Virus record (IMG/VR): IMGVR_UViG_3300050821_002260
Coordinates: 1 to 64,000 of that record
DNA: 64,000 bases
From: a virus
Strand: one strand, 5' to 3'
Made by a program: the position numbers and the translations under genes. Under the pieces are notes generated by a model, which worked only from the letters and a program-made list of their open reading frames with translations, ran no database searches and had not been told where the DNA came from. Positions 1-64,000 of this stretch are shown piece after piece. Position 1 is the stretch's first letter, and every line of letters starts with the position of its first letter.

Positions 1-139
1 ACTCCTCCACCGACCACGCCGCCGACTCCGCCGACCGCGCCGCCGACCACGCCGCCGACCGCGCCGCCGACTCCGCCGACCACGCCGCCGACCGCGCCGC
101 CGACCGCGCCGCCGACCGCGCCGCCGACCGCGCCGCCTC
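1..139 (-). repeat. Tandem 12-nt repeat encoding AARS/AAWS/AES units
   Basis: The plus strand is an imperfect tandem array of the 12-mer GCGCCGCCGACC with ACG and ACT variants. In the minus-strand gene it encodes alternating AARS, AAWS and AES units. Both edges of the array are not visible because it continues beyond position 1. Such arrays can change copy number by slippage, so the gene length may vary between relatives. Confidence 0.85.
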
Positions 140-571
140 TATAGAAATAGGTAATCCGGCAGCCATGTCTTTCACGATTTGCAGCGCACTGGAACAACCT
201 TTCCTCACTTCTTCTGTCCCATATTTCGTCAGACTGTTTTCTACTGTCCAAGCTAGAAATTTCCAGCCGACTAGAGACAGGTCCTTTCCTGGCTGGATTG
301 CGGACAGGAAACGTTCCGGCCATTCTTGTGCTTTGCCATTGCTCAAGCCTTCAAAAATGGCATCTTCGATATGAGCCAGCATCTGTGGAATTCCCAGCTC
401 AGTTTCGTAACGCTCATGCTCGTAGGCTTCCAGCGTGCAACCTATCGCACAGCCCTTCCCATCTTCCCAGCCGACGCCACGAATCAACTCATCGGCGATT
501 CTATGAGAAGCTACGCGAGCCAGATACTTGTCCTTGATTTCCTGCTTGCCGTGATATGCTAACATTGTCAT
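1..571 (-). CDS. Conserved phage protein with C-terminal AARS repeats (partial)
   Basis: The frame opens at the ATG at 571 and runs off the left edge, giving about 190 visible residues. It begins MTMLAYHGKQEIKDKYLARV and contains GVGWEDGKGCAIGC and YETELGIPQMLAHIED. I recognise this as a family common in tailed phages and prophages, without known function. From about residue 145 it becomes repeats of Ala-Ala-(Arg/Trp)-Ser, as such proteins often do. The start is supported by AAGGTG just upstream and by a TGATG overlap with the preceding gene. The apparent Thr-Pro-Pro frame on the plus strand is only the complement of the repeat. Confidence 0.75.
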   Translation of the reverse strand, partial: MTMLAYHGKQEIKDKYLARVASHRIADELIRGVGWEDGKGCAIGCTLEAYEHERYETELGIPQMLAHIEDAIFEGLSNGKAQEWPERFLSAIQPGKDLSLVGWKFLAWTVENSLTKYGTEEVRKGCSSALQIVKDMAAGLPISIEAARSAARSAARSAARSAAWSAESAARSAAWSAARSAESAAWSVEE

Positions 572-813
572 CACTCACCTTCTTTCTTCTGCGCGTTGGC
601 AGATACTGTCGTGAATTTGTACCACTCGTTTTCCAACATCTCCATGACCTTAGCCTTGCATTCTGGGCATAAGAGGCAGACGAAATAATTCCCATCTGGG
701 GTGCCAGCACTTGACAGTTTCAGCCTCGCCCATGTGATTGGGACTGTAGATGCCGTGTGTTGACGCTTGCACGGCCCTTCACACTGGAGTTCAAACGTTT
801 TCTTAATCGCCAT
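571..813 (-). CDS. Small zinc-ribbon-like protein
   Basis: 80 residues. Two cysteine pairs, CEGPC near residue 11 and CPEC near residue 50, suggest a four-Cys zinc ribbon; this is inferred from spacing only. No enzymatic motif is visible. GGAGGTG lies about 8 nt before the ATG, inside the tail of the preceding small gene, and the stop overlaps the next ATG (TGATG). It is probably a small regulatory or nucleic-acid-binding protein of the early operon; the specific function is unknown. Confidence 0.7.
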   Translation of the reverse strand: MAIKKTFELQCEGPCKRQHTASTVPITWARLKLSSAGTPDGNYFVCLLCPECKAKVMEMLENEWYKFTTVSANAQKKEGE

Positions 814-814
814 C

Positions 815-982
815 TCAGTTCACCTCCGGCTGGAGTTGCTGGATGCCGATATCACGGAGTGTGAGCTCGACTTCGATTTCAATGTACTCGTCGATGCTGA
901 CGTCCTCGCTCGTACTGAGCCAGACCAAGTCTAGGTAATCCATTTCCTTGAGGCGCTTGCAGACGCTGATAGTTTTATCCAT
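815..982 (-). CDS. Hypothetical 55-aa acidic protein
   Basis: 55 residues starting MDKTISVCKRLKEMDYLDLV and ending QLQPEVN. The middle is strongly acidic (STSEDVSIDEYIEIEVEL). The frame fills the space between two neighbours, has a purine-rich SD (GGAGAGGGAGAG) before the ATG, and its 3' end carries the SD for the next gene, so it is probably real. I do not recognise the family. Confidence 0.6.
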   Translation of the reverse strand: MDKTISVCKRLKEMDYLDLVWLSTSEDVSIDEYIEIEVELTLRDIGIQQLQPEVN

Positions 983-983
983 G

Positions 984-1073
984 TCACTCTCCCTCTCCGA
1001 CTAGAATTAGCCACGCGATAAGAGCCACTACAGAAACGACCGCGATGAACGAAACCATTATGACTAGAGGCAT
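984..1073 (-). CDS. Single-span membrane micropeptide (29 aa)
   Basis: 29 residues: MPLVIMVSFIAVVSVVALIA, then WLILVGEGE. Nearly the whole peptide is one hydrophobic membrane span with an acidic C-terminus. GGCGGTGAAC lies upstream in the end of the FtsK-like gene, and the stop is one base from the next ATG (TGACATG), so it fits the operon tightly. Role unknown; very small membrane peptides of phages are often inhibitors or holin-like. Confidence 0.5.
   Translation of the reverse strand: MPLVIMVSFIAVVSVVALIAWLILVGEGE
1002..1009 (-). promoter_or_regulatory. Partial copy of the AAAGTAAYTCTA leader motif
   Basis: Minus strand reads TAATTCTA, 20 nt before the ATG at 982. It matches the last 8 bases of the recurrent leader motif. 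It lies inside the micropeptide gene, so coding constraint is an alternative explanation. Confidence 0.25.
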
Positions 1074-1075
1074 GG

Positions 1076-2557
1076 TCAGTTCACCGCCTTGCTGATAGTG
1101 GCCTTCCCATTCCCGTTCGGCTTGGGAGTTGGAGGGACTTTATTCTCCGTCATGAAGTCGGCAGGCACGGCGTTTTCGTGCCCGTGTTCTAGTGAGAGTT
1201 GGAGCATTTTGTTGACGTCGTCATCGGTGCAATTTGCGACGTGGATGCGGTTGAGGCCCGTTTTATCCGGCGACAATATGAACATGTCGCCCTTGCCTAG
1301 CAGGTTCTCTGCTCCACGCTGGCCTAGGATGGTCTTGCTGTTCACGGCGTCTGGCATTCTGAACGCGGCGCGACCGAGGAAGTTGACCTTGATTTTGCCA
1401 GACACGACATCGACCGACGGACGCTGCGTGCAAGTGATGACGCAGATTCCAGCGGCGCGGGCCATCTGACTGATAGAGGCCATCCGTTTTGTGAACTCCT
1501 TTTTCTCCTCCAGCACGATTTCAGCCATTTCGTCGATGACCAGCACGATGTAGTACCATTTCTCGGCCATCTTCTTGGCTGCCTGCTCTTCCAGCATCTT
1601 GCGAACGTTGCCTTCCTTGGCTTTAAGCGCGGCTTGCTTGAGTTCGTCCGCTTCTTTCTGGAGGCGGTCGTTGAGTTCCTTGATGTTGTTGACCTTCAGC
1701 ACATGAAGGTTAGCGGTGCGCCGTTTCATTTCCTGGATAAGGGTTTCCATGACGTTGAGGCAGCCCCAGACCGTGAACTCTGGCGGCATCAGCATGTGAG
1801 GCAGCCCCTTGAACCTGAACAGCTCCACTTGCTTCGGGTCCACGAACGCGAACCGGAGTTCGCTTGGAGTGCGGATTTCTGCCAGACTGGTAATGATTTG
1901 CTTGAGCAGTGTAGATTTGCCGGTCCCGGTAGAACCGCCGACCAGCATGTGAGGGAATGTAGCCAAGTCTTCCACGTATGGAGCGCCTTCCGACGTGAGC
2001 CCGAAGTTGAGCGGGAGCGCCATGTCGTAGCGATGCGCCAGAGTGTTCTTGAAGCAGGACTCATGCGTGACAACGAGCCTTTCTCCGTTCGGCATGGAAA
2101 CGCCGACCACTGGCTTGCCGGGGATGCGGCGGATTGTGACCGTCTCGACCGACAATGCCAGCGCGAGGTCCTCATTGAGGGACTTGAGCCTCTTGACTCG
2201 CGTGAACCGGTCAGGCGTGAATAGGTACTCCGTCACGACCGGCCCTTTGACTATGCCGGTCACTTGACCCGGACAGTCGAAGTTTTTGCAGGACTCCGTT
2301 ATCATCTTGACGATTTCTTCCTGCTTCTTGCCGACCGGGTTGAGTTCGCGTGGGAACCGTTTCTTGCCGTCTGGCTTTTTCTGGCCTTCCAACTTGAACG
2401 GTGACGTCGTGCTGCCACAGAGCGGACAGTGACGGCGCTTTGTGAGCAGGTCCTTGTTAACGATGCGGCAATTGCGACAGATTTTGTACTCGCTGATTTT
2501 GTACATCATTTCTTCAGACAGTTTTTGCATGACTTGTCTCCATTTGTTCTCGCTCAC
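1076..2557 (-). CDS. FtsK/SpoIIIE-family DNA translocase
   Basis: 493 residues. An N-terminal zinc ribbon (C27, C30, C44, C47) is followed by a KRFPR motif at 66-70, an FtsK alpha/beta-like region at about 80-160, and the RecA-like motor: Walker A GSTGTGKS 208-215, Walker B VLVIDEMAE 338-346, TQRPS 377-381 and the family signature GAENLLGKGDM 415-425. There are no membrane spans and no C-terminal gamma winged helix, so it is a soluble motor without the usual KOPS-reading domain. In a phage it could pump or resolve DNA or displace proteins; the role is inferred. It is followed within 3 nt by the micropeptide gene. Confidence 0.9.
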   Translation of the reverse strand: MSENKWRQVMQKLSEEMMYKISEYKICRNCRIVNKDLLTKRRHCPLCGSTTSPFKLEGQKKPDGKKRFPRELNPVGKKQEEIVKMITESCKNFDCPGQVTGIVKGPVVTEYLFTPDRFTRVKRLKSLNEDLALALSVETVTIRRIPGKPVVGVSMPNGERLVVTHESCFKNTLAHRYDMALPLNFGLTSEGAPYVEDLATFPHMLVGGSTGTGKSTLLKQIITSLAEIRTPSELRFAFVDPKQVELFRFKGLPHMLMPPEFTVWGCLNVMETLIQEMKRRTANLHVLKVNNIKELNDRLQKEADELKQAALKAKEGNVRKMLEEQAAKKMAEKWYYIVLVIDEMAEIVLEEKKEFTKRMASISQMARAAGICVITCTQRPSVDVVSGKIKVNFLGRAAFRMPDAVNSKTILGQRGAENLLGKGDMFILSPDKTGLNRIHVANCTDDDVNKMLQLSLEHGHENAVPADFMTENKVPPTPKPNGNGKATISKAVN

Positions 2558-2614
2558 CTGCTAGGTAGAGGAGATTGTGGTGGATTCTAGGCTCCACCTT
2601 GCCTTTGATTGGCC

Positions 2615-2791
2615 TCAAGCTATCTTGCTGACCGGGACTTCCACCCGGCCTTGAATAGTCGTGATGGCGATTTCCAGTGCGCGACGGCGCTTCTTGCCTT
2701 CCGTATTCTTGAGGATTTTCTCCAGATACGGAATGGCCTCCCGTTTCGTCATGGACTTCGCCTTGATTTTCTTACCTTGTTCGTTACGCAT
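2615..2791 (-). CDS. Hypothetical basic 58-aa protein
   Basis: 58 residues, MRNEQGKKIKAKSMTKREAI onward, lysine/arginine-rich with a predicted helical middle. I chose the ATG at 2791 rather than the longer frame from 2881 because AAAGGAG lies 9 nt upstream and because the longer frame would overlap almost all of the preceding 65-aa gene. It overlaps that gene by 8 nt. Probably nucleic-acid binding by charge; family not recognised. Confidence 0.6.
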   Translation of the reverse strand: MRNEQGKKIKAKSMTKREAIPYLEKILKNTEGKKRRRALEIAITTIQGRVEVPVSKIA

Positions 2792-2981
2792 TTTGTGTTG
2801 CTCCTTTCCCGCTTTGGGGAATTCGATTGCTGGTATTGTTGGCCGAACTGATGTGACGCTGTGTCGCGTGACGGAACCCACGCATTTCGTCTCGCAGGAA
2901 ACGCTGGATTTCGTCGGACTTTTCCTTGCTGAGATACTGCCCTACTGTTTGACCGTTGACAGTTACTGTGACTGCTTGCAT
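2784..2981 (-). CDS. Hypothetical 65-aa protein
   Basis: 65 residues beginning MQAVTVTVNGQTVGQYLSKE. The first half looks like a short beta hairpin and helix (a small fold with 'VNGQ'); the second half is basic and polar. GGAAGGGAG lies 5-8 nt before the ATG. The end overlaps the following 58-aa gene by 8 nt, suggesting translational coupling. Family not recognised. Confidence 0.6.
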   Translation of the reverse strand: MQAVTVTVNGQTVGQYLSKEKSDEIQRFLRDEMRGFRHATQRHISSANNTSNRIPQSGKGATQNA

Positions 2982-3021
2982 GTGATGCTCCCTTCCTTTT
3001 TAGGTCCTGGGGGACCGATTT

Positions 3022-3471
3022 CTACCGCGTGGCCTTTTGAATCCGGCGTTCTGTTTCCCTGAGTTGCTTCTTGGTCCACGTCCGTGCTGCCGGATGCAGC
3101 AACCAGAACACCGTTCTACCATCAACGTCGAGTGATGAAAAATATTCGAAATCAATATTCTTATCGGAGAGTGCATAACCAGACTCTCTGAATGTTTTCC
3201 TAGCTACAGCGCCACAAACTAGAATTATGCTTGGATTCAAGCGTGTCAGGTTTTCATGGAGCCATTTTGCGTCCGGCTTTCCGTGGTGGTTGGCAGACGT
3301 GACTAGTTCGCGGCAGCAATTCGTCACGACCAGCCGATGCGCGTTTTCTGGCCCTACGAATTTGTAGAGTCGCTTGCCAGATTTGTTATGCGGGTTGATT
3401 TTGAAATATCGTGGAGCGCGGCCTTCCCTGTCGCCCCACATTGTTTCGAGGACTGCGACGATGAAACTCAC
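3022..3471 (-). CDS. Uracil-DNA glycosylase-superfamily-like protein
   Basis: 149 residues. It starts with a segment containing MWGDREGRAPRYF and FKINPHNKSGKRL, followed by VVTNCCRELVT (49-59), IILVCGAVARKTF (81-93) and WLLHPAARTW (122-131). The strand-then-VCGxVA element and the 'HPAAR' element resemble the central and C-terminal motifs of UDG-fold proteins (for example LHPSP), but the water-activating motif is not clear, so activity is uncertain. Start overlaps the upstream stop as ATGA. A DNA repair or base-discrimination role would fit the replication module. Confidence 0.45.
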   Translation of the reverse strand: MSFIVAVLETMWGDREGRAPRYFKINPHNKSGKRLYKFVGPENAHRLVVTNCCRELVTSANHHGKPDAKWLHENLTRLNPSIILVCGAVARKTFRESGYALSDKNIDFEYFSSLDVDGRTVFWLLHPAARTWTKKQLRETERRIQKATR

Positions 3472-3773
3472 TTCGGTGCCTCAGTTTCGTCTGCCACGTC
3501 CGGCATCATTTCTTCCTCTTCAATTTGTTCCTGTTCATGAGTTGGACACAGCAAGTCGTACGGTCCGGGGTCTTGGCTGGCCATGATTGTCCACGTGTGA
3601 TTTCCGCGAGTGCAGAAATGCTTGTAGACGTTTGGGTAGAGTTGCTGGTCCATTTGCTCTACCGCTGTCTGCATGATTGTTCGATACGCAGCGATTTCGC
3701 GGTCCTTACGAACTTGCAAAACCGCACGCAGCATTTTCAAGTCGTCTATCGACATGTCCAATTCGATTTTCAT
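3468..3773 (-). CDS. Hypothetical 101-aa protein
   Basis: 101 residues starting MKIELDMSIDDLKMLRAVLQ, mostly helical, with a very acidic C-terminus (QEQIEEEEMMPD). The start at 3773 is chosen over a longer frame because AAAGGAG stands 5 nt upstream and because it overlaps the preceding stop as ATGA. A C (C80-x-x-H pattern) pair is present but no known motif. Function unknown. Confidence 0.65.
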   Translation of the reverse strand: MKIELDMSIDDLKMLRAVLQVRKDREIAAYRTIMQTAVEQMDQQLYPNVYKHFCTRGNHTWTIMASQDPGPYDLLCPTHEQEQIEEEEMMPDVADETEAPK

Positions 3774-3964
3774 ACCCGCTCCTTTACTGCGATGATATGC
3801 TTGCACTTTCCACGGTGGAATATCCAGTGACGGCAAGAACATTGCCATTGGCCTTGTGAAGTCCGGCGCACGATATAGTGTTTGCGTGCATCGGATTGTG
3901 AATTGACGGTGAACCTGCGAACGTGGCCTTGCGTTTCCCGTTTCAGGATTGCGATTGGAGCCAT
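3770..3964 (-). CDS. SWIM-type zinc-finger-like protein
   Basis: 64 residues. The C-terminal half has QWQCSCRHWIFHRGKCKHII, the C-x-C-x(n)-C-x-H arrangement of SWIM zinc fingers, preceded by a beta strand 'HYIVRRTSQGQW'. SWIM domains bind DNA or proteins and occur in transposase, helicase and ubiquitin contexts; here it stands alone. The ATG directly follows the TAA of the upstream gene. Partner unknown. Confidence 0.65.
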   Translation of the reverse strand: MAPIAILKRETQGHVRRFTVNSQSDARKHYIVRRTSQGQWQCSCRHWIFHRGKCKHIIAVKERV

Positions 3965-4168
3965 TTAGCTCACCGTCCCAAACGTTGTGTAGGTCACTGG
4001 CCTATCATGCTTTGTTACTGGACGCCAGCGACCTAATATGCCGCCCGAATATTTCAACTCGGATTTCTTTTCGGCCACGGCATGTCTATCGCACCAATCC
4101 CAGTGTGTGCCATTACCGAATTGGCGTTGCGTTGCTGGCCTATTGCATCCTGGTTGATTGCATTTCAT
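3965..4168 (-). CDS. Small Cys/His-rich protein
   Basis: 67 residues starting MKCNQPGCNRPATQRQF, with C3, C8, C26 and H29 (WCDRHA) forming a likely zinc site of the CxxxxC...CDxH type seen in many small phage proteins. GGAAGTGG precedes the ATG. It is the first gene after a 690-nt non-coding stretch. Function unknown. Confidence 0.6.
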   Translation of the reverse strand: MKCNQPGCNRPATQRQFGNGTHWDWCDRHAVAEKKSELKYSGGILGRWRPVTKHDRPVTYTTFGTVS

Positions 4169-4833
4169 GTTACCACTTCCTTACTCCGCCATTTCAGCGG
4201 CGAGGATGTTCACTGTCATTGTAGACACGTGACGTTGTCATTCAGGCGTAAACTCAACCTCGCCCGCCATCGTTGTGAACATCCACGTCGCTGGAGAAGA
4301 AACTTTCCTAGAAACTCATGCGGTATCCGACGCCTGATGCCTTGCGGCATATTCCTAGTCCCGTGTAAGGGGACGTGCGGTATGTCGGGCCTGATTCCTT
4401 CTCAAGCGAGATGAAATTGTTTGTTCGAAACTCCCATGTCAGCTTGATTTGCGAAACCTTGCGATACATTTAACGTCCGTTCAGTCGGACGGTGGTAGTT
4501 CTTTTACGGGTCCACCACGCCTAAACCTAGGAACACCTGACTGGTAGCGACCACAGAGGGAATTACGCTGACCGAGGGTCCTACACGTTCAATCAACCAT
4601 CCTCTCGATTACCATGCGGCATTGCATGGCTGAATTCTTAAAATCCGATGGAATATTGAACGACTGCCTTGCCTGAGGACGCTGAGCGGCCAACCAGATT
4701 TCCGGCTCGCTACATTGTTCTTACCGTGTGTCGAGTTTTTACGTGCCACTAGCACTGGACTCTAGCACTAAGACCCCGAGCGTGTCCGCGATGGGTCGTA
4801 GAACTTTGTAGGTTGCCTACTTTTCTGGATTGC
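4169..4833. other. Non-coding stretch with small hairpins
   Basis: About 665 nt with no credible gene on either strand. Short perfect hairpins occur at 4337-4350 (ATGCC/GGCAT with a GCAA loop on the minus strand), 4358-4374 (GTCCC/GGGAC), 4475-4490 (GTCCG/CGGAC) and 4612-4629 (CCATGC/GCATGG). I looked for tRNA T-loops and for group I P7 pairs and found no complete set. Very short minus-strand frames just before 4168 lack good start signals. It may be the 3' part of a structured RNA that also includes the stem around the HNH gene. Confidence 0.55.
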
Positions 4834-5197
4834 TGGCTGTAACCCTTAGCGGGGGAAACTAGTTCACCCGCATCTCGCCATTGCGCCACCGGAGTTTCAT
4901 GTGGAAACTCCGATGACATTTATCATGGGCGAGAGTTTTGTTGCCCTTGCTGTCGTTGGAGTGGTCCAGGTCCTTGTGATGGATTGTGATAGTCCTTGAA
5001 ATTGGACTGCCCTGCCCATCGCCGTCCTTGGCATAACTCTCATACCCTAGCAAGGGTTCCTTGCAGAAGTAACAGTGTTTGTCTCGCAGGAAAAAATGGA
5101 GGAGTTCCCGACACTTCCGCAATTCTTGGCGTGTAGATTTTCGCATTGACATTGTACCCTCGTGGGGGTAAGTTTACCCCGCAAAAGGTTACAGCCA
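4834..5197 (-). ncRNA. Structured RNA candidate: 21-bp stem enclosing an HNH gene
   Basis: The segments 5177-5197 and 4834-4854 are complementary on one strand over 21 positions with one T-T mismatch and one G-T wobble. The core is GGCTGTAACC against GGTTACAGCC, plus GCGGGG against CCCCGC. The 97-aa HNH gene sits entirely in the loop. This is the arrangement expected when a homing endonuclease gene occupies a peripheral loop of a self-splicing intron. I could not identify a group I core (P3/P7) or the exons, so the class of RNA is open. Confidence 0.55.
4859..5152 (-). CDS. HNH endonuclease (97 aa)
   Basis: 97 residues. C28/C31 (CYFCKEP), then ISRTITIHHKDLDHSNDSKG with the catalytic-type HH at about 58-59 and the N/H positions of an HNH motif, then C78-H79 (KCHRSFH). 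This is a compact HNH nuclease of the homing type. It lies in the loop of a 21-bp stem and is flanked on both sides by non-coding DNA, consistent with an intron- or RNA-borne homing endonuclease. The ATG at 5152 follows the 12-mer AGGGTACAATGT, in which GGG may serve as a weak SD. Confidence 0.8.
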   Translation of the reverse strand: MSMRKSTRQELRKCRELLHFFLRDKHCYFCKEPLLGYESYAKDGDGQGSPISRTITIHHKDLDHSNDSKGNKTLAHDKCHRSFHMKLRWRNGEMRVN

Positions 5198-5681
5198 CGT
5201 CTCTCGTGTTAGGCCAGCGTTCTCAGCTTAATCCCCAATAGGTTGCACGGTGTTGCTATACCTTATGCCTCCCCGCTACTCGTCAACTCCTAGAGCCTCA
5301 CGGCCACACTTTTGCGGGTTACGCTACCTTATATAGTGCCTTGCAGCGCGGTAGCTTACAGCGCGGTACTAGCGCACGTCTCCCAGTACATTGTACTGGC
5401 ACCTACTAACTTTCAGCTTTTCGTCCCTAGTGGCCTTAATGCCTTAACCTTGTTTGGGGTCCTGCCCATAGCATTTTGTGTGCGCTACAGGGGTCAGACT
5501 GGCGTACCAGTTTCTGCCTATCAGTGGCCTATCCCCACTAGTGCCGTGTCTCACGACGCGCACGTTTGTCGGACTTTTTGCTGGCCTAGTTATTTTTCAA
5601 AGAACAGCGGTTTGCGGTAGTGCAAACCGTACTACTAAACAACACAAACATTGTACCCTAAAACTAGGCAGTACGCAAGGA
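5198..5681. other. Non-coding, hairpin-rich stretch upstream of the HNH gene
   Basis: About 480 nt without a credible gene. Perfect stems are at 5383-5399 (CCAGTACA/TGTACTGG), 5498-5511 (ACTGG/CCAGT, 4-nt loop), 5523-5539 (AGTGG/CCACT) and 5609-5628 (GGTTTGC/GCAAACC). The 10-mer TACCGCGCTG occurs twice near 5345-5370. The 12-mer AGGGTACAATGT occurs at 5648-5659 and again at 5149-5160, just before the HNH start. No tRNA is recognisable. A structured RNA, intron part or regulatory region is likely. Confidence 0.55.
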
Positions 5682-5993
5682 CTATTTTGACCTTTGTTGG
5701 CGCTCTTTCCACGAGGTCAAAATCCTGCGAGCCGTTTTCGCCTCCGTTTTTAGGTAGGGTAAAACGGCTTCCAGCAAACGGACCGCTTTTCGGCCCTGAA
5801 TGCGGTACGACAGCCGCTCTGGGTCGCCGTTCGAATACCACGACCCACCGAATTCTTTTTTGAGCAATTTTGGCAGATTGCCCTTCGTCCTGAGGCGCAT
5901 CTGGAAATTGCCTGTTTTCAGGACGTGGAATTTCATACGCTCGTCCAGCGCTCCAGCCAGATATGCCAGATCGCGCTCTTTCCTGAATTTCAT
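5682..5993 (-). CDS. LAGLIDADG-type homing endonuclease-like protein
   Basis: 103 residues. A single LAGLIDADG-like helix is seen in LAYLAGALDERM (9-20), followed by strands and a helix-rich C-terminal part (RKAVRLLEAVLPYLKTEAK) typical of the saddle fold. One motif suggests a homodimer or maturase-like protein; the last acidic residue of the motif appears replaced (DERM), so activity is uncertain. The start overlaps the primase stop (4 nt), and it borders the structured region that harbours the HNH gene, so the two may belong to one invasion history. Confidence 0.65.
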   Translation of the reverse strand: MKFRKERDLAYLAGALDERMKFHVLKTGNFQMRLRTKGNLPKLLKKEFGGSWYSNGDPERLSYRIQGRKAVRLLEAVLPYLKTEAKTARRILTSWKERQQRSK

Positions 5994-6904
5994 ACTTCCC
6001 TCGTCATGAACTCAATGCGCCGTTTTTGGTTGTAGCCTTCCGCATGACGCACGAGCTGCCACGCTCTTTCCCGTCCCAAAGAGTTGATATCTTCGCCGTT
6101 AGGGATATTGGCAATTTTGATGTGCGGTATGATGCCCTTGAAACGGTCGGCGATTTCTACCGTGTCTCTGCGTGCGTCGCCATCTAATGCGATGACCAGT
6201 TCTTGGACCCACTTTTCATACCTGAGGACATGGTCACGCTGGACATCTGACAGAGACTTGCCTAGGATGCCCATTATCAATGTTCTACCATGTCCCAGTA
6301 TTTCCAGCGTGAGCACATTGATTGCAGATTCCACCAGCACAATGACGTTCGGCTTGCGTGTGCCGCCGATGCAATAGACCAAGTCTGATTTCTTACTGTA
6401 CTTGGGATTCCAAAACTTTAGCTCCCGGTCCTTGAATCGCCGGCCTTGCCAGTAGACCACGTCGCCTTCGTCATTGAAAATTGGGAAGATGATATATCCC
6501 CAATACTTCCCGCTCGTACAATATCCTATCTTCGCTGTGTCCACTATCCGCTTTGGGATATCTCGGCGCTCTAGATAAGCATAGATATTTTCTCTGTCTT
6601 GCTTCGGCAGTTCACTAACGAAATTGAACTCTTCTGGCAGCTCCACCTCTGCATCTTCGTCTTGACGTATTGTTTCTGGGATGACGTGCTCGAATCCGCG
6701 AGTATTGAACCACGCCCTGATTCTATACTCTGTGACCCCGCCATGTCCCACATACCATCTACAGCTTGAGTGGAAACAGCACCCGACGCCCTTTTCTGTA
6801 TTCCATGCGAATTTCTTTTCGTGGTCGCCACACGCGGGGCAGTCTGCCTTGAATCCCTCTCTGGTCTCGAACACTTGGCTGAAGAACCCTGCTATGTCAC
6901 TCAT
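5990..6904 (-). CDS. DNA primase with CHC2-like zinc finger and Toprim domain
   Basis: 304 residues from the start chosen here. A zinc-binding segment (DCPACGDH, then CCFHSSC) at about 21-48 is followed by a linker and a Toprim domain: VIVLVESAINV (catalytic Glu about 192) and VIALDGDARRD (DGD about 241-243). It should synthesise RNA primers beside the DnaB-like helicase. I place the start at 6904 because it forms ATGA with the preceding 55-aa gene; a longer frame from 6979 would overlap that gene in another phase and has no SD. The stop overlaps the LAGLIDADG gene. Confidence 0.88.
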   Translation of the reverse strand: MSDIAGFFSQVFETREGFKADCPACGDHEKKFAWNTEKGVGCCFHSSCRWYVGHGGVTEYRIRAWFNTRGFEHVIPETIRQDEDAEVELPEEFNFVSELPKQDRENIYAYLERRDIPKRIVDTAKIGYCTSGKYWGYIIFPIFNDEGDVVYWQGRRFKDRELKFWNPKYSKKSDLVYCIGGTRKPNVIVLVESAINVLTLEILGHGRTLIMGILGKSLSDVQRDHVLRYEKWVQELVIALDGDARRDTVEIADRFKGIIPHIKIANIPNGEDINSLGRERAWQLVRHAEGYNQKRRIEFMTREV

Positions 6905-7068
6905 AGTCTTTCCCGTCTCCACAGCAGAATCGCCATAGGATATTTCGCTATAGCTAGAGAAAGCAGTTCCCATCTCCATGTTGTGTCTGGAGGCTTATCC
7001 CAATCATAGTCATGCACCAAATCACACTGAGTCCATTTGTAAATCCAGTCTACTACCTGTTTCTCCAT
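6901..7068 (-). CDS. Hypothetical 55-aa Trp-rich protein
   Basis: 55 residues, MEKQVVDWIYKWTQCDLVHD at the start and AILLWRRERL at the end. Unusually rich in tryptophan (six). The start has a near-ideal SD (GGAGAAGGA) located in the last codons of the helicase gene, and the stop overlaps the primase ATG as ATGA, so it is likely translated and coupled. The position between helicase and primase suggests a replication accessory role; this is inference. Confidence 0.65.
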   Translation of the reverse strand: MEKQVVDWIYKWTQCDLVHDYDWDKPPDTTWRWELLSLAIAKYPMAILLWRRERL

Positions 7069-8411
7069 TTTTCCTTCTCCGCTATGAAATTCCCAAACTT
7101 TTCCCAGACCCTGAACGTGTTGCGGTCTATGTTTATCTTGATGGTTTTCCCCATCATCACGTCTCTAGCAGCGACCATCAAGAGTCTCGCCTGTTGAGGC
7201 TTGAGCTTGGCTTCTGCTTCTGTCTGACACAGTGCTATCATGAAATCCAGCGTCCAGAACTGGGAAATATCTTCCGCTATGTCTTCCGGTCCAACACGCT
7301 CCTTGTTAAGAGCGCCGCGATTAGTCTGCGACGCTGTCCACACTGGGATATCCCGCTCCACTGCTAGACCGCGCAAGTCCATGCAAACTTGACCGATGCT
7401 GAGACGCTGCTCTTCGAAGCGCTCGTTTGGCTTGAATACACGGATGTAGTCCACGAACAGGATATCTATTTCTACACCTGATTGCTTCAGACGCTCCAGC
7501 CAAGACTCAATGTCACTAACCCGACCGCGATTCGTAGGCCATTGCTTAATGAACAGTCTGCCCTTCATCTGGCCGTGAGCCTGGACCATGCGACGCTGTG
7601 CTTGACGCAGTTTCTTCATCAGGTCTGATTTCTCATCGCTGACCTTGGCGTACTGCGTCAATCTCCAAGTTGGGATGGCTGTCATCATGGAATCTATGCG
7701 CTTGCGATATTTCTTGCCCGACAGTTCCCCGGTCGCTATCGCTACGTTTTTGTTTTGCCACATTGCTCCGGCCGCGAATCTGGCGATGAGAGTAGATTTT
7801 CCGCCTTTACCTTTTCCAAGAATGACGCCAAGTTCTCCGGCTCCAAGTCCCCCTTCCATACAGTCGTCAAGTGTGGGGCAGTAGTGAGTCCCGATAATCC
7901 CATATCTATCTTCGAGCCATCTTCCAGGATTAGTCGCGTCTTTCCAATATTCAATACCAAGGTCGAGCTCTGCACCGAGTCCCTTGAGCGAATCGAATCG
8001 CTGTATAGCTCTAACGAAATTTTTACTGTTGACATCTTTCTCTGCCTCCACTAATGCTTTGCGAAACTTTTGCTCCTTGGCGAATCCTACTGCCTGATGA
8101 AGGACCACCTGCCTGTCTTTGAGGTCTTCGTCGTAGAGCGCTTTGATTTCTCGCCGGTATCCAGGCCAGACTTCTGATTTGGATTTTCCGAGATAGCCTT
8201 TGACGATGGCAAGGAGAGTCGGCCTAGAGAGTATAACTTCGGAACGATTGTGTTTTTCATAGACCTCCTTTGTGAGACGCGCGATGTCCACATGCAACGG
8301 GTTCGTAAAATACGACGGCTCGATAATCGTGTACGCCGTTTGTGGTGAACGGACGTAGAGTGCGAGCAGTTTCTTTTGGAACGCATCCCCGAATTCGAAT
8401 TCTGATGGCAA
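7053..8411 (-). CDS. DnaB-like replicative helicase
   Basis: 452 residues. The N-terminal 150 residues are a helical domain of the DnaB N type. The RecA-like motor has Walker A GKGKGGKST (199-207), ATGELS with the catalytic Glu (about 229), Walker B DILFVDYIR (316-324), the SQTNRG motif (361-366) and a late Arg-rich region. It unwinds DNA at the fork and pairs with the primase two genes downstream. The start codon is TTG at 8411 with GAGGAAAA 4-8 nt upstream. Overlaps the next gene by 16 nt. Confidence 0.92.
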   Translation of the reverse strand: MPSEFEFGDAFQKKLLALYVRSPQTAYTIIEPSYFTNPLHVDIARLTKEVYEKHNRSEVILSRPTLLAIVKGYLGKSKSEVWPGYRREIKALYDEDLKDRQVVLHQAVGFAKEQKFRKALVEAEKDVNSKNFVRAIQRFDSLKGLGAELDLGIEYWKDATNPGRWLEDRYGIIGTHYCPTLDDCMEGGLGAGELGVILGKGKGGKSTLIARFAAGAMWQNKNVAIATGELSGKKYRKRIDSMMTAIPTWRLTQYAKVSDEKSDLMKKLRQAQRRMVQAHGQMKGRLFIKQWPTNRGRVSDIESWLERLKQSGVEIDILFVDYIRVFKPNERFEEQRLSIGQVCMDLRGLAVERDIPVWTASQTNRGALNKERVGPEDIAEDISQFWTLDFMIALCQTEAEAKLKPQQARLLMVAARDVMMGKTIKINIDRNTFRVWEKFGNFIAEKEKWRNR

Positions 8412-8705
8412 TTATTTTCCTCGTGTGATACTCGGCTGCTTCATGCGTTCTGAATGGTCTACTGCAAACTTCTTGAACTCCTCGATGCGTTTGTCCAACA
8501 AGTCGAAGTGGAAATCGTTGCAGCCATCCTCCAAAGATATTTGCCTGTAGAATTCTAAGACTCTGACCGCCAGCCTGTCTCTTGCCCTGAATAGAATCAG
8601 AGGCTCGTCGTCCGGGACCACGTCCCCGTTTGATGTCTTGACAATCAGACACCTGCCAAACTTCTCGTCGTACTCGGCATGAAATTTGCTATCTATCTTT
8701 CTCAT
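8412..8705 (-). CDS. Conserved phage protein of unknown function
   Basis: 97 residues containing VVPDDEPLILFRARDRLAVR and a helical C-terminus. I recognise the 'PDDEPL-FLLRARD' segment from a conserved protein family common in phages and prophages, with no assigned function. The stop abuts the TTG start of the helicase (TAATTG). GGGGG lies 6-10 nt before its ATG. Confidence 0.7.
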   Translation of the reverse strand: MRKIDSKFHAEYDEKFGRCLIVKTSNGDVVPDDEPLILFRARDRLAVRVLEFYRQISLEDGCNDFHFDLLDKRIEEFKKFAVDHSERMKQPSITRGK

Positions 8706-8719
8706 GGAATTCCCCCTTG

Positions 8720-9412
8720 CTATAATGAAACGCTATTTGTTTGAAAACTGCGCTTGAGTGCTTTTTTGGCAACATGCCAGATATGCCTATGCCGGTTTAA
8801 GAACCTGGAGCACTTGCAGTAGTCTTCGAACCAGCGATTCCAAAAACTCTTCTTGTGCTTCTTGGAGTAGACAGCCAGGAACCACGGGCTCAGCTCCTTG
8901 GCGAAGGCGTAGATTGCTTCGTCAGTTTTTATTTTCTGTCCTTCCACGACTCGCTTGATTATGCCGCCCGAATCTCGTATCGAAGAGTAGATGTCCAAGT
9001 CTGACCAGCCATCGAGTTCCTTCTTCCAGTCGATATCTAGGATGTAGTGCTTTCGTTCCTTGCGGTAGACCCAGAGAAACTTTTCGATAGTGCTGTCTTT
9101 GGAAAACCAAGTCGGGTGAGGCATCCATTCCACGTTCTTAAATTTTCCATAGCGACACATGACTTTGATGTAGAGAGCGGGGTCGATGTTCTGCTGGATA
9201 AGTTTTTCTGCCAGCAAAATAAATTTCAATTTTACTTTCCAGCCTGCTTTGGTTTTGTAGACGTCGTAGTTGAAATTCCTATACCTTAGATTTCTCGAAC
9301 GAGCCATCTTGTTGAACGCGATACGGATAATTTTCTCAGCGATCCTTGTTGCACGATCCAACTCTAAACGCGGAAACCGTTTTTTACTTTTGAAGTTTCT
9401 CTTCCGTCCCAT
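8720..9412 (-). CDS. Basic protein with RFPR motif
   Basis: 230 residues from the ATG at 9412, chosen over 9475 because GGAGAG stands 4 nt upstream. Highly basic and aromatic. The N-terminus has KRFPRLEL (about 12-19), the motif also found in the FtsK-like and 112-aa proteins. The remainder has no motif I recognise. The last codons (8725-8750) closely match the DNA upstream of the 112-aa gene at 12220-12245. Likely nucleic-acid binding from charge and neighbourhood; function unknown. Confidence 0.65.
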   Translation of the reverse strand: MGRKRNFKSKKRFPRLELDRATRIAEKIIRIAFNKMARSRNLRYRNFNYDVYKTKAGWKVKLKFILLAEKLIQQNIDPALYIKVMCRYGKFKNVEWMPHPTWFSKDSTIEKFLWVYRKERKHYILDIDWKKELDGWSDLDIYSSIRDSGGIIKRVVEGQKIKTDEAIYAFAKELSPWFLAVYSKKHKKSFWNRWFEDYCKCSRFLNRHRHIWHVAKKALKRSFQTNSVSL

Positions 9413-9778
9413 TTTCTCTCCACAGGAAAAATATCTTTTTCTTTTCGGGAGGACAAGCGTCAGCGCAGTCCTCAAGGCGAGCGAAGCGAGCCTTTCACTA
9501 CTGAAAAATTTTTTGAAATGAACTGTGCTCCCTATTGTTCCTGTTACATGGCGAGTAGTTAGCTACAAGTGCTCCCTACGGTCGCACTTTCCAAGACCTT
9601 AAGATAGTTGCTACCTATGCTGCCTAGGATCATAATGCACCTATAGGTCCTTAAGGTCCATATTCGCCATGTAACGCTGAGCTGTCCCATAGTGGACATA
9701 CTGGCCGTGTAACGCACATATGGGCCATACTGTCCCACCGCGCCTGCGAGGGTATGGATGGGCTTGACTTTCTCCATT
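9413..9778. other. Non-coding repeat-rich region, possible origin or control site
   Basis: No convincing gene; a 77-aa minus frame here lacks an SD and follows the repeats. A perfect 12-nt inverted repeat pairs 9543-9554 (GTTACATGGCGA) with 9664-9675. GCCRTGTAACGC recurs directly at 9666-9677 and 9704-9715. GTGCTCCCTA recurs at 9525-9534 and 9569-9578. A stem GAGGAC/GTCCTC lies at about 9450-9474. Many small palindromes (CCTAGG, CCTATAGG, CCTTAAGG) are present. Its location among replication genes would fit an origin or regulatory region. Confidence 0.5.
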
Positions 9779-10138
9779 TTATTTTTGCCCAATTCTCAGC
9801 TCCTGGAAACCGGAATTTCTCGCAGCAACATCGTCGAGAATTTTCATGTCATTTTTGATTCTATCGAACTGCCGGAACATGGGAGAAAGTTGGCGCAAGA
9901 TTTCGAACTCTTGCAACTCGCCAATTAGAGTCTTGGAAATGTGGTCGGCGACGGCGTCTTGATTGACCAAAACTTTCAAATTTCCTTCGCTGTCTTTGAT
10001 AACAGTTTGGTCAACTAAACTAAGCGAATTTCCTTTCGCTACCCTGATAAATCCTGCCTCTTCGCACTCTTTGAAACAGCGCAAAATTATCTCTTTCATC
10101 TCCCAGATTGTCTTGAACTGACCGCCAGTATTTTCCAT
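9779..10138 (-). CDS. Hypothetical 119-aa protein
   Basis: 119 residues from the ATG at 10138 (MENTGGQFKTIWEMKEIILR). Mostly helical, with a region of alternating charged residues and a conserved-looking FIRVAKGNSLSLVDQTVIKD segment. I chose the short start because GGAGG precedes it and because the longer frame to 10216 overlaps the upstream zinc-ribbon gene. Family not recognised. Confidence 0.6.
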   Translation of the reverse strand: MENTGGQFKTIWEMKEIILRCFKECEEAGFIRVAKGNSLSLVDQTVIKDSEGNLKVLVNQDAVADHISKTLIGELQEFEILRQLSPMFRQFDRIKNDMKILDDVAARNSGFQELRIGQK

Positions 10139-10142
10139 GTGA

Positions 10143-10358
10143 TTACTTGCCTCCTGTGGACTGTTTTGCCATGCCGTCACTTGTTTCATTTGACACAAAT
10201 TTCTTCTTCGGACCACGTTGAATTACGGCTATGAGTTTGAACTCCGCAAGGCAATTGTGACACTCAATTTGTGTCACCTGATGGCCTTCAATTTGGACCT
10301 GTTTCTTGACGTCAATTAACGTGAACGGATATTTACAGAACAAGCAAATGTTGAACAC
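10143..10358 (-). CDS. Small zinc-ribbon protein
   Basis: 71 residues with two CxxC knuckles, CLFC (5-8) and CHNC (33-36), forming a typical zinc ribbon, then a basic tail (RGPKKKF). It starts MFNICLFCKYPFTLIDVKKQ. It is separated from the SF2 helicase stop by 4 nt. Probably a DNA- or RNA-binding accessory factor; inference from fold and context. Confidence 0.65.
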   Translation of the reverse strand: MFNICLFCKYPFTLIDVKKQVQIEGHQVTQIECHNCLAEFKLIAVIQRGPKKKFVSNETSDGMAKQSTGGK

Positions 10359-10361
10359 TTT

Positions 10362-11864
10362 TTACCTTTCTATGATTGAAATTTTTGCGATTTTTTCATT
10401 GATGTAGTGCTTCAAACGCGCCATGGAATGCTTCATCAAATACTCGTTGTGAGTGTCAATGAAATCACTGATATACACAACATTTCCGGTTCTAGGGTTC
10501 TTTCTCAAGACACGGCCCATGCGCTGTAAAATCAACTCCCATCCAAGTCCTGCCGCCGAGTTTATCCATGCGTCCACCCCGCCTGAAATGTCCATGCCCG
10601 TATCGAATATCGGGGATGCTAGGAGTACTCCAAGTTTCCCATTTTCAAATCTCTTTAGAACCTTTTTTCTGATAAGCAATGGCGTGCTACCTGATAGAAA
10701 TTCTACTGGCAAATCCATATTGCTCTCTAACAGTTTTTTCAATTTCAAGCCATGAGAAATCCTTGCGACCGTGACCAGAGTTTTGTAGTCCTTGTTGAGA
10801 TATCGCAGCACTTCCCTAACGACCAACTCGTTGCGCTTCTTGTTCTTCACGATGCCGAGACTGTAGGCGGCTGCGAACTTTGCTTTCTTCGGTATTTCTT
10901 CAGTGTGGACTTCTACGAAACGGATAACAGGTTTGGCGCTGCGACCCAAGTCTACGAGTTCCTTGTTTCTGACCTCGGCAATTATCGGACCTGTCATACC
11001 GACGTAACTTAGCATTTTCTTTTTGTTTTTTCTATCGATTGTTCCGGACAGACTGAAACGCATCGGCGCTTCATTTCTATTTACAATTTTGGAGCATTGA
11101 GTAGCACGGTTCACATGAGTTTCGTCGATAAATAGGATATCACACTTTTCTTGAAAGCGTTCGAAATCAGACTCTTGAAGTAAATTAGATGCGGTCTGCA
11201 CAGTCGCAACGACAATTCCTGGTTTTTGCGGAATGCGCTTCTTACCTCCTCCAACCATAAAAATTCGTACATCGTTTGGAAGATGCTTACGGAATCTATC
11301 AGCCGTTTGCTGTGCAAGTCCAGCACGATGGATAAGGAAGAGCACACGAGGCATTCGTTTGAGTTGTCTGTGAAATTCAGAGACAATAGCGCAAGCGCAT
11401 TCGGTCTTGCCTGTATTAGTAGATGCATGTATGATTCCTTTGCCTTTTCGCAAAGCCTTGTTTACGATTTCAACTTGCTCAGCGCGATTCTCGATACTAT
11501 CCTCAAACTGAAATCTCTTGATTGGTTTGAAAACTGGAAGTTGCTGACGATTGTCTTTGACTGAATATTTCACGCCTTTCTTGTCCAAAAACTTTATCAC
11601 CATATCTAGAAGTCCGCTGGCAAACGTGTCCCCGCGTCTCTCATAGAACTTGATGTACTGTACAGATTCCTTCAACTGTTCAATCTTCTTATCGCGCTTT
11701 TCGTCGTTCTTGATATCACTGAAATAGCCCACTCTTTTCAGTGCTGCTCGCTGCCTCCACCAATTGTTCTTGTCCTTGACTCGCAGGCATCTAAACATCT
11801 TCTTCAACTGGCGCTCTGGGCCAGAGAATGACGTGCGCGCCGGACGTACAGTGAGTTCAATCAT
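10362..11864 (-). CDS. SF2 helicase (UvsW/RadD-like DEAH family)
   Basis: 500 residues. Motif I HASTNTGKT (146-154), motif Ia-like FLIHRAGL (177-184), motif II DETH (247-250), motif III SGTI (273-276), GMDISGG (motif V region) and motif VI QRMGRVLR (447-454). The overall plan, with an N-terminal extension of about 120 residues before the helicase core, resembles phage UvsW and bacterial RadD/Rad25-type enzymes that remodel branched DNA or R-loops. It overlaps the preceding RFPR gene as ATGA. Confidence 0.85.
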   Translation of the reverse strand: MIELTVRPARTSFSGPERQLKKMFRCLRVKDKNNWWRQRAALKRVGYFSDIKNDEKRDKKIEQLKESVQYIKFYERRGDTFASGLLDMVIKFLDKKGVKYSVKDNRQQLPVFKPIKRFQFEDSIENRAEQVEIVNKALRKGKGIIHASTNTGKTECACAIVSEFHRQLKRMPRVLFLIHRAGLAQQTADRFRKHLPNDVRIFMVGGGKKRIPQKPGIVVATVQTASNLLQESDFERFQEKCDILFIDETHVNRATQCSKIVNRNEAPMRFSLSGTIDRKNKKKMLSYVGMTGPIIAEVRNKELVDLGRSAKPVIRFVEVHTEEIPKKAKFAAAYSLGIVKNKKRNELVVREVLRYLNKDYKTLVTVARISHGLKLKKLLESNMDLPVEFLSGSTPLLIRKKVLKRFENGKLGVLLASPIFDTGMDISGGVDAWINSAAGLGWELILQRMGRVLRKNPRTGNVVYISDFIDTHNEYLMKHSMARLKHYINEKIAKISIIER

Positions 11865-12199
11865 TTGAGTCTGGGCCAGTGTCGCCGTTTCAAGTCATAC
11901 CTTGGAAAACGGTGAACCTTGCCATTTTCATATCGTGGAAACCGCATCAACGGTACGACCAGCGTTTCGATGTCTACGTGCTCCTTTTTCGTGGAATTAT
12001 CCCATTCTACAGTGACGCTGCCGGGACTCTTATAGACTACCTTGCCGTATCTCTTGTTTCCTGCGAAAAGCTGAAGAAAGAACCTGGATTCGTTTTTGAG
12101 TGTTTGTATCTGCACTTCCTTGAATTCCACAATCCTCGGGAATCTGCGTATTTCTAGCCTTGGAAACCGTTTGATGCGTTTCTGTATAGATAGCAGCAC
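11861..12199 (-). CDS. RFPR-repeat protein next to SF2 helicase
   Basis: 112 residues. The motif RFPR occurs four times (KRFPRLEI and RRFPRIVE at the N-terminus, MRFPRYEN and HRFPRYDL near the C-terminus) with a fifth relaxed copy HWPRL at the end. Between them is a small beta-rich core (FLQLFAGNKRYGKVVY...SVTVEWDN) resembling an SH3- or chromo-like barrel. GTG start at 12199. The stop overlaps the helicase start as ATGA, so they are probably coupled and may act together. Function unknown. Confidence 0.65.
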   Translation of the reverse strand: MLLSIQKRIKRFPRLEIRRFPRIVEFKEVQIQTLKNESRFFLQLFAGNKRYGKVVYKSPGSVTVEWDNSTKKEHVDIETLVVPLMRFPRYENGKVHRFPRYDLKRRHWPRLK

Positions 12200-12394
12200 G
12201 ATTTTACCCCTACACCTATATGAAACGCTATTGTTTGGAAAACCGTTTTTTATTAGGAGGGGCGGAGCTTAGGTAGGTATAATCGTTGCTTTAACGAGTC
12301 GCTGGCTCCCATTAGCGCCAATCCTAGCGTACTTATTTCGGCCAAGCCTGTTTGTACGTTAAAATATCAAATGCTCCAAGGTTCGCTCGTGGAA
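12200..12394. other. Intergenic region between late and replication modules
   Basis: About 195 nt without a gene. It contains a stem TCGTT/AACGA (about 12282-12296) and a GC-rich run. The 26 bases at 12220-12245 nearly repeat the end of the 230-aa gene (8725-8750). An A/T-rich TTGATATTTT stretch follows the hairpin at 12388-12411. A promoter for the replication operon is expected here; a weak GATTATAC element is visible but I cannot assign a clear -35. Confidence 0.4.
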
Positions 12395-12411
12395 TCAGTC
12401 TATATTCCACG
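12388..12411 (-). terminator. Hairpin at the end of the tail operon
   Basis: Perfect 8-bp stem CGTGGAAT/ATTCCACG with an 8-nt loop that contains the stop codon of the membrane-protein gene. A T-rich segment follows only after some 20 nt, so it is not a classical intrinsic terminator; it could act as an mRNA-stabilising or attenuating hairpin at the operon boundary. Confidence 0.4.
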
Positions 12412-12859
12412 TGATTGTTGGAGCGGGAGGGATATTTTCCTTAATCCAGCGTTGCAGCCAGTCCGGGACGCGCTTATATTGAGAAATAGCGTCCAATCCA
12501 GAATCTGCCCCGTATCCAAGAGCTATTGCAGCGATAGGGCCAGCGCCGACTCCTGTCCCTAGGAGCGTATGGAGCCATCCAGCAGAGGTGTCTATATTGA
12601 AGAACCCCAAAATCATGCCTATCCCTAAATGCCGCCACGGATAGTAGATTACCAGAGATTCTATGGCAGCTCTTATAGAAAGCACATCCCAGTTGACATA
12701 GAAGAACTGGCGTCTAGTTTTGATAGTGTTTGCGGGATTTCTGACGCATGAAGCGGCTCTTTTCAGCATGAACAAAAACTGCCCTGCTAGAAAACAGATG
12801 TAGAACCCGATATCTCCAATGGTATGCTCACTTAGGAAAGCGGCTAGATAGGCTGGCAT
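12395..12859 (-). CDS. Membrane protein at the end of the tail operon
   Basis: 154 residues. Hydrophobic segments lie at about 15-32 (GDIGFYICFLAGQFLFML), 60-72 and 75-113 (LGIGMILGFF, then TLLGTGVGAGPIAAIALGYG), giving two to four likely spans. No signal motif or enzyme motif. It has GGGGGAC before its ATG and a copy of the leader motif 18 nt upstream. The position after the tail-tip genes could suit a holin-like or injection role; this is inference. Confidence 0.6.
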   Translation of the reverse strand: MPAYLAAFLSEHTIGDIGFYICFLAGQFLFMLKRAASCVRNPANTIKTRRQFFYVNWDVLSIRAAIESLVIYYPWRHLGIGMILGFFNIDTSAGWLHTLLGTGVGAGPIAAIALGYGADSGLDAISQYKRVPDWLQRWIKENIPPAPTITWNID

Positions 12860-12876
12860 TTTGTCCCCCTGTTGAC

Positions 12877-12888
12877 TAGAATTACTTA
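12877..12888 (-). promoter_or_regulatory. Leader motif, TAAGTAATTCTA
   Basis: 11 of 12 bases match AAAGTAAYTCTA. It ends 18 nt before the ATG at 12859, in the short gap between two genes, followed by a GGGGG SD. Confidence 0.5.
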
Positions 12889-14499
12889 TCCAGTCTGGGC
12901 TACGGAAACGAAATTGTACCCTGGAGTTCCAAAGTTTAGCAGAGGCACAGATACGGTTCCAAGCAATCCGGTTCTAAATTGGCCAGAAGTGTACCCTGAA
13001 TCTGGATTGGGTGTGATTCCTGTGAGAGGACTTCCAAGGGAAACTGTATTGTGAACGTTGTCCAAAGTGACTTTGTAGAGAGCCACGACTAGGCTGTTAT
13101 TGACGTCCGTGAAGATATTGAACATTGTGCTCCCACTAGACGTTTTGTCAGTCAGGAGGGCACAGAGTTCTGGCGGTCCTATAGGGAAACTGGTATTGGG
13201 GTTTCCAGAGAAGAGATAGTCTACTACAGAGCCGTCCGCATAGTTCGTTGTGAAGAATTTGATGGCCGTGATATTGAAAGAAAGGTCGTCTATGAAATAA
13301 GTCACGCAGGAGACTTTCGTGCCTATCATTTGAGACGCTGGAGCCAGTATGTATTGCTGTGTTCCACCGCCGCTAGGCTCTATGGTCGAAACAAAGGAAA
13401 ACGATTTGTCGTAGAGCAGCGGGCCTATTTCACCAGCCGGATGCGCTCCCACTATCCCCACAGTGGCATCGAACGTTCCGTTCCTGCGTGAACCGCTGAC
13501 TTTAGTTGTGTCTTGTATCCAGCCACTAGTGATACCAGAGCCGGAAATGACAGACGAGCCGCTTCCATTTGAAACGCCATGCACCGTTTCGTCGGTAGCT
13601 AGAACTGCTCTGCTGCCTGATTCGAAGGAGATGTAGTTTCTGACTGTGGACGCCGTGATGCTTCCGAGTGGACCTGCGAGCTGCATCTCCTTGTCTAAGA
13701 ATTCTATAGAGAACAGGAACGGGTCATTGGTCAGAAACAGCGCTGGAACGCTGTACTGAGACGTACCGAAACCGAATCCGATTCCACCACCTTCGAACCA
13801 GTTTGCATAGAGGTTCCAAGAGAGAGCCAAGCCTTGCACAAGAAACTCAGATTTCAGTGTCGCTTGCAAAAAGAATCCATTCGATATCCCAGGTATCGGC
13901 CCTGAAGATTGTAGCTTGCCTGCTCCCAAGTCGTAGATTCTGTATCTGTAGTTGATAGTGGATGGTGGAGTCGGCCAAGAATTGGAAAATCCAGTGCTGC
14001 CGAAACCTTCAGCGTAGGCCAAGTACCTCCCATCCGGAGATAGTGTCAAGCAATCTGGCTGAGAGAAATTGGAAGGCGGAGAAGCGGGAGTCGGTAGGAC
14101 GAGACGATAAATCTTGTTACTGCCAGAATCCTGAAGCCGGATATAGACTGGAAATACACCGCTTCGCACCGTGGTATCGATTTCAAATGCGGCTATGCGG
14201 AATTTGGAAGGACTGGTGAAGAACGGTGGCTTGTCTAGTGGAACTATTCCCGGTGCCGGACTAGTCGGAATCACAGTGTACGTTCCACCGTCGCCGAGCA
14301 CGACTATGACTTGCTGCCCTTGGACAACTGGATACGTCGGCAACGCTTGAATAGCATTTCCATCTAGTAAAGCTAGACAGGTCCCATCAGGGTTCAGAGC
14401 GGTGACTACGCCTAGCCTGTACTTGGAAGGATTGGTCCAACCGATTCCTGTCAGTTGGTCCTTGATGGCTTGCTTGATTTTATCTCTGAGACTGCTCAT
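12886..14499 (-). CDS. Tail-tip structural protein with N-terminal OB-like domain
   Basis: 537 residues. The first 90 (MSSLRDKIKQAIKDQLTGIG, then VVTALNPDGTCLALLDGN and GQQVIVVLGDGGTY) resemble small OB-fold baseplate/spike domains and the neighbouring 83-aa protein. Then comes a beta-rich region with CLTLSPDGRYLAYAEG, like a beta-propeller blade. No catalytic motif. Position after the hub-like gene suggests a tail-tip or spike component. Overlaps its upstream neighbour as ATGA. Confidence 0.65.
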   Translation of the reverse strand: MSSLRDKIKQAIKDQLTGIGWTNPSKYRLGVVTALNPDGTCLALLDGNAIQALPTYPVVQGQQVIVVLGDGGTYTVIPTSPAPGIVPLDKPPFFTSPSKFRIAAFEIDTTVRSGVFPVYIRLQDSGSNKIYRLVLPTPASPPSNFSQPDCLTLSPDGRYLAYAEGFGSTGFSNSWPTPPSTINYRYRIYDLGAGKLQSSGPIPGISNGFFLQATLKSEFLVQGLALSWNLYANWFEGGGIGFGFGTSQYSVPALFLTNDPFLFSIEFLDKEMQLAGPLGSITASTVRNYISFESGSRAVLATDETVHGVSNGSGSSVISGSGITSGWIQDTTKVSGSRRNGTFDATVGIVGAHPAGEIGPLLYDKSFSFVSTIEPSGGGTQQYILAPASQMIGTKVSCVTYFIDDLSFNITAIKFFTTNYADGSVVDYLFSGNPNTSFPIGPPELCALLTDKTSSGSTMFNIFTDVNNSLVVALYKVTLDNVHNTVSLGSPLTGITPNPDSGYTSGQFRTGLLGTVSVPLLNFGTPGYNFVSVAQTG

Positions 14500-14747
14500 C
14501 GAGGAACCGCTGTCTTGACCGTCTCCGCTGTGATGACCATGACCTGCTGACCAAGCGTGAGGATTACCGGAGAACCTAGAGAAGTGTAGATGCTTGAACC
14601 TGTCTGCACATTGTAAGTGCCATCACCATTCAGCGATATGACAGTGCCAGCCTCTGGGTCTAGATTGCCGGTGGACTGCTTTAGTTCTGACAAGGTTTCT
14701 CGGACTAAATTCTGGAACGCTGTGCGAAGTGGAGTCCCTTCCGGCAC
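14496..14747 (-). CDS. Small baseplate/spike OB-fold-like protein
   Basis: 83 residues: a helix (LRTAFQNLVRETLSELKQST) then short strands GTVISLNGDGTYNVQTGSSI and GQQVMVITAETVKTAVP, the helix-plus-OB plan also seen at the start of the next gene. GTG start at 14747 overlapping the preceding TAG (TAGTG). Probably part of the tail tip; paralogous to the N-terminus of the 537-aa protein. Confidence 0.55.
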   Translation of the reverse strand: MPEGTPLRTAFQNLVRETLSELKQSTGNLDPEAGTVISLNGDGTYNVQTGSSIYTSLGSPVILTLGQQVMVITAETVKTAVPR

Positions 14748-16345
14748 TAGAGCACTATCTCATTTCCAGCGCCGAAAGACCACAGACCAGGACTGAATTG
14801 ATACTTCTCAGCAGTGATATTCAGAACCATCCCGTTTCTTCCGAAGTTAAGGCCGACGGATTGGATGCGGCCACAGTCTTGGAACCTGAGTCCACTAACT
14901 ACGCTCAAGCTGTCTCCGACTTGAGGCGAGTTATTTCTGTATACTACACTCACGTTCGTTTTCAATCTTGGAGAGTTGATGAGCTGGAAATTGCTGAGAT
15001 ATTTCTGATAGTAGTTGACAATTCCACCACCGAGGTTGGCGACATTGGCACTTGGATTGACAGTGACAACGTTCCTTGGGATGCCGAACGGATTGACCGG
15101 GTCGCCTACTGGAAAAGTCGTTGGGTTGACACGTGGAAACATCCAGAAGCCGACCTGAAGACTGTAGAAATTCAGGCTGGCGTCGCCGGCGTCACCACCA
15201 ATCGGAAATAGTGTTAGCGCCTTGGTCAATTCTAGATACTGCCCAGAAACGGCGTCAGACACGACCGTATCGCTTAGATTAAAGCCGTAGATGCCATTGT
15301 TCGTATCCCCACCTAGGAACTGGAACGAATTCGGTGGCCCTGTTGAGCCTTGGCTCTGAGCCGTGACCGGACTGCCTATGAACGTGGAAATGTTTCCAGG
15401 TTGACTGCTGAAATCTTTGATGATTCTTTTGAAATCCGTTATGCCCCTCATGCTGCCTGGATTGGTCGGTGATGGGAATTGCTTCCAGTACCTGCCGACC
15501 GTTGGACTTGGATTATCGTTGGTTCCACTGCCGGGAACTGGCGTCCATTCTTCGAACGTGCCATCTATCAGCCAGCCATCTGGTATCGGTGTGAAACCAT
15601 TGTTAGCGGTTCCGGCGGATATCTGCGTATTCGGCTGCTTCTGCGCGTGGTCGCTGTCGTAAACGAAATCGCCCTCATTATTCAGCTGACCGGCAAATAG
15701 CGCCGGGTTCAATTGAGATGCCACGTCCAGAGTGTAGTCTATGGCTTGCGTCGCTGAGACGATGTCGGATTTCGGCACAGTGAATATTTGCGAACCGAAT
15801 GGCGCAGCTCCGGGGTCGACCACGTAGATACCGTCTTTACGAACTATTATATCGCCAAGAACATAGGATGCCAATTGCTGGAGGCCGCTCATAGACGGGC
15901 CTCTAAACGAGAAATTCTTTATCGGGACGCTGGTCGTCTGCCATAGCACGGACGCACCGTTCATTATGGTACTTGCCAGTTGAGCCAGAAACTGAGCAGC
16001 GTTAGGTTCTATCCCATAGAAGAATATTTGGGACGCTTGGAGTGGTTGGATGACACCAGAGATTGTATCGACCATTCCAGAAGACGACCATCCACTACTG
16101 ACATTCTTGACTACTCCCACTCTTCCGAACGGTAGACTGATGATAGCGTCTTCTACAGGCAATGGAGATAGAGCGTCTTTCAGCAAAGTGACTGTGAAGC
16201 TGCCTCCTGTGGTAGTGTAATTCAACTGGAGACTGACTGTGATAGATTCAGTGGAAAGTAGATAGCCGATGCTTTTCAGAGGAGGTATGATTATCTTCTC
16301 TGAGTTGACATAGAATGGAGGCGAGCTACCCACCGAAGGCTCCAT
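14747..16345 (-). CDS. Tail hub-like structural protein
   Basis: 532 residues, beta-rich, with GYLLSTESITVSLQLNYTTT near the N-terminus, a middle segment LQQLASYVLGDIIVRKDGIY and a C-terminal GRNGMVLNITAEKYQFSP. The 'diagonal' arrangement of small beta domains and the 'VRKDG' hairpin resemble baseplate hub (gp27/gpD-type) proteins, but I cannot show this from motifs alone. It overlaps the end of the 942-aa tail gene by 20 nt. Confidence 0.55.
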   Translation of the reverse strand: MEPSVGSSPPFYVNSEKIIIPPLKSIGYLLSTESITVSLQLNYTTTGGSFTVTLLKDALSPLPVEDAIISLPFGRVGVVKNVSSGWSSSGMVDTISGVIQPLQASQIFFYGIEPNAAQFLAQLASTIMNGASVLWQTTSVPIKNFSFRGPSMSGLQQLASYVLGDIIVRKDGIYVVDPGAAPFGSQIFTVPKSDIVSATQAIDYTLDVASQLNPALFAGQLNNEGDFVYDSDHAQKQPNTQISAGTANNGFTPIPDGWLIDGTFEEWTPVPGSGTNDNPSPTVGRYWKQFPSPTNPGSMRGITDFKRIIKDFSSQPGNISTFIGSPVTAQSQGSTGPPNSFQFLGGDTNNGIYGFNLSDTVVSDAVSGQYLELTKALTLFPIGGDAGDASLNFYSLQVGFWMFPRVNPTTFPVGDPVNPFGIPRNVVTVNPSANVANLGGGIVNYYQKYLSNFQLINSPRLKTNVSVVYRNNSPQVGDSLSVVSGLRFQDCGRIQSVGLNFGRNGMVLNITAEKYQFSPGLWSFGAGNEIVL

Positions 16346-19154
16346 TTATCAAGTCTGAACGCTCTTGGAAAATTATCTGCAATTCGTAGACATGCGGCTC
16401 GGCGCCGAGGATCAGTTTCGCTCTGAATGCTGAGGCCGACTGTGCGAACACGACGCGATAATTTCTCCCCAGAGCCTGCAATGTGACCGGTGCTATGCAG
16501 GAATTTGCCTGATTGAACTGGTTTATCAATTGCTGCCTCAAAGCGTAGCTCAAATTGGCGTTTCCAAGCTGCTGACCGAACAGTTCCAACAGCGCATAGT
16601 TCCTTTGGTGAGTGATGTTTATTTCAGACAGAGCCAACATGCTGAATTCGTCAATGACGCATGTGATGGTGAATTCCTGTATGAAATAGACCTTGACCTT
16701 GTTGCTGACGATATCGTCTTCGAAATCCGTAGTGGTGTCAACTGACGTGTCGGTGGTAGTGACTTGACCCTTGGTGACTTGAACTGTTTTCGTAACCGTT
16801 TGCCGTATAACGCCAGAAGTCGGGTCTGGGAATATTTTGGTCTCTTCGGTAGTGACCGTTGTCGTAACTTGGCCGAATTCGTCAGTGACCGTTTCTGTAG
16901 TGACCTGGACGCTATCTCCGGTGAGCGGGTTGGTAGTTGTCTTTATGACTTTCTGAGAGCCATCTGGATAATTGATGGTCTTGGTTACGATAACTTGCAG
17001 AGCATTGAAAGCGCTCGTGGTGTCAGTAGTCGTCGTGCCTACATCTCTGCGTGTGCCTATTTCGTCAGTACGAGTCTGGGTCACCTTGCCGGTCGGGTCT
17101 GTCTGAGTCTCCACGGTCACTTGGTCATAGATGATATTGCCGAACGAATCTGTAGTCTGACCGTTGAGATTTCCTGGGACTATCTCGACCTGTTTGTTGA
17201 TAGTTGTCAGGCCTTCCTGTTCGCCACCTGCCCACTCAGCATTCACAGTGCCAAAGAACTGATAGTGTTGAACGCCATCCAACGTTCTTACAATCAGAGG
17301 CTGGACGTTATCGGCGGTCGGTGGCTGTGTGAATACATTCTTCTTCTCTTGGCTGGTGATAATACCATTGACGGTGTCTGTTTCTATTTCCCTAGTGAGC
17401 GTCTGACCGCTGCCAGTTTTCTCTGTTATGATAGTGCTAGTTCTGGTAGGAGTCCCACTGTTCTGAATGGTCACTGTCGTAACGAGAGTGTCTTGCTTCT
17501 GAGTGGTGTTTGTGGTGGTCGTTATGACAGTCCCGTTAGGAAGCGTATGAGTGTTGGTTTTCGTGTTGACCAGGATACCGCTCGGTGCTTGGTCTACGCG
17601 ACGCAGCCACGTTCGCGTTCTAGTCTGGAAACTGACAACGTTAGATGTAAACGCGGTAATGAGCAGGCTGACGCCCGATGACGGCAGAGTGCTGCCAAAC
17701 ACTGTGAACTTTGATGTCGGCCTGTAGGCGCTCGCTGCATCGCTAGAAGACAGCCAGTCTATAGTGGACGGGAACCCTTGACCCGGCATTTGTTTAGAGT
17801 CATTTTGACTTGCCGGATTGACGGTCCAGACAGCCATGTTGATAAACGAGGCGTCTGGGATATTTCCACACGGACCTTGGACCAGTTTCTGTACCGTAGT
17901 GACAGCTAGATTGATGAAACTATGCGGGTCTACTTGTCTCTGGGCGGTCGCTACGGCAAGTTTGATGTAGCTCTTATTGCCAAGATACGTTGTGACCGCG
18001 AGCTTGACATAGTTTCTAGTCTGTACTTGCGTCTGGACAGCCAGATTTACGAAATTCAGAACTTTCGTAGTGGTCGTGACCGCTAGGTTGATGAAATTGC
18101 GACTCTGCTGCAAAGTATTGACAGCGAGTTTGATGTAAGCGTTCGGGAAGATTGGGAACTGAGTAGTCGCGGCCAGTCTGACATAGGCTATAGAGGGAGC
18201 AGTAGCCAGACCAAATTTAGGTGGACTGACAAAATTTTCAGGTTGGATGTAATTGAGTTGAACTGCTTTTTGGCCTAGAGTTGATTTCCAGCTTTCGATT
18301 GTTGGTGTCGCTATTGTCACTAGACCGAATTTCGGTGGCGCTGCATAGCTTCCACGGTCGTAGTTCAGAACGACAGCATTTTGTCCTGTGGTCGGTGCTG
18401 AACTTTCTACTGTAGGCGTCGCTGGAATATAGGGGATAACTTTTTCGGGGGCTATGAAAAGACTGCCAGGAGTGAACGGCTGTGGGAGAGCGTGCTTGCC
18501 CTCGGTAGGAAGCCATGAAGCTACAGAAGGTATCGTGATAGCTTGGAAAGCAATCGCGAATGCTCTAGCAGTACCTGGAGCAGTATTGAATTTGGAAGTG
18601 ATGCTGCTCTGTGCTGATGAAAAGACAATATGTTCAGCAGCGCCAAATGAATTGAATCCAGCACTATCTAATGTGTAACTAGTGCCTTGCGCGTAGCTAT
18701 CAGTACCAGACTGGTCATACGCTTCGACCGCTACGAACTCATCGGTGCCATTCGTGCTGTAGACCGCGGTAGTCGCATTGGCGGAGCCAGAACTGGCAGC
18801 GTCTGTATCGAAACCGACTATACCACCGGAAATCGGAACGTCCCAGAAAAATACGATGGCGTTTGCGTTGCTTGTAGAAAGCGTGACTGTGATTTTGTTA
18901 GTCGCGTTAGCAACGGTCGCAGCTAGGCAGTAGAACCATTGAAACAGAGTCCCAGAACCACCGACGAATGAAGACAGTGGAGTGTAAGTGTTTCCAGCTG
19001 TGTCTTGGACGTTCGAAACAGTTCCAGAACCAGACCATCCCACACCGACTATCAGCAAATCTCCTACTTGCGTGTTCAGGCCAGTAGTGGTCTGGAAACT
19101 ACTGGTAGAGCTTCCGCCTCCACCAGATTTCGAAGGTGTTCCGAATATGCTCAA
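16326..19154 (-). CDS. Large tail/adhesin-like repeat protein (942 aa)
   Basis: Residues 1 to about 210 form a beta domain (VGDLLIVGVGWSGSG, DTAGNTY) also found in proteins at 43091, 44412 and 48436. Residues of about 215-310 hold W-x-ST-x-GQ-AV units (TIESWKSTLGQKAVQLNY) shared with the 1177-aa protein. From about 315 there are eight or so short repeats of the form (Y/F)-(I/V)-(K/N)-L-A-V-T-T. The middle is Thr-rich beta structure; the C-terminal 100 residues look globular. Likely a tail-tip or fibre protein. Confidence 0.6.
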   Translation of the reverse strand: MSIFGTPSKSGGGGSSTSSFQTTTGLNTQVGDLLIVGVGWSGSGTVSNVQDTAGNTYTPLSSFVGGSGTLFQWFYCLAATVANATNKITVTLSTSNANAIVFFWDVPISGGIVGFDTDAASSGSANATTAVYSTNGTDEFVAVEAYDQSGTDSYAQGTSYTLDSAGFNSFGAAEHIVFSSAQSSITSKFNTAPGTARAFAIAFQAITIPSVASWLPTEGKHALPQPFTPGSLFIAPEKVIPYIPATPTVESSAPTTGQNAVVLNYDRGSYAAPPKFGLVTIATPTIESWKSTLGQKAVQLNYIQPENFVSPPKFGLATAPSIAYVRLAATTQFPIFPNAYIKLAVNTLQQSRNFINLAVTTTTKVLNFVNLAVQTQVQTRNYVKLAVTTYLGNKSYIKLAVATAQRQVDPHSFINLAVTTVQKLVQGPCGNIPDASFINMAVWTVNPASQNDSKQMPGQGFPSTIDWLSSSDAASAYRPTSKFTVFGSTLPSSGVSLLITAFTSNVVSFQTRTRTWLRRVDQAPSGILVNTKTNTHTLPNGTVITTTTNTTQKQDTLVTTVTIQNSGTPTRTSTIITEKTGSGQTLTREIETDTVNGIITSQEKKNVFTQPPTADNVQPLIVRTLDGVQHYQFFGTVNAEWAGGEQEGLTTINKQVEIVPGNLNGQTTDSFGNIIYDQVTVETQTDPTGKVTQTRTDEIGTRRDVGTTTTDTTSAFNALQVIVTKTINYPDGSQKVIKTTTNPLTGDSVQVTTETVTDEFGQVTTTVTTEETKIFPDPTSGVIRQTVTKTVQVTKGQVTTTDTSVDTTTDFEDDIVSNKVKVYFIQEFTITCVIDEFSMLALSEINITHQRNYALLELFGQQLGNANLSYALRQQLINQFNQANSCIAPVTLQALGRNYRVVFAQSASAFRAKLILGAEPHVYELQIIFQERSDLINGAFGG

Positions 19155-19502
19155 TTAAGCCTGCTTGATTTTGACGCCGGGGATAAGTATGTCCACAGAG
19201 TACTTGTACTCTTTCAGAGGCTTGGAATATTTCTCAAACTTCTTAGTTCTCAACTCGAACCTGATTTCAGTGAGCATCTGTGTTTCTTTGTCCAGACCGC
19301 CTATCAAGAAACTTTCGATAGTCGGGGGTCCACCGACAGTAGCGAATGCTTCTGTGACGAAATAGTAGCTATCTTTGTTTACGAGTTCCGTCGCTGGACC
19401 ACCGAGACTCAATTTGCTGATGGGTTTGTCCTTGGGCAAATTCGTCCAGTAGCCAGAAGTCGAATTCGCCGTGCTTCCATCTGCGTAGTGTGCTTTCCAC
19501 AT
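19155..19502 (-). CDS. Hypothetical virion-associated protein (115 aa)
   Basis: 115 residues, beta-rich, starting MWKAHYADGSTANSTSGYWT and containing GYWTNLPKDKPISKLSL and ETQMLTEIRFELRTKKFE. AGGAG precedes the ATG. Located between the tape-measure region and the large adhesin, so a tail-tip role is plausible. Family not recognised. Confidence 0.55.
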   Translation of the reverse strand: MWKAHYADGSTANSTSGYWTNLPKDKPISKLSLGGPATELVNKDSYYFVTEAFATVGGPPTIESFLIGGLDKETQMLTEIRFELRTKKFEKYSKPLKEYKYSVDILIPGVKIKQA

Positions 19503-19518
19503 AGATTTTCTCCTGAAA

Positions 19519-20127
19519 TCAAGTATTCGTTACCCATAGTAACGGTGAGTCATATAGTCCAGTAAGCGGTTTAGTGAGTACGACGTTTGTGGAAGCGACG
19601 CCAGCATCAGATGGACGAATGAAATTTCCGGCGGCACCTGGAGTTATATTCGTTAGGATTGGTGCTCCATCTGTCCCACCAGCCGAGAAGTCATTGAACT
19701 GGAATGTCAAGCTGGGAGGTGCACCAGAGTAAGCGTAGCGAACCGCCAGAATTCCAACCGTGTTGGTGCTGGGAACGACAGCGTCGGAAGCTATCTGGTA
19801 GTTGAGGTTGAAAGTGACCGCTCCGCCTGCTCCGGGGATGCTGGCTGAAAGGTTGACGAAATTTGTAGCGCCTTTTAGCCTGTTGATAGTCGCTCCGCCT
19901 GCTACTGGACTGGACGGCTCCCATGCTGATGCTGGAGCGCCTCCGGTAGTAGCGACCGCTGACCAGTATGGAATATTCCCATTGCCTGTCGTGCCAGTGA
20001 ACGATTCCTTGTTGGTCGTTGTGAAAGTGGAATCGTCCCACGACTCTAAGGTTGGGATAGCTGATAGTGCTTGACTGAATGTTACCTTGAATGGGTTGAC
20101 CGCTGCACTGTTATTTCCGGCTCCCAC
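19519..20127 (-). CDS. Virion structural protein (about 202-209 aa)
   Basis: Beta-rich, Thr/Ser/Gly-rich protein with ILAVRYAYSGAPPSLTFQFN and a hydrophobic end. The conventional frame starts at GTG 20127, which lacks an SD. An AAAGGAG SD lies instead 7 nt before an in-frame ATT at 20148, which would add ISIPSSI; a non-canonical ATT start is therefore possible. Likely a tail-tip or fibre-associated protein by position. Confidence 0.55.
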   Translation of the reverse strand: MGAGNNSAAVNPFKVTFSQALSAIPTLESWDDSTFTTTNKESFTGTTGNGNIPYWSAVATTGGAPASAWEPSSPVAGGATINRLKGATNFVNLSASIPGAGGAVTFNLNYQIASDAVVPSTNTVGILAVRYAYSGAPPSLTFQFNDFSAGGTDGAPILTNITPGAAGNFIRPSDAGVASTNVVLTKPLTGLYDSPLLWVTNT

Positions 20128-20160
20128 AATACTAGATGGAATTGAAATCGTAGTTCTCCT

Positions 20161-22641
20161 TTACTGTGAAATTGCTTGTGCGATACTGTTTGCGATTAAA
20201 TCCCCTGTTCCTGGGTCTATAGAAATCTGCACTCTGGAACTGCTAGACTTGATGGCGTCTACCACATCAGCCAGAAATTGGTTGCGCTCATCAGCACTCG
20301 ACGCTTGCGAAGCCACGCTAGTCGTAAGTTTGATGGCGTCTTGCAATGCTTTGGTCGCGTCAGTTAGAGCCTTGGTAGCATCTTCTACGCCGGTCCCTCT
20401 CCCGATACCTACTTGCGGAGTTGGAGTGCCTGTCGTTGCTCCACTTGGACCAGACGTGGGAGGCGCGATAGTTTCCCCACTGGTCGCAAGCTGTCCAGAG
20501 CCTTGAGTTGGTAGAGTTGTACCCCCGCCGCCGGGACCAATGATGCCGGGATTCAGTGCAAATCCAGTTTGCTTCGCTACGGAAAGAGCGGCAGACTGGA
20601 CAGCGTTCGAGAAATTCTGTATATTAGGGATGGCTCCTAGCAGCACGTCTCTAACGCGGACAGCCAAGTCTGTAAACGACGTGTCTAGACGTGGGATGTC
20701 GCTGCCTCTTGCCAGACCTTCAGTGGCTAATCCTTCAGCCGGAGACAGTAGACTACCTATCGTGGGAGATGGACCACCCGGAGAGCGGACAGCTTCACCG
20801 CCAGATGCCGCTCTGAGAATATCCTTCGCTGTAGACGCGGCGTCTTGCCAGATGCCAGAAACATGAGTGCCCATCTGCTGCATCTGTTCAATCTGCTTAT
20901 TGACGAATTGCGCGAACTGGACAGCTGCTTCGCGCTGTTCTACAGTGCCTCCGCCGTGCAACACCTGACCCGCTTCTCTAGTTCCTTCGACTAGCTTGCG
21001 CTCAGAGTCTATCCTAGCGTGTTCAAACGTTTCTACGTCTCCTGTCTTCTTTGATGCTTCCATTACCCGGCTGTATGCGTCAACGACGCTCTTGGTGTAA
21101 GACAGGCTGAAATCTAGGCGCTTGTCGTAGAGATCTTTGTCGAGGTCAGCTATTTTGGTGAGGACCTTCATCTCCTCTTCAGCGTTGCCCTTAACCTGTT
21201 CAAGCTTTTGTTTCTGAAACTCAATTTCATTTTGGATAGATACGACACGAATTTTCTTTGTAAATTCAAATATTTGGTCTTGCTGCTTCTCTGCCAAATC
21301 TCTAGCCTTGATAAGTTCTTCTGCCGCCCCAAAGACGTCTCCTCTACCTAGGAGTTCACCAGATTTCTGCTTTCGATAAGCTATTTCTTGGTCTACGCTT
21401 GCTAGACGCAATTCTCTAGCTAACTTGATTGCCTCTTCTTCTCGCTTGTAGATGGCAGCGTTGGAATTCTTGACGACCTCAGCTTCTTCGACCTTGATTT
21501 TCATTATTTCGGTTTCGATTTTAAGTCTCTGGTCGTCAGTGAGCCCTGCGGACAATTGCTTCTGGAGCATGATACGCTGCTCTTCCAACTTTGCCAATGC
21601 TCCAGCGGCAGCGCCACGTATGTCAGAGCTGAGCCCAAGACTCATGGCTTTCTCTTCCAGAGATAGACGCTCCCTAGTCAGAGCCACGACCTTGCGCTCG
21701 TTCTGCTCTGTGAGTTCTATTTCCTGTGCTACCTTTTCAGAGGCTTCTGCAAGACGCTCACTTTCCTTCGTAGTTTCAGCGGTTTCTTCTCTGGTCTTTC
21801 TTATGTTGTCGTAGAAATTGCCAATGATTTTATCGGCATTTCCAAACCAACCTCCGCTAGTGCCCATAGCTTTCGCAGTAGCTGATACCGAGTCTATGAA
21901 TTTCGTAAACGTCGGGAGCAGTCTAGTGCCTAGTTCAACCTGCAGATGCCGCACAGATTGTTCTAGTTCTGCCGTTGCCTGTTTATATTTCAGTGCTGCC
22001 TCTGCCGCCTGTTCAACAGGACCTAGAGTGCCTTCTACGCTTTTCTTTTGCCTATCCCATTCATCGTTGCTAAGTTTCAACATCGGGACTAGTTGACCGC
22101 CGATGCGAGCGCCTAGCAATTCCGTAGCAACTTTCAATTTATCGCTGTCAGTACTTGCGGATGAGACTTTCTCTCTGACTTTATCCAACACCTGAGTCAT
22201 AGATAGAGCTTGACCGCTCGTGTCTCTTAGGGAGCCAAGGACCCGGCCAAGACGCGTAGCGAACGGGTCTAATGAGTTCTGTGTGGCTGTGACCTGTGTC
22301 GAGAGCATCTGCATGGCACGAGCGCCCAGATTTGCATTGACGCCGAAGCGTTCCATGACGCCGACCAGAGTGGCTGCTTCTCTGGTAGTCATACCCATCC
22401 GATTAGACAGGTGCTCCATTTCCAATCCCCACTCAGCGGTCGTACGGATAGCTTTCTCTAATGCGACCAGGACCGCCCCGCCCATAGCGGTAGCGATACC
22501 GACCGCCATCAAGCTGAAGTGGCTAGTTATTTTCTCAGCGCCCTCCTTAGCCATCGTTTCAGCTTTTTGGAGTCCGGTCTCTAGACCCTTCAGGTCTACG
22601 CTCGTCCCCATTATCGCCTCTAGCAGTGATACGACGCCCAT
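20161..22641 (-). CDS. Tape-measure protein
   Basis: 826 residues. Alpha-helical throughout, a hydrophobic stretch at about 41-65 (HFSLMAVGIATAMGGAVLVA), repeated Ala/Glu/Gln/Lys coiled-coil segments in the middle and a Pro/Gly/Thr-rich C-terminal part. It is the longest helical gene and lies directly after the frameshifted chaperone pair, the canonical position. From its length the tail would be of ordinary siphovirus size. Overlaps the chaperone frame by one base. Confidence 0.9.
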   Translation of the reverse strand: MGVVSLLEAIMGTSVDLKGLETGLQKAETMAKEGAEKITSHFSLMAVGIATAMGGAVLVALEKAIRTTAEWGLEMEHLSNRMGMTTREAATLVGVMERFGVNANLGARAMQMLSTQVTATQNSLDPFATRLGRVLGSLRDTSGQALSMTQVLDKVREKVSSASTDSDKLKVATELLGARIGGQLVPMLKLSNDEWDRQKKSVEGTLGPVEQAAEAALKYKQATAELEQSVRHLQVELGTRLLPTFTKFIDSVSATAKAMGTSGGWFGNADKIIGNFYDNIRKTREETAETTKESERLAEASEKVAQEIELTEQNERKVVALTRERLSLEEKAMSLGLSSDIRGAAAGALAKLEEQRIMLQKQLSAGLTDDQRLKIETEIMKIKVEEAEVVKNSNAAIYKREEEAIKLARELRLASVDQEIAYRKQKSGELLGRGDVFGAAEELIKARDLAEKQQDQIFEFTKKIRVVSIQNEIEFQKQKLEQVKGNAEEEMKVLTKIADLDKDLYDKRLDFSLSYTKSVVDAYSRVMEASKKTGDVETFEHARIDSERKLVEGTREAGQVLHGGGTVEQREAAVQFAQFVNKQIEQMQQMGTHVSGIWQDAASTAKDILRAASGGEAVRSPGGPSPTIGSLLSPAEGLATEGLARGSDIPRLDTSFTDLAVRVRDVLLGAIPNIQNFSNAVQSAALSVAKQTGFALNPGIIGPGGGGTTLPTQGSGQLATSGETIAPPTSGPSGATTGTPTPQVGIGRGTGVEDATKALTDATKALQDAIKLTTSVASQASSADERNQFLADVVDAIKSSSSRVQISIDPGTGDLIANSIAQAISQ

Positions 22642-23198
22642 CAGCTTTTCCTAGTTTTCCCTTCGGCTATTTTCCTACGCTGCTCTTCAGCAAATTCTGG
22701 GTCTTCCCAATACTTGCGAGCTGTCTCTATGAATGGCTTGCCGTCAGAACCGACTAGAGTTTTGAACTCGTCGTCGACCGCCTTGAACTCGCTAACGTCC
22801 CGAGATATCCTAGCTGTCATAGTTGGTGAATAATCATAGTCTTTTACCTGTCCTCTGACGTCTGGCTCTACAGACCCTACGCGACTCATCGTCTGTGTAG
22901 CTATGAAATTTCGTACAACAGATTCAGTAGAAGGATACACTGGCTTCTCCTTCCTATTTCCATTTTTCTCGGGAGGCTTTGTTACTGGAGAAGGGTCGGC
23001 TTTTCCGGACTTGGCTTCCCAAGACCCTGTTTCTCGATAATGTCTGGCTCTAACGTATCTGTTGATTTGAGGGAGCGTGAGCCTTCCGACTGCGTTTGGG
23101 CCGAACCCGTACTCTGCTGCAAAGAACTCAAATACGGTATCCCAAAGGTGAGTGAAGCTGCTTCCATCAGCTTCTTTACCACCGGAAGGCTCTGCAAA
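22641..23198 (-). CDS. Tail assembly chaperone, -1 frameshift extension (gpT-like part)
   Basis: This frame is open without interruption from the slippery site to 22641. It encodes 185 residues beginning FAEPSGGKEADGSSFTHLWD, then VFEFFAAEYGFG and LTLPQINRYVRARH, which looks far more protein-like than the competing zero frame here. Fused to the first 130 residues of the upstream frame it gives a product of about 315 residues, as in lambda gpG-T. A GTG at 22940 with AAGGAG upstream could also start a separate 99-aa C-terminal product. Confidence 0.75.
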   Translation of the reverse strand, partial: FAEPSGGKEADGSSFTHLWDTVFEFFAAEYGFGPNAVGRLTLPQINRYVRARHYRETGSWEAKSGKADPSPVTKPPEKNGNRKEKPVYPSTESVVRNFIATQTMSRVGSVEPDVRGQVKDYDYSPTMTARISRDVSEFKAVDDEFKTLVGSDGKPFIETARKYWEDPEFAEEQRRKIAEGKTRKS

Positions 23199-23587
23199 TT
23201 TTTTATTATGTCTTCGATTTCGTTCAACTGGACAAACGCTTTCACTAGCGCATTGGCCGTCGGTATGTCCAGATACTCCTCGACAAACTCTTTTGTCAGC
23301 CCTTCGTTGATTGGCTTCTTTGTGTCTGGATTTTTCGGATAAATCAACACGTCGAATATGACTTGAGACATATCCACTTTCGCGAGCACTCTGGTAACAA
23401 GAACCATTGGATTTGGAACTTTTCCCGGTTCTGTAGTTTGGATGGTGTCTCTAATCACATCGTTCGCGTTCTCTTCCAGCCAGTACATCACTTTGAATAA
23501 ACGAGTAACTGGGAGGGGGAGCATCACTAAATCTCGCCCTCCCACGTTGACCGTCTTTCCCCGTTTCAACCATACGTCCAGAGACAT
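22982..23587 (-). CDS. Tail assembly chaperone (gpG-like, zero frame)
   Basis: 201 residues: MSLDVWLKRGKTVNVGGRDL, then a helical body including VMYWLEENANDVIRDTI and VFDVLIYP-like segments, typical of tail assembly chaperones between tube and tape-measure genes. The last 70 residues of the zero frame (SLQQSTGSAQTQSEG...) are low in complexity. A slippery heptamer at 23198-23204 lets some ribosomes switch to the -1 frame. Confidence 0.75.
   Translation of the reverse strand: MSLDVWLKRGKTVNVGGRDLVMLPLPVTRLFKVMYWLEENANDVIRDTIQTTEPGKVPNPMVLVTRVLAKVDMSQVIFDVLIYPKNPDTKKPINEGLTKEFVEEYLDIPTANALVKAFVQLNEIEDIIKNLQSLPVVKKLMEAASLTFGIPYLSSLQQSTGSAQTQSEGSRSLKSTDTLEPDIIEKQGLGKPSPEKPTLLQ
23198..23204 (-). 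promoter_or_regulatory. Programmed -1 ribosomal frameshift site A AAA AAT
   Basis: Minus strand reads ATA AAA AAT TTG in the zero frame, so the heptamer A AAA AAT fits X XXY YYZ with both tRNAs able to re-pair. Downstream, the -1 frame encodes a convincing gpT-like sequence. The location between tube and tape-measure genes is the standard one for this kind of event. Confidence 0.8.
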
Positions 23588-23596
23588 TTGTTCTCC

Positions 23597-24175
23597 TTAC
23601 GTCAATGTTGGAGCAACGAATACGTCGAACTGTCCCAATTGCTGACCCGGCTGCTTTGTCAAATCGCTCTTGAACTCGAACACGGCGTCATAGATTGTTT
23701 CCCGCTGTTCTGGAAACGGCACTCGGAGTTCAAGCGGTGGATAGACCTGCCAGCCGATGATGGCAATGTATCCACCTTCTGGTGTGGGATGCACGAACCT
23801 GAAGTTGGAAAACGGCAGGCGTGAAGAACCGCCGAATTGCTGGCTGGCTAAGACTCCACCACCAGACGGCGTTCCGAAGATGACGCTTTGTCCACTCTGG
23901 AAGTTTCTGAAAAACAGCGATACGGATGACGCTTCCATTTCCAGTAGTGGGACAGTGACGTTGACTCTCTCTTCCAATGTGAACCGACGCAGAAGGACCA
24001 ATGGGTTTCCACCCACCACGTCGTATGGACGGAGAGTATAGTTGAACGAAGCATCCCCCTTGATTTGGCCGAGGTTTGTAAACGGATTGCCGTAGTAAAC
24101 CACGCCATTACCAAGCAAGATATTTCGCTGGTCTTGTAGCTGAAGAAGACCACTAGATTGCGGTATAAAACCCAT
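23597..24175 (-). CDS. Major tail (tube) protein candidate
   Basis: 192 residues. Beta-rich, with FTNLGQIKGDASFNYTLRPY at the N-terminus, LLRRFTLEERVNVTVPLLEM and VFEFKSDL near the end. Single beta-sandwich size and position directly before the chaperone pair match the tail-tube protein. No membrane or enzymatic motif. An RBS (GGAG) precedes the start. Confidence 0.7.
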   Translation of the reverse strand: MGFIPQSSGLLQLQDQRNILLGNGVVYYGNPFTNLGQIKGDASFNYTLRPYDVVGGNPLVLLRRFTLEERVNVTVPLLEMEASSVSLFFRNFQSGQSVIFGTPSGGGVLASQQFGGSSRLPFSNFRFVHPTPEGGYIAIIGWQVYPPLELRVPFPEQRETIYDAVFEFKSDLTKQPGQQLGQFDVFVAPTLT

Positions 24176-24193
24176 CAGTTCTTCTCCTTTTTC

Positions 24194-24700
24194 TCAGTAC
24201 CACTTATTGCTCAATGCTTCAACGCGATAAATGTTCGAGATACGATAAACTTTTGTCTGTGCATCGTATATGATTGGGCTGCGTTCCAGCTCGTAGCTTC
24301 TCTCAATCTGGACGTAACTGCTGCCCTTCGCCCCGCCTGACCAGTTGATATTCTGGAGAGCGCGATTCGTGTACTCATAGATGATGCTCACCACTCGCCG
24401 CCCATCCACGTTGGATGCGGAATCCCCACTGGCCCATATATCCACGGTCAAGCTTAGATGCCGCCAGACGTTGACTATGCCTTCTTGAGGACCTTCACAG
24501 TGGACCGCCATCATCAGAGTTGCGGCGTTGGAGCCAAAGTCCACGTACTCTCCAACAACGATATTTGGAACCTGTGTTTGACCATTTTCCACGAGAGGGT
24601 CTGTTATCAGCGGGAACAGACTCTGGATGTCAACAGGCAGCTGAGGGAACATACCGTTCCTCAAGAGATTGACAGCCAAGCGTGCGACCAATTCTGACAT
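24194..24700 (-). CDS. Tail terminator/completion-like protein
   Basis: 168 residues with RLAVNLLRNGMFPQLPVDIQ, LMMAVHCEGPQEGIVNVWRH and VQIERSYELERSPIIYD segments. Size, mixed alpha/beta character and position just upstream of the tube gene fit a tail terminator (gpU/gp17-like), an inference from synteny. Immediately follows the hydrolase stop. Confidence 0.55.
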   Translation of the reverse strand: MSELVARLAVNLLRNGMFPQLPVDIQSLFPLITDPLVENGQTQVPNIVVGEYVDFGSNAATLMMAVHCEGPQEGIVNVWRHLSLTVDIWASGDSASNVDGRRVVSIIYEYTNRALQNINWSGGAKGSSYVQIERSYELERSPIIYDAQTKVYRISNIYRVEALSNKWY

Positions 24701-25117
24701 CTACGCTCCCTTGCAAAAATGAGTCGAACCGATTTGAATAGTCTCCACGACATTGCCCCATTCTGTTGGAGGCTTGGTCAGTGGAGGGTCATAGTAGAGT
24801 GTCGCTCCACTTGTCGGGTCTGGACCCGGAGATGCCAGTGCTTCATCAGCCGCCGCGAAACAGTCTACAGAGATGCTGTCCTCTTGCGGCCATTTGATTA
24901 GATTCGGGTCGCCAGGAGCGGTCATCCCAGAGAACTGCCACTTGTGAGTGATGACTTGCACTATGGTCTCTCCCCACCATCCGGGATGTGCCACTCGGTT
25001 TCTAATGACCCATCCCTTAGCCACTCTAATGACGTGGGACTGGTCCCTGCCTTCTCTCCACAAGTCTATCGCTAACAGCACGGCTGGATAGTTTTCAAAG
25101 CTGCTCATGTTATCCAA
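24701..25117 (-). CDS. Cell-wall hydrolase, SleB/CwlJ-like
   Basis: 138 residues. WREGRDQSHVIRVAKGWVIR and NRVAHPGWWGETIVQVITHK then WQFSGM match the Hydrolase_2 (SleB) pattern, with a conserved Glu near residue 18; later DPTSGATLYYDP and IGSTHFCKGA are the family's C-terminal signature. SleB-type enzymes cleave peptidoglycan as lytic transglycosylases. There is no signal peptide. Lying within the tail module it may be a virion-associated lysin for entry or the lysis enzyme. Overlaps its upstream neighbour by 8 nt. Confidence 0.8.
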   Translation of the reverse strand: MDNMSSFENYPAVLLAIDLWREGRDQSHVIRVAKGWVIRNRVAHPGWWGETIVQVITHKWQFSGMTAPGDPNLIKWPQEDSISVDCFAAADEALASPGPDPTSGATLYYDPPLTKPPTEWGNVVETIQIGSTHFCKGA

Positions 25118-25619
25118 TCTGACGGGCTGAGGCAGCGCCTATCGTCATCTTGTAATTCAATTTCGCAAGTCTCTCTGTAATCGGGCTCCAATACTTGTCC
25201 TTGATGTCGTTGAACGATTTCTCATGAAACCGGCGTGGACGCATTCTGGAAGTGCCCCAGATTAGATACGGGGCGATAGGGTCATTGGTCGTCACATAGA
25301 CCGTGAAGCGTCTAGACGTGACCTCTTCTGGTAGACTAGCCTTGATGCTCTTTCGCAGCTTGCCACTCTGTTCGTGTATCAGCCTGTCGTCGTGTGGAGT
25401 ATCTTTTGGCTTGTTCACACTGTAAGGATGGCCTAGAGCAGCCAGTTCTTGCAGCGTGTGGTCGTCTAGACTTAGATTCTTGTCGACCTGCTTCATGTAG
25501 TTCTTGGACACTTCACCAAGTCCTTCGAGAATGGCTTCTTGGACCAGTTTGCTGACCGTTCCAGATTTGACAATGAGCTGGAAGCCAGCTTTCGTCACGA
25601 CTTTGTCACTGAGCGCCAT
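25110..25619 (-). CDS. HK97 gp10-like neck/tail-completion protein
   Basis: 169 residues. QSGKLRKSIKASLPEEVTSR followed by FTVYVTTNDPIAPYLIWGTS and RMRPRRFHEKSF is the characteristic layout of HK97 gp10-like proteins: 'SG-L..S' then 'Y..-W-G' then 'RP..F'. These sit between head connectors and tail terminator, as here. N-terminal helix 'VSKLVQEAILEGLGEV' also fits. Confidence 0.7.
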   Translation of the reverse strand: MALSDKVVTKAGFQLIVKSGTVSKLVQEAILEGLGEVSKNYMKQVDKNLSLDDHTLQELAALGHPYSVNKPKDTPHDDRLIHEQSGKLRKSIKASLPEEVTSRRFTVYVTTNDPIAPYLIWGTSRMRPRRFHEKSFNDIKDKYWSPITERLAKLNYKMTIGAASARQIG

Positions 25620-26105
25620 TTACGGTCCTATCTCAATTCCCAAACCAGAGCGATTGGTGCGACGTAGAATAGTGTGGTACCAGACTTGATTCGCCGCGAC
25701 GCCCCATGTCACAGGTTCTAGCTGGTCAGCCACTTCCCACAACTTGCCGTTCCATTCTACGATGTCGCCGGCATATTCGTCATTGACCACTTTGTTTACG
25801 AGCGTGTAGGCTGCCGTATAGCCTCTGAGCAAGAATTCGCTGTAGACGTCTAGGTCACTGACCGTGAAATACCCGCCTTTGATGAGGTCGATGCTTTTCA
25901 ACGCTGACAGCCAGACGTACTCGAATCGGACAGTCCATTTCGGCTTGCGGAAAGTTTCGTCAGGCTTCGTCACATTACCTTGCTTGTCGTAGCCTTGAAA
26001 TATGTAGACCTTGACTCGCTTCTGGTTCTTGCCGGACGATTCCAGCCACGCCTTGCGAGCGTTGTCGTAATCCCCGATACCTCCCCAATTTCCCAAGTCG
26101 CCCAT
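25620..26105 (-). CDS. Head closure/connector-like protein
   Basis: 161 residues. RVKVYIFQGYDKQGNVTKPD, DIVEWNGKLWEVADQLEPVT and WYHTILRRTN. The 'VEWNGKLWEV' hairpin is typical of small beta-barrel stopper proteins (gp16/gpFII-type), so head-closure is likely, by fold reading and position. It abuts the gp10-like gene. Confidence 0.55.
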   Translation of the reverse strand: MGDLGNWGGIGDYDNARKAWLESSGKNQKRVKVYIFQGYDKQGNVTKPDETFRKPKWTVRFEYVWLSALKSIDLIKGGYFTVSDLDVYSEFLLRGYTAAYTLVNKVVNDEYAGDIVEWNGKLWEVADQLEPVTWGVAANQVWYHTILRRTNRSGLGIEIGP

Positions 26106-26108
26106 AGA

Positions 26109-26846
26109 TCACCTAGACGGCGTCCACTCTGGTAATACGAAACCAGTCGGTGTAGCAATTGACGGTCTGTACTGACGGCCCTGCCCTTTATAGAAATCGT
26201 CGCGTGTGTTATACGCTTTCGCTTGCAATTTCACAGCGATTTCTGAAAACGATTTCGCCATTTGTGATGGACTGAAACTTTGGTCCCCGGCGCTCGTATC
26301 ATAGCGAGTAGAAAATCTGGTCGCTAGAGCGCTCGCTATGAACGACGCCGCTAACTGTGTGATAGCATTGAACAGGCCATCAGGGACATCCGATGGAGCA
26401 GTTCCATTCACAGGCAACGGTTCACAGTTTGCGATAGTTGGAGCACCTGTGTAATATTGAGTGTAGCCGATTTCATTAGCAGCTCTATTAAGCTGATGGT
26501 CCCACTCTACGTCGTCCATCCACGTGTAATTGAATGTGACGTCTACAGAGTCCCCATCGCCAGGAGTCGTTGTAGAAATGAAATTCACGATACCGTTCTT
26601 TGGGTCTGGCACGGTGTAATCTGCGTTGAAATTCATCGGAGCATTGTTCTTGTAGATTTGTGGGAACAGGCTTTTCCCGTTGTAGGTCTGAATCACGAGA
26701 CGTTGCTGTGGAATCTGAAATACAAGATTAGTTCCGTCTTGGACTCCCTGTAACGGCTTGAAACGGAACACGATTTTGCTGTCATACTGGTCGTCGATAT
26801 TGTTTCTGGCAGCGTTAATTCCGGCTTGTTGTGAGTATAGAGACAT
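26109..26846 (-). CDS. Head-tail connector-region protein (245 aa)
   Basis: N-terminal 130 residues are a beta domain (IVFRFKPLQGVQDGTNLVFQ; MNFNADYTVPDPKNGIVNFI; SVDVTFNYTWMDDVEW), the hairpin-rich 'DYTVDPxxGxVxF' pattern found in many phage structural proteins. The C-terminal part is helical (AITQLAASFIASALATRFST) like adaptor proteins. A fusion of a decoration domain with an adaptor is possible. Confidence 0.5.
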   Translation of the reverse strand: MSLYSQQAGINAARNNIDDQYDSKIVFRFKPLQGVQDGTNLVFQIPQQRLVIQTYNGKSLFPQIYKNNAPMNFNADYTVPDPKNGIVNFISTTTPGDGDSVDVTFNYTWMDDVEWDHQLNRAANEIGYTQYYTGAPTIANCEPLPVNGTAPSDVPDGLFNAITQLAASFIASALATRFSTRYDTSAGDQSFSPSQMAKSFSEIAVKLQAKAYNTRDDFYKGQGRQYRPSIATPTGFVLPEWTPSR

Positions 26847-26848
26847 GG

Positions 26849-27169
26849 CTAAATCGAATTCACCACGAAAGCGTAGGTCGGTGTTACGATACCGCCTATC
26901 GTGACATTGATTCCTGTCGGATGTAATTTCTGGTGTAGACCTTGGTGCTCTACAGTGATATCGCTAGCTCCGGTCGTAGTGGTAGTCGTTATAGAAAATG
27001 TCCCATCTCCGTTGTCATGCATCAAAATTCTAGTGCCTTCCCATTCTATCGAACTGTCAGCCACGCCAGCACCTCCAGAAATATCGTGAGTTGAAATAGA
27101 AAAAGTACCGTCTCCATTGTCGTGCATCTTGATATGGAGGCCTTCTTTTTCTATGGTCTTGTCAGCCAT
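26849..27169 (-). CDS. Repeat protein with MHDNGDGTFSI units
   Basis: 106 residues built from three related units. Two contain the exact string MHDNGDGTFSI, each preceded by 'EGxxIx', and the third has the diverged LHQKLHPTG. The unit is about 40 residues of beta hairpin. Similar 'NGDGTF' units occur as decoration modules in phage structural proteins. Function unknown. Confidence 0.55.
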   Translation of the reverse strand: MADKTIEKEGLHIKMHDNGDGTFSISTHDISGGAGVADSSIEWEGTRILMHDNGDGTFSITTTTTTGASDITVEHQGLHQKLHPTGINVTIGGIVTPTYAFVVNSI

Positions 27170-27497
27170 CGCGTCTTCGTCTTTCCGGCCCAGGATAGTC
27201 CTGAGAGAGGTCAGCGCTTCTCACGAACACGGTTTTGTCTTCCAATTTTTCCAACCGGCGCTCTGCGGCTTCTGCTAGAGTTTTCAATCTCTCGTTGCCG
27301 ACTTTTAGTTCGCTGATCATGACTTCTCGAGATTTTGTTTCCTGCTCGTGTGTCTTTTTCCACGCATCAAATCCGTTCATTCTCTCACCTAGAAGCTTCA
27401 CCGCAACGTATTGTGACCCGAGAAACCCTGCTATTAGAATCCCCCATGTGATGATATTTGAAAGAGAAACATCCCAGAACAGATTGACCGGTGGCAT
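27162..27497 (-). CDS. Membrane-anchored coiled-coil protein (111 aa)
   Basis: I place the start at 27497 because GGAGAAATA precedes it and the next codons give a clean N-terminal anchor: NLFWDVSLSNIITWGILIAG (span about 6-32). A coiled coil follows (LKVGNERLKTLAEAAERRLE). This layout resembles phage spanin- or holin-associated small membrane proteins. It lies next to another coiled-coil/TM protein, so both may belong to lysis; inference only. Confidence 0.55.
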   Translation of the reverse strand: MPPVNLFWDVSLSNIITWGILIAGFLGSQYVAVKLLGERMNGFDAWKKTHEQETKSREVMISELKVGNERLKTLAEAAERRLEKLEDKTVFVRSADLSQDYPGPERRRRDG

Positions 27498-27505
27498 TAT
27501 TTCTC

Positions 27506-28093
27506 CTATGGTTTTTTCGACAGAAGCACGAGCGCTGTTACAATCCAACCAGCTACCATCCCTACGATTATCAGCACCTGAGAGAAAGTCCATTTGTTCT
27601 GTGTACTACTAGATTCGGTAGCTGCGGCTTTTCCCAAACCGTACTGACCTGAGCCTTCGAGAGTTTGAACCCTAGATTTCAATTCTTCTAGCGCCTTCTC
27701 TGACGCTGTGAATAGACCCACAATCTCTGGCCTCAGCATCAGCTTGGCAATCAAATCATTAAGCGTGTTTCTCCATTCATTCGATTGAGCCTTGTAAAGT
27801 GTTAATTGGACCTGTGCCTCAGCGAGTGCTTCTTTCGCTGCGATAAACGCCGCTGTAGTCAGTTTGTCTTGTGCGACCAGAGCAGCGGCGACTGCTTTTT
27901 CTGCTGCTGCTAGAGCCGCCGCGACCGCTTCTTTAGCAGCGAGAAATTGAGCATCCGTCCGCTTATCAGATTCAGAAATGAGTTTTTCAACATACTGACG
28001 TAAACTTACAGTAGATTGCTCACTGTCGTAATTTGCGTCATGCTGTTCTTTTCCCATTGCGCTCTGGTCCTCAGTGATGGTTTCTACTAGCAC
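27506..28093 (-). CDS. Coiled-coil protein with C-terminal membrane span
   Basis: 195 residues. Long Ala-rich helix repeats (AAKEAVAAALAAAEKAVAAA, then TTAAFIAAKEALAEAQVQL) followed by a C-terminal span FSQVLIIVGMVAGWIVTALV and KKP tail. Such tail-anchored Ala-rich coiled coils are common in phage genomes near holins. GTG start, 4 nt after an 11/12 copy of the leader motif. Function unknown. Confidence 0.6.
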   Translation of the reverse strand: MLVETITEDQSAMGKEQHDANYDSEQSTVSLRQYVEKLISESDKRTDAQFLAAKEAVAAALAAAEKAVAAALVAQDKLTTAAFIAAKEALAEAQVQLTLYKAQSNEWRNTLNDLIAKLMLRPEIVGLFTASEKALEELKSRVQTLEGSGQYGLGKAAATESSSTQNKWTFSQVLIIVGMVAGWIVTALVLLSKKP

Positions 28094-28094
28094 A

Positions 28095-29297
28095 CTAAGA
28101 ATTACTTTCTAAGAGTTCTGTTATTTTGCTCGCTACTACGTCTGGTGAAAGCTGTGCTAGACATGGAGGAACAGAGCCAGCAGATCGGCAACTACCAGTG
28201 TCTATGAAGCACCCCGTCGTACAAGACTTCTCGCCGTTCTCTAGCAATCCAGTCACATATGGAACACGCATCCCATGCGCTGTAGGGAAGTAATGAAGAA
28301 ACGGCTCCCACTCATGGGGTCCATACGTCACTAGACATTTCCCGCCTCTAGATGCCTTCGCATACAAGAGGCCCGTATCCGAGCTACAATTTAGGTGTGA
28401 TTGTATGACCATCGCTGCTGACTCTCTTAGCGAAAATGCTCCTGATAGATTAGCGATATTTGTGCCCATCCACGGCTCGCCTTTTCGCACGTGAGAATCG
28501 AGCACTATCCAGAAGTAGTTTCTAGAGCACAGTCTCACAACCTCTTTCCAGTACGGATAATCCTTGTACATCGTGCTGGCGTGGGGCAGGAGAGTTATGA
28601 CCTTGAAACCCTTGTTCTTGATAGGCGTTAGGAGCCTGTCTGCCAGCGTGAGTTCTTGCTCAGTAGGATAGTAGTAGACCGTGCGCTCTTCTCTGGTCAT
28701 ATCTTCTGGGCCGACATGAGCGTGCTGGCAATACATGTCCAGTGCGATATGCTTGTAACGCTGGATTACTGAATGACTGGCCTGCTTGACGAAATCTTGT
28801 TCATCAGCGTTCAGTTCGCTAGGGTTTTTCCTGAGCAGAGAAACCATGAATTCGTTGAGCTGAGGCTTTGTCCTGAGGTGGATTTTGTAGTCTAGACCAC
28901 CCTTGAGCGGCACATCATAGTTCAGCCAGTACCAGTCCTCTGTCATGGAATCGAACATATCCTCAGTGGCGTCGTAGTCCAGGAAATGCAGCACTCTGTC
29001 GATGTACGGATTCCCTTTCAGGATATCTGGATAGCGACAGATGTAGACTATGGTACATTTTGGGAATTTCTTCTTGAGACCGTACATGGCGGGTGTAGAA
29101 TATAGAACGTCTCCAAGTCCCCACGTGTGATTCACGACCACTGTTTTCCCGTTGAGATCGGTGTCCTTTGTGAATTCTTTCCTGAGAGCAAGCCTCTTCC
29201 TGTAATTTCCCCACTCGTAGTGCCTTACTTTTTGGCCGAGAACGTTTGTGATAATTTCTGCTTTAGAGATAGGGATGCTTGGTGGTACTTCCTGCAT
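28095..29297 (-). CDS. Glycosyltransferase family 9-like (heptosyltransferase-type)
   Basis: 400 residues. NHTWGLGDVLYSTPAMYGLK is the GT9 N-terminal loop ('G-x-GD-xxxxTP..'), followed by the Rossmann strand CTIVYICRYPDI; the C-terminal domain has VITLLPHASTMYKDYPYW and VIQSHLNCSSDTGLLYAKAS, typical donor-binding motifs of ADP-heptose transferases. Strong SD GGAGG before the ATG, which lies 73 nt inside the previous gene. Part of a five-gene sugar/methyl cassette. Confidence 0.75.
   Translation of the reverse strand: MQEVPPSIPISKAEIITNVLGQKVRHYEWGNYRKRLALRKEFTKDTDLNGKTVVVNHTWGLGDVLYSTPAMYGLKKKFPKCTIVYICRYPDILKGNPYIDRVLHFLDYDATEDMFDSMTEDWYWLNYDVPLKGGLDYKIHLRTKPQLNEFMVSLLRKNPSELNADEQDFVKQASHSVIQRYKHIALDMYCQHAHVGPEDMTREERTVYYYPTEQELTLADRLLTPIKNKGFKVITLLPHASTMYKDYPYWKEVVRLCSRNYFWIVLDSHVRKGEPWMGTNIANLSGAFSLRESAAMVIQSHLNCSSDTGLLYAKASRGGKCLVTYGPHEWEPFLHYFPTAHGMRVPYVTGLLENGEKSCTTGCFIDTGSCRSAGSVPPCLAQLSPDVVASKITELLESNS
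28097..28108 (-). promoter_or_regulatory. Leader motif, AAAGTAATTCTT
   Basis: 11 of 12 match. It lies in the last codons (L-E-S-N-S) of the glycosyltransferase, only 4 nt before the GTG at 28093, closer than the other copies. If it is a promoter element it would not suit that start, so this copy is weaker evidence. Confidence 0.3.
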
Positions 29298-30172
29298 GAC
29301 TTATCCTCCAAGAATTTCAGTTCATTGGCCTTGAACAACTCGAACGCTGTTTCTGGTGTAGAAAACATGGCGTGGCACGTTTGCCCACTCGCATAGTTTT
29401 CTGGGTCGCAGAACGTACCGCGCATAGACTTTAGATTTGGCGGGAACCACATCGTATGCGGCGTATCTACTACATCAGCCAGGAACCCTAGGCCAGACGG
29501 GAACACAAAGAAGTAGTCTAGCTGGCGGATTATCTCAACAGTCGCGCCAATATGGAAAGCGCCGAGAGTGAGATAGGATGGTATATTATTCGAGAGCATC
29601 CACATGTGAAGCAACTCAGCAATTTGCAAATCATACTCCGCTCCTAGGAAGACGAACTGGGAATCTTTAGGAACGACTTTGATGACCAACTCTAGAAACT
29701 TTCGCCACTCCTCATAGGTCCAAAATCCCCAATGACGAGCGTTGCCATACGCTGAACAGTAGACACCGATTACTGGAGAGTCTTGCAGCCACACGCTATT
29801 TAGAAATTCTTCAGCATGTGAAATATACTTCTTGTTGTCCATCTCGTAATGGTAGCTAGTTTCGCCAGGAATCCAGTCTGCCACAAGATAGCCATCCTCT
29901 AGCCACTGATTGATTGACAGGAAGTAGTCCCCGTCTGGCAGTGAAGCTAAGTCAGTACCTGGAGGCAGCGTCTGTGTTACTGAAATCATGGCGTTGTGAC
30001 CGGCGTACCCACCGTTCTTGACTCCAGGCAAGATATCTAGGAATGGGGACATTCTGTTTGGGCTGTCGTTGGCGGGTTTGATGACCATTTCTCTGTCTAT
30101 GTTGCACAATTTTTGATACATAGCAGAGAAATCGCCTATGCCTGGAGGGACGTAGAACGTTAGGCTCACCAT
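29225..30172 (-). CDS. Glycosyltransferase-like protein (GT9-related)
   Basis: 315 residues. LTFYVPPGIGDFSAMYQKL resembles the GT9 glycine loop. VIGVYCSAYGNARHWGFWTY, FVFLGAEYDLQIAELLHMWM and DYFFVFPSGLGFLADVVDTP correspond to donor-domain motifs. Diverged compared with its neighbour at 28095 but paralogous in layout to the one at 30166. Substrate unknown. Confidence 0.6.
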   Translation of the reverse strand: MVSLTFYVPPGIGDFSAMYQKLCNIDREMVIKPANDSPNRMSPFLDILPGVKNGGYAGHNAMISVTQTLPPGTDLASLPDGDYFLSINQWLEDGYLVADWIPGETSYHYEMDNKKYISHAEEFLNSVWLQDSPVIGVYCSAYGNARHWGFWTYEEWRKFLELVIKVVPKDSQFVFLGAEYDLQIAELLHMWMLSNNIPSYLTLGAFHIGATVEIIRQLDYFFVFPSGLGFLADVVDTPHTMWFPPNLKSMRGTFCDPENYASGQTCHAMFSTPETAFELFKANELKFLEDKSCRKYHQASLSLKQKLSQTFSAKK

Positions 30173-31113
30173 CCCCTCCTGACTATCTCATCACAGATAT
30201 ATTTCACATCATGCCTCCCATAGTAGAGTGCCATGTGCTTTCCAGAAGCTATCATATCTGGAGGGGACCATGCGCCGTTCATTTTCTCGTCGAATGACCC
30301 ATAGAATTCATCAGAGATAGAATCCCCTTTCTGTCTCCAGAATATGGCTGTAGGGATTCTTAGATATTCTGCGACTATCCCTATTCCAGATTGGTAAGAG
30401 ACTACAAATCTAGACTTAGAAATAATCGAATAGGTCTCATCGATTCCAGTTCTCCCTATAAGATCAAGCCAAGAATCGGAATCACGATACGCGTGAATAT
30501 ACTCTTGAAAATAGCTCTTGTCATACTCTGCGCCAACGACAACGATTCCAAGCCTTAACTCTTCTTGTATAAACTTCCCGAGTGCTATCCAATCTTCAGG
30601 TTTCCAAATAGGTCCTCTATTGTGCCCTGCTTTCGTATTACCAACTAGAGGTCCCATATAGAACACGCAATACTGCCCTAATGAATTTTCGATTTCCAAT
30701 CCACGTCTTGAAGCCAATTGTGTTATTTTGAAATGCTCCATCACGTTCCAGTTTGTCTTGTATTCTGGCAGCCAATCCTCAAGACGAATCCCGCGTTCCA
30801 TAGCGGCATTCGGCATCAGGGTCCAATCAATCCCTTTCACAGAATCAGGACCATCGGGTATATATCTGAAATGCCCATCGACGTCTGTAAGGATTTCTCT
30901 GGGCGGCTGTATTATGTCCACCCTCTTCATGCCGAAAGTGTTTACGAAATCGAATCCCAGAATAAAATCCATTGCACGGCATTCTCTTACGTCGCTACTA
31001 CCGACGTTTATGACTATGTCGATAGTCTTGTCCCCAAAAGACTCTGCTATAGACTGAACCTTCGTAAGTGCCCATATAGAATCTCCAATGCCCTGTGGCA
31101 CCAAAAATTTCAT
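30166..31113 (-). CDS. Glycosyltransferase-like protein (GT9-related)
   Basis: 315 residues. MKFLVPQGIGDSIWALTKVQ is a GT9-type N-terminal loop; later LGIVVVGAEYDKSYFQEYIH and SRFVVSYQSGIGIVAEYLRI with IFWRQKG match the donor-site region. Same size and order of motifs as the 29225 gene, so they are likely duplicates. Overlaps both neighbours slightly, indicating one operon. Confidence 0.6.
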   Translation of the reverse strand: MKFLVPQGIGDSIWALTKVQSIAESFGDKTIDIVINVGSSDVRECRAMDFILGFDFVNTFGMKRVDIIQPPREILTDVDGHFRYIPDGPDSVKGIDWTLMPNAAMERGIRLEDWLPEYKTNWNVMEHFKITQLASRRGLEIENSLGQYCVFYMGPLVGNTKAGHNRGPIWKPEDWIALGKFIQEELRLGIVVVGAEYDKSYFQEYIHAYRDSDSWLDLIGRTGIDETYSIISKSRFVVSYQSGIGIVAEYLRIPTAIFWRQKGDSISDEFYGSFDEKMNGAWSPPDMIASGKHMALYYGRHDVKYICDEIVRRGW

Positions 31114-31754
31114 GCTTCTTCCTTTTCTAAATGCAAGAGTGTGTTACCGCCTTGAGTCTCTGGAAAATCAAATCTCTTTACATGCAGATTCAGAGCAATG
31201 GGAGATATAACAGCATCCCCAACCCCTTGGTCAACCGTATCCGCATTAGAATCGTCTACGAGTATCCAACGAATACCTGAAGTAATCGCCGTAAGCACAT
31301 CATGACGAGTACACTCTCTAGAGTGGCAAGCGTCTATATGGATAAAATCTACAGATGGGAACAAATGAATCCTTTGGCTATCTCCGACTAAGATAGTAGC
31401 TTTGAATCCCAGTTCTTCAAACCAATGTTCTGCCGTAGAGATGTAACTGAGCCCGTCTTCAGTCACGCCGTCGCAATCACTGTCTATTCCTAGATACCTC
31501 GTACTAGGACATGCGTGGAGAAATGCCAAAGCAGAGCACCCTCCACGCACACCAATTTCAAGCATCATACTCGGTTTTAGAACGCTGGCGACAGCGTATT
31601 TGAAACAAGCGTATTTGATTCTGTAATCTTCCGTGGCATCTCTGAGTCTTATGTGCTCATGTCTTTCTTTGTATGTCAAAAATGGACGATGGTCATAGCT
31701 CAGAGTCGGATACAGAGTCCGTATTTCCTTCACTAGCTCTTCTGGGCTACGCAC
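31110..31754 (-). CDS. SAM-dependent methyltransferase (Methyltransf_24-like)
   Basis: 214 residues. MLEIGVRGGCSALAFLHAC (64-82) is motif I, YLGIDSDCD (about 87-95) motif II, FIHIDACHSRE (137-147) motif IV and IRWILVDDSN (161-170) the strand-5 motif; the IDxxHS pattern is typical of Methyltransf_24/cephalosporin-hydroxylase-like enzymes. GTG start. It overlaps the upstream methyltransferase gene by 22 nt. Acceptor unknown, presumably a sugar or glycan in this cassette. Confidence 0.75.
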   Translation of the reverse strand: MRSPEELVKEIRTLYPTLSYDHRPFLTYKERHEHIRLRDATEDYRIKYACFKYAVASVLKPSMMLEIGVRGGCSALAFLHACPSTRYLGIDSDCDGVTEDGLSYISTAEHWFEELGFKATILVGDSQRIHLFPSVDFIHIDACHSRECTRHDVLTAITSGIRWILVDDSNADTVDQGVGDAVISPIALNLHVKRFDFPETQGGNTLLHLEKEEA

Positions 31755-32455
31755 GTTATGATATCCTCGTTTGGATTTCCCGGCCTGATGTAGCTTTCCT
31801 CGTACCCTGTGTAGAGGTGCTTGAACTCGGCCCTCCCAAGCAATATTCCTAATGACTGCTCTGTGTAGAGGAATAGATGCTCCTTAGGTTTATAGTGCTT
31901 CCAAACTCTGTTAGGTGTCATTCCATGCAGACAAGCGTTGGCGTTCGGTGTCGTGATAGCAATTATCCCGCCCGGGAGCAGGATATCCGAGACGTGTTTC
32001 AGTATCTGGTCTGGCTCTTGGATATGCTCTAGCACGTCGAACATGGTAACACAGTCATATTTCTTGTGACCGTTAAGATTCTCCATGATTGTAGAACACG
32101 TCCGCTTCTGTGCTTCTCTGGCTGCCACTGGATTCGGTTCGAAACCGTCGCAAGTGTAATGGTTTTCTGCGTACCGGATGAACTCTCCGACGCAGCAACC
32201 GATGTCCAGCAATGTAGCGTCGTCTTTGAGCCAGCGTGCCACAAGTCCCAAGCGAAACAGGTTCAGGCTTTTGTTGACCGGACTCCTAGCATACGCTAGA
32301 TAGTTCATGGCGTATTGTGTGGAGTACTGCATGGAGTCATAGCTATATTTCGTGCGTATGACTCCACACTCTAGGCATCGCAGGTACTCATCGTCCTCAG
32401 GAGACACGGTCGATTTGCTCGCACAGATAGGACAGGGTTTTCCACTCGATTTCAT
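31733..32455 (-). CDS. Class I SAM methyltransferase with zinc ribbon
   Basis: 240 residues. N-terminal zinc ribbon C8-x2-C11...C27-x2-C30, then motif I LLDIGCCVGEF (82-92), motif II DGFEPNP (103-109), motif IV CVTMFDVLEH (135-144) and ITTPNAN. This matches Methyltransf_23-type sugar or quinone-like methyltransferases, which in surface-polysaccharide clusters often carry such a ribbon. It starts the five-gene cassette. Acceptor unknown. Confidence 0.8.
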   Translation of the reverse strand: MKSSGKPCPICASKSTVSPEDDEYLRCLECGVIRTKYSYDSMQYSTQYAMNYLAYARSPVNKSLNLFRLGLVARWLKDDATLLDIGCCVGEFIRYAENHYTCDGFEPNPVAAREAQKRTCSTIMENLNGHKKYDCVTMFDVLEHIQEPDQILKHVSDILLPGGIIAITTPNANACLHGMTPNRVWKHYKPKEHLFLYTEQSLGILLGRAEFKHLYTGYEESYIRPGNPNEDIITCVAQKS

Positions 32456-32464
32456 AGTGTCTCC

Positions 32465-33205
32465 TTACTCGTTGTATCGCACTGGGAAACGGCGCTTGCC
32501 GCTCTTGCTTATGAACGGATTGCGGAACGGTTTGCCAGACTGGACAGAACGGCGCAATTTCTTGTGCAGGACCGTCTTGAGTTTGACTTCCTTTTCTTCC
32601 TTGGAAGACATTTTCGTGGCTTCCTTGAGTTCTGCTTGCTGTTGCTCAACGTTGCCTACGATTCCACCACCGACCCGGATATCTATTGCTGACATGAGCG
32701 CCTTGCGTGCCAGCCCCTTGTGGTCGATTACGATGGCTTCTTGGACCGCTGCTGGACGTGGATGGCGCTTCTCGTAGTCGTAGTATTCTTCGAGCGCCGC
32801 CTCGTACAAGACTTTCAATCGCTTGGCATCCTTGGTGAATCCGGTAGGGATGCAGAGATAGCCGAAACCGTGCCTGAACAGTAGCTTCCTCTTCTTCTTG
32901 GAAATAGCGTCTTCCGGGTCCGCTATATCCAGCACAATTCGCTTGTCGAAATAGAATCGCGCACAGATGCCATCTTTGCCTAGTTCTCTCTGTAGGAAAT
33001 CAGGGTGGAAATTGGCCGTGTATCCACCGCCGACTACCATAGAAACGGCGTCTCCCGGCACTCCAAATTCAAATTTCTCAGTAGCACCTACTCTGTGCTC
33101 ACCGCCATAAATGGCTTTGTTTTTCGCATCGACCCCGACAACATCTTCAGCGTAACGTTGCCTCTCAACTTCCATGGTTTCTTCCTCCTCTTGTTTAGCA
33201 CTCAC
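32465..33205 (-). CDS. Head-module protein of unknown function (246 aa)
   Basis: Acidic N-terminus (AKQEEEETMEVERQRYAEDV), a mixed middle (VSMVVGGGYTANFHPDFLQR; ICARFYFDKRIVLDIADPED) and a strongly basic C-terminus (KKLRRSVQSGKPFRNPFISK, then KRRFPVRYNE). It follows the capsid gene and its terminator-like hairpin. I do not recognise the family; a capsid-associated role is inferred from position. Confidence 0.5.
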   Translation of the reverse strand: MSAKQEEEETMEVERQRYAEDVVGVDAKNKAIYGGEHRVGATEKFEFGVPGDAVSMVVGGGYTANFHPDFLQRELGKDGICARFYFDKRIVLDIADPEDAISKKKRKLLFRHGFGYLCIPTGFTKDAKRLKVLYEAALEEYYDYEKRHPRPAAVQEAIVIDHKGLARKALMSAIDIRVGGGIVGNVEQQQAELKEATKMSSKEEKEVKLKTVLHKKLRRSVQSGKPFRNPFISKSGKRRFPVRYNE

Positions 33206-33214
33206 AAAGACAAA

Positions 33215-33239
33215 GAGGGAGCCCGGTTAGGACCCCCTC
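33215..33239 (-). terminator. Intrinsic-terminator-like hairpin after the capsid gene
   Basis: Minus strand: a 10-bp stem GAGGGGGTCC / GGGCTCCCTC with a TAACC loop and two wobble pairs, followed at once by TTTGTCTTTG. It lies in the 60-nt gap between the capsid gene and the next gene, where a partial terminator would raise capsid mRNA relative to downstream genes. Confidence 0.65.
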
Positions 33240-33264
33240 TCGGGAACGCGACTTGTTTCCGAAA

Positions 33265-33936
33265 CTAAACCGTGCCATCATCTCCGAGAAACAGGAAACG
33301 GCTATCAATCATGCCGACCTCAAAGCGGGAACGCGACTTGAAACGGTAAACTTCCATCTGGAACGACTGCCCAGATGCCGGATTCTCTTGGATGATTTCC
33401 AAGGGGTCGCGGCGCTGAAAGACCAAGCACTTCTTCGGGTCGCCAAGAATCCAAACTTTGGAAGTCAGGAACCTGGATACCAGAAGCTTGTACAAGCCTT
33501 GCAGCGGGTTCACCGTGTTGACGTAACCCGTAGCGTCAGAGGACGCGGACGGAACAGACGGCTGCAACGTAGAATTCAGCAGCTTGGCTCCCACGAACTT
33601 GTCGATTGGCGAAACCAATAGAGTGTTCGGAGAGACCAAGAACTTGTTTCCAAGTGGGTCCGTAATGTTCATCAGCGAAATATCTGCCGATTCTAGGTTA
33701 GCTTGAGACAGACGCGTGAAAGTGGCAGGGCGATTGCCCTTCGGTAGAGTGTTGTATGTGCCGTTGCCCACTCCGCCAACGCCTACTGTATCGTTGTTGA
33801 AAGTCACATCTGGGTCGACAGTGACCCCCTGGACCGTGAATCCAGTGCCGATAATCTTCCCGATCACGTAAATTTCTTCCATGATCTTGAAGTTTTCGCC
33901 CATCTGGGATGCACGGTTCTTAATTTGTCCCGTCTG
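33265..33936 (-). CDS. Major capsid protein, exon 2 (C-terminal 223 aa)
   Basis: Reads QTGQIKNRASQMGENFKIME at the junction, then a beta-rich capsid body and a C-terminus with FKSRSRFEVGMIDSRFLFLG. Joined to exon 1 after ...ERELFDDD it gives a continuous 359-residue HK97-type capsid protein. The frame as it stands begins upstream inside the intron (residues ...LVVAGLASNRM), which are intron-derived and not part of the protein. The splice site was set by the guanosine at 33937 and by reading-frame continuity. Confidence 0.8.
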   Translation of the reverse strand, partial: QTGQIKNRASQMGENFKIMEEIYVIGKIIGTGFTVQGVTVDPDVTFNNDTVGVGGVGNGTYNTLPKGNRPATFTRLSQANLESADISLMNITDPLGNKFLVSPNTLLVSPIDKFVGAKLLNSTLQPSVPSASSDATGYVNTVNPLQGLYKLLVSRFLTSKVWILGDPKKCLVFQRRDPLEIIQENPASGQSFQMEVYRFKSRSRFEVGMIDSRFLFLGDDGTV

Positions 33937-34798
33937 CATTCTGTTACTTGCTAACCCTGCGACAACTAGCAAAACTATCGCAAGGCGGACCACCTGTTTC
34001 CAGTGGTCTCTACTTGTCACCAAGCAGTTCGGACTATATCTTTTCGGAGTCATGCTGCCCTCCGAGTCTGGCGTGTAGTCTCTACGGATTTCATGAGTTT
34101 CTGAAAATGAGCCTTCCAGTAAGACCTATTTACATTTGTTCTAGTGTGACAAGGCACGCAAAGAGAAATCAAGTTGTACATCCAACAGTTCTTCTTATCG
34201 TAGTTTATGTGATGAACCGACAGACGCTTTGGGTTTTTCTTATCACACTCTCTACAAGTGTGATTGTCACGAACTAGAACTCTTCTCCTAAGCCTGCGAG
34301 TCCACCGTTCGTGATATGGATGCTCTGTAGAACCACCGTTCCATAGCGGATGATTCTTACCGGCCATGACACCGATGTGAGCCAAACTAAGAGCATCCTT
34401 CTGAGCCTCTGTACGTTTCATACCTAGATTGTGAGAACCGTTTTCTCGATTATATCTCTTCAGTGACCTTGAAATTCTAGAGCCAACTTCAGGTCTCGAA
34501 GCTGGATTTCTCTTTCCAAGTTTAGATTGGCTAATTCTCTTTCGGCCTTCTTTCGTCTGACGACACATTTCTGTGCCATTCTTTTTGAAGAAAGCTATAA
34601 CGGACTTACTGATTCGGCGACGGACGGAGGCTCTCTTAGCCGGGTTCTTGCTTCCCAGCTTAGAGGCCCTTATCTTGGCCTTTGTTGCTTCCGTATGATG
34701 CCAACCTTTTCCTCTCATGATCTTTCCTCGGTATTGTCTCGTCAGTTGACGAGAGGTTCACCGATATAGCCAGATTTATCGACGACCAGTGTTAACAA
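33937..34798 (-). ncRNA. Group I intron in the major capsid gene (862 nt)
   Basis: P1: exon end CGACGAT pairs with the internal guide GTCGTCG with the expected T-G wobble at the splice site (after 34799). P7: GACTA at 34076-34080 pairs with TAGTC at 34032-34036; the second strand lies in the classic AAGATATAGTCC element (34031-34042). Intron ends in G at 33937. P9-type hairpin GACCAC/GTGGTC follows. Splicing joins D-D-D to Q-T-G-Q in frame. It carries an HNH endonuclease gene. Confidence 0.88.
34050..34718 (-). CDS. Intron-encoded HNH homing endonuclease with NUMOD3 motifs
   Basis: 222 residues. N-terminal half has NUMOD3-type repeats (KIRASKLGSKNPAKRAS; RISQSKLGKRNPASRPEV; LGMKRTEAQKDALS), then the HNH: VLVRDNHTCRECDKK, LSVHHINYDKKN and LISLCVPCH (C...C, HH, N, CxxCH). 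It lies wholly inside the group I intron and its last codons overlap the P7/P8 region. GAGGAAAG precedes the ATG. It likely cuts intron-less capsid alleles. Confidence 0.9.
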   Translation of the reverse strand: MRGKGWHHTEATKAKIRASKLGSKNPAKRASVRRRISKSVIAFFKKNGTEMCRQTKEGRKRISQSKLGKRNPASRPEVGSRISRSLKRYNRENGSHNLGMKRTEAQKDALSLAHIGVMAGKNHPLWNGGSTEHPYHERWTRRLRRRVLVRDNHTCRECDKKNPKRLSVHHINYDKKNCWMYNLISLCVPCHTRTNVNRSYWKAHFQKLMKSVETTRQTRRAA

Positions 34799-35206
34799 AT
34801 CGTCGTCAAACAATTCGCGCTCGAACGCCTCAATCATACCGAATTTCTGGTTGGTCAAGTGGCGGTCGAGTCCAACTACTGGATTGTCCTGGAACTCTTG
34901 ACCACGATCAACTCTCTTCGGTAGATTGGGACGGAACAGCGGAGCGTAATACTCTTGGAAGCGGCGGGATGCCACTTCTGTGACTAGATCAGGATATACG
35001 ACCGGGACCGTGTTGTAACTGTTGATTGCATAAGTTTGGATACCCGCCCTCAACAGTTGGCCGAATGCAGACTCAGCATTAGCTTCCCGCAACCTAGTAG
35101 CCTGATTGTAGACAGACTCACGGAGGCGTTTGAAGCTGAGCTGAGGGCTGAACCAATCGATCTTGGCTGCGACCTCTTCCCATGGACCTACTGGACGTGT
35201 GCTCAT
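34799..35206 (-). CDS. Major capsid protein, exon 1 (N-terminal 136 aa)
   Basis: Starts MSTRPVGPWEEVAAKIDWFS; contains FGQLLRAGIQTYAINSYNTV and SRRFQEYYAPLFRPNLPKRV and ends ERELFDDD at the splice site. Read without splicing the frame continues 18 residues (LLTLVVDKSGYIGEPLVN) to a stop at 34742. Such an unspliced truncated product would lack the capsid body. Exon 1 plus exon 2 gives a 359-residue capsid protein. Confidence 0.82.
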
Positions 35207-35224
35207 TTTCTTCTCATGCCTCCA

Positions 35225-35746
35225 TTAAATCGTCGTCAACTGCGTGTACTGCGGACGCAGGTTAATCAGGATTTGAGTTACGCCTTGAACGCCGGTGATT
35301 CCGATAGATGCAGAAGCAGAAGTTGAAGCGTATGGACCAGACATAGTGAAGAAGTTTTCAGGGGCGACGTAACCAATGACCGCCGAACCTGAAGCTGCCG
35401 TATGCCTGATTTTCTGGGGATCTGCACCAAACGTGACTGCGTCGCCAACGTTATACGTCGCATTGTCATCAACCGTGAACAAGCACATACCACGAGTGAT
35501 GATAGCGATCCTAGGAACCGGGAGTGCTTGGTTCAAGCTAGGGATGTTGTTCGTATCGTTGGAAACACCGATGAACAGAGCGGCTGCGGTAGCGGAAGCT
35601 GCGTCGGCTGCTACGATAGGAGTCGCGACTAGGTTTACTGCGTCCCATTTCATCATATCGCCGGAGTTGAATTGGGTGATAAGATTGACGGGAACGCCAC
35701 TGACGCGCTCCTTTTCTATTTTTACTACGTTAAACGGTTGCGACAC
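35225..35746 (-). CDS. Head decoration-like protein (173 aa)
   Basis: Beta-rich. GVPVNLITQFNSGDMMKWDA, then AAALFIGVSNDTNNI, GMCLFTVDDNATYNVGDAVT and GYVAPENFFTMSG. The pattern 'GDxMxW..A......G-V.....Y..GD.V..G' is that of head decoration/DUF2190-like capsid-associated proteins that sit beside the major capsid gene. Low charge and Ala/Ser-rich C-terminus. Confidence 0.6.
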   Translation of the reverse strand: MSQPFNVVKIEKERVSGVPVNLITQFNSGDMMKWDAVNLVATPIVAADAASATAAALFIGVSNDTNNIPSLNQALPVPRIAIITRGMCLFTVDDNATYNVGDAVTFGADPQKIRHTAASGSAVIGYVAPENFFTMSGPYASTSASASIGITGVQGVTQILINLRPQYTQLTTI

Positions 35747-35761
35747 TTGTTCGCCTCCAGA

Positions 35762-38317
35762 CTACTCGTCGTCTTTCTTCATGGGCACGCCAAGTTCGGC
35801 CAGCCCTTCTTGGAGATCAGAGTTCTGCCCGGATGTTCCCCAGGATGCAAATCCGCCTCTGGCTCCACTGCCTTCAACTGATTCTTGTAGACGTGACAAA
35901 GCGCCTTCCGTAGCAGACTCTAGGAAGTACGCCGATTCCTTGATTTTCCTGATTTGCTGCTTGACCGTCTTGCCGAACAGTTGAGGTAGCAAAACGTTCT
36001 TGGCGTTCTCAGGAATAATTTCCTTGTTGACCGCTTCACGGAGCAATCTGCGAGCGGTATCTCCAGAATGGATGTAGAACAGTTTCCCGCGGAACATCTG
36101 GATTCTGTCCTCTTTCTTGGCAACGGATTCGCGGAGACGCCTGACCAGACCCGCCAGATGTTCGATGCGGCGATTCGCTTCTCTGACGATCGGCTTGGCG
36201 ACTCGTGCTTGACGGCGATTACGCGCGAAGCGGGAAGTCTTCAGCTTATAGGACTTGCCCACACCTGACGTGGATTTGTCCTGTTTGCCAAAGTCTTCAT
36301 CGCTATCGTCATAACCGCGAGTGGGATCTGCTCCCTTGGGAAGTGCGCTATGCCCAGAGTGCCCGAGTCCCCCGGCATAAGACGCTTTCTTGATTGGAGC
36401 CCCTTGACCGCTGTCATCCGCTTCTCGTGACAGACGGCGACCGCGACTGGTACGTACTGGACGGCGGCGATTGCTTGCTTCAGCTGCTACGTTTGGACGC
36501 TCGGTATCAAAGCCTTCATCTTCGAACGCTTCATCCATGTCGTCCATGTCATCGTCGTCGTCATCCATATCACCATCATCGTCGCCTTCTGTGGAAGCCA
36601 CAGTGCGTGAAGAACCTGGAGCGCCTCCACCGGCTGGCTGACCTCCGCCCCCGCCCATTCCACCTGCTTGCGGAGGCATTCCACCACCCATTCCATCCTC
36701 GTCTTCGTCCTCCATGCCTTCGTCTTCAAAGCCTTCCATGCCCTCATCCTCAAGACCTTCCATGCCTTCGTCTTCGATCCCCTCTTCAAAATCATCGTCT
36801 GATTCTGAGGAAGCCACTCGCCGGCGATTGCCAGAAGCCTTGACCGTTTGATATTTGCCGTCACCGCCGTAGTCGTTGTGGTCGCCGATATCGCCACGGT
36901 CCTCTTCGTCTTCTACATCGGCTTCTTCAAGCTCGTTTTCGGTGTCTTCTGGGTCCGGTTCGTCTACAATTTGATTGTCTTCCCCTGTCCCGTCTGAGGC
37001 TTGCAGTCGCCGCTTACCTTTGCGGAAACCGCGCTTGCCAGATCCGGCAGAGGCCTTCACGTGCTTTTTCGCCATTGATTCCTTACCTCCACTAGGATTG
37101 ATGTTGCTGTACTGCTCTTCGTTGGACTGACCCGGACCCTTGCCTGAAATAGAAGCAGCGGCATGTAATGTTCGTGACGCCGCGAATGCCGCTTCTTTTA
37201 CCTCGTCGGGATTGTCCGAGTTGTAAGCCGAAACGAGAGAGTCAGCAACTTCCTTTAGTTTCTCGGGACTAAGGGACCCTGCTTCTCTCGTTCTCTTGGA
37301 TTTGCTGCCCATGATTCTATTTACTTTGTTCCTGCGACTTTCTAGCATCTTGATGAAACCGCCTCGTGCTGCCGGTTCTGTAACGACGTCTGCACTGTCT
37401 ACACGTTGAAATTCTTCTACATAATTGACTTCCTCACCGCCCATTTGACCTTGCCGAGTCTTGCCCACGGCGTTGATGGAAATGCCGAACAGGTTGACCG
37501 CCGTGGGGTCAGTCAAAATTGTGTCAATCATGCTGGTCAGCCACTTCGCGGAAGGGAAGAAGTGGAGCTTGCCATTGAGCCTAGTTTTGCCGGTCTTGGG
37601 ATTCTTGTCTACGAAGCAGTCGCTGTACCATCCCACCAAATCCTTCATGCTGCGTTCTGGCAGCGTTTTCTCTGTGATCGCGTCTGGATGGTCGGCGTAG
37701 GCTTTGGCACCGTTGAAAACCTTGACGCCAGATTGGAGCGCTTCGGCGGAATAAAAGTTGCGATCGCGCGAATTTCCAATTCCCTCCTCTATGATGGTTA
37801 CTAGATAGACTCTGCCTTTGCCGTTTTGTTTCTTACCATCTAGAGGCTTACTAATTTCGTCTCTACCCTTTTCCGTAAAAGGGTGGTTGAATGAAGATTC
37901 ACGTATCTTAGAAGCCTTGAAACGGCGGGATTCATGAGTCCCGGGCTCAGCGTTATCCCAAGGATGTCCGAATTTCGAGCTAAACTCTTTATCTTTATCT
38001 AACGCTCTTGCTCCGTTTTGTGCCCATGCACCCATCTTATCCCATTCTCTAGACGTCCCATCACTAGAGTACCAATTTCTAATCTGACTAACGTCTTTGT
38101 CGTTAGCATTTTGCCTTAGTCTACTAAGAGCATCTGCTATGTGGTCTTCAGATGGAATCTTTGGTCTACGATTAGTGGTGTTTCCAGAACCTTTTTTCCC
38201 GCCTCTAGGTCCTGAGCCTGGACCGCCAGCGCGTATTTGTCGTCCACGCTTATCGGAAATCAATCGCTGGACACCCGATCGTTGAAGCTGTCCCTGCGAA
38301 CTTGCTGAGGTGGTCAT
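35762..38317 (-). CDS. Prohead protease fused to scaffold, with GGPGSGP cassette
   Basis: 851 residues. Residues 31-165 are an inserted cassette starting AGGPGSGPRGGKKGSG. The protease domain (about 168-328) has GNSRDRNFYSAEAL, YADHP with His 210, FGISINAVG with Ser 280 and VVTEPAARGGF, the pattern of phage capsid-maturation serine proteases. Residues of about 440-640 are extremely acidic (DDDFEEGIEDEGMEG repeats), and about 700-830 is coiled coil, as in scaffold proteins. One polypeptide thus combines protease and scaffold. Confidence 0.78.
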   Translation of the reverse strand: MTTSASSQGQLQRSGVQRLISDKRGRQIRAGGPGSGPRGGKKGSGNTTNRRPKIPSEDHIADALSRLRQNANDKDVSQIRNWYSSDGTSREWDKMGAWAQNGARALDKDKEFSSKFGHPWDNAEPGTHESRRFKASKIRESSFNHPFTEKGRDEISKPLDGKKQNGKGRVYLVTIIEEGIGNSRDRNFYSAEALQSGVKVFNGAKAYADHPDAITEKTLPERSMKDLVGWYSDCFVDKNPKTGKTRLNGKLHFFPSAKWLTSMIDTILTDPTAVNLFGISINAVGKTRQGQMGGEEVNYVEEFQRVDSADVVTEPAARGGFIKMLESRRNKVNRIMGSKSKRTREAGSLSPEKLKEVADSLVSAYNSDNPDEVKEAAFAASRTLHAAASISGKGPGQSNEEQYSNINPSGGKESMAKKHVKASAGSGKRGFRKGKRRLQASDGTGEDNQIVDEPDPEDTENELEEADVEDEEDRGDIGDHNDYGGDGKYQTVKASGNRRRVASSESDDDFEEGIEDEGMEGLEDEGMEGFEDEGMEDEDEDGMGGGMPPQAGGMGGGGGQPAGGGAPGSSRTVASTEGDDDGDMDDDDDDMDDMDEAFEDEGFDTERPNVAAEASNRRRPVRTSRGRRLSREADDSGQGAPIKKASYAGGLGHSGHSALPKGADPTRGYDDSDEDFGKQDKSTSGVGKSYKLKTSRFARNRRQARVAKPIVREANRRIEHLAGLVRRLRESVAKKEDRIQMFRGKLFYIHSGDTARRLLREAVNKEIIPENAKNVLLPQLFGKTVKQQIRKIKESAYFLESATEGALSRLQESVEGSGARGGFASWGTSGQNSDLQEGLAELGVPMKKDDE

Positions 38318-38320
38318 AGA

Positions 38321-38521
38321 TTACCAGTTTGGATTCTTCCCTTTTAAGAGGTCGTTTTTCGGTTTCGCCCAAGAACCAAGAAAATTGTCGTACTGTTTGT
38401 TTCTTCCCCTGTCATTCTTGTCGACTTCCCCTCGCATCGGTGGTTTGAGCTTGAGATCAGGCGGCGGATCCGATATCGCAGCATTGACTCCAGGGTTCTT
38501 AGCAAAGGGGTCACGCGACTC
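38321..38521 (-). CDS. +1 frameshift extension of the 240-aa head protein (66 aa)
   Basis: After CTT TGA in the upstream frame, a +1 shift opens a frame coding ESRDPFAKNP, then PPPDLKLKPPMRGEV and WAKPKNDLLKGKNPNW, 66 residues ending at TAA 38321-38323. It has no start codon of its own. It fills the whole gap and stops 3 bases before the protease ATG at 38317. The site has the RF2 layout: GGAGG, 3 nt, CTT TGA. Product would total about 306 residues. Confidence 0.7.
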   Translation of the reverse strand, partial: ESRDPFAKNPGVNAAISDPPPDLKLKPPMRGEVDKNDRGRNKQYDNFLGSWAKPKNDLLKGKNPNW

Positions 38522-38534
38522 AAAGACCCCTCCG
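38520..38534 (-). promoter_or_regulatory. RF2-type programmed +1 frameshift site
   Basis: Minus strand codons CGG AGG GGT CTT TGA. An anti-SD-complementary GGAGG ends 3 nt before CTT, the same spacing as in bacterial prfB (AGGGGG, 3 nt, CTT TGA). CTT can slip to TTT in the +1 frame, and TGA is the slow-termination codon used there. Confidence 0.7.
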
Positions 38535-39242
38535 GCGACTAGTACGCAGCGCTCGGTCGAAATTTCTCATCTTGCTTTCCATGGACATATTTCCAGCGGT
38601 GCGCTTGCGTTCATTAGACTGTGCGTCGTCCTGCGGAATAACTGACATGACGCGTGGCTTGACCGCTTTAGACAGCATTCCCACACCATGTCCATAGCCG
38701 CGATTCTTCATGATATCTGGACGATCTTTGCTTTCGCCCTTTTTCGCGGCGTCGATAGCTTTCAGCTTCTTGCCCTGTTTATCCATATGGTCTTTGATGT
38801 GTTCCATGATGGCGACGCGGCGAGTCTCTGAAAGTTTGGGGTCAGACAGGAGCATTCTATGCTTGAAGATATGCTTGTTGTGGTCGTCGCCTTCCATGGC
38901 TTCATTGATTCGGCCTAGCACAGTGAGCGTCTTGTGCTCGCCGTCTATGATATCGTCATTGTCATAGTTGTCGGCAGAGGTCTTGTCGTTGGTGGGAACG
39001 CCACGCGAGAATTGCGCTTGACCGGTCGGTACGGACGCTTCTCGCAATCTACGCTGCCTGATGGTGGGAGTTTCCTGAAATGTGTCGTTGAAATATGACT
39101 CCGTGTCAGGTGGGAGGCGCTTTCTAGACTCTCTGATTCTGGACTGCTTTGTGACCGGGTTGCGACCGCCGAAACTGTCAATTTCAAACGTTGCGCCCAT
39201 TTCCTCTTCTTGAGGAAGTGTGAAATCCGCCGTATTGAGCAT
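38520..39242 (-). CDS. Head-module protein (240 aa, zero frame)
   Basis: 240 residues, hydrophilic. FTLPQEEEMGATFEIDSFGG; SRIRESRKRLPPDTESYFND; HNKHIFKHRMLLSDPKLSET; MSVIPQDDAQSNERKRTAGN. No motif I know. It ends RRRGL at TGA 38520-38522, immediately after an SD-like GGAGGGG. It is followed by the +1 extension and then by the protease gene, so it is a head-assembly component by position. Confidence 0.65.
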   Translation of the reverse strand: MLNTADFTLPQEEEMGATFEIDSFGGRNPVTKQSRIRESRKRLPPDTESYFNDTFQETPTIRQRRLREASVPTGQAQFSRGVPTNDKTSADNYDNDDIIDGEHKTLTVLGRINEAMEGDDHNKHIFKHRMLLSDPKLSETRRVAIMEHIKDHMDKQGKKLKAIDAAKKGESKDRPDIMKNRGYGHGVGMLSKAVKPRVMSVIPQDDAQSNERKRTAGNMSMESKMRNFDRALRTSRRRGL

Positions 39243-39349
39243 TATTGATTCTCCCTAGAAGCGATTGGCGGGTGAGGAGGAAGATGGCCTGACCCGCCTT
39301 CTCGCTGTGCGCTGACATAGGCCAATGCGTCGTGGATTGTCTTTGCCAT
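39242..39349 (-). CDS. Small 35-aa protein
   Basis: 35 residues: MAKTIHDALAYVSAQREGGS, GHLPPHPPIASRENQ. TAATG overlap with the next gene and a perfect copy of the leader motif 17 nt upstream support it, although no clear SD is present. Function unknown. Confidence 0.45.
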   Translation of the reverse strand: MAKTIHDALAYVSAQREGGSGHLPPHPPIASRENQ

Positions 39350-39365
39350 GTTATGTTCGCTATGT

Positions 39366-39377
39366 AGAATTACTTTC
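39366..39377 (-). promoter_or_regulatory. Leader motif, AAAGTAATTCTA (exact)
   Basis: Exact 12/12 match in the gap between the 67-aa membrane gene and the 35-aa gene, 17 nt before the ATG at 39349. Confidence 0.55.
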
Positions 39378-39378
39378 C

Positions 39379-39582
39379 TTAGAATCTAAATCCGTTGCCA
39401 GTGAGATGGCCGGTCATGTTCAGGAAGAACAGCAGGCAAATCAGGAAAAGGACCAGTCCAAGTATCATTTTCAGAGTTGGGTCTAATGCCCATCCCAGTT
39501 TTGCCATGCCCCATTGCAGAATCAGAACGATGATGACCACGCAGATTACGAAGACCACGAACTCGACCATGAACCCTATCAT
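39379..39582 (-). CDS. Small two-span membrane protein (67 aa)
   Basis: 67 residues with two spans: FMVEFVVFVICVVIIVLILQ (about 4-23) and MILGLVLFLICLLFFLNMTG (about 39-58), joined by a short loop WALDPTLK. The compact hairpin layout resembles small phage membrane proteins and some class II holins. It lies inside the head module, unusual for a holin. Role unknown. Confidence 0.6.
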   Translation of the reverse strand: MIGFMVEFVVFVICVVIIVLILQWGMAKLGWALDPTLKMILGLVLFLICLLFFLNMTGHLTGNGFRF

Positions 39583-39603
39583 TTCGTCTCCTTTAGGCTG
39601 GTT

Positions 39604-40323
39604 CTAAAATTCCTTGATGACTACGCCAGAGGTTTCTTGCTTTCTTGGTTGCGGCGGCATGTAGACGCCGGGATTCTTCCAGCCATTGATGCGCTCGACA
39701 CCCTTGTGTTGATTGTTGATGAAATCTCCCATCATGTTGTATTGCTCGGAGTCGTCGTCGCGATTGGACTCTTGCGTGCGAGATTCGTTATTGTGTTGCG
39801 ACCATGCTATCTTGAACGCGCCAGGAACGCCAACTTTCTTCTTGAGTTTTCTTACTTGGTCTTCACGACCTGGAGGCGCTGACTCTCGTCTAGATTCCCC
39901 ACCCTGAGAATACCCTTTGTCGTGCATCTTCTGAGCATACTTTCCACCCTCTACATCGTAAGGCAATTTCACCATCCTATATTTTCCACCTATTTTCTTA
40001 CGAGTGTAGTAGTGAGTCGGATGTCCATCTTTATCTTTACCTACATCACGATGTCGTGGTCCACTCCCCGGTCCGCCTTCAGCGCCCTCGCGCTTCTTCA
40101 CGTCAGCATATCGCGGATCTACGTAGCCTTCGTTCGTCTTTGGTGCTTGATCTTTTGGGGAAACGAATGGATTGCCCTCACGCTGTGAGGCCCGACGCGC
40201 TCCGGTCCCGCTCGCTATCGTCCGTCTCCCAGACCGGTCGCCGAAGGGACCTCCGCATACTGGATTCTTTGGTGCGAGGCTGGCGGGTGACCAAATCTGG
40301 CTCGACTTGGCGGCCTGCTCCAC
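39604..40323 (-). CDS. Head-module protein with GGPGSGP cassette (239-aa frame)
   Basis: Residues 83-89 are GGPGSGP, followed by RHRDVGKDKDGHPTHYYTRK and a small basic domain, then a Gln/Asn-rich tail. The frame's only upstream start is GTG at 40323 without an SD, inside the previous gene in another phase; convincing coding begins at about REGNPFVSPKDQ, exactly where the previous frame stops (40178). The true N-terminus may therefore come from a frameshift from the upstream gene. Confidence 0.5.
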   Translation of the reverse strand: MEQAAKSSQIWSPASLAPKNPVCGGPFGDRSGRRTIASGTGARRASQREGNPFVSPKDQAPKTNEGYVDPRYADVKKREGAEGGPGSGPRHRDVGKDKDGHPTHYYTRKKIGGKYRMVKLPYDVEGGKYAQKMHDKGYSQGGESRRESAPPGREDQVRKLKKKVGVPGAFKIAWSQHNNESRTQESNRDDDSEQYNMMGDFINNQHKGVERINGWKNPGVYMPPQPRKQETSGVVIKEF

Positions 40324-41416
40324 GTGGGAATTCGTGACCTAGACCGTCGTCGATTCTGCTGCGAGTGTTGGATTCTCGGCCGAAATTGGCGATGCGCTTG
40401 CGACGTTTCGCACTTGCCATCATCGGCTTATTCGCGTCTTGGGGATTGAGCTTGACCGGGGGAGCGTTCGGGTCCTGGATATCCTGACTCGGCTGCTCGG
40501 ATTTCTTCGGGACAGGGACAGGAGATTGCTTGCCACTGATGCCTGGAGTGGCTTCGGCAGAAGCTTTTAACCCTCTGCTGTTAAGATACTGATGGAGTTC
40601 TCCAGCTTGGCTTCCTTGGCCAATCAGTCTTTGTCCTCCAGATTGCCCGACTTTGAAATGGTCCCATACACCTTTATGCAGCGTATTCTGAGAACCATTC
40701 ATAGCGATGATATCCTTACCTTTTTGAAACTGATGGTAAGGTTGGGTTTTTCCATCATCATCCTTGAAACTAGTAGTTTTGACTTGCTTGAACCCATGTT
40801 TCTGTAGAACCTTCGCCTTTAGCCTATTCCATTTAGGAATTTTGCTTCCACTAGATTTCTCTTTAGGATGTTTCCCACCTTGAGGACCAGAACCTGGACC
40901 TCCTTCTCCCGCTTCACTCTGCTGCATCGACTGTCCCTGTTCAGGTTGCTGCTTTCCCTGTTTCGCTTGCTGCTTCGCCTTCGTAAAGATGTCTTGGTGA
41001 TGTTCCATCGCGGCGACATGAGCGTGGCCGAGGTCAGAGTCCAGACCAGCCTTGTCCGCCTGCTTCTTGTGAAACATCATGGCGGCTTTGTTCGCTTTCA
41101 TGATTGCTTTCGGTGGCAATTCGCCCATCTGGTCGCCGCCGTTCTCGAACATTTCCTGCAAGCGATTCCCTTCGCGAGTATACATCTTAGAAGCGCGGAA
41201 GTGCGCCAATCCACGATTGGTATTGATGCCATGTTTCGCAGATTGACGCAGGTGGAATTCCTTGGCTTCCTTGATGACCTGAGCGCCTGCTCTGTCTTCG
41301 CGCAATCGCTTGATTTCTGTTTTCTGCTTCTTCATGAAGTCGCCAAGCGTCGGCGGCGTATAGTTCGCGCCCGGTTCATCTTCGCCAGCACAACCAATTC
41401 CAAGATAGTGGCTCAT
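40178..41416 (-). CDS. Head-module protein with GGPGSGP cassette (412 aa)
   Basis: 412 residues. Helical, His/Gln/Lys-rich N-terminal half (HGINTNRGLAHFRASKMYTR; LGHAHVAAMEHHQDIFTKAK). GGPGSGPQGG at 172-180 opens a small domain (VLQKHGFKQVKTTSF; QFQKGKDIIAMNGSQ; VWDHFKVG), ending about 285. The C-terminal part is basic and low in complexity. The start overlaps the upstream gene as ATGA. Probably a capsid-internal or scaffold-like protein. Confidence 0.6.
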   Translation of the reverse strand: MSHYLGIGCAGEDEPGANYTPPTLGDFMKKQKTEIKRLREDRAGAQVIKEAKEFHLRQSAKHGINTNRGLAHFRASKMYTREGNRLQEMFENGGDQMGELPPKAIMKANKAAMMFHKKQADKAGLDSDLGHAHVAAMEHHQDIFTKAKQQAKQGKQQPEQGQSMQQSEAGEGGPGSGPQGGKHPKEKSSGSKIPKWNRLKAKVLQKHGFKQVKTTSFKDDDGKTQPYHQFQKGKDIIAMNGSQNTLHKGVWDHFKVGQSGGQRLIGQGSQAGELHQYLNSRGLKASAEATPGISGKQSPVPVPKKSEQPSQDIQDPNAPPVKLNPQDANKPMMASAKRRKRIANFGRESNTRSRIDDGLGHEFPRGAGRQVEPDLVTRQPRTKESSMRRSLRRPVWETDDSERDRSASGLTA

Positions 41417-41982
41417 ACTAGGAATCCTCCATTGACCATCGGATGCTCTGCTGCCAATTCTTCGTCGTCAGGAAAGTTTGCTTTTGTTTTGACCAATTCT
41501 TCCCACTGGACCTTGAGCAAAATATCTGCTGTAAAAATAAGATTCTTCCAGAACATCTGGTCATGCAGCACGACATGACTGAGGCCAAGCTGTTTTCGGT
41601 GCGGCTTTTCAGCAACCCATCGCTCCAGCAATTCTACTACTCGCAACGCTACGTCTCTGATATTAGAGTTACTTTGTAGGAGCGTGACCAAATCTAGGTT
41701 GCGCTTGATGGGATTCTTGCCTTCCAGCCTGCCGCGAATGGCTGGTTTATCGTCGGCTTCTACGTACTTGATGTCTATTTTCAGGAAGTCCCCGTTCTGA
41801 CCGTTCTCGATGCTGCAATGGAAGTACATGTCCTTGGGGTCTTCTGGACGGTCCATTGCCGTATAGAGAGTATGAGCATAGATAAGCATCAGGAACTTGG
41901 ATATTTCCTCATTCTTGTCTAGCACATCCGCCACTAGCTTTGGATGCGTAGATTTCAGGACTTCATAAACGCTGTCGGCCAC
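41413..41982 (-). CDS. Hypothetical head-module protein (189 aa)
   Basis: MADSVYEVLKSTHPKLVADV at the start, a helical body (SKFLMLIYAHTLYTAMDRPE), a strand FLKIDIKYVEADD and a helical C-terminal half with RVVELLERWVAEKPHRKQLG. No known motif. GGAGG precedes the ATG. It shares an ATGA with the next gene. Family not recognised. Confidence 0.6.
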   Translation of the reverse strand: MADSVYEVLKSTHPKLVADVLDKNEEISKFLMLIYAHTLYTAMDRPEDPKDMYFHCSIENGQNGDFLKIDIKYVEADDKPAIRGRLEGKNPIKRNLDLVTLLQSNSNIRDVALRVVELLERWVAEKPHRKQLGLSHVVLHDQMFWKNLIFTADILLKVQWEELVKTKANFPDDEELAAEHPMVNGGFLV

Positions 41983-41990
41983 TCTTCCTC

Positions 41991-42692
41991 CTATGATACA
42001 ATTACGACACTGTCAGCCATCATATCGAACGCCGCGAGTTTCCCAGAAAATCCCGCTCCCAAGTCTATTCCCAGTTTACCAGCTCTGCGAAACGGCTGTC
42101 TAAATGGGACGTGGGAAAATACCACTGTCTTGTTTGGAATCTGCCTGCCGTCCTGTAACCACCAGTTGTTCTCCCCGAACACGATTTCTTCCGGTCTACT
42201 TAGGTCCCTGCCATACAGAGTTGGATGGCCTCCGTTGTGAGTTAGCACGAAAGGGAACACGCCGTCCTCGTACCAGTGATTGGGCTCTGTCTCTTGCATG
42301 AACCTGATATGTGGCTCTGGAATTTTCAGCGGTATCTCAGCTAAAGCGGTCCCTTTGCCAGACATGTATATCAATTTCTTGTCGTCGGCGTAGCTTTTGA
42401 AAACCCTTCCGCCGTTCATGTCGCCCCAGATTTTCTGGTGGTACAGAGATGGATTCTCGCTGATGCAGTGACCGAATGCCCACTCATAGCACCCCATTAG
42501 AAATATCGTGTTGGGCAGTTTCTTCCTGAACGCTATCAGGTAGTCTAGAACGCCTTTGCTATCCGAACCCGGACCAAGATAAGAGCCAAGGAATACGATG
42601 CTGTCGTCAATAGTTGGCGCTATCTTGTCCATCAGCTTTTTCAGCAAGTTGAGTTCACCACGTACATCTGCTATTGCGAATCGTCTTTGCAT
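41991..42692 (-). CDS. Metallophosphoesterase-fold protein lacking metal ligands
   Basis: 233 residues matching the PP1-like calcineurin fold in layout, but the ligand motifs are changed: ADVRGE where GDxHG is expected, FLGSYLGPG where GDxxDRG is expected, and GCYEW where GNHE is expected. FSHVPF and LGIDLGAGFSGKLAAFDM keep the later motifs. It is probably a catalytically inactive pseudophosphatase, perhaps structural. The first codon overlaps the next gene by one base. Confidence 0.75.
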   Translation of the reverse strand: MQRRFAIADVRGELNLLKKLMDKIAPTIDDSIVFLGSYLGPGSDSKGVLDYLIAFRKKLPNTIFLMGCYEWAFGHCISENPSLYHQKIWGDMNGGRVFKSYADDKKLIYMSGKGTALAEIPLKIPEPHIRFMQETEPNHWYEDGVFPFVLTHNGGHPTLYGRDLSRPEEIVFGENNWWLQDGRQIPNKTVVFSHVPFRQPFRRAGKLGIDLGAGFSGKLAAFDMMADSVVIVS

Positions 42693-43063
42693 TAGAGTGT
42701 CGAGTCGTTCTTGATGGTCAATAGCCCATCGTCTGCTGAGATTAGAATCAGGCCAGTATTGAAAGTCACTTGAACGGAATATCGAAACACGCCGTCTTTT
42801 CCCATGCTTGGCGGAGCGGCTAAGTCGCCAGCCACGAATACGTATTGGACAATCCCGCCGGAAGGATTCGTGATTGTCATATTCACTTGTTTTGATGGAG
42901 GCAGTGGTTTGCTCTTGGTGTCACAGATAACAAACGAGAGTTGGACCTGTGTAGCGCCTGACAGATTGAGCGGCGTGGCCGCAGGGGGAGTTTGGCTCTG
43001 GTCTATGTTCACCAGATTCAGCTGGAGAGTGTTGCCGACTTCTCCGATTGTTAGGTCTGCCAT
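42692..43063 (-). CDS. BppU-like beta-sandwich virion protein (123 aa)
   Basis: Starts MADLTIGEVGNTLQLNLVNI; contains PLNLSGATQVQLSFVICDT, NMTITNPSGGIVQYVFVAGD and GVFRYSVQVTFNTG. This is the Ig-like fold found at the N-terminus of lactococcal baseplate upper proteins and many tail-associated proteins (BppU_N pattern: 'DLSGAT.V.....'). I chose ATG 43063, after AAAGGCG, over TTG 43081. Confidence 0.65.
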   Translation of the reverse strand: MADLTIGEVGNTLQLNLVNIDQSQTPPAATPLNLSGATQVQLSFVICDTKSKPLPPSKQVNMTITNPSGGIVQYVFVAGDLAAPPSMGKDGVFRYSVQVTFNTGLILISADDGLLTIKNDSTL

Positions 43064-43079
43064 AGTTTCGCCTTTGAAC

Positions 43080-43091
43080 AAAATTACTTTT
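43080..43091 (-). promoter_or_regulatory. Leader motif variant, AAAGTAATTTTG
   Basis: 10 of 12 match, starting at the last base of the previous stop codon and 17 nt before the ATG at 43063. Confidence 0.4.
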
Positions 43092-44410
43092 CAGCCTATC
43101 AAATTTCCAAATCTCCTGCTCCCGGCCATTCCATAGTTTAGCTTAGGCCCAGATATGTTTGGGTTGAATGGAATGAGAGCTATAGAAAATCCAGCGGGGA
43201 AAGCGTGGCCGCCACTGTTATCGTCTGTCGCTGAGACTGTGTTAGGGCCAGACAGGTTAGCTATGGTATCAAAGAAACAGAACCCGCCTACGCCGGGACT
43301 ATTCTGACTGCCTGCTCTAGGAGTTCCAGAAAGGGCAGACCAGTTCTGACCGAAACCTTGATAGCCGGTCATAGAAATTATCAATTCTTGTGTCAATGCT
43401 AGAGTAAGTATGTAGTTTATCGTATTGGTCCCGTTGTCACCTGACCCACTACTCGTGTCTTCTGGGTTAGATGGGACTACTCCGGAATATTCAGCTGCCA
43501 CTGACTGAAACGGAATAGCAGGAGGAGAAGCACTAAGAATTGTCAGCACGTTAGCCGGTCCCAGACCGTTGCTCCCATTGGTCACGTAGGCTGCCCAGAA
43601 AACGTAGAAAGCTGTACCAAAACTGTCTGCTTCGGCAGCCCCGTCTAGTCTGAAATAGTTGTTGACTTCTGTATCCGTGACCCCGGTCACTAGATCTACA
43701 GAAGTCCCACTCTGAAATATCCCGATGACTATGAGATTGCCATTACTATTTCCGAGCGGGAAAATAGCGTTTGCTGCTGCAGAAACCAGACCGCCACTGA
43801 AATTAGACACGCGGATATCAGAATTCAAAGTCGTCCCTGCTAGGTACAGACCAGCTATCCCGCTCGCAAATGTCGTATCAGTCACAGAACCAATTAGCAC
43901 CCCGTTCTGATAAAAACTAAGTTTAGATCCAAGAGCCTCCGCCCTGAAAACGTCACCGATACTGAACGGCAAAGCAGAATTCTCAAAAAGAGCTGTAGAA
44001 TTTCCGCCAACAATGACCAAGATAAGTACATCAGCTGTTCCATTCGCTCTGTCTATGAATGCAAAATCATAGCAGTTATCCTGTGTGCTGTCTGAGCGTA
44101 AAATTAAATCAAATTCGCCACTGTTACTTATGTTGGTCGTTTTTGTCAGAACTGTAACTTCTGCGTACTGATCGTTAGGCCAAGTAATCCCAGTGTAATT
44201 TTCAGCCCCTTGCGGTTCCCCAGCTAACAGGACCGTAGGTTCACAGGTGTCGCTTACGATCTGCAAATTCGGAAATGACCCACTCGGCGCTAGTGGTGAC
44301 CAACGCGTAGAATCTAGTGGATTCTCATTTGCCCTGTTGAAAGTGTCTAATGCCAACTGAGTATGTGTACTTCCAGAGTTGTAATTAGACTCTCTTACGA
44401 ACGCAATCAC
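43091..44410 (-). CDS. Lectin-like tail/adhesin protein (439 aa)
   Basis: First 200 residues form a concanavalin-like domain: FNRANENPLDSTRWSPLAPS, ITWPNDQYAEVTVLTKTTNI and LSFYQNGVLIGSVTDTTFAS, as in LamG/glucanase-like folds. The rest is the phage beta domain shared with the 942-aa, 1177-aa and 467-aa proteins (NLIVIGIFQSGTSVDLVTGV; PAGFSIALIPF). Likely a receptor-binding or decorating fibre. Confidence 0.6.
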   Translation of the reverse strand: MIAFVRESNYNSGSTHTQLALDTFNRANENPLDSTRWSPLAPSGSFPNLQIVSDTCEPTVLLAGEPQGAENYTGITWPNDQYAEVTVLTKTTNISNSGEFDLILRSDSTQDNCYDFAFIDRANGTADVLILVIVGGNSTALFENSALPFSIGDVFRAEALGSKLSFYQNGVLIGSVTDTTFASGIAGLYLAGTTLNSDIRVSNFSGGLVSAAANAIFPLGNSNGNLIVIGIFQSGTSVDLVTGVTDTEVNNYFRLDGAAEADSFGTAFYVFWAAYVTNGSNGLGPANVLTILSASPPAIPFQSVAAEYSGVVPSNPEDTSSGSGDNGTNTINYILTLALTQELIISMTGYQGFGQNWSALSGTPRAGSQNSPGVGGFCFFDTIANLSGPNTVSATDDNSGGHAFPAGFSIALIPFNPNISGPKLNYGMAGSRRFGNLIG

Positions 44411-44411
44411 T

Positions 44412-47400
44412 TTACCTCACAATCACGATTCGCATGACGATGCCATTCACTATCACAGTCTCTATCAACTCTTCGTTGAATTGCAGAGTTCCTGCCACTG
44501 GATTGTAGAATATGATGTTTCTAATGATTATGCTGCCAGGAGGCGTGGACAGCGCGAACTCCGTTGGTGATGTGAATATATCTCCAAGTGTGAACGTTGG
44601 AGGATTGGCTCTCCTATTCCATACTGTGAAGTCCGTAGCAAGTCCATTCGCTAGAGTCGCCAGTGTAGGATTGATTTGGTTGACGTAGTCAGTAGTTGCG
44701 AATTTTTGTGGCAAAGCGTTTGGAGGCACGAACGCCAGGAACGCCGTGCTGGTTGGTAGCAATGCCAGAGTCGGTCTGTCTTGACTTACGAAATTAGGTA
44801 CAGCATATTTCAGAGTGACAGCTTGCTTGCCGTCAGTAGATTGCCAGCCAGAAATAGTGAACTGAGAGAGCAGCTTGGTCAAGCCGAAATCATTTTGCTC
44901 TGTAGGACCGGAGTAGGTGAGAACTACAGCACTCTGGCCGATTGTCGATGACCAGTCCGCCGGGTTGGGAATGATTGGCGATACCACGGTCACACTGACG
45001 TCTTCCACAGCGACAGAAAAATATGTCGAGGAGAAGAATTGGTTTTGTAACGGGACAAACGAAATTGGCAGCAATACCCGTGTAGGATTGTTCTGAGTTA
45101 CGAAGTCTGATGCAGCATATTTCAAAACTACAGCACTCTTGCCATCTGTAGACTGCCATCCAGGTAGGAATGTTGTGGCTGCTATCGTTATGCCAAACTT
45201 AGCAGGAGCAGTCCAATCTGTAGCAGCATATCTCTGGGGTTGAGCATTAGGCACAGTCAAGTCATACAAGAAAACTGGCAGCGTGCCCAAGTCTGCTTTA
45301 ATCTGACCGTTCCAGTCTGTAGGAGCATATTTCTGAGGTTGAGCTAGGATTGCGTCGTATGGAATGAACCCTAGCGATGTTAGAACAAGCGTTGGATTAG
45401 CTTGGCTTGAGAAATCGCATTGCAGATAGTTCAGCTCTACAGCATTCTGACCAGTAGTTGGAGTCCAGCTCTCGATTGTCGGTGAAACCACTACGATCAA
45501 GCCTAGTCTAGTTGGGACAACCAGCCCCGCTTCAGCATATCTCAATACGACCGCATTTTGACCTGTCGTAGAAGTCCAGCTATCTACTGTCGGAGTAGCA
45601 GCCTGAATCAACCCAAATCTTGTTGGAGCAGTCCAAACAGGAGCAGCGTATCTCTGTGGCTGAGAATTGACCCCTAATGTCTCTTGAGAAAGTGCTTCAT
45701 TGATTGCTACAGCATCTGCTGGACCAGTACTCGTGTCGCCCATTGAGTACCAATCGAATTTAGGAAAATAAACATCTTCTCCACGCCATGAAATCGGTGA
45801 TACAGCGCTCGTAGGAGAGACGACTGCTGGATTTATATCTGACCTGGAACGCGCATACCCTCTTAGATTTTGGACAGCGCCTATCGTTGGGCTCCAACCA
45901 GAGATAGTCACAACTATAGGAGTCGTCAAACCAAACTTCGCAGGCGCTGACCAATCCACAAGCGCATAACTCTGAGGCTGCGACTTTATAGCGTCGTACA
46001 ATAAGAATCCCAGAGAAGTCAATACATGAGTCGGCAAAAGTTGATTCACGAAATCAGGTTGAGCGTATTTCAATACTACAGCGTTCTGTCCAGACGTTGG
46101 AGTCCACTCAGACACGAATGTGGTCGCTGGAGCTATGAGACCGAATTTAGCAGGAGCACTGAGATTGTCTCCAGGCTGGAACTTGTTAAATTCAGACCAT
46201 GGAATCTCTGCAAGTCCAGACAAGACTGGCAGCGTAGCGAGAGTAGGTTTCACCTGATTTATGAAATCTGTTAGAGCGTATCTCAAAATGACGGCGTTCT
46301 GACCTATGGTCGAAGTCCAGCTATCTATCGTAGGCGTTGTTGGAGCTATGACACCAAACTTGGCAGGAGCAGAGAATGTGTCTCCCTGTGCGAACTTAAC
46401 GAACTCTGACCACGGTATTTCAGCCAGACCAGAAAGCAGAGTCGGAAGAGTAGCAAGAGTCGGCCTAACTTGGTTCACATAGTCTGATTTAGTGTAGTTT
46501 AGAACTATAGATTTCTGTCCATCTATGCCATACCACTGTGATACGAAAGCAGCCGGTAGATTGAACTTGGCGGGTGACGACGAGTAGTCTACAAGAGCAT
46601 ATTTCTGAGGTTGAGCTAGGATTGCGTCGTATGGAATGAACCCTAGCGATGTTAGAACAAGCGTTGGATTAGCTTGACTTACAAAGTCCGTAGTAGCGTA
46701 TTTTAGAGTTACAGAAACTTGCCCATCCGTAGATGTTCTTCCTGGCAGATATGTCACAGCCGCCTGAGCAGTAGGAATTAGAACAGGTTTGATAGCATCT
46801 ACAGGTGCAGAATACGTGAGTGGTTGAGAATTTTGTCCGTCTGTGCTCTTCCAGCTGTCTGTCGTGAATATCGGCGGCGGAGCAGCTGGACCACCAGAAG
46901 ATATCGATCTAGCGTACCCTGATATTCTTGAAATACTTCCAATAGTTGGAGTCCAGTTACTAAGAGTTATCGGAGCAGACGTAGGTGGGTTCGATGGACC
47001 GATATCTGGAAAGACTCTAGCGTAGCCCCTAATTTTGAATGTGCTTGTCGGCGGATACTGTCTAGGACCGGTCATCATTGGAACTGTGACTATGTTCTGT
47101 TGTGGTAGTGTCGGTTTAATCCACAAATCTGGTGAAGCGTGCATCTGCGGTTGCGCGTTCTTAGCTGCCTCTGGATAAACTTTCCATCCTAACATCGGCA
47201 CTGTAGGAATTAATTGCTGAGGAAGGGTAGGCTTCACGAAGTCTGATGAAGATGTAGCAAACGGCGCGACTACAGTCCTATCATAGCCACTACCAACTCC
47301 AATTCTTTCAGTTGTCATCCAACTAGCAGGCATAGAAACAACAAGTTCTATGACACCCATCGCCCATGCGGTATCAGTGTTCGTGTAAGCAACGGTTAAA

Positions 47401-47945
47401 CTTCCAGGAGCAGTTGCAGTATTATACCCTTGAGCTCCACCTATCAGAGTTGTAGCGTCTACGTGCCCAGCATCAGTTCCTGTACTAATAGTGAAGGTTC
47501 CAGTGCCAGAACCTGCAAATCCAGCAACGATATAGCTGCTAGGATTTTTCGTTGTTAGAGATTGCGTTGGATTTGCGGAACTTTGAGTAGAGCTGGCAGC
47601 GTTTCCGACACCAGAAGCTCCTGTGAAACTAGAAGCTTCAGCTACGAATATAGAATTTCCTGAAAGATTAATAGTCACCGTATTAGAAGCATTTGCTGTC
47701 TTGGCAAAGGAAACCCAAGTCTCCAGCCTGACAACTGAACCATCGTTTATAGTCGCAGTAGGGATATTGAAATATTTATTCCCAGCTAAGTCCGTGACAG
47801 TTGAAACTATAGAACCGACTGTTATAATCATCACTTGAACGACCACGATGTCCCCAGCTTTCGTGTTGAAAGCCGCAGTCGTTCCAGAAGAGGTAACAGC
47901 ACTACTCTGGGCTACTCCTCCATTGGCGTTGAATGCTATCGCCAC
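44412..47945 (-). CDS. Giant repeat protein with W-ST-GQ-AV units (1177 aa)
   Basis: N-terminal domain of about 205 residues (FNTKAGDIVVVQVMIITVGS; DLAGNKYF; WAMGVIELVV) is the shared beta domain. The middle 900 residues hold more than fifteen imperfect units such as TIDSWTSTIGQNAVILRYAL, each followed by spacers like DFVNQ..PT..., LTSLGFIPYDAILAQPQ or PAKFGL. The end is a short beta segment (IIIRNIIFYNPVAGTLQF). It is probably a long fibre or adhesin. Two exact 82-nt repeats lie inside. Confidence 0.65.
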   Translation of the reverse strand: MAIAFNANGGVAQSSAVTSSGTTAAFNTKAGDIVVVQVMIITVGSIVSTVTDLAGNKYFNIPTATINDGSVVRLETWVSFAKTANASNTVTINLSGNSIFVAEASSFTGASGVGNAASSTQSSANPTQSLTTKNPSSYIVAGFAGSGTGTFTISTGTDAGHVDATTLIGGAQGYNTATAPGSLTVAYTNTDTAWAMGVIELVVSMPASWMTTERIGVGSGYDRTVVAPFATSSSDFVKPTLPQQLIPTVPMLGWKVYPEAAKNAQPQMHASPDLWIKPTLPQQNIVTVPMMTGPRQYPPTSTFKIRGYARVFPDIGPSNPPTSAPITLSNWTPTIGSISRISGYARSISSGGPAAPPPIFTTDSWKSTDGQNSQPLTYSAPVDAIKPVLIPTAQAAVTYLPGRTSTDGQVSVTLKYATTDFVSQANPTLVLTSLGFIPYDAILAQPQKYALVDYSSSPAKFNLPAAFVSQWYGIDGQKSIVLNYTKSDYVNQVRPTLATLPTLLSGLAEIPWSEFVKFAQGDTFSAPAKFGVIAPTTPTIDSWTSTIGQNAVILRYALTDFINQVKPTLATLPVLSGLAEIPWSEFNKFQPGDNLSAPAKFGLIAPATTFVSEWTPTSGQNAVVLKYAQPDFVNQLLPTHVLTSLGFLLYDAIKSQPQSYALVDWSAPAKFGLTTPIVVTISGWSPTIGAVQNLRGYARSRSDINPAVVSPTSAVSPISWRGEDVYFPKFDWYSMGDTSTGPADAVAINEALSQETLGVNSQPQRYAAPVWTAPTRFGLIQAATPTVDSWTSTTGQNAVVLRYAEAGLVVPTRLGLIVVVSPTIESWTPTTGQNAVELNYLQCDFSSQANPTLVLTSLGFIPYDAILAQPQKYAPTDWNGQIKADLGTLPVFLYDLTVPNAQPQRYAATDWTAPAKFGITIAATTFLPGWQSTDGKSAVVLKYAASDFVTQNNPTRVLLPISFVPLQNQFFSSTYFSVAVEDVSVTVVSPIIPNPADWSSTIGQSAVVLTYSGPTEQNDFGLTKLLSQFTISGWQSTDGKQAVTLKYAVPNFVSQDRPTLALLPTSTAFLAFVPPNALPQKFATTDYVNQINPTLATLANGLATDFTVWNRRANPPTFTLGDIFTSPTEFALSTPPGSIIIRNIIFYNPVAGTLQFNEELIETVIVNGIVMRIVIVR
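45323..45404 (-). repeat. 82-nt exact direct repeat, copy A
   Basis: Identical to 46595-46676, 1272 nt apart, inside the 1177-aa gene. It encodes the spacer region including LTSLGFIPYDAILAQPQ-type residues. Perfect identity among diverged units implies recent gene conversion or duplication. Confidence 0.85.
46595..46676 (-). repeat. 82-nt exact direct repeat, copy B
   Basis: Identical to 45323-45404. The flanking units have diverged, so the identity is confined to this segment. Confidence 0.85.
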
Positions 47946-47948
47946 TTC

Positions 47949-48332
47949 TTACCCCAGATTCCAAAAATTAGTCATGCCTTCAGAACCTTCAGTCACTCTG
48001 TGGAAGACTCCTGTTATGGTGAATGGACTCGTAGTCAGGTCACCATTAGAGGTCACGCCAACACTCCAAGCAGTCAATCCAGTAGTACTGGACATGTTGA
48101 AAGCTGTAGGATCACCGGCATTGAAAGTCACGGAAGTCGTAGTTAAAGCACCTAAAGTAGAGACTCCTACCTGCCAAGAGGTGGAAACCAACGGGTCATC
48201 TAGAATCAAAGTTATCGGGACACCGGAACCAGACGGTACTGATTGTGTTCGCAAAGCACCTAAATCATTCACGGTAACTTTCCAAAGCTGTCCACTAGAA
48301 TCTTTCAGTAAAAATGAAGATACGACTGACAT
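47949..48332 (-). CDS. Small repeat virion protein (127 aa)
   Basis: Three beta units with the pattern W-x-V-x-V-x-x-x-G-x-L-x-T: LWKVTVNDLGALRTQS, SWQVGVSTLGALTTTS and AWSVGVTSNGDLTTSP. Short beta-hairpin repeats of this kind are frequent in tail-fibre accessory proteins. GAGG precedes the ATG. It lies beside the giant repeat protein and may be its partner; inference. Confidence 0.6.
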   Translation of the reverse strand: MSVVSSFLLKDSSGQLWKVTVNDLGALRTQSVPSGSGVPITLILDDPLVSTSWQVGVSTLGALTTTSVTFNAGDPTAFNMSSTTGLTAWSVGVTSNGDLTTSPFTITGVFHRVTEGSEGMTNFWNLG

Positions 48333-48341
48333 ATCAATACC

Positions 48342-48435
48342 TCACAGTGTGACGTTTATCTGCAATATCTTAGTATGTGGCACTAGAATTAGTACCAATC
48401 CTATAGGAGCAGTAACGATAAGAAGATACGTTTCA
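48342..48435 (-). other. Inter-gene stretch with a hydrophobic frame
   Basis: About 94 nt after the stop of the 467-aa gene. One frame (open to 48342) encodes a hydrophobic peptide TYLLIVTAPIGLVLILVPH; it is in the +1 phase and has no start codon. Another frame starts MKRIFLSLLLL and stops. Either a frameshifted tail anchor for the upstream protein or a decayed signal-peptide gene; neither is established. Confidence 0.3.
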
Positions 48436-49839
48436 TTAGAAAATTATCCCTTTCCCAGTAGCAGAAGCCAAAGCCGCCTTGAACGCAGAACTAACAGAAG
48501 CGTATACACCCACTCCGGTTGTGCCATTGCTTGTATTCGTATAGGTGAACGATACCGCGCTGGTATTTGGATTATAATAAAGCGCCCTTCCATCGTCCTC
48601 ATTCAACGTAGAAGCCCCACTTCCAGCTGGACAAGCGTTGTTGTTCCCGCTGTTCGTAGCTGCACCTGCATATATCCCGGGAGATGCCCCCGTGACCGTA
48701 CAAGAAAACCAAATCGCCGCGTTGAACACTAATCCATTCGACGTAGTTGGAGTGATGGATTGCGTCACCAAGCTACCGACAGTATTTTGCGTCCCGGTTG
48801 TGGTCGAATCCACGTCATGCGCGGAAGTAGCCGCTCCGGTTACGTCTACCATGACCAAGAAATTAAACCCCAGCGTATCCGTTCCACTATAGGTAGGGCT
48901 GAGGGTCAAGGTATTACTGCAAGTCGCGTTCGAGGAATAAAAAATCTGACCTATATCGGGTCCGCCCGCGTTGGTAACGCTCTGCCCGGTAGACCACGTA
49001 TTCGAGGGGCTAGAGCTTAAGGCGCTTAGGGTTACGGCGGCGCTGCTCCATACACCGACTAAAAGATTGCCCGCGCACGGAACCTGCATCGTGTGCGTGG
49101 TGGTGCCGAACGCCTCGCCCTGTAAGCCAATGACACGGATTCCCGTCGAGGAAGGAGCCGTACCTGTTGATGCCGGTTTCAATGCGATGGCCGTTGATTC
49201 CCAAGTGTCCGAATCCGAGGTCGTAAAGGAGGTTGTCTGCGAGCCAGAGGAACCAGTTACTTTATACTGAGCGAATGTTCCCGATCTGTTCGCGCTGAGG
49301 ACCGTTCCTCCGCTACTGGTTGCCATGCTGGTGATTGTAGGAGTTAAGGTAGTAACATCAACGGCGGCATGATAAAGATAATCTCCCGAAACGGTAGTTG
49401 TTAACGTAACGCTACGAGTCGCAGAAGTGTTAGAAACATCTGACGTACAATCAGAGTTATAAAGCTCCACACCGCGAAAGGAAACCGTTCCCGAGCCACC
49501 AGAGGTAGTGGCCGTAATAACCTGTGAGCCAGCGGTAGCTATTCCACGGTAAGTGGCAAGAGTTTGAGCGTTGTTTGTAACGGTAGGCCCAAGGGTAAGC
49601 GTGTCACCTTTGTCGGTCTGCATGGCGCTGACCGTCATACCGGAGTCATGCTCCATGCTGATTGCTAGGCAGTTTCCCGACAATGTTTTGTTTGGAAACC
49701 AAGTCTTCGCGTTTGCCCCTGTAACTTGAGTGTTGTCTCGACCGCTGGAAAGGTACTGCACGACGGTCGGCGTCTGTGCCCAAGCGTGAGGAGCATATAG
49801 CAGGCCAACTAACAGAAATAATACAATCCACCGTTTCAT
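48436..49839 (-). CDS. Secreted two-domain beta protein with signal peptide (467 aa)
   Basis: A Sec signal peptide MKRWIVLFLLVGLLYAPHAW then A-Q (cleavage expected near residue 22) is followed by two copies of the phage beta domain (NCLAISMEHDSGMTVSAM...STAIALKP; NLLVGVWSSAAVTLSALS...). Start at ATG 49839, which overlaps the upstream stop as ATGA; a TTG at 49848 would only extend it by three codons. An extracellular or membrane-exposed phage protein is unusual. Confidence 0.7.
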   Translation of the reverse strand: MKRWIVLFLLVGLLYAPHAWAQTPTVVQYLSSGRDNTQVTGANAKTWFPNKTLSGNCLAISMEHDSGMTVSAMQTDKGDTLTLGPTVTNNAQTLATYRGIATAGSQVITATTSGGSGTVSFRGVELYNSDCTSDVSNTSATRSVTLTTTVSGDYLYHAAVDVTTLTPTITSMATSSGGTVLSANRSGTFAQYKVTGSSGSQTTSFTTSDSDTWESTAIALKPASTGTAPSSTGIRVIGLQGEAFGTTTHTMQVPCAGNLLVGVWSSAAVTLSALSSSPSNTWSTGQSVTNAGGPDIGQIFYSSNATCSNTLTLSPTYSGTDTLGFNFLVMVDVTGAATSAHDVDSTTTGTQNTVGSLVTQSITPTTSNGLVFNAAIWFSCTVTGASPGIYAGAATNSGNNNACPAGSGASTLNEDDGRALYYNPNTSAVSFTYTNTSNGTTGVGVYASVSSAFKAALASATGKGIIF

Positions 49840-50681
49840 TGGGCACAATCCAGTTGGAACGTGATTTGCTTAGGACCGGAAATCGTCGTTATAAAAAATC
49901 CAAGTGTGTCGTTCGCAGAAAGCGTCGTCGATGTGAAGTCTGTTACCGTCGTCGAATCCACTTTCGTACCAGATGCCAACGAAACTCCGCTCGTAGAAAT
50001 CGAATTTGAGCCAACTGTCGGAAGCGCAGTTCCACTGTTAATTCTAGCTGTCTTGATGGTCACGGTACCAGAGTCTGCCATGATGTGATAGCCAATAATA
50101 GTACACGGAAATGGAACTGTAATATAACCGACTTCACTCGTCGTCAAAGCTGAGCCGGTTGCTACGTCTCCGAATGCCCATCCGAGTGTTCTAACAACAC
50201 CATGTTGGAACGCGAAATAATTGGTTCCGTCTGTATAAATCGTGGCTCCCTGACCTCCAGGGAGAGGCATACTAGCAGCCGCACTCACATAACTTGAACC
50301 ATTAAAATAACTTATGTTAGAAGTCGTTGGGGTTATCGTTTGAAGGCCCGTACTGATATTTGTAATGTTCCAAACGACCCCTGCTCCACACGTGGACGCA
50401 TTTGGCATTGTCGGCGTCTGAGCAGAAGCGTTGCTCAATTGGACCAATTTCAAACTGTCAGCACAGGTTATTGGATAGTTGGAACCAGTCTGAAGATTGA
50501 TGCCAGAATTCGCTACAAAGACATTCTGCGCTTCTAGTGGCGAAGCCAGCATCGAAAGACACATCAGCAGAGCAAACAGCTTTCTTTTCATAGTGACACT
50601 CCTATATTTAGAGTTACCAGTCTCATTTCCAGCGTTTGACCCTGTGTGGACATGATTCTGTGCCCATGTTGGAGTTGCCAT
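49836..50681 (-). CDS. Secreted beta protein with two possible starts
   Basis: 281 residues from ATG 50681, which has a very strong AAGGAGG SD. An in-frame internal ATG at 50591 also has AGGAG 7 nt upstream and a leader-motif copy, and opens with a signal peptide MKRKLFALLMCLSMLASPLE then A-Q. The long form would bury the signal behind 30 polar residues (MATPTWAQNHVHTGSNAGNE...). The body is beta-rich (VGYITVPFPCTIIGYHIMAD). A dual-start protein is possible. Confidence 0.6.
   Translation of the reverse strand: MATPTWAQNHVHTGSNAGNETGNSKYRSVTMKRKLFALLMCLSMLASPLEAQNVFVANSGINLQTGSNYPITCADSLKLVQLSNASAQTPTMPNASTCGAGVVWNITNISTGLQTITPTTSNISYFNGSSYVSAAASMPLPGGQGATIYTDGTNYFAFQHGVVRTLGWAFGDVATGSALTTSEVGYITVPFPCTIIGYHIMADSGTVTIKTARINSGTALPTVGSNSISTSGVSLASGTKVDSTTVTDFTSTTLSANDTLGFFITTISGPKQITFQLDCAQ
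50609..50618 (-). promoter_or_regulatory. Leader motif variant, GGTAACTCTA
   Basis: The 3' part TAACTCTA matches the consensus; it lies 18 nt before the internal ATG at 50591 and inside the extended frame. Confidence 0.35.
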
Positions 50682-50693
50682 GTCTTATCCTCC

Positions 50694-52649
50694 TTAATGC
50701 GCTGGATAACAATTCGAAGAGTCAAAACTCAGCAGCGTTGCCGCGCCGTTCGTTGGCCCACCCATAACACTCAGGTAGCATACAGCAGCGGGAATGTGAT
50801 TGGCGTGACCCCCGACTCCTGAAATGTTCCCACTAGAAATATCCGGACCATCCGCAGGCCACGGGATAGTTGGTTGTCCAGTCACTCCCCACCAAGCCGG
50901 TTTCACAGTTAAGAAAAATGATGATGGTAGCGTCTGACTAGAGGGAACAGTATTAGCAAAACCATCAGTCAGCACTGTCGGAATTTCAGCATTGACAAAA
51001 CGAACACCTGGACTACTCACCACATCATAGTTTCCCCAACGTAAAAGACTTGTCGTTGTGTAAGCCTCACTAGCAGGCGCATCTCCAGCGTATCCTAGAG
51101 AATAAATCTGCACGTCATTGTTGCAGCTGGACGGACTCGGATAGGCGCACTGATACGTTGTGTGGTAGCCGGACGTTCCCAACACATTACCAACTATGTT
51201 CCAAAAACGATTATAGGTGTAAAGAAGAATCGGATTCGTGTTTTGGTTCTTTCCGCCGCTGCTCCCGCCATTAATGTCTCGTCCGCTATAGTAATTTCTG
51301 AAAACCGTGAAGAAATTAGATGTGCCATGGACGTCATCACCGATAGCACCGAAACCTTCATTGCCCTCAAATAAATTGTAAGCGTCCCCGCTACCGTGAT
51401 GATAACCTGGACCGCTCTGTTGAAATCCAGTGTCACTTCCAGCTGGAGTTCCTGTGTAATAGTTGTCTATATCAAAATTGTAGTCCTGGACTCCACCAAT
51501 ACAGCCCTCTTGCATGTAAGAGAACGCCATGTGTTGCGTGATGTTGTTCTCGAAAAGAACGTCTGCTCCTGCCCAACAAGAATAGACATAGTTATTAGAA
51601 GTCGAAGCAGACCCAAAACCATAGCTATCTCTTATCGTAATGTTCTTCGACTGGTAGCCATAGAACTGATATGTCCCAGAACCATTCAGCCCTTGCCCAA
51701 TAAAACGAATATTCTTCACCCACACGTTATAGCAATCGATGCAGAAAATATTCGAGAAGGCTGAATTGCTTCTAGCATCTAGTGACATGCTCTCTATACC
51801 ATCATTCTGAATAGGTAGGCCACTATTGCTCCACATCTGCGGAGTACGAGCGCCGGAAATATTTGGCATCCTTATTCCAGGAGAAATTCCTATTGTCCAT
51901 GGTCCAGAACCAGAGATAGAAGTGATTATCTGTGGCTCTTCTTGCGTCGAAGGACGCCAGTTACGTCCGTTGCCAGAACCACCACCGCTACAATTGGAAG
52001 CCTGACAAACAAAAACCCCGGCTGCTGGAATTGTCGTATTGTCCAACTGATCTAAAAATATAAGACTACCGACTTGCAATCCTGCGATACTTCCTTTAGT
52101 GAATGTATTGATGGTGATACTCGTAGTCCCTACAGCGTAACCTCCTGTCCAACTAGCTAGATTGTTATAAGTCTGATCACCACCATCACCATTATTTACG
52201 GATTGGAGACAGATATTAGCTCCACCAAATCCGGCGCAGCCGTTTGCGCCCACAGCGGAAGTGAACGTTACGAAAGTCGAATTCGCCCCACTACCTCTTA
52301 AGGTCACGTTGCTCTTATTAGCAAAGTCAATCATCGTAGTGATAGAAAATGATCCCGATCCAAGTAACACGAAATGGTTCGCTGCACAAGAAGCTATCGC
52401 GCTGTTTATCGCTGTGGCTGTTCCAGAATATGCAGAGATTGTAGAACCACATTGCGTTCGAGTTCCAGTAGGATCTATAACTGCTCCAGCTTTAGACCAA
52501 TCGATAGCGCGAGTAGAAGCGAGAATTCCAGTCCAAGGTGGTCCAGAACTCGTCACAGTTATAGAAAGATTCGCCGTAGCTGAACCCTGTCCGTATACAG
52601 GAATAAGTGAAAACAGAAATACAATCAAAGCAGACAACCATTTTTTCAT
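50694..52649 (-). CDS. Secreted right-handed beta-helix (pectate-lyase-like) protein
   Basis: 651 residues. Signal peptide MKKWLSALIVFLFSLIPVYG, then an Ig-like stub and a right-handed beta-helix: FDIDNYYTG-type rungs, NVTLRGSGANSTFV, NVWVKNIRFIGQG, NITIRDSYGFG, VLFENNITQH and FTVFRNYYSG. Such folds are used by tailspike depolymerases and pectate/polysaccharide lyases. The signal peptide is unusual for a tailspike. Catalytic residues cannot be assigned. It starts inside the stop of the preceding Ig gene (ATGA). Confidence 0.75.
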   Translation of the reverse strand: MKKWLSALIVFLFSLIPVYGQGSATANLSITVTSSGPPWTGILASTRAIDWSKAGAVIDPTGTRTQCGSTISAYSGTATAINSAIASCAANHFVLLGSGSFSITTMIDFANKSNVTLRGSGANSTFVTFTSAVGANGCAGFGGANICLQSVNNGDGGDQTYNNLASWTGGYAVGTTSITINTFTKGSIAGLQVGSLIFLDQLDNTTIPAAGVFVCQASNCSGGGSGNGRNWRPSTQEEPQIITSISGSGPWTIGISPGIRMPNISGARTPQMWSNSGLPIQNDGIESMSLDARSNSAFSNIFCIDCYNVWVKNIRFIGQGLNGSGTYQFYGYQSKNITIRDSYGFGSASTSNNYVYSCWAGADVLFENNITQHMAFSYMQEGCIGGVQDYNFDIDNYYTGTPAGSDTGFQQSGPGYHHGSGDAYNLFEGNEGFGAIGDDVHGTSNFFTVFRNYYSGRDINGGSSGGKNQNTNPILLYTYNRFWNIVGNVLGTSGYHTTYQCAYPSPSSCNNDVQIYSLGYAGDAPASEAYTTTSLLRWGNYDVVSSPGVRFVNAEIPTVLTDGFANTVPSSQTLPSSFFLTVKPAWWGVTGQPTIPWPADGPDISSGNISGVGGHANHIPAAVCYLSVMGGPTNGAATLLSFDSSNCYPAH

Positions 52650-52987
52650 AGCACGACTCCTACACTGATTGTTCCCACATTCCCAAGTATATCTATCACT
52701 TGAACTGTGAAATTAAACGTGCCTGTCGCTGACGGTGTCCCAGTGATATTTCCAGAAGTGTCCATGCCCAACCCCGTAGGTAGAGCACCAGAAATTACAG
52801 ACCACATGAATGGTCCAGGTCCTCCAGAAACCGACAGCACAGAATTCAGAGAAGCACTGTATGGAGTTCCTACTGTGGCTCCTGGGAGACTCCCGATCAC
52901 AGTTATGACAATTGGATAATTTCTAGCAATAGCGACTGGACTATGACTAGAGGTCGGAGGGCCATGTCTTTGGGAAGCAAATCCCAT
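52646..52987 (-). CDS. Putative-Ig (He_PIG-like) domain protein (113 aa)
   Basis: Residues of about 30-113 form one putative Ig domain with the hallmark LPGATVGTPYSASLN, SVSGGPGPFMWSVIS, GALPTGLGMDTSGNITGTPS and GTFNFTVQVID. This family occurs in bacterial surface proteins. Strong SD GGAGG before the ATG. No signal peptide; overlaps the beta-helix gene start as ATGA. Confidence 0.75.
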   Translation of the reverse strand: MGFASQRHGPPTSSHSPVAIARNYPIVITVIGSLPGATVGTPYSASLNSVLSVSGGPGPFMWSVISGALPTGLGMDTSGNITGTPSATGTFNFTVQVIDILGNVGTISVGVVL

Positions 52988-54217
52988 CTAGCCTCCTACG
53001 ACATGGAGCATCGGCTTTCGGTACTGTGCTTCTAGCTGTTCGATAGCCAAATCTACAGCGTTTTCTAATCCACCGCCTGGACCATTGCGTACCAGTTTAG
53101 CGTTTGGATAGAACGGAGACTGTCCTGACTCTAGGAATCTCCAGTCTGAATTGCTAGACAATAGAACAGTGAGCGGCTTTCCAAGCGCGTCTGCTAGACA
53201 CATCGGTCCTGTCTCTACTGAAACCACGGCGTCTAGGTTGGAAATCAAAGCGGCCAACTCTTCCCAACTATTGAATTTCACGTTCTCTACTGGCTTGGGC
53301 ATCACATGGTCGTGTTGCAGATTCACCCAATGAACTAGGTGGTCCGTCTTGCACACTAGACGCATCGCCTGTCCTTCTGTTAGAGAATGGACCCTGCGTC
53401 CACCGTGCTTAGATTCGTCTCCCCGCCAGCATAAACCAACTACTGGAAGCTTGGTTCTGGCTAGGGAATATTTCGCTTTCAGCTTTGGCAGAACTGTGAA
53501 TTTCTCTGGTAGTTCCGGCACGTCGGCAGGAGTCGCATTGAAATTCGCTGGTAGGGAGACTACGGTAGTCCAGTGAGATTGTGTCGCTTGACTGCCAACT
53601 CCTATCAATCTATCTGGCCCACACCATGAGGCTCTCTCAAAGAATCCTCTCAGCTCTGGGAACGCGAAATATTTCCAAGAGATTCCCTTCTTGGTGAGTT
53701 CCGGCAACCATCGGCAAAATGTGATTCTGTCACCAATGCCGCCTTCGTCAATAACCAGCAATTCGTCTACGAGTTGTCTCCCGTTCCACGGTTTGACGTT
53801 CATGGACAAACCGACAGTTAACGCTGATTGCTCTTTAGAAGCACGGGCAGAATCGTAGATAGGCCACGTATCGTGTCTGCCTCCCCATCTGCCACTTCTC
53901 AATAAAGATTCAGAGTAGGCTAGTCGCACATATTCTTTTTCATCTGCGACCTGATAAGCTACCTTGAAGCAATCGTGTGCTTTGCCATGCTCTCCTAAAT
54001 CCTTTAGAATGAATCCTAGGTTCATAGACGTGTTCGGGTCGTTAGGGTCTTTGCTGAATGCGAGTTGAGCTAGAGGCAGAGCGGCTTGCAGATCGTTCAG
54101 AGTGAAATAGCAGATTACTAGATTGTTGAGATTTTCAACGGTAGGACGTATAGAGCAGATTTTTTCCAATTGGCGAACTGACGACTTCGCCTGTTCCACG
54201 GTCATATACAGAGACAA
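52988..54217 (-). CDS. TPR-glycosyltransferase (GT9-like) fusion
   Basis: 409 residues. TPR-like repeats at about 25-110 (LNNLVICYFTLNDLQAALPL; PNTSMNLGFILKDLGEHGKA), then a GT domain: LVIDEGGIGDRITFCRWLPE, VVGLCWRGDESKHGGRRVHS and LDAVVSVETGPMCLADALGK with LLSSNSDWRFL. TPR-plus-GT9 fusions glycosylate proteins or surface sugars in bacteria. It is separated by 20 kb from the other GT genes. Acceptor unknown. Confidence 0.75.
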   Translation of the reverse strand: MSLYMTVEQAKSSVRQLEKICSIRPTVENLNNLVICYFTLNDLQAALPLAQLAFSKDPNDPNTSMNLGFILKDLGEHGKAHDCFKVAYQVADEKEYVRLAYSESLLRSGRWGGRHDTWPIYDSARASKEQSALTVGLSMNVKPWNGRQLVDELLVIDEGGIGDRITFCRWLPELTKKGISWKYFAFPELRGFFERASWCGPDRLIGVGSQATQSHWTTVVSLPANFNATPADVPELPEKFTVLPKLKAKYSLARTKLPVVGLCWRGDESKHGGRRVHSLTEGQAMRLVCKTDHLVHWVNLQHDHVMPKPVENVKFNSWEELAALISNLDAVVSVETGPMCLADALGKPLTVLLSSNSDWRFLESGQSPFYPNAKLVRNGPGGGLENAVDLAIEQLEAQYRKPMLHVVGG

Positions 54218-54220
54218 GCA

Positions 54221-54556
54221 TCACCCCAATCCTACCGACCTTAGAAAACTTTGCTTCGCTTCCATTCTCTCCAATGCTGCCACGTATGGAGTACATCTCC
54301 CGTCTTTGTGACACTCTGGACACACTAGAGTCCAGCACTTGTGGCAGACCGCTGGAGGTTCTCGTTTCACCTTGCTGACCAGTGTGTGTTCTGTGCCCTT
54401 CGGCAATTCTACATCGCTGGTAGCGTCACCAAACGGTGAAACGTGTACGATACGCTGACAGTGTCCACAGGTGACGGTCTTGACTTCGACTAATCCGCCA
54501 AAGGGGTCGCAGAGCAAAGCGACCCCTTCGCTCTTCTTACTATAGGAAACCTCCAT
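54221..54556 (-). CDS. Zinc-ribbon protein (111 aa)
   Basis: Starts MEVSYSKKSEGVALLCDPFG. Contains CGHC (about 29-32), CHKC and CPEC (about 71-83), giving at least three CxxC pairs. I chose ATG 54556 with GAGGAG upstream over a longer arginine-rich frame that is the shadow of the neighbouring gene. A binding role is likely; specific function unknown. Confidence 0.7.
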   Translation of the reverse strand: MEVSYSKKSEGVALLCDPFGGLVEVKTVTCGHCQRIVHVSPFGDATSDVELPKGTEHTLVSKVKREPPAVCHKCWTLVCPECHKDGRCTPYVAALERMEAKQSFLRSVGLG

Positions 54557-54558
54557 GA

Positions 54559-55026
54559 TTACTCCTCGTGGTGAATATGTGCGTTCGCTACGCCAGTGTA
54601 CGCCGGAGCCACGGACGACAGAACAGAGATGCCGATGCCGTTGCCGGCGACGGTAGCGACAACGAGTTGAGCACCTTCTGTCCATGCGTTCCATGTATAT
54701 GTCGCACGCTGGTTGATGCCTTCGTCAAACAGAGACGAGTTGGCGGTGTAAGTCGGTTCAGTGGTCGCGTTGGAACCGGCGGTCGCCGCGGCAGAGGACG
54801 GGTCGGTAGCATCCAAGTTACGCGGGGTGACAGCAGTCGTGGTTCCAATCACGGTAGAGCGCTGGAGAATCCATTCCAAAACACCGTCAGCCGCTGCGCC
54901 GGTCGTTGATACGACGAAATGGAAAATCTTCGCCCTCACAGTGGTAGAACCGGTTAGAAGCAGAGGTGTCTTGAAAGAGCTGGATACAGCAGCGATAGAT
55001 CCAGGTTCCGCAAATCTCCTTGCCAT
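54559..55026 (-). CDS. Virion-associated beta protein (155 aa)
   Basis: 155 residues; AKIFHFVVSTTGAAADGVLE, WILQRSTVIGTTTAVTPRNL, DATDPSSAAATAG and a TYTWNAWTEGAQLVVATVAG segment. The phrase 'G-TT-AVTP-x-L-D' recurs in phage virion proteins with decorative roles, function unknown. Good SD before the ATG. Confidence 0.6.
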   Translation of the reverse strand: MARRFAEPGSIAAVSSSFKTPLLLTGSTTVRAKIFHFVVSTTGAAADGVLEWILQRSTVIGTTTAVTPRNLDATDPSSAAATAGSNATTEPTYTANSSLFDEGINQRATYTWNAWTEGAQLVVATVAGNGIGISVLSSVAPAYTGVANAHIHHEE

Positions 55027-55053
55027 TTATTTCTCCTTAAATGAAATTACAGA

Positions 55054-55398
55054 CTAAACAGCAGCTACGAAAACTCCAGGCTCACTCTTCACAGAAACGT
55101 TCTCCTCTCCAAGTCCTTGAGCCAAAGCTGGACCTGGAGCAATTTCTTTCTCTTTGTCTAGCGGATGCTTCTCGGCTTCCATGGCCGTGCCGTCTAGGAC
55201 AACGATGTATCCACGGTCCAGGTAATGACGCAGATTGTTGCCGGTGATTCCAGCATATCCGAAATTGCTGAGTGAGGCGTTGCGGACCATGTTTTCACCA
55301 GGAATGGATTCTACGACATACTGGACTTCTTCGTCGGACAGTTTGAGCCACCTTCCCAGCTTGCCATCGGTAATTATTTTCTTGACGCTAACGTACAT
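55054..55398 (-). CDS. Hypothetical protein (114 aa)
   Basis: MYVSVKKIITDGKLGRWLKL, then DEEVQYVVESIPGENMVRNA and a small loop NNLRHYLDRGYIVVLDGTAM. Not recognised. GAGAGAGG before the ATG. Leader motif variant 23 nt upstream. Confidence 0.55.
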   Translation of the reverse strand: MYVSVKKIITDGKLGRWLKLSDEEVQYVVESIPGENMVRNASLSNFGYAGITGNNLRHYLDRGYIVVLDGTAMEAEKHPLDKEKEIAPGPALAQGLGEENVSVKSEPGVFVAAV

Positions 55399-55420
55399 TT
55401 CGTTCCTCTCTCATTACAGT

Positions 55421-55432
55421 AAGAATTACTTT
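55421..55432 (-). promoter_or_regulatory. Leader motif, AAAGTAATTCTT
   Basis: 11/12 match in the intergenic gap, 23 nt before the ATG at 55398. Confidence 0.5.
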
Positions 55433-55434
55433 AA

Positions 55435-55689
55435 TCACAGCTTCTCTGGATACTGTAAAGGTACGAACCTGACATCATCAGATCCAGTCCCGTGTAGAAG
55501 TGGGGTGCCTGATGATGCGTTTGTAACAACGGTGTCCGCAGCAGCATTCACTAGTTTGCAATTTGTGAAATCATTGCCAGACACTTGGACAGCGATGCCA
55601 GATTTGACCATCGCTCTGGTCGTAACAGGATTCAATGTAGAAGAAACTACGGTAACTCCGTCGCTCTTTTTCAATGTGGCAGTTGCCAT
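55435..55689 (-). CDS. Small virion-like protein (84 aa)
   Basis: MATATLKKSDGVTVVSSTLN, PVTTRAMVKSGIAVQVSGND, FTNCKLVNAAADTVVTNAS. Thr/Val/Ala-rich beta character of a minor structural protein. Its ATG overlaps the stop of the InPase gene by one base. Family not recognised. Confidence 0.55.
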   Translation of the reverse strand: MATATLKKSDGVTVVSSTLNPVTTRAMVKSGIAVQVSGNDFTNCKLVNAAADTVVTNASSGTPLLHGTGSDDVRFVPLQYPEKL

Positions 55690-57254
55690 TATGCACTCCT
55701 TTTCTTCTTAAAGATAACTCGCCCGAATAGGCCGGATTTGTTTGCGTGTCTAAGTGCTTCCACTTGCTTCACTCTCCTGAGTTTCCCTTTGCTGAGAGCG
55801 TAGACAGGTATTTTCCTTTTCAGAGCATGAACTGTTTCACTGAACACCCCGGCTGTGAGACGCTTCCCTTTCGCTGGCTTGAGCACGAGGCGTTTAGATT
55901 TATCTATCTTCTCATGGAAATATCCCATGCCTAGCTCTGCGTGCTTCTTTGTCGTTGGAACGCTCACGCCTTCATTCGGGAATGCTTCTTGGATGCGGTC
56001 TATGTTCGCCTCTTCAGCGTCTGTATTGTAGTGAGACATTGGACGAGCGAAATATGTTTTCTTCGCTTCTCTGAGGAAGTTGCCCACTCTGGACTCGAAG
56101 GTCCTAGACGTTTTCATCTCTTTAGGCTTTAGAGCAGAGAGTTTATGACTTCCATTGCTATTGCTGCTCACAGCCATCCTATGACCGGCTGGCGATTGTA
56201 CAATAGAATGGATAGCTTGGACTGCTCCTTCTGTACCAGTCAATCGAGAGCCAACTTCTAAAACTTTCCAGCCAAGTTCCTTTAGATGCTCCAGCGCTTC
56301 CTCATGACCACCCTTCAACTCTTCCTTTTGTTGCTCAGGAGTCCGTGGAGTAGTTGGTTGATTTTGCTGCATCTGCTGAGCGGCTTGCTTCGCTGCTCTA
56401 TCTTTCTGTGCCTGAGCAATCATATTCAATTGAGGCTGAGTGCGGCTGACGACCTGCATCATGTTCATTGTGCGCGGGTCGTTTTGCAGATTCTGCTGCA
56501 TAGACTTTTGCTGATTGGTTTTGGCTGAACCGGCGTCTCTAGGATTTCTTACTCCCCACTTTTGACCCTTGACGCCATGCTCTCGCACTTCTGGATTTTC
56601 CATTATGTCTTGGTGGTGACCCAGAATCGACTTGGTCATGTCCTGGTCTGTGCCACGACCGGCCATTTGTCCAGTGGTAGCGAGATACGATTCGTACTCT
56701 GGTTTCTCGAAAACATCTTCTGGAAGCTGAAGTGATGCGCCTGCTCGTGACGCCACTAGTTTCTTCGTCGTGTGCTTCTTTACAAAAGCACGCTCCCTGA
56801 ATTTCCACATTGGAATAGCGTCAATCCCACCGAAGAATTTGTCGTCATCATAATGTTGTTTGAAGCACCGTTTAGCAGCATCGGATGAGGCAAAACCCAA
56901 CATGACCTTGTCCTCATCAAATTCTGCTCCGTCTGGCGTGTTGCAATGAACGACGTAGGCGAAAGCAGCATCTTCGTTTGGTCCCACAAATACATCAAGT
57001 GCGTCACCATCTACTCCTTCTGTGCCGGGGATGTATCCGTATGGCAGACGCATCTTGGTGCGCCACTCTTCGCCGTCGTCATCGACTCCCTTACGGACAC
57101 TCCCCTTGCGATTCTCTATGCTGATTGGGATATTCTGGAACGTGGTCTTACCGTGGAGCTTACGATTTTCACGAAGGCGAATCATCTTCACCTTGAAATC
57201 GTGAATCTCCTTGGGTCCCTGGAGTATCGTCCGGCCACGATCGTCTACGTACAA
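55689..57254 (-). CDS. InPase-domain protein with HGVKGQKWGVR cassette
   Basis: 521 residues. Residues of about 30-155 match the phage inorganic-pyrophosphatase-like (InPase) polyvalent domain: FQNIPISIENRKGSVRKGV, PYGYIPGTEGVDGDALDVFV and FDEDKVMLGFASSDAAKRCF. Residues 226-236 are the recurrent HGVKGQKWGVR motif of phage head proteins, followed by a Gln-rich stretch and a small domain LKELGWKVLEVGSRLTGTEG. The C-terminus is basic. Likely injected or capsid-internal. Confidence 0.75.
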   Translation of the reverse strand: MYVDDRGRTILQGPKEIHDFKVKMIRLRENRKLHGKTTFQNIPISIENRKGSVRKGVDDDGEEWRTKMRLPYGYIPGTEGVDGDALDVFVGPNEDAAFAYVVHCNTPDGAEFDEDKVMLGFASSDAAKRCFKQHYDDDKFFGGIDAIPMWKFRERAFVKKHTTKKLVASRAGASLQLPEDVFEKPEYESYLATTGQMAGRGTDQDMTKSILGHHQDIMENPEVREHGVKGQKWGVRNPRDAGSAKTNQQKSMQQNLQNDPRTMNMMQVVSRTQPQLNMIAQAQKDRAAKQAAQQMQQNQPTTPRTPEQQKEELKGGHEEALEHLKELGWKVLEVGSRLTGTEGAVQAIHSIVQSPAGHRMAVSSNSNGSHKLSALKPKEMKTSRTFESRVGNFLREAKKTYFARPMSHYNTDAEEANIDRIQEAFPNEGVSVPTTKKHAELGMGYFHEKIDKSKRLVLKPAKGKRLTAGVFSETVHALKRKIPVYALSKGKLRRVKQVEALRHANKSGLFGRVIFKKKRSA

Positions 57255-57255
57255 G

Positions 57256-57888
57256 TTAGTTCTTTCCCTTCATCTTGACTTTGATAACGGCCACGTTGGA
57301 CGCCGCATCAGTGACGGTTACGGAGAATGTGAATGACCCAGATGCTGTCGGAGTACCAGACAAGACACCCGACACGCTGAGAGTTATCCCGGTTGGCAGA
57401 GCGCCTGAAGTCACAGCCCATTTGTAAGGAGCAAGACCGCCGGTCGCTACCAGAGTGGTCGAGTAGGCGGTTCCTATTGTCGCGCCGGGGAGACTGTTCG
57501 TTGTGATAGCTAGAGCAGCGTAGACGTTCATCGTGTACGCTTGCGTGATGGATACAGCCGGAGTCTCACTATCGGTCGCTTGGACAGTGAAAGAAAATGC
57601 TCCGGTAGCAGTTGGAGTGCCGGAAAAAACGCCAGTGGTGCTATTGAGCGAAATTCCCGCCGGGAGTGCTCCTGCCGAAATGCTGAATGAGTATGGCGAT
57701 AATCCACCAGACGCGGCTATTGACGCCGTGTACGCTAGACCAATCATTCCGTTGGGAACGGTCGCTGTAGAAATCACGACGGTCCCGGCGGTCACATTAA
57801 GCGTAAGAGATTTCGAAACTGTATCTTGTGCCAAAGTGGGAATGGCGAACAATGACAACGCGAGAAACAGACCTAGATATTTTTTCAT
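57256..57888 (-). CDS. Secreted protein with two putative-Ig domains (210 aa)
   Basis: Signal peptide MKKYLGLFLALSLFAIPTLA then Q-D (cleavage near residue 21). Two putative-Ig domains follow, each with the marks of that family: GLAYTASIAASGGLSPYSFS, GALPAGISLNSTTGVFSGTP, and again GTAYSTTLVATGGLAPYKWA, GALPTGITLSVSGVLSGTP. Such domains bind carbohydrates or proteins on bacterial surfaces. Confidence 0.78.
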   Translation of the reverse strand: MKKYLGLFLALSLFAIPTLAQDTVSKSLTLNVTAGTVVISTATVPNGMIGLAYTASIAASGGLSPYSFSISAGALPAGISLNSTTGVFSGTPTATGAFSFTVQATDSETPAVSITQAYTMNVYAALAITTNSLPGATIGTAYSTTLVATGGLAPYKWAVTSGALPTGITLSVSGVLSGTPTASGSFTFSVTVTDAASNVAVIKVKMKGKN

Positions 57889-58736
57889 TAATTCCTCTTT
57901 GCTTTCACTATTCTCAAATTGACCCCTGACGAATCTGTAATCGTTATAGAGAAAGCCGCAGAACCTGAACCGGTCGGTGTCCCACTAAGAAGTCCGGAAG
58001 GAGATAGCGTCAATCCAGGCTGGATTGTGCCGCTAGTCACGGCGAAAGTGTATGGAGGCGTTCCGCCAGCGACACCCAAAACTGTCAGCAAATTTTGGGA
58101 ATATGGAATTCCAATCGCTCCAGGTGGAAGGACACTAGTCCCGTTCAGTGTGATAACGGGTAACGGAGTCACTGTGATAGCTGCGGAAGCGGTCGTTGAC
58201 GGATTGCTCTGCAACGCTGCGGTCACTGTGCAGATTCCGCCAGATGGAACAATTGATGGTGGGGTGTAGTTCCCGTTAGCGTCTACAGTCCCACAGCTTG
58301 CAGACCAGTTGACGCCGCTAGTTCCATTTGTAACCGTAGACGTCAGAGCTATCGTCGGAGATGCTTGTATGGACGCTGTAGACGGACTAACAGATATTGA
58401 TGGAGGTGGTGGAGCGCCGCCGACAGTGAGAGTCACGACGTTGGAAATTGGGACAGCTGAACCGCCAGCGCATCCGTACATCTCTGCCTGTACAGTCGTA
58501 CCATTCTGAGACACTGTGACATTGGGAATCTGGAAACTAATCGTCGAAGCGATAGCGCCATAGACTCCCTTACCATTGACCAGCCAGTAGCTACGACACG
58601 GACCGCCACTGACAGTGACAGTGAACGTGGCAGTCTGGCCGACCTGGACAGTTTGGCTGGTCGGCTGCTGAGTTATAGACTGCGACTTAGCTAGAGGTGC
58701 TAGAGCCAGTAGCAAGAATGACAGGAATCTTTTCAC
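57888..58736 (-). CDS. Secreted Ig-like protein (282 aa)
   Basis: GTG start at 58736, preceded by AAGGGGA, gives the signal peptide (M/V)KRFLSFLLLALAPLAK then S-Q. Then an I-set-like Ig (QVGQTATFTVTVSGGPCRSY), a middle bacterial Ig-like domain and a C-terminal putative-Ig domain (GIPYSQNLLTVLGVAGGTPP; GTIQPGLTLSPSGLLSGTP). Longer start at 58763 is rejected because it overlaps the upstream stop. Secreted phage protein of unknown role. Confidence 0.72.
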   Translation of the reverse strand: MKRFLSFLLLALAPLAKSQSITQQPTSQTVQVGQTATFTVTVSGGPCRSYWLVNGKGVYGAIASTISFQIPNVTVSQNGTTVQAEMYGCAGGSAVPISNVVTLTVGGAPPPPSISVSPSTASIQASPTIALTSTVTNGTSGVNWSASCGTVDANGNYTPPSIVPSGGICTVTAALQSNPSTTASAAITVTPLPVITLNGTSVLPPGAIGIPYSQNLLTVLGVAGGTPPYTFAVTSGTIQPGLTLSPSGLLSGTPTGSGSAAFSITITDSSGVNLRIVKAKRN

Positions 58737-58740
58737 GCAG

Positions 58741-59178
58741 TTATTTCCCCTTAGGGCGCTCACTAAGACCCTTCTCTGTAAGTATTTCCGCTACGTCGTC
58801 GATATGAAGACAATCAACCATACAAGCGTAATCGTTGGTTTGTTGAATTATCGCAATGTAGCCGTTACAGTAGTCATTTCCCGGAGTCGCACTGTGCAAG
58901 ACACCAAAAGCCGTGACCTTCCCGCCTTCTAGCTTCACAATTTTATCGCCGTTCTTTGCTTCGCGTCCGTTTCGATAATGCATCTTTGTCTCTCCTCTGA
59001 TTTTGAATTGTCTAACCAATGAATCTATAAACTTGTCTCGTGCTTTGTCAGCTTCCTCTTGTGAGCGATATGGATAGAACGGCGGAGGGCCGAGCCTGCG
59101 ATGGTGAACGCACTCACAGTCCCTATCAACAATCTGACCATCGCCGACCCATTGATTCCTATCATTGAGTACTCTCAT
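58741..59178 (-). CDS. Conserved phage protein with MHYRNGREAKNGD module
   Basis: 145 residues. The C-terminal part, starting MHYRNGREAKNGDKIVKLEG (residue 66) then CNGYIAII, is a small module common in phage and prophage genomes. An internal start at 58983 has AGGAG 8 nt upstream and could give an 80-aa product; the longer start overlaps the upstream gene as ATGA but lacks an SD. N-terminal part has a Cys pair (CEC) and His residues. Confidence 0.6.
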   Translation of the reverse strand: MRVLNDRNQWVGDGQIVDRDCECVHHRRLGPPPFYPYRSQEEADKARDKFIDSLVRQFKIRGETKMHYRNGREAKNGDKIVKLEGGKVTAFGVLHSATPGNDYCNGYIAIIQQTNDYACMVDCLHIDDVAEILTEKGLSERPKGK

Positions 59179-59957
59179 GCTGCGATATCCAACAAGTCTT
59201 GCTGAAAGATCGGCTGTGCGAAACCGACCGGGTTCTTAGCACCAATCCAATCCTTCGAGAACAACGTGTGCGATTCGTCACAGTATTTCAGCCAGAATGC
59301 CCACGTCATCTGTTTCAACTGTCCCCACGTGATGCAAATCGGCCCGATGTTATTGTAAGCCGGACAGAATACCGCGTGACCGCCCCACGAATTAGGCTCC
59401 GTCGGGTCCGACTTCTTCAACATCTTGGCGAACCAGCTTCTATTGTCGAGTTCTACATCCCAGATGTCCTGCGTCTGCGCCGTGAGAGGCAGAGCTAGAC
59501 CGATGTATACCCCGCCGAACAGGTAGATAGATTGCTTGACATGGAGAATATCATTTGGATTCGGGTCTGCATAGCCTAGCAATTCGTGACCGCCGAATCC
59601 GTTGTTCCTCCAGCTGTTGAGAACGGTTATCTCGTCGCCTCCTTGGTCAGTGGAGGAATCTGCCGGGTTGTAGCCGCATTCCTTTTCGTAGGCATCTAAC
59701 ACGACCGCGTCGGGAACAGTGATTTCTGTACCTAGATTCGCGGTCCAGATTTGGACCGCGTGACCCTTGGCTGCTTCTGTGCAGATGCCGAGAGTGTCGT
59801 TGAGCATCATCCCGAAACTTGTGATGCCCTTCGTGTAGTCCACAGTGACTGGCGGAGGAGGGAGCGCTTCGAACGCTATGTATCGCGCCATCCTCAGCGT
59901 TCTATGGTCTACTCTGGGAGCTAGTTTGCCTAGCTTCATTGCAGCGTGACTAAGCAT
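59175..59957 (-). CDS. Papain-like cysteine-protease-fold protein (260 aa)
   Basis: Start at 59957 (AAAGGA upstream). SFGMMLNDTLGICTEAAKGH holds a Cys followed by an Ala-Ala-x-Gly-His helix, as at the active site of papain-like C1 proteins; NSWGGHAVFCPAYN supplies the His. The 'GMM-ND-x-G-x-C-T' phrase is seen in phage and bacterial proteins of this fold. Activity and substrate are unknown. Confidence 0.55.
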   Translation of the reverse strand: MLSHAAMKLGKLAPRVDHRTLRMARYIAFEALPPPPVTVDYTKGITSFGMMLNDTLGICTEAAKGHAVQIWTANLGTEITVPDAVVLDAYEKECGYNPADSSTDQGGDEITVLNSWRNNGFGGHELLGYADPNPNDILHVKQSIYLFGGVYIGLALPLTAQTQDIWDVELDNRSWFAKMLKKSDPTEPNSWGGHAVFCPAYNNIGPICITWGQLKQMTWAFWLKYCDESHTLFSKDWIGAKNPVGFAQPIFQQDLLDIAA

Positions 59958-60207
59958 TGTTTCCTTTCTTGGCACTCCACCAATCGGAGCACATACTATC
60001 CGCTGGATAAGGCAGTTTTGGTCCACCGTTGTATAGGATAAAGTTTGGCTCCCGGCATGTTTTCTTGTCCGGATTCAAGTATTCACAGTTGAGGCACATT
60101 GAACCACCGCGAGGGACAGGTAAGACCGGTTTGTGATTATTGGGAAGCTTGAACTGCCCTGCTTCCCTGAAAGTGCTGAACGTGGATTCTCGGAGGCGTT
60201 TCAGCAT
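59950..60207 (-). CDS. Cys-rich small protein (85 aa)
   Basis: Cysteines at 38, 41, 51 and 73 (MCLNCEYL; KTCREPNF; DSMCSDWW) in a pattern seen in a small phage family resembling high-potential iron-sulfur or zinc proteins. Basic, Pro-rich N-terminus. Role unknown. Overlaps the next gene by 8 nt. Confidence 0.6.
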   Translation of the reverse strand: MLKRLRESTFSTFREAGQFKLPNNHKPVLPVPRGGSMCLNCEYLNPDKKTCREPNFILYNGGPKLPYPADSMCSDWWSAKKGNNA

Positions 60208-60208
60208 T

Positions 60209-60550
60209 CTACTTTCCAGCGACTCTCACACCCTTACCAGCATTTCCCTTAGGCTGAGTATATTTCTCTCCGAAGATGCCGAGTTTGCTTTTCTTTGTCG
60301 CTTCCGCTGCTCGCAGATTTTCTGGCTTGGAACCCTTCTTGACTTTCTTTTTGCCCTTGCTAGATTTCCCCATCGCCTCTGTGATGAATTTCTTCGCGCC
60401 GACTTTGGGCTCAGCAGATTTGTTTGGACCTCTTGAGGATTCTCTGAGGATTCTCTCTCCCATCCCGCGACCCGTGTCAGAGTCAAATATCGGCCCATAG
60501 ATGTCATCATCTGGACCAGAATTTTGAACGGGAAAAATTGTAGTTGTCAC
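60209..60550 (-). CDS. Basic disordered protein (113 aa)
   Basis: Acidic first third (PDDDIYGPIFDSDTGRGMGE) then a Lys-rich second half (MGKSSKGKKKVKKGSKPENL; KKSKLGIFGEKYTQPKGNAG). Probably disordered and DNA- or capsid-binding by charge. GGAGG lies before its start codon (GTG). A leader motif variant lies 17 nt upstream. Confidence 0.55.
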   Translation of the reverse strand: MTTTIFPVQNSGPDDDIYGPIFDSDTGRGMGERILRESSRGPNKSAEPKVGAKKFITEAMGKSSKGKKKVKKGSKPENLRAAEATKKSKLGIFGEKYTQPKGNAGKGVRVAGK

Positions 60551-60566
60551 TGAAACCTCCGCATAT

Positions 60567-60578
60567 TAGGAATTACTT
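60567..60578 (-). promoter_or_regulatory. Leader motif variant, AAGTAATTCCTA
   Basis: Consensus with one inserted C, 17 nt before the start at 60550. Confidence 0.4.
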
Positions 60579-60593
60579 CGGGCAGGAAAGGGT

Positions 60594-60619
60594 GAGGGGA
60601 GGTTTTTAGGCCTCCCCTC
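60594..60619 (-). terminator. GC-rich hairpin, terminator-like
   Basis: Perfect 9-bp stem GAGGGGAGG/CCTCCCCTC in a 118-nt gap between genes. Following bases on the minus strand are ACCCTTTCC, with few T residues, so intrinsic termination would be weak. Confidence 0.45.
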
Positions 60620-60655
60620 TAGTGAGTTTGGGAAACTCTGTGAACTACTGTTGTT

Positions 60656-60666
60656 TAGACTTACTT
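60656..60666 (-). promoter_or_regulatory. Leader motif variant, AAGTAAGTCTA
   Basis: Matches the motif with one change, directly after the stop of the 128-aa gene and upstream of the hairpin, not at the usual distance from a start codon. Confidence 0.3.
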
Positions 60667-60667
60667 C

Positions 60668-61054
60668 CTACTGAGGGATTGGAGTCCCGAGAGTTACCGA
60701 TGTGGATGCGGCAGCGCCGGCGACCACGTCGATAGCGTCTACTACTGGAGTCCCTGCTGAACTGCCGTCCGCGTTGAGAAGCGAGAAAGTGACATTGACT
60801 CCCGTCTTCAACGTTGTCCCACCTACCAAGAATCCGGATGCGATGCTCCCGGCTACTGGAGTCGCGTCCGGTACTACACTTAGAGAAGTGGGTGAATCTG
60901 ACACCACTGACACGGTTTGTCCGGGAGCGAGAACTGCCGGATTGTTGTCCTTGTCAACAGCGATTACTGAGTATGGTACTTTGAAATTATCCTGCAATTG
61001 AAAGTTTGCCACGGTTGTGATTCTCCTTTTTGGTTGTACTGATTTCTTTTTCAT
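60668..61054 (-). CDS. Ig-like virion protein (128 aa)
   Basis: MKKKSVQPKRRITTVANFQL, then VIAVDKDNNPAVLAPGQTVS and PDATPVAGSIASGFLVGGTT. This looks like a bacterial Ig-like domain of the type used as phage decoration. It ends SVTLGTPIPQ, similar to the end of the neighbouring 69-aa protein (SVKLGTAVPQ). Overlaps that gene as ATGA. Confidence 0.6.
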   Translation of the reverse strand: MKKKSVQPKRRITTVANFQLQDNFKVPYSVIAVDKDNNPAVLAPGQTVSVVSDSPTSLSVVPDATPVAGSIASGFLVGGTTLKTGVNVTFSLLNADGSSAGTPVVDAIDVVAGAAASTSVTLGTPIPQ

Positions 61055-61260
61055 TGCGGCACCGCTGTTCCTAATTTCACAGATATGCTTGCGATAGGTG
61101 AGGGCGCGAGTGCGGCTGCTATCTGTGTTAGCAGCGCAGTTTGCTTTATTTGTTCTTCCTTGATTGCTAGAAGAGTTTGAGCAGTCCCTGAGATTTCATC
61201 TCTGATTTGGCTCAGGAGTCTGTTTGATTCTTCTATCAAGTCGTCTAGTGTGTCGGACAT
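61051..61260 (-). CDS. Small coiled-coil protein (69 aa)
   Basis: MSDTLDDLIEESNRLLSQIR then ISGTAQTLLAIKEEQIKQTA is a coiled coil; the C-terminal SVKLGTAVPQ repeats the end of the following 128-aa protein, suggesting a shared assembly tag. GGAGG upstream and an exact leader motif 16 nt before the ATG. Confidence 0.6.
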   Translation of the reverse strand: MSDTLDDLIEESNRLLSQIRDEISGTAQTLLAIKEEQIKQTALLTQIAAALAPSPIASISVKLGTAVPQ

Positions 61261-61275
61261 CTAACCTCCAACACT

Positions 61276-61287
61276 TAGAGTTACTTT
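61276..61287 (-). promoter_or_regulatory. Leader motif, AAAGTAACTCTA (exact)
   Basis: 12/12 match overlapping the stop of the 224-aa gene, 16 nt before the ATG at 61260. Confidence 0.55.
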
Positions 61288-61960
61288 AGCTGACCACGAA
61301 TTTTCCGTAACCGTTTTGCATTACGATTTCATTGTAGACAGCTACCAGCACGTCGTGCAGATTTGCGTTCTTGGGATTGGCGACGCGCACATTTTGGCTT
61401 TGACCGAGTGCGACACGCGCTCTCGGGAATTCAGCAGACGCTGGCACCGGAGGCGGAGCGGCAGGCAGCAGCGACTGAATAGCCAAAAGGATAGTCAAGA
61501 ACACTGTCGCAGAGCCTGTGATTGTCGCTGCCAGTCCCGGATTGTTGATGTGAGCGGCAGCAAGTAATGCTTGGATGTTGCTGACGATAGATTGCACGCC
61601 AGCGATAACTTTCCCAAGCAGAGTCGTCTTCGTTGATGCTGAAGCAGCATTGTAAGTGTTGATGATAGCTTGCAATGCCGTCAGACCAGCACTGATATCG
61701 GTACCGATAGCTGAAATCTCTGCTCCTACTGCGGCGCTGAGGAGTCCTCCGCCCAGAGCAGTCGTTATGATGCCTGCGATATTGGCTGCTATCTGGATTA
61801 GAGTCGGCAGGTCGTTTTCGAGAGTTGTCAGCCATTGCGCTGAAGTGCAACCCTCTTCTAGCAAAGCGACACCACTGATGCCAGAACCGATAGCAGCGGT
61901 AACGAGCGCTTTCTTCCCGCTACTTAGAAACCATTCTCTGCGGTCCATTACTGCTTCCAT
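61286..61960 (-). CDS. Membrane or secreted protein with Tat-like start (224 aa)
   Basis: MEAVMDRREWFLSSGKKALV resembles a twin-arginine signal (RRxWFL) followed by a hydrophobic segment TAAIGSGISGVALLEEGC, whose end has a possible lipobox-like Cys. The body has several hydrophobic helices (IAANIAGIITTALGGGLLSA; TVFLTILLAIQSLLPAAPPP). AGGAGG precedes the ATG. Probably exported or membrane-bound; function unknown. Confidence 0.6.
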   Translation of the reverse strand: MEAVMDRREWFLSSGKKALVTAAIGSGISGVALLEEGCTSAQWLTTLENDLPTLIQIAANIAGIITTALGGGLLSAAVGAEISAIGTDISAGLTALQAIINTYNAASASTKTTLLGKVIAGVQSIVSNIQALLAAAHINNPGLAATITGSATVFLTILLAIQSLLPAAPPPVPASAEFPRARVALGQSQNVRVANPKNANLHDVLVAVYNEIVMQNGYGKFVVS

Positions 61961-61975
61961 TTCGTTTCCTCCTTT

Positions 61976-62305
61976 TTATAGATCGATCCTTTTGAGAATT
62001 GACTGCAACCGAATTCTGTTTGTCGCTGCCAGAGCATAGGTGCTGCTTAGGTTGGAAGCCAAAGGCACAATCGATTTTGCTAATCCTTCTTCCCCCGCCG
62101 CCCCATCTTCTGGAGGTAGAGCATGAAGAATCGGGCCAAGTTTTCTTTCTAACTCTGTAATTATCTCAGAAGTGTCTGATGCTACAGCGTCCAAATTGGA
62201 CACCTGCTGAAATACTTGCCCGACAACACGTTCAGCTGGATCAGTCGAGACTGCTCTTGTTGGCGTATTTCTCAAACCACCAACTCTCCCTGTTTCTCCA
62301 CTCAT
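61976..62305 (-). CDS. Hypothetical protein (109 aa)
   Basis: Helical, SGETGRVGGLRNTPTRAVST then VVGQVFQQVSNLDAVASDTS and LAATNRIRLQSILKRIDL. GGAGG before the ATG. The start overlaps the next upstream stop. Family not recognised; possibly a small virion protein. Confidence 0.55.
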   Translation of the reverse strand: MSGETGRVGGLRNTPTRAVSTDPAERVVGQVFQQVSNLDAVASDTSEIITELERKLGPILHALPPEDGAAGEEGLAKSIVPLASNLSSTYALAATNRIRLQSILKRIDL

Positions 62306-62547
62306 ACTTTCCTCCTTTTAGATTTTCTTTCTACACATTGTTTGGGGTCACGCCATATCCCATCCGTACAAAGCCGGAAATGTTTGAAACGGTCGTGCAT
62401 AGCCTCTAACTGTTTATGTCGTCCCTCTTCGGTCGCAGCCGTGTTCACGTCATTTGTGGTAGTTCCAGCGTTCCTAAAATCAGATGGCTCATTTATAATT
62501 TGAGTGATAAGAATTCCTGTCTCACCGATGTACTGATAGGTTCTCAC
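62302..62547 (-). CDS. Hypothetical protein (81 aa)
   Basis: GTG start. RTYQYIGETGILITQIINEP, then EGRHKQLEAMHDRFKHFRLC and a Lys/Arg-rich end. Mixed alpha/beta, no known motif. Overlaps the next gene by 4 nt. Confidence 0.5.
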   Translation of the reverse strand: MRTYQYIGETGILITQIINEPSDFRNAGTTTNDVNTAATEEGRHKQLEAMHDRFKHFRLCTDGIWRDPKQCVERKSKRRKV

Positions 62548-62549
62548 GC

Positions 62550-62927
62550 TTATTCCGATTTCACTTCCAGCTTGTCTTTTAGAGAGGGGTCCGTGGTTTC
62601 CCAGTACGTGAGTCCCTTTTCGGCGGCTTCTAGCGTTGGATAATTTCCATGGGAAACTTTGGCTCCAGTCTCTTTGTTGACGACGTAGAACTTGCCGACC
62701 CCTGTCCCAGTCTTGATAGCGACACTGTGAGTCGCCTTTGTGACTTCACTGGACCCGTTAGCGTCTGGAACGTGAACGTTACAGTAGGCAACCTGATCTC
62801 CGCCCACAGAGTACAAATTCACATCGTTAGTCGGTGTGGCCTGTACTCCGCAGACGCTGCATTTCAAGGCGTAAGGAAATGGGATATTGCTTCCCATGAC
62901 CGCGCTTGTGATTGGCTGTAGTTTCAT
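62550..62927 (-). CDS. Hypothetical zinc-ribbon-like protein (125 aa)
   Basis: CSVC (about 23-26) and YCNVH (about 48-52) form a CxxC...CxxH site. The remainder is a small beta domain (KFYVVNKETGAKVSHGNYPT). Start overlaps the upstream gene as ATGA; leader motif lies 23 nt upstream inside that gene. Confidence 0.6.
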   Translation of the reverse strand: MKLQPITSAVMGSNIPFPYALKCSVCGVQATPTNDVNLYSVGGDQVAYCNVHVPDANGSSEVTKATHSVAIKTGTGVGKFYVVNKETGAKVSHGNYPTLEAAEKGLTYWETTDPSLKDKLEVKSE

Positions 62928-63142
62928 GCTTGAGTTCCTCCCGTGTACCTAGAGTTACTTTTCATAGCGACTCCTTTTGCGGCTGCATCTATAGCTGGAT
63001 AAATCAGTTCTGCGAATTGCTGCTCTGTCATACCCAACTTGGAGAAATTTCGACAGACTACATCGACCGTGACTGACCCGCCGAATACCGAAGCGTGGAC
63101 TGTCACAGTCGCGTCCTGATACTGGATGACTTGTGTTGGCAT
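62924..63142 (-). CDS. Hypothetical protein (72 aa)
   Basis: TQVIQYQDATVTVHASVFGG, then LGMTEQQFAELIYPAIDAAA and a polar end KSNSRYTGGTQA. Small alpha/beta protein. The start is near a GGAG. Family not recognised. Confidence 0.5.
   Translation of the reverse strand: MPTQVIQYQDATVTVHASVFGGSVTVDVVCRNFSKLGMTEQQFAELIYPAIDAAAKGVAMKSNSRYTGGTQA
62950..62961 (-). promoter_or_regulatory. Leader motif, AAAGTAACTCTA (exact)
   Basis: 12/12 match within the last codons (K-S-N-S) of the 72-aa gene, 23 nt before the ATG at 62927. It is shared with coding sequence, so its conservation could partly reflect the peptide. Confidence 0.45.
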
Positions 63143-63151
63143 TTGTTCTCC

Positions 63152-64000
63152 TTAGATTAGTTTATCTGTTGTCCAGATTTCTTCTCGAACTAAAAACCCG
63201 TTCAAGTCTAGATAACCCACGTGCAAACTATCTCCACTGAAATTCAACATGACACAGCCGTTGTAGCCTATCTTGAGCCCTTCGCTGTTTGGATACTCGC
63301 GAGCGTCTGTGAAAGAGCAGAAGCATTTTGAGTTGTCAGGCAGCTTCAGAGGAACGGGCATCCCTCCATTGCCTATCAAGCGACCATAGGCAGTGACGCC
63401 GTTGTAGGTGTATCTATTATAGATTCCCATCCGGTGCTCGTGACCCCAGAACCACAGGAACGGCTTCTTGATAAAACTAGACAATTGCTTCGCTGGTTCG
63501 CTGTACCATTTCTCGAATGAGGACCACGGCTGATAGTGGCTGAGTACAACGATTTCGCGCTGGTCGTCTTCCAACTTCAGATTCGCCAGCCATTTCATGT
63601 TCTCGTCAGGTATCTTACAGCTTGGCTTGAATGGGCCGAGGTCCAGTCCGGTGGAATTATATGCTGTGTCAATACCTATGATTCTCCAATGGCTATTCTG
63701 AATACAGAAGTAGCTTGCTTTCTGGTCCAACTCTGGCAGCAGGACATCGTAGTAGGAATTCCCATTCGTATACATCTCGTGATTGCCGCACAGAGCGAAA
63801 GTTCCCTTAGAGCCTCTGGGCCACGCGACCGGTTCGTAGTCGCTGACTTTGAAACCAAGAAAGTTTTCGTCGACTTCCTGTTCGCTTCCTGTGTAGTAGA
63901 TGTCGCCTAAGTGGATAGTGTAGTCTGGATTGGCAGCTTTGATTTGGAGCGCTACTTTCTCAGCTTCGTTTGTTCCCGTTCCCCAATCTGCCGCCATGCC
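63152..64000 (-). CDS. Metallophosphoesterase (calcineurin-like), 5' end beyond the window
   Basis: At least 282 residues. The ligand motifs are intact: ADWGTG, HLGDIYYTG, CGNHEMYTNG, LSHYQPWSSFEKW and FWGHEHRM, the order of the calcineurin-like/purple-acid-phosphatase fold. Because the first Asp (ADWG) is at the N-terminus and the frame reaches the right edge, the real start lies beyond 64000. This contrasts with the inactive phosphatase fold at 41991. Confidence 0.8.
   Translation of the reverse strand, partial: GMAADWGTGTNEAEKVALQIKAANPDYTIHLGDIYYTGSEQEVDENFLGFKVSDYEPVAWPRGSKGTFALCGNHEMYTNGNSYYDVLLPELDQKASYFCIQNSHWRIIGIDTAYNSTGLDLGPFKPSCKIPDENMKWLANLKLEDDQREIVVLSHYQPWSSFEKWYSEPAKQLSSFIKKPFLWFWGHEHRMGIYNRYTYNGVTAYGRLIGNGGMPVPLKLPDNSKCFCSFTDAREYPNSEGLKIGYNGCVMLNFSGDSLHVGYLDLNGFLVREEIWTTDKLI

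Follow-up and report, generated by a model that had tools for sequence, protein, structure and literature searches.

The DNA analysed here (the window) is a 64,000-nucleotide part of a 91,991-base IMG/VR virus record. Its minus strand contains a long noncoding region that sits between complete ORFs and holds an HNH endonuclease gene (Table 1). The original prediction placed this gene inside a near-perfect 21-bp stem with noncoding DNA on both sides, and both statements were confirmed: 5'-TGGCTGTAACCTTTTGCGGGG (5197–5177, minus strand) pairs with CCCCGCTAAGGGTTACAGCCA (4854–4834) through 20 base pairs, including one wobble, plus one T-T mismatch, and noncoding gaps extend over 5153–5681 and 4169–4858. 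The inverted repeat reaches 27 nt at 89% complementarity. When the 80-nt flanks were shuffled 2000 times, the mean helix score was 6.9 and the largest 15.0; the stem scores 18.5, and no shuffle was as high. The 97-aa HNH protein has weak PHROG matches (best phrog_1271, E=1.3e-4) and no match in Pfam, and the HNH motif residues (C..C/HH/N/H..CH..H) are conserved across four relatives.

Table 1. Features of the proposed RNA and of the gene in its loop, in window coordinates
Feature	Position	Strand	Support
Sigma70-like promoter, TTGCGT-17 nt-TACAAT	5650–5678	-	TTTACN-17-TANNAT-type element at the same place in L005, L043, L039
Proposed giant structured RNA	4197–5643	-	Homologues in L005, L012, L043 and diverged L039; folding z-scores
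boxB-like hairpin, directly before boxA	5608–5629	-	In 4 RNAs; 5/8 pairs with two-sided changes
boxA-like TGTTCTTTGAAAAATAA	5590–5606	-	TGYTCWTTGAAAAATAA at the same place in L005, L012, L043
ORF-bearing stem, 5' strand	5177–5197	-	Shuffle test, covariation, folding
Small hairpin GGGGTAAACTTACCCC, between stem and HNH ORF	5165–5180	-	Analogous hairpins in L005 (GGGGCAAATTTGCTCC) and L012 (GGGTGAAACCATCACCC)
Shine-Dalgarno-like GAGGG, upstream of HNH start	5157–5161	-	Sequence
HNH endonuclease gene, 97 aa, in loop	4859–5152	-	PHROG HNH matches; relatives L004–L008
ORF-bearing stem, 3' strand	4834–4854	-	Shuffle test, covariation, folding
Helix A (4514–4518 with 4492–4496)	4492–4518	-	3/5 pairs covary, 4 RNAs
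Helix B, CGTCCG-ACTGAA-CGGACG, then conserved TNAAA	4474–4491	-	Pattern that found L012; CGTGG/CCACG in L043
Helix C (4396–4403 with 4294–4301)	4294–4403	-	8/8 pairs covary, 4 RNAs; 8/8 pairs also in L039
Terminal helix D (GCGAC..GGATGTTCAC with GTGAACATCC..GCCGC)	4197–4291	-	Anchored scan

Homologous RNAs at one genomic place

Three other uncultivated phages (L005, L012 and L043) carry homologous RNAs at a matching genomic position. With the window RNA they make four clear members, to which L039 adds a diverged fifth; all come from metagenomes. L012, a 104 kb contig, was found by the DNA pattern of helix B, and L043, a 93 kb contig, by a search with the UDG protein. The L005 RNA lies in noncoding DNA at about 3646–4773, between the primase/LAGLIDADG-like genes and a SWIM gene, and has the same 5' hairpin and boxA and the same central stem. 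L039 was reached through the primase; the promoter is retained there, as are helices C and D around AGCGAC, and a plausible ORF-less stem-loop lies at about 3840–3880. Nucleotide similarity between the RNAs is patchy but significant (window–L012, E=1.6e-10; window–L043, 2.3e-8; L005–L043, 1.8e-8). The gene order DnaB–primase–LAGLIDADG-like–RNA–...–FtsK/UDG is common to the window, L005, L012/L033, L043 and L039, with the order of FtsK and UDG varying and different genes directly downstream of the RNA.

Other searches added no members. A DNA search with three members found no matching DNA in isolated phages, a search with the window primase alone gave no relative in IMG/VR, and the distant UDG relatives L046 and L048–L052 have no convincing boxA and no RNA-sized gap. 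The pattern ATTAAGG..AAAGCYGAAAGT gave only chance matches besides L012, and GGATACCGCA..CTAGGAA gave 14 chance matches in GTDB genomes.

The small LAGLIDADG-like protein adjoining the primase (window 5682–5993, minus strand) weakly matches phrog_5046, which is labelled HNH endonuclease. All five phages conserve it, although nuclease genes tend to be sporadic, and it has perhaps been domesticated. A methyltransferase-like gene lies near the primase and LAGLIDADG-like genes in L033 (8130–8843) and L039 (about 2420–3125), on one side of the LAGLIDADG-like gene in the first and on the other side in the second, and is not found there in the window, L005 or L043.

Covarying helices and the 5' leader

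The proposed RNA would measure about 1.45 kb with the HNH ORF and about 1.15 kb without it, taking its start from the promoter and its end from helix D. We examined seven helices with 60 pairs in four RNAs, picked by eye and with their strands hand-aligned around sequence anchors, some helix ends of L012 and L043 being set to N; 220 of the 221 cells are paired (99.5%). Two-sided compensatory changes occur in 32 of the 60 pairs, none of 500 shuffles scored as high, and in a sliding control the paired share falls to 33–42%. Because the helices had been chosen by eye, we also ran a scan anchored on GCGAC: an 8-bp helix had to end 2 nt upstream of this motif, and a 9-nt helix, closed by CGC, had to begin 2 nt downstream. 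The (redundant) sequence scanned, 1.27 Mb, contains 1066 such anchors, and only the four RNAs matched; as the rule was drawn up after they had been seen, the result measures specificity. The ORF-bearing stem persists with compensatory changes in L005, L012 and L043; covariation in relatives was among the checks that the original prediction had proposed.

In the folded full-length window RNA this stem has a mean pair probability of 0.93, and across the window, L005, L012 and L043 RNAs the value is 0.93–1.00. The folding energies of the RNAs lie 3.4–6.9 sd below shuffles; the window RNA has an MFE z-score of -4.7 (-4.9 without the ORF), and coding controls of the same window range from -1.6 to +1.6. 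The opposite strand of the window folds almost equally well (z -4.5 versus -4.7), so the orientation rests on the promoter, boxA and the Shine-Dalgarno sites. By thermodynamic folding alone, helix C has a probability of 0.00 in the window, boxB and helix B have 0.03 and 0.12 in L043, and boxB of L012 pairs with the far 3' end. For the 5' part, boxB and the ORF stem are the only consensus structure, and outside the anchored motifs the whole-RNA MAFFT/RNAalifold alignment was too poor.

Helix C of the window encloses two copies of a module, ATCAGGC..ATACCGCA..CTAGGAA (4352–4395 and 4305–4338). This tandem duplication (4305–4395, minus strand) corresponds to one copy in L012 and L043 and to none evident in L005 and L039. 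The 3' strand of helix D is overlapped by a hairpin, CCGCTGAAATGGCGG (window 4186–4200, minus strand), with similar GGCGG hairpins in L005 and L043; it could compete with helix D as a possible conformational switch or processing site. Further local hairpins stand at both sides of the loop ORF (the one in Table 1 and another at 4850–4870, minus strand), with strands that overlap the long stem, most clearly in L005 (GCGGGGAAGTTTTCCCCGC). The long stem and these hairpins are possible alternatives, and the choice between them may be affected by translation of the ORF.

Near the 5' end, four of the five RNAs carry a hairpin followed by boxA, L039 having no evident boxA. The hairpin and TGYTCWTTGAAAAATAA are nearly invariant in the four, which are otherwise diverged. 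At the promoter place, L012 has TTTACT with a poor -10. A hairpin followed by boxA is the order of rrn leaders and not that of lambda nut sites. The window boxA reads GYTCWTTGAAAAATAA and differs at one position from the rrn consensus GYTCTTTAANA, a consensus that is gammaproteobacterial (PMC5725501). A check of boxA in hosts gave no usable result: the pattern was absent from six arbitrary genomes, and 16S was found in only one of ten. The leader resembles the boxB-boxA of rrn operons, which directs Nus antitermination, in that a hairpin and then a GYTCTTT-type boxA open a long untranslated RNA; it differs in its boxA sequence and in being part of a phage, with no rRNA after it. Protection from Rho by Nus factors is what we infer, because a kilobase of untranslated RNA would need it.

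The same signals could belong to a long untranslated leader that serves the downstream FtsK/UDG genes in a nut- or put-like antitermination role, and not to an autonomous RNA. The boxB-boxA at the 5' end and the shared orientation of the downstream genes agree with such a leader, and no T-tailed terminator was seen after helix D. Antitermination sites, however, need under 100 nt, and here about 1 kb of covarying structure has been kept; moreover, the genes directly downstream are not the same between phages, and the order of hairpin and boxA is against a nut site. We regard this leader as unlikely, though it is the best of the alternatives.

The stem and its changing loop

The content of the loop turns over while the stem stays. 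The loop holds the HNH gene in the window, a 32-aa zinc-finger ORF in L005, an unrelated 52-aa ORF in L012 and no ORF in L043, where a 9-bp hairpin takes its place; in L039 it probably has no ORF. The flank complementarity around the three loop ORFs was reached by none of 2000 shuffles. Shine-Dalgarno-like sites also precede the ORFs of L005 (GGAGAG) and L012 (AGGAGA). The 32-codon ORF of L005, MRNCDVPGCIKKVVGKTNYCKKHQKTGKKLAA, shows a weak resemblance (phrog_144, E=0.014) to a family of phage HNH endonucleases, in their zinc-binding part, and may be a remnant. Directly after the RNA, the window encodes a 67-aa cysteine-rich protein starting MKCNQPGCNRPA (3965–4168, minus strand), whose cysteine pattern is like that of the L005 loop ORF.

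A structured RNA with a nuclease gene in a peripheral loop, and with relatives that lack the gene, has the look of a homing intron, and the original prediction had left a remnant intron among its options. It had found no group I core, and Rfam 15, the search it had proposed, bears this out: no family matched the 64 kb window at gathering scores, and none matched 4000–5800 at E<=10, group I and II introns included. L043 likewise had no match, with intron models at E<=10 included, and L005 and L012 gave only chance matches to unrelated families, far below threshold. In contrast to group I introns, the RNA interrupts no gene, has its own putative promoter and keeps a fixed genomic place between complete genes, the flanking genes differing among relatives, and we saw no intron-less allele of an interrupted gene. 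A self-splicing intron, whether a degenerate group I or II intron or a new ribozyme, is thus very improbable. Among the options of the original prediction, a novel RNA class fits best, namely a conserved, covarying and syntenic long RNA without an Rfam match. We found no account of such an RNA in the literature (open-access papers).

The HNH gene is also found away from the stem. Its closest relative, found with the HNH protein in L004/L005 (69% identity in the best segment, 64% overall), stands in L005 at 5001–5318, after a SWIM-like gene and outside the RNA and any stem, hence at a different place than in the window. For the free-standing HNH genes, shuffles reached the flank complementarity in 695 of 2000 cases (L005) and 1695 of 2000 (L006). 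Because the stem occurs without the HNH gene (L005, L012, L043) and the HNH gene without the stem (L005, L006), we assign the stem to the host RNA. The stem closely flanks the ORF, as it would if a single mobile element comprising both had inserted into noncoding DNA, but HNH relatives without complementary flanks, the observation that the original prediction had named as its refutation, and stems without HNH leave this reading almost no credence, and we rejected it. The original prediction's inserted element therefore holds for the HNH gene and not for the stem. This gene looks like a passenger in the loop of a new RNA, and its one relocation between the window and L005 suggests mobility, short of proof. 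An RNA-guided nuclease unit like HEARO or IsrB with its omegaRNA, in which the RNA would serve the HNH protein, shares the association of an HNH ORF with a structured RNA and is scarcely credible: the HEARO model gives no match, 97 aa leave room for a single HNH domain only, against several hundred residues for a protein with RuvC-like and HNH parts, the PHROG matches are exclusively of HNH type, the ORF is exchangeable and only one of the four clear RNAs has the HNH gene in its loop, and the HNH relatives L006/L007 fall outside this phage family.

A proposed RNA class and its known counterparts

We consider it probable that the locus encodes a giant, structured noncoding phage RNA of a new class, one that is likely antiterminated by Nus factors and whose ORF-tolerant loop was entered by a homing-type HNH gene. 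In this model, a family of uncultivated dsDNA phages would encode the RNA between the primase/LAGLIDADG-like and FtsK/UDG genes and transcribe it from its own sigma70 promoter, and the rrn-like boxB-boxA would recruit host Nus factors that protect the transcript from Rho termination. The RNA would fold into a 5' part and a 3' part joined by the long central stem, whose terminal loop would be structurally unimportant and could tolerate inserts, so that small ORFs come, degenerate and are lost. In the window a mobile, homing-type HNH gene with its own ribosome-binding site would occupy this loop. The nuclease gene would gain a harmless, transcribed site, and the stem would close beneath the insert, allowing the ORF to be carried, and perhaps translated, with the RNA fold unbroken.

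Giant phage RNAs fall into few known classes, and to our knowledge none of these is understood. The RNA proposed here would add two features: a leader resembling that of rRNA operons, with predicted antitermination, and a conserved stem whose loop has repeatedly received small genes of different kinds, a homing-type nuclease gene among them. If the model is correct, homing genes can settle in structured RNAs that are not introns. It also provides a defined new RNA for tests of structure, expression and partners. A bolder and rather doubtful extension is that the RNA mimics rRNA transcription through boxB-boxA and has a loop dedicated to protein genes that can be exchanged, serving both as a large structural RNA and as a messenger for its cargo, possibly in an oligomeric cage like those of GOLLD and ROOL.

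GOLLD and ROOL are phage- or prophage-encoded RNAs of about 0.6–1 kb with elaborate structure and unknown function (PMC12286853). Their 5' and 3' parts are split by a variable linker, which in GOLLD sometimes holds a tRNA (PMC12286853). We do not file the window RNA under either class because their Rfam models fail to match it. It is, like them, a large phage-encoded structured RNA with a variable part between its 5' and 3' parts; unlike them, it opens with an rrn-like boxB-boxA leader and holds protein-coding ORFs in its variable loop, and the window contains no tRNA.
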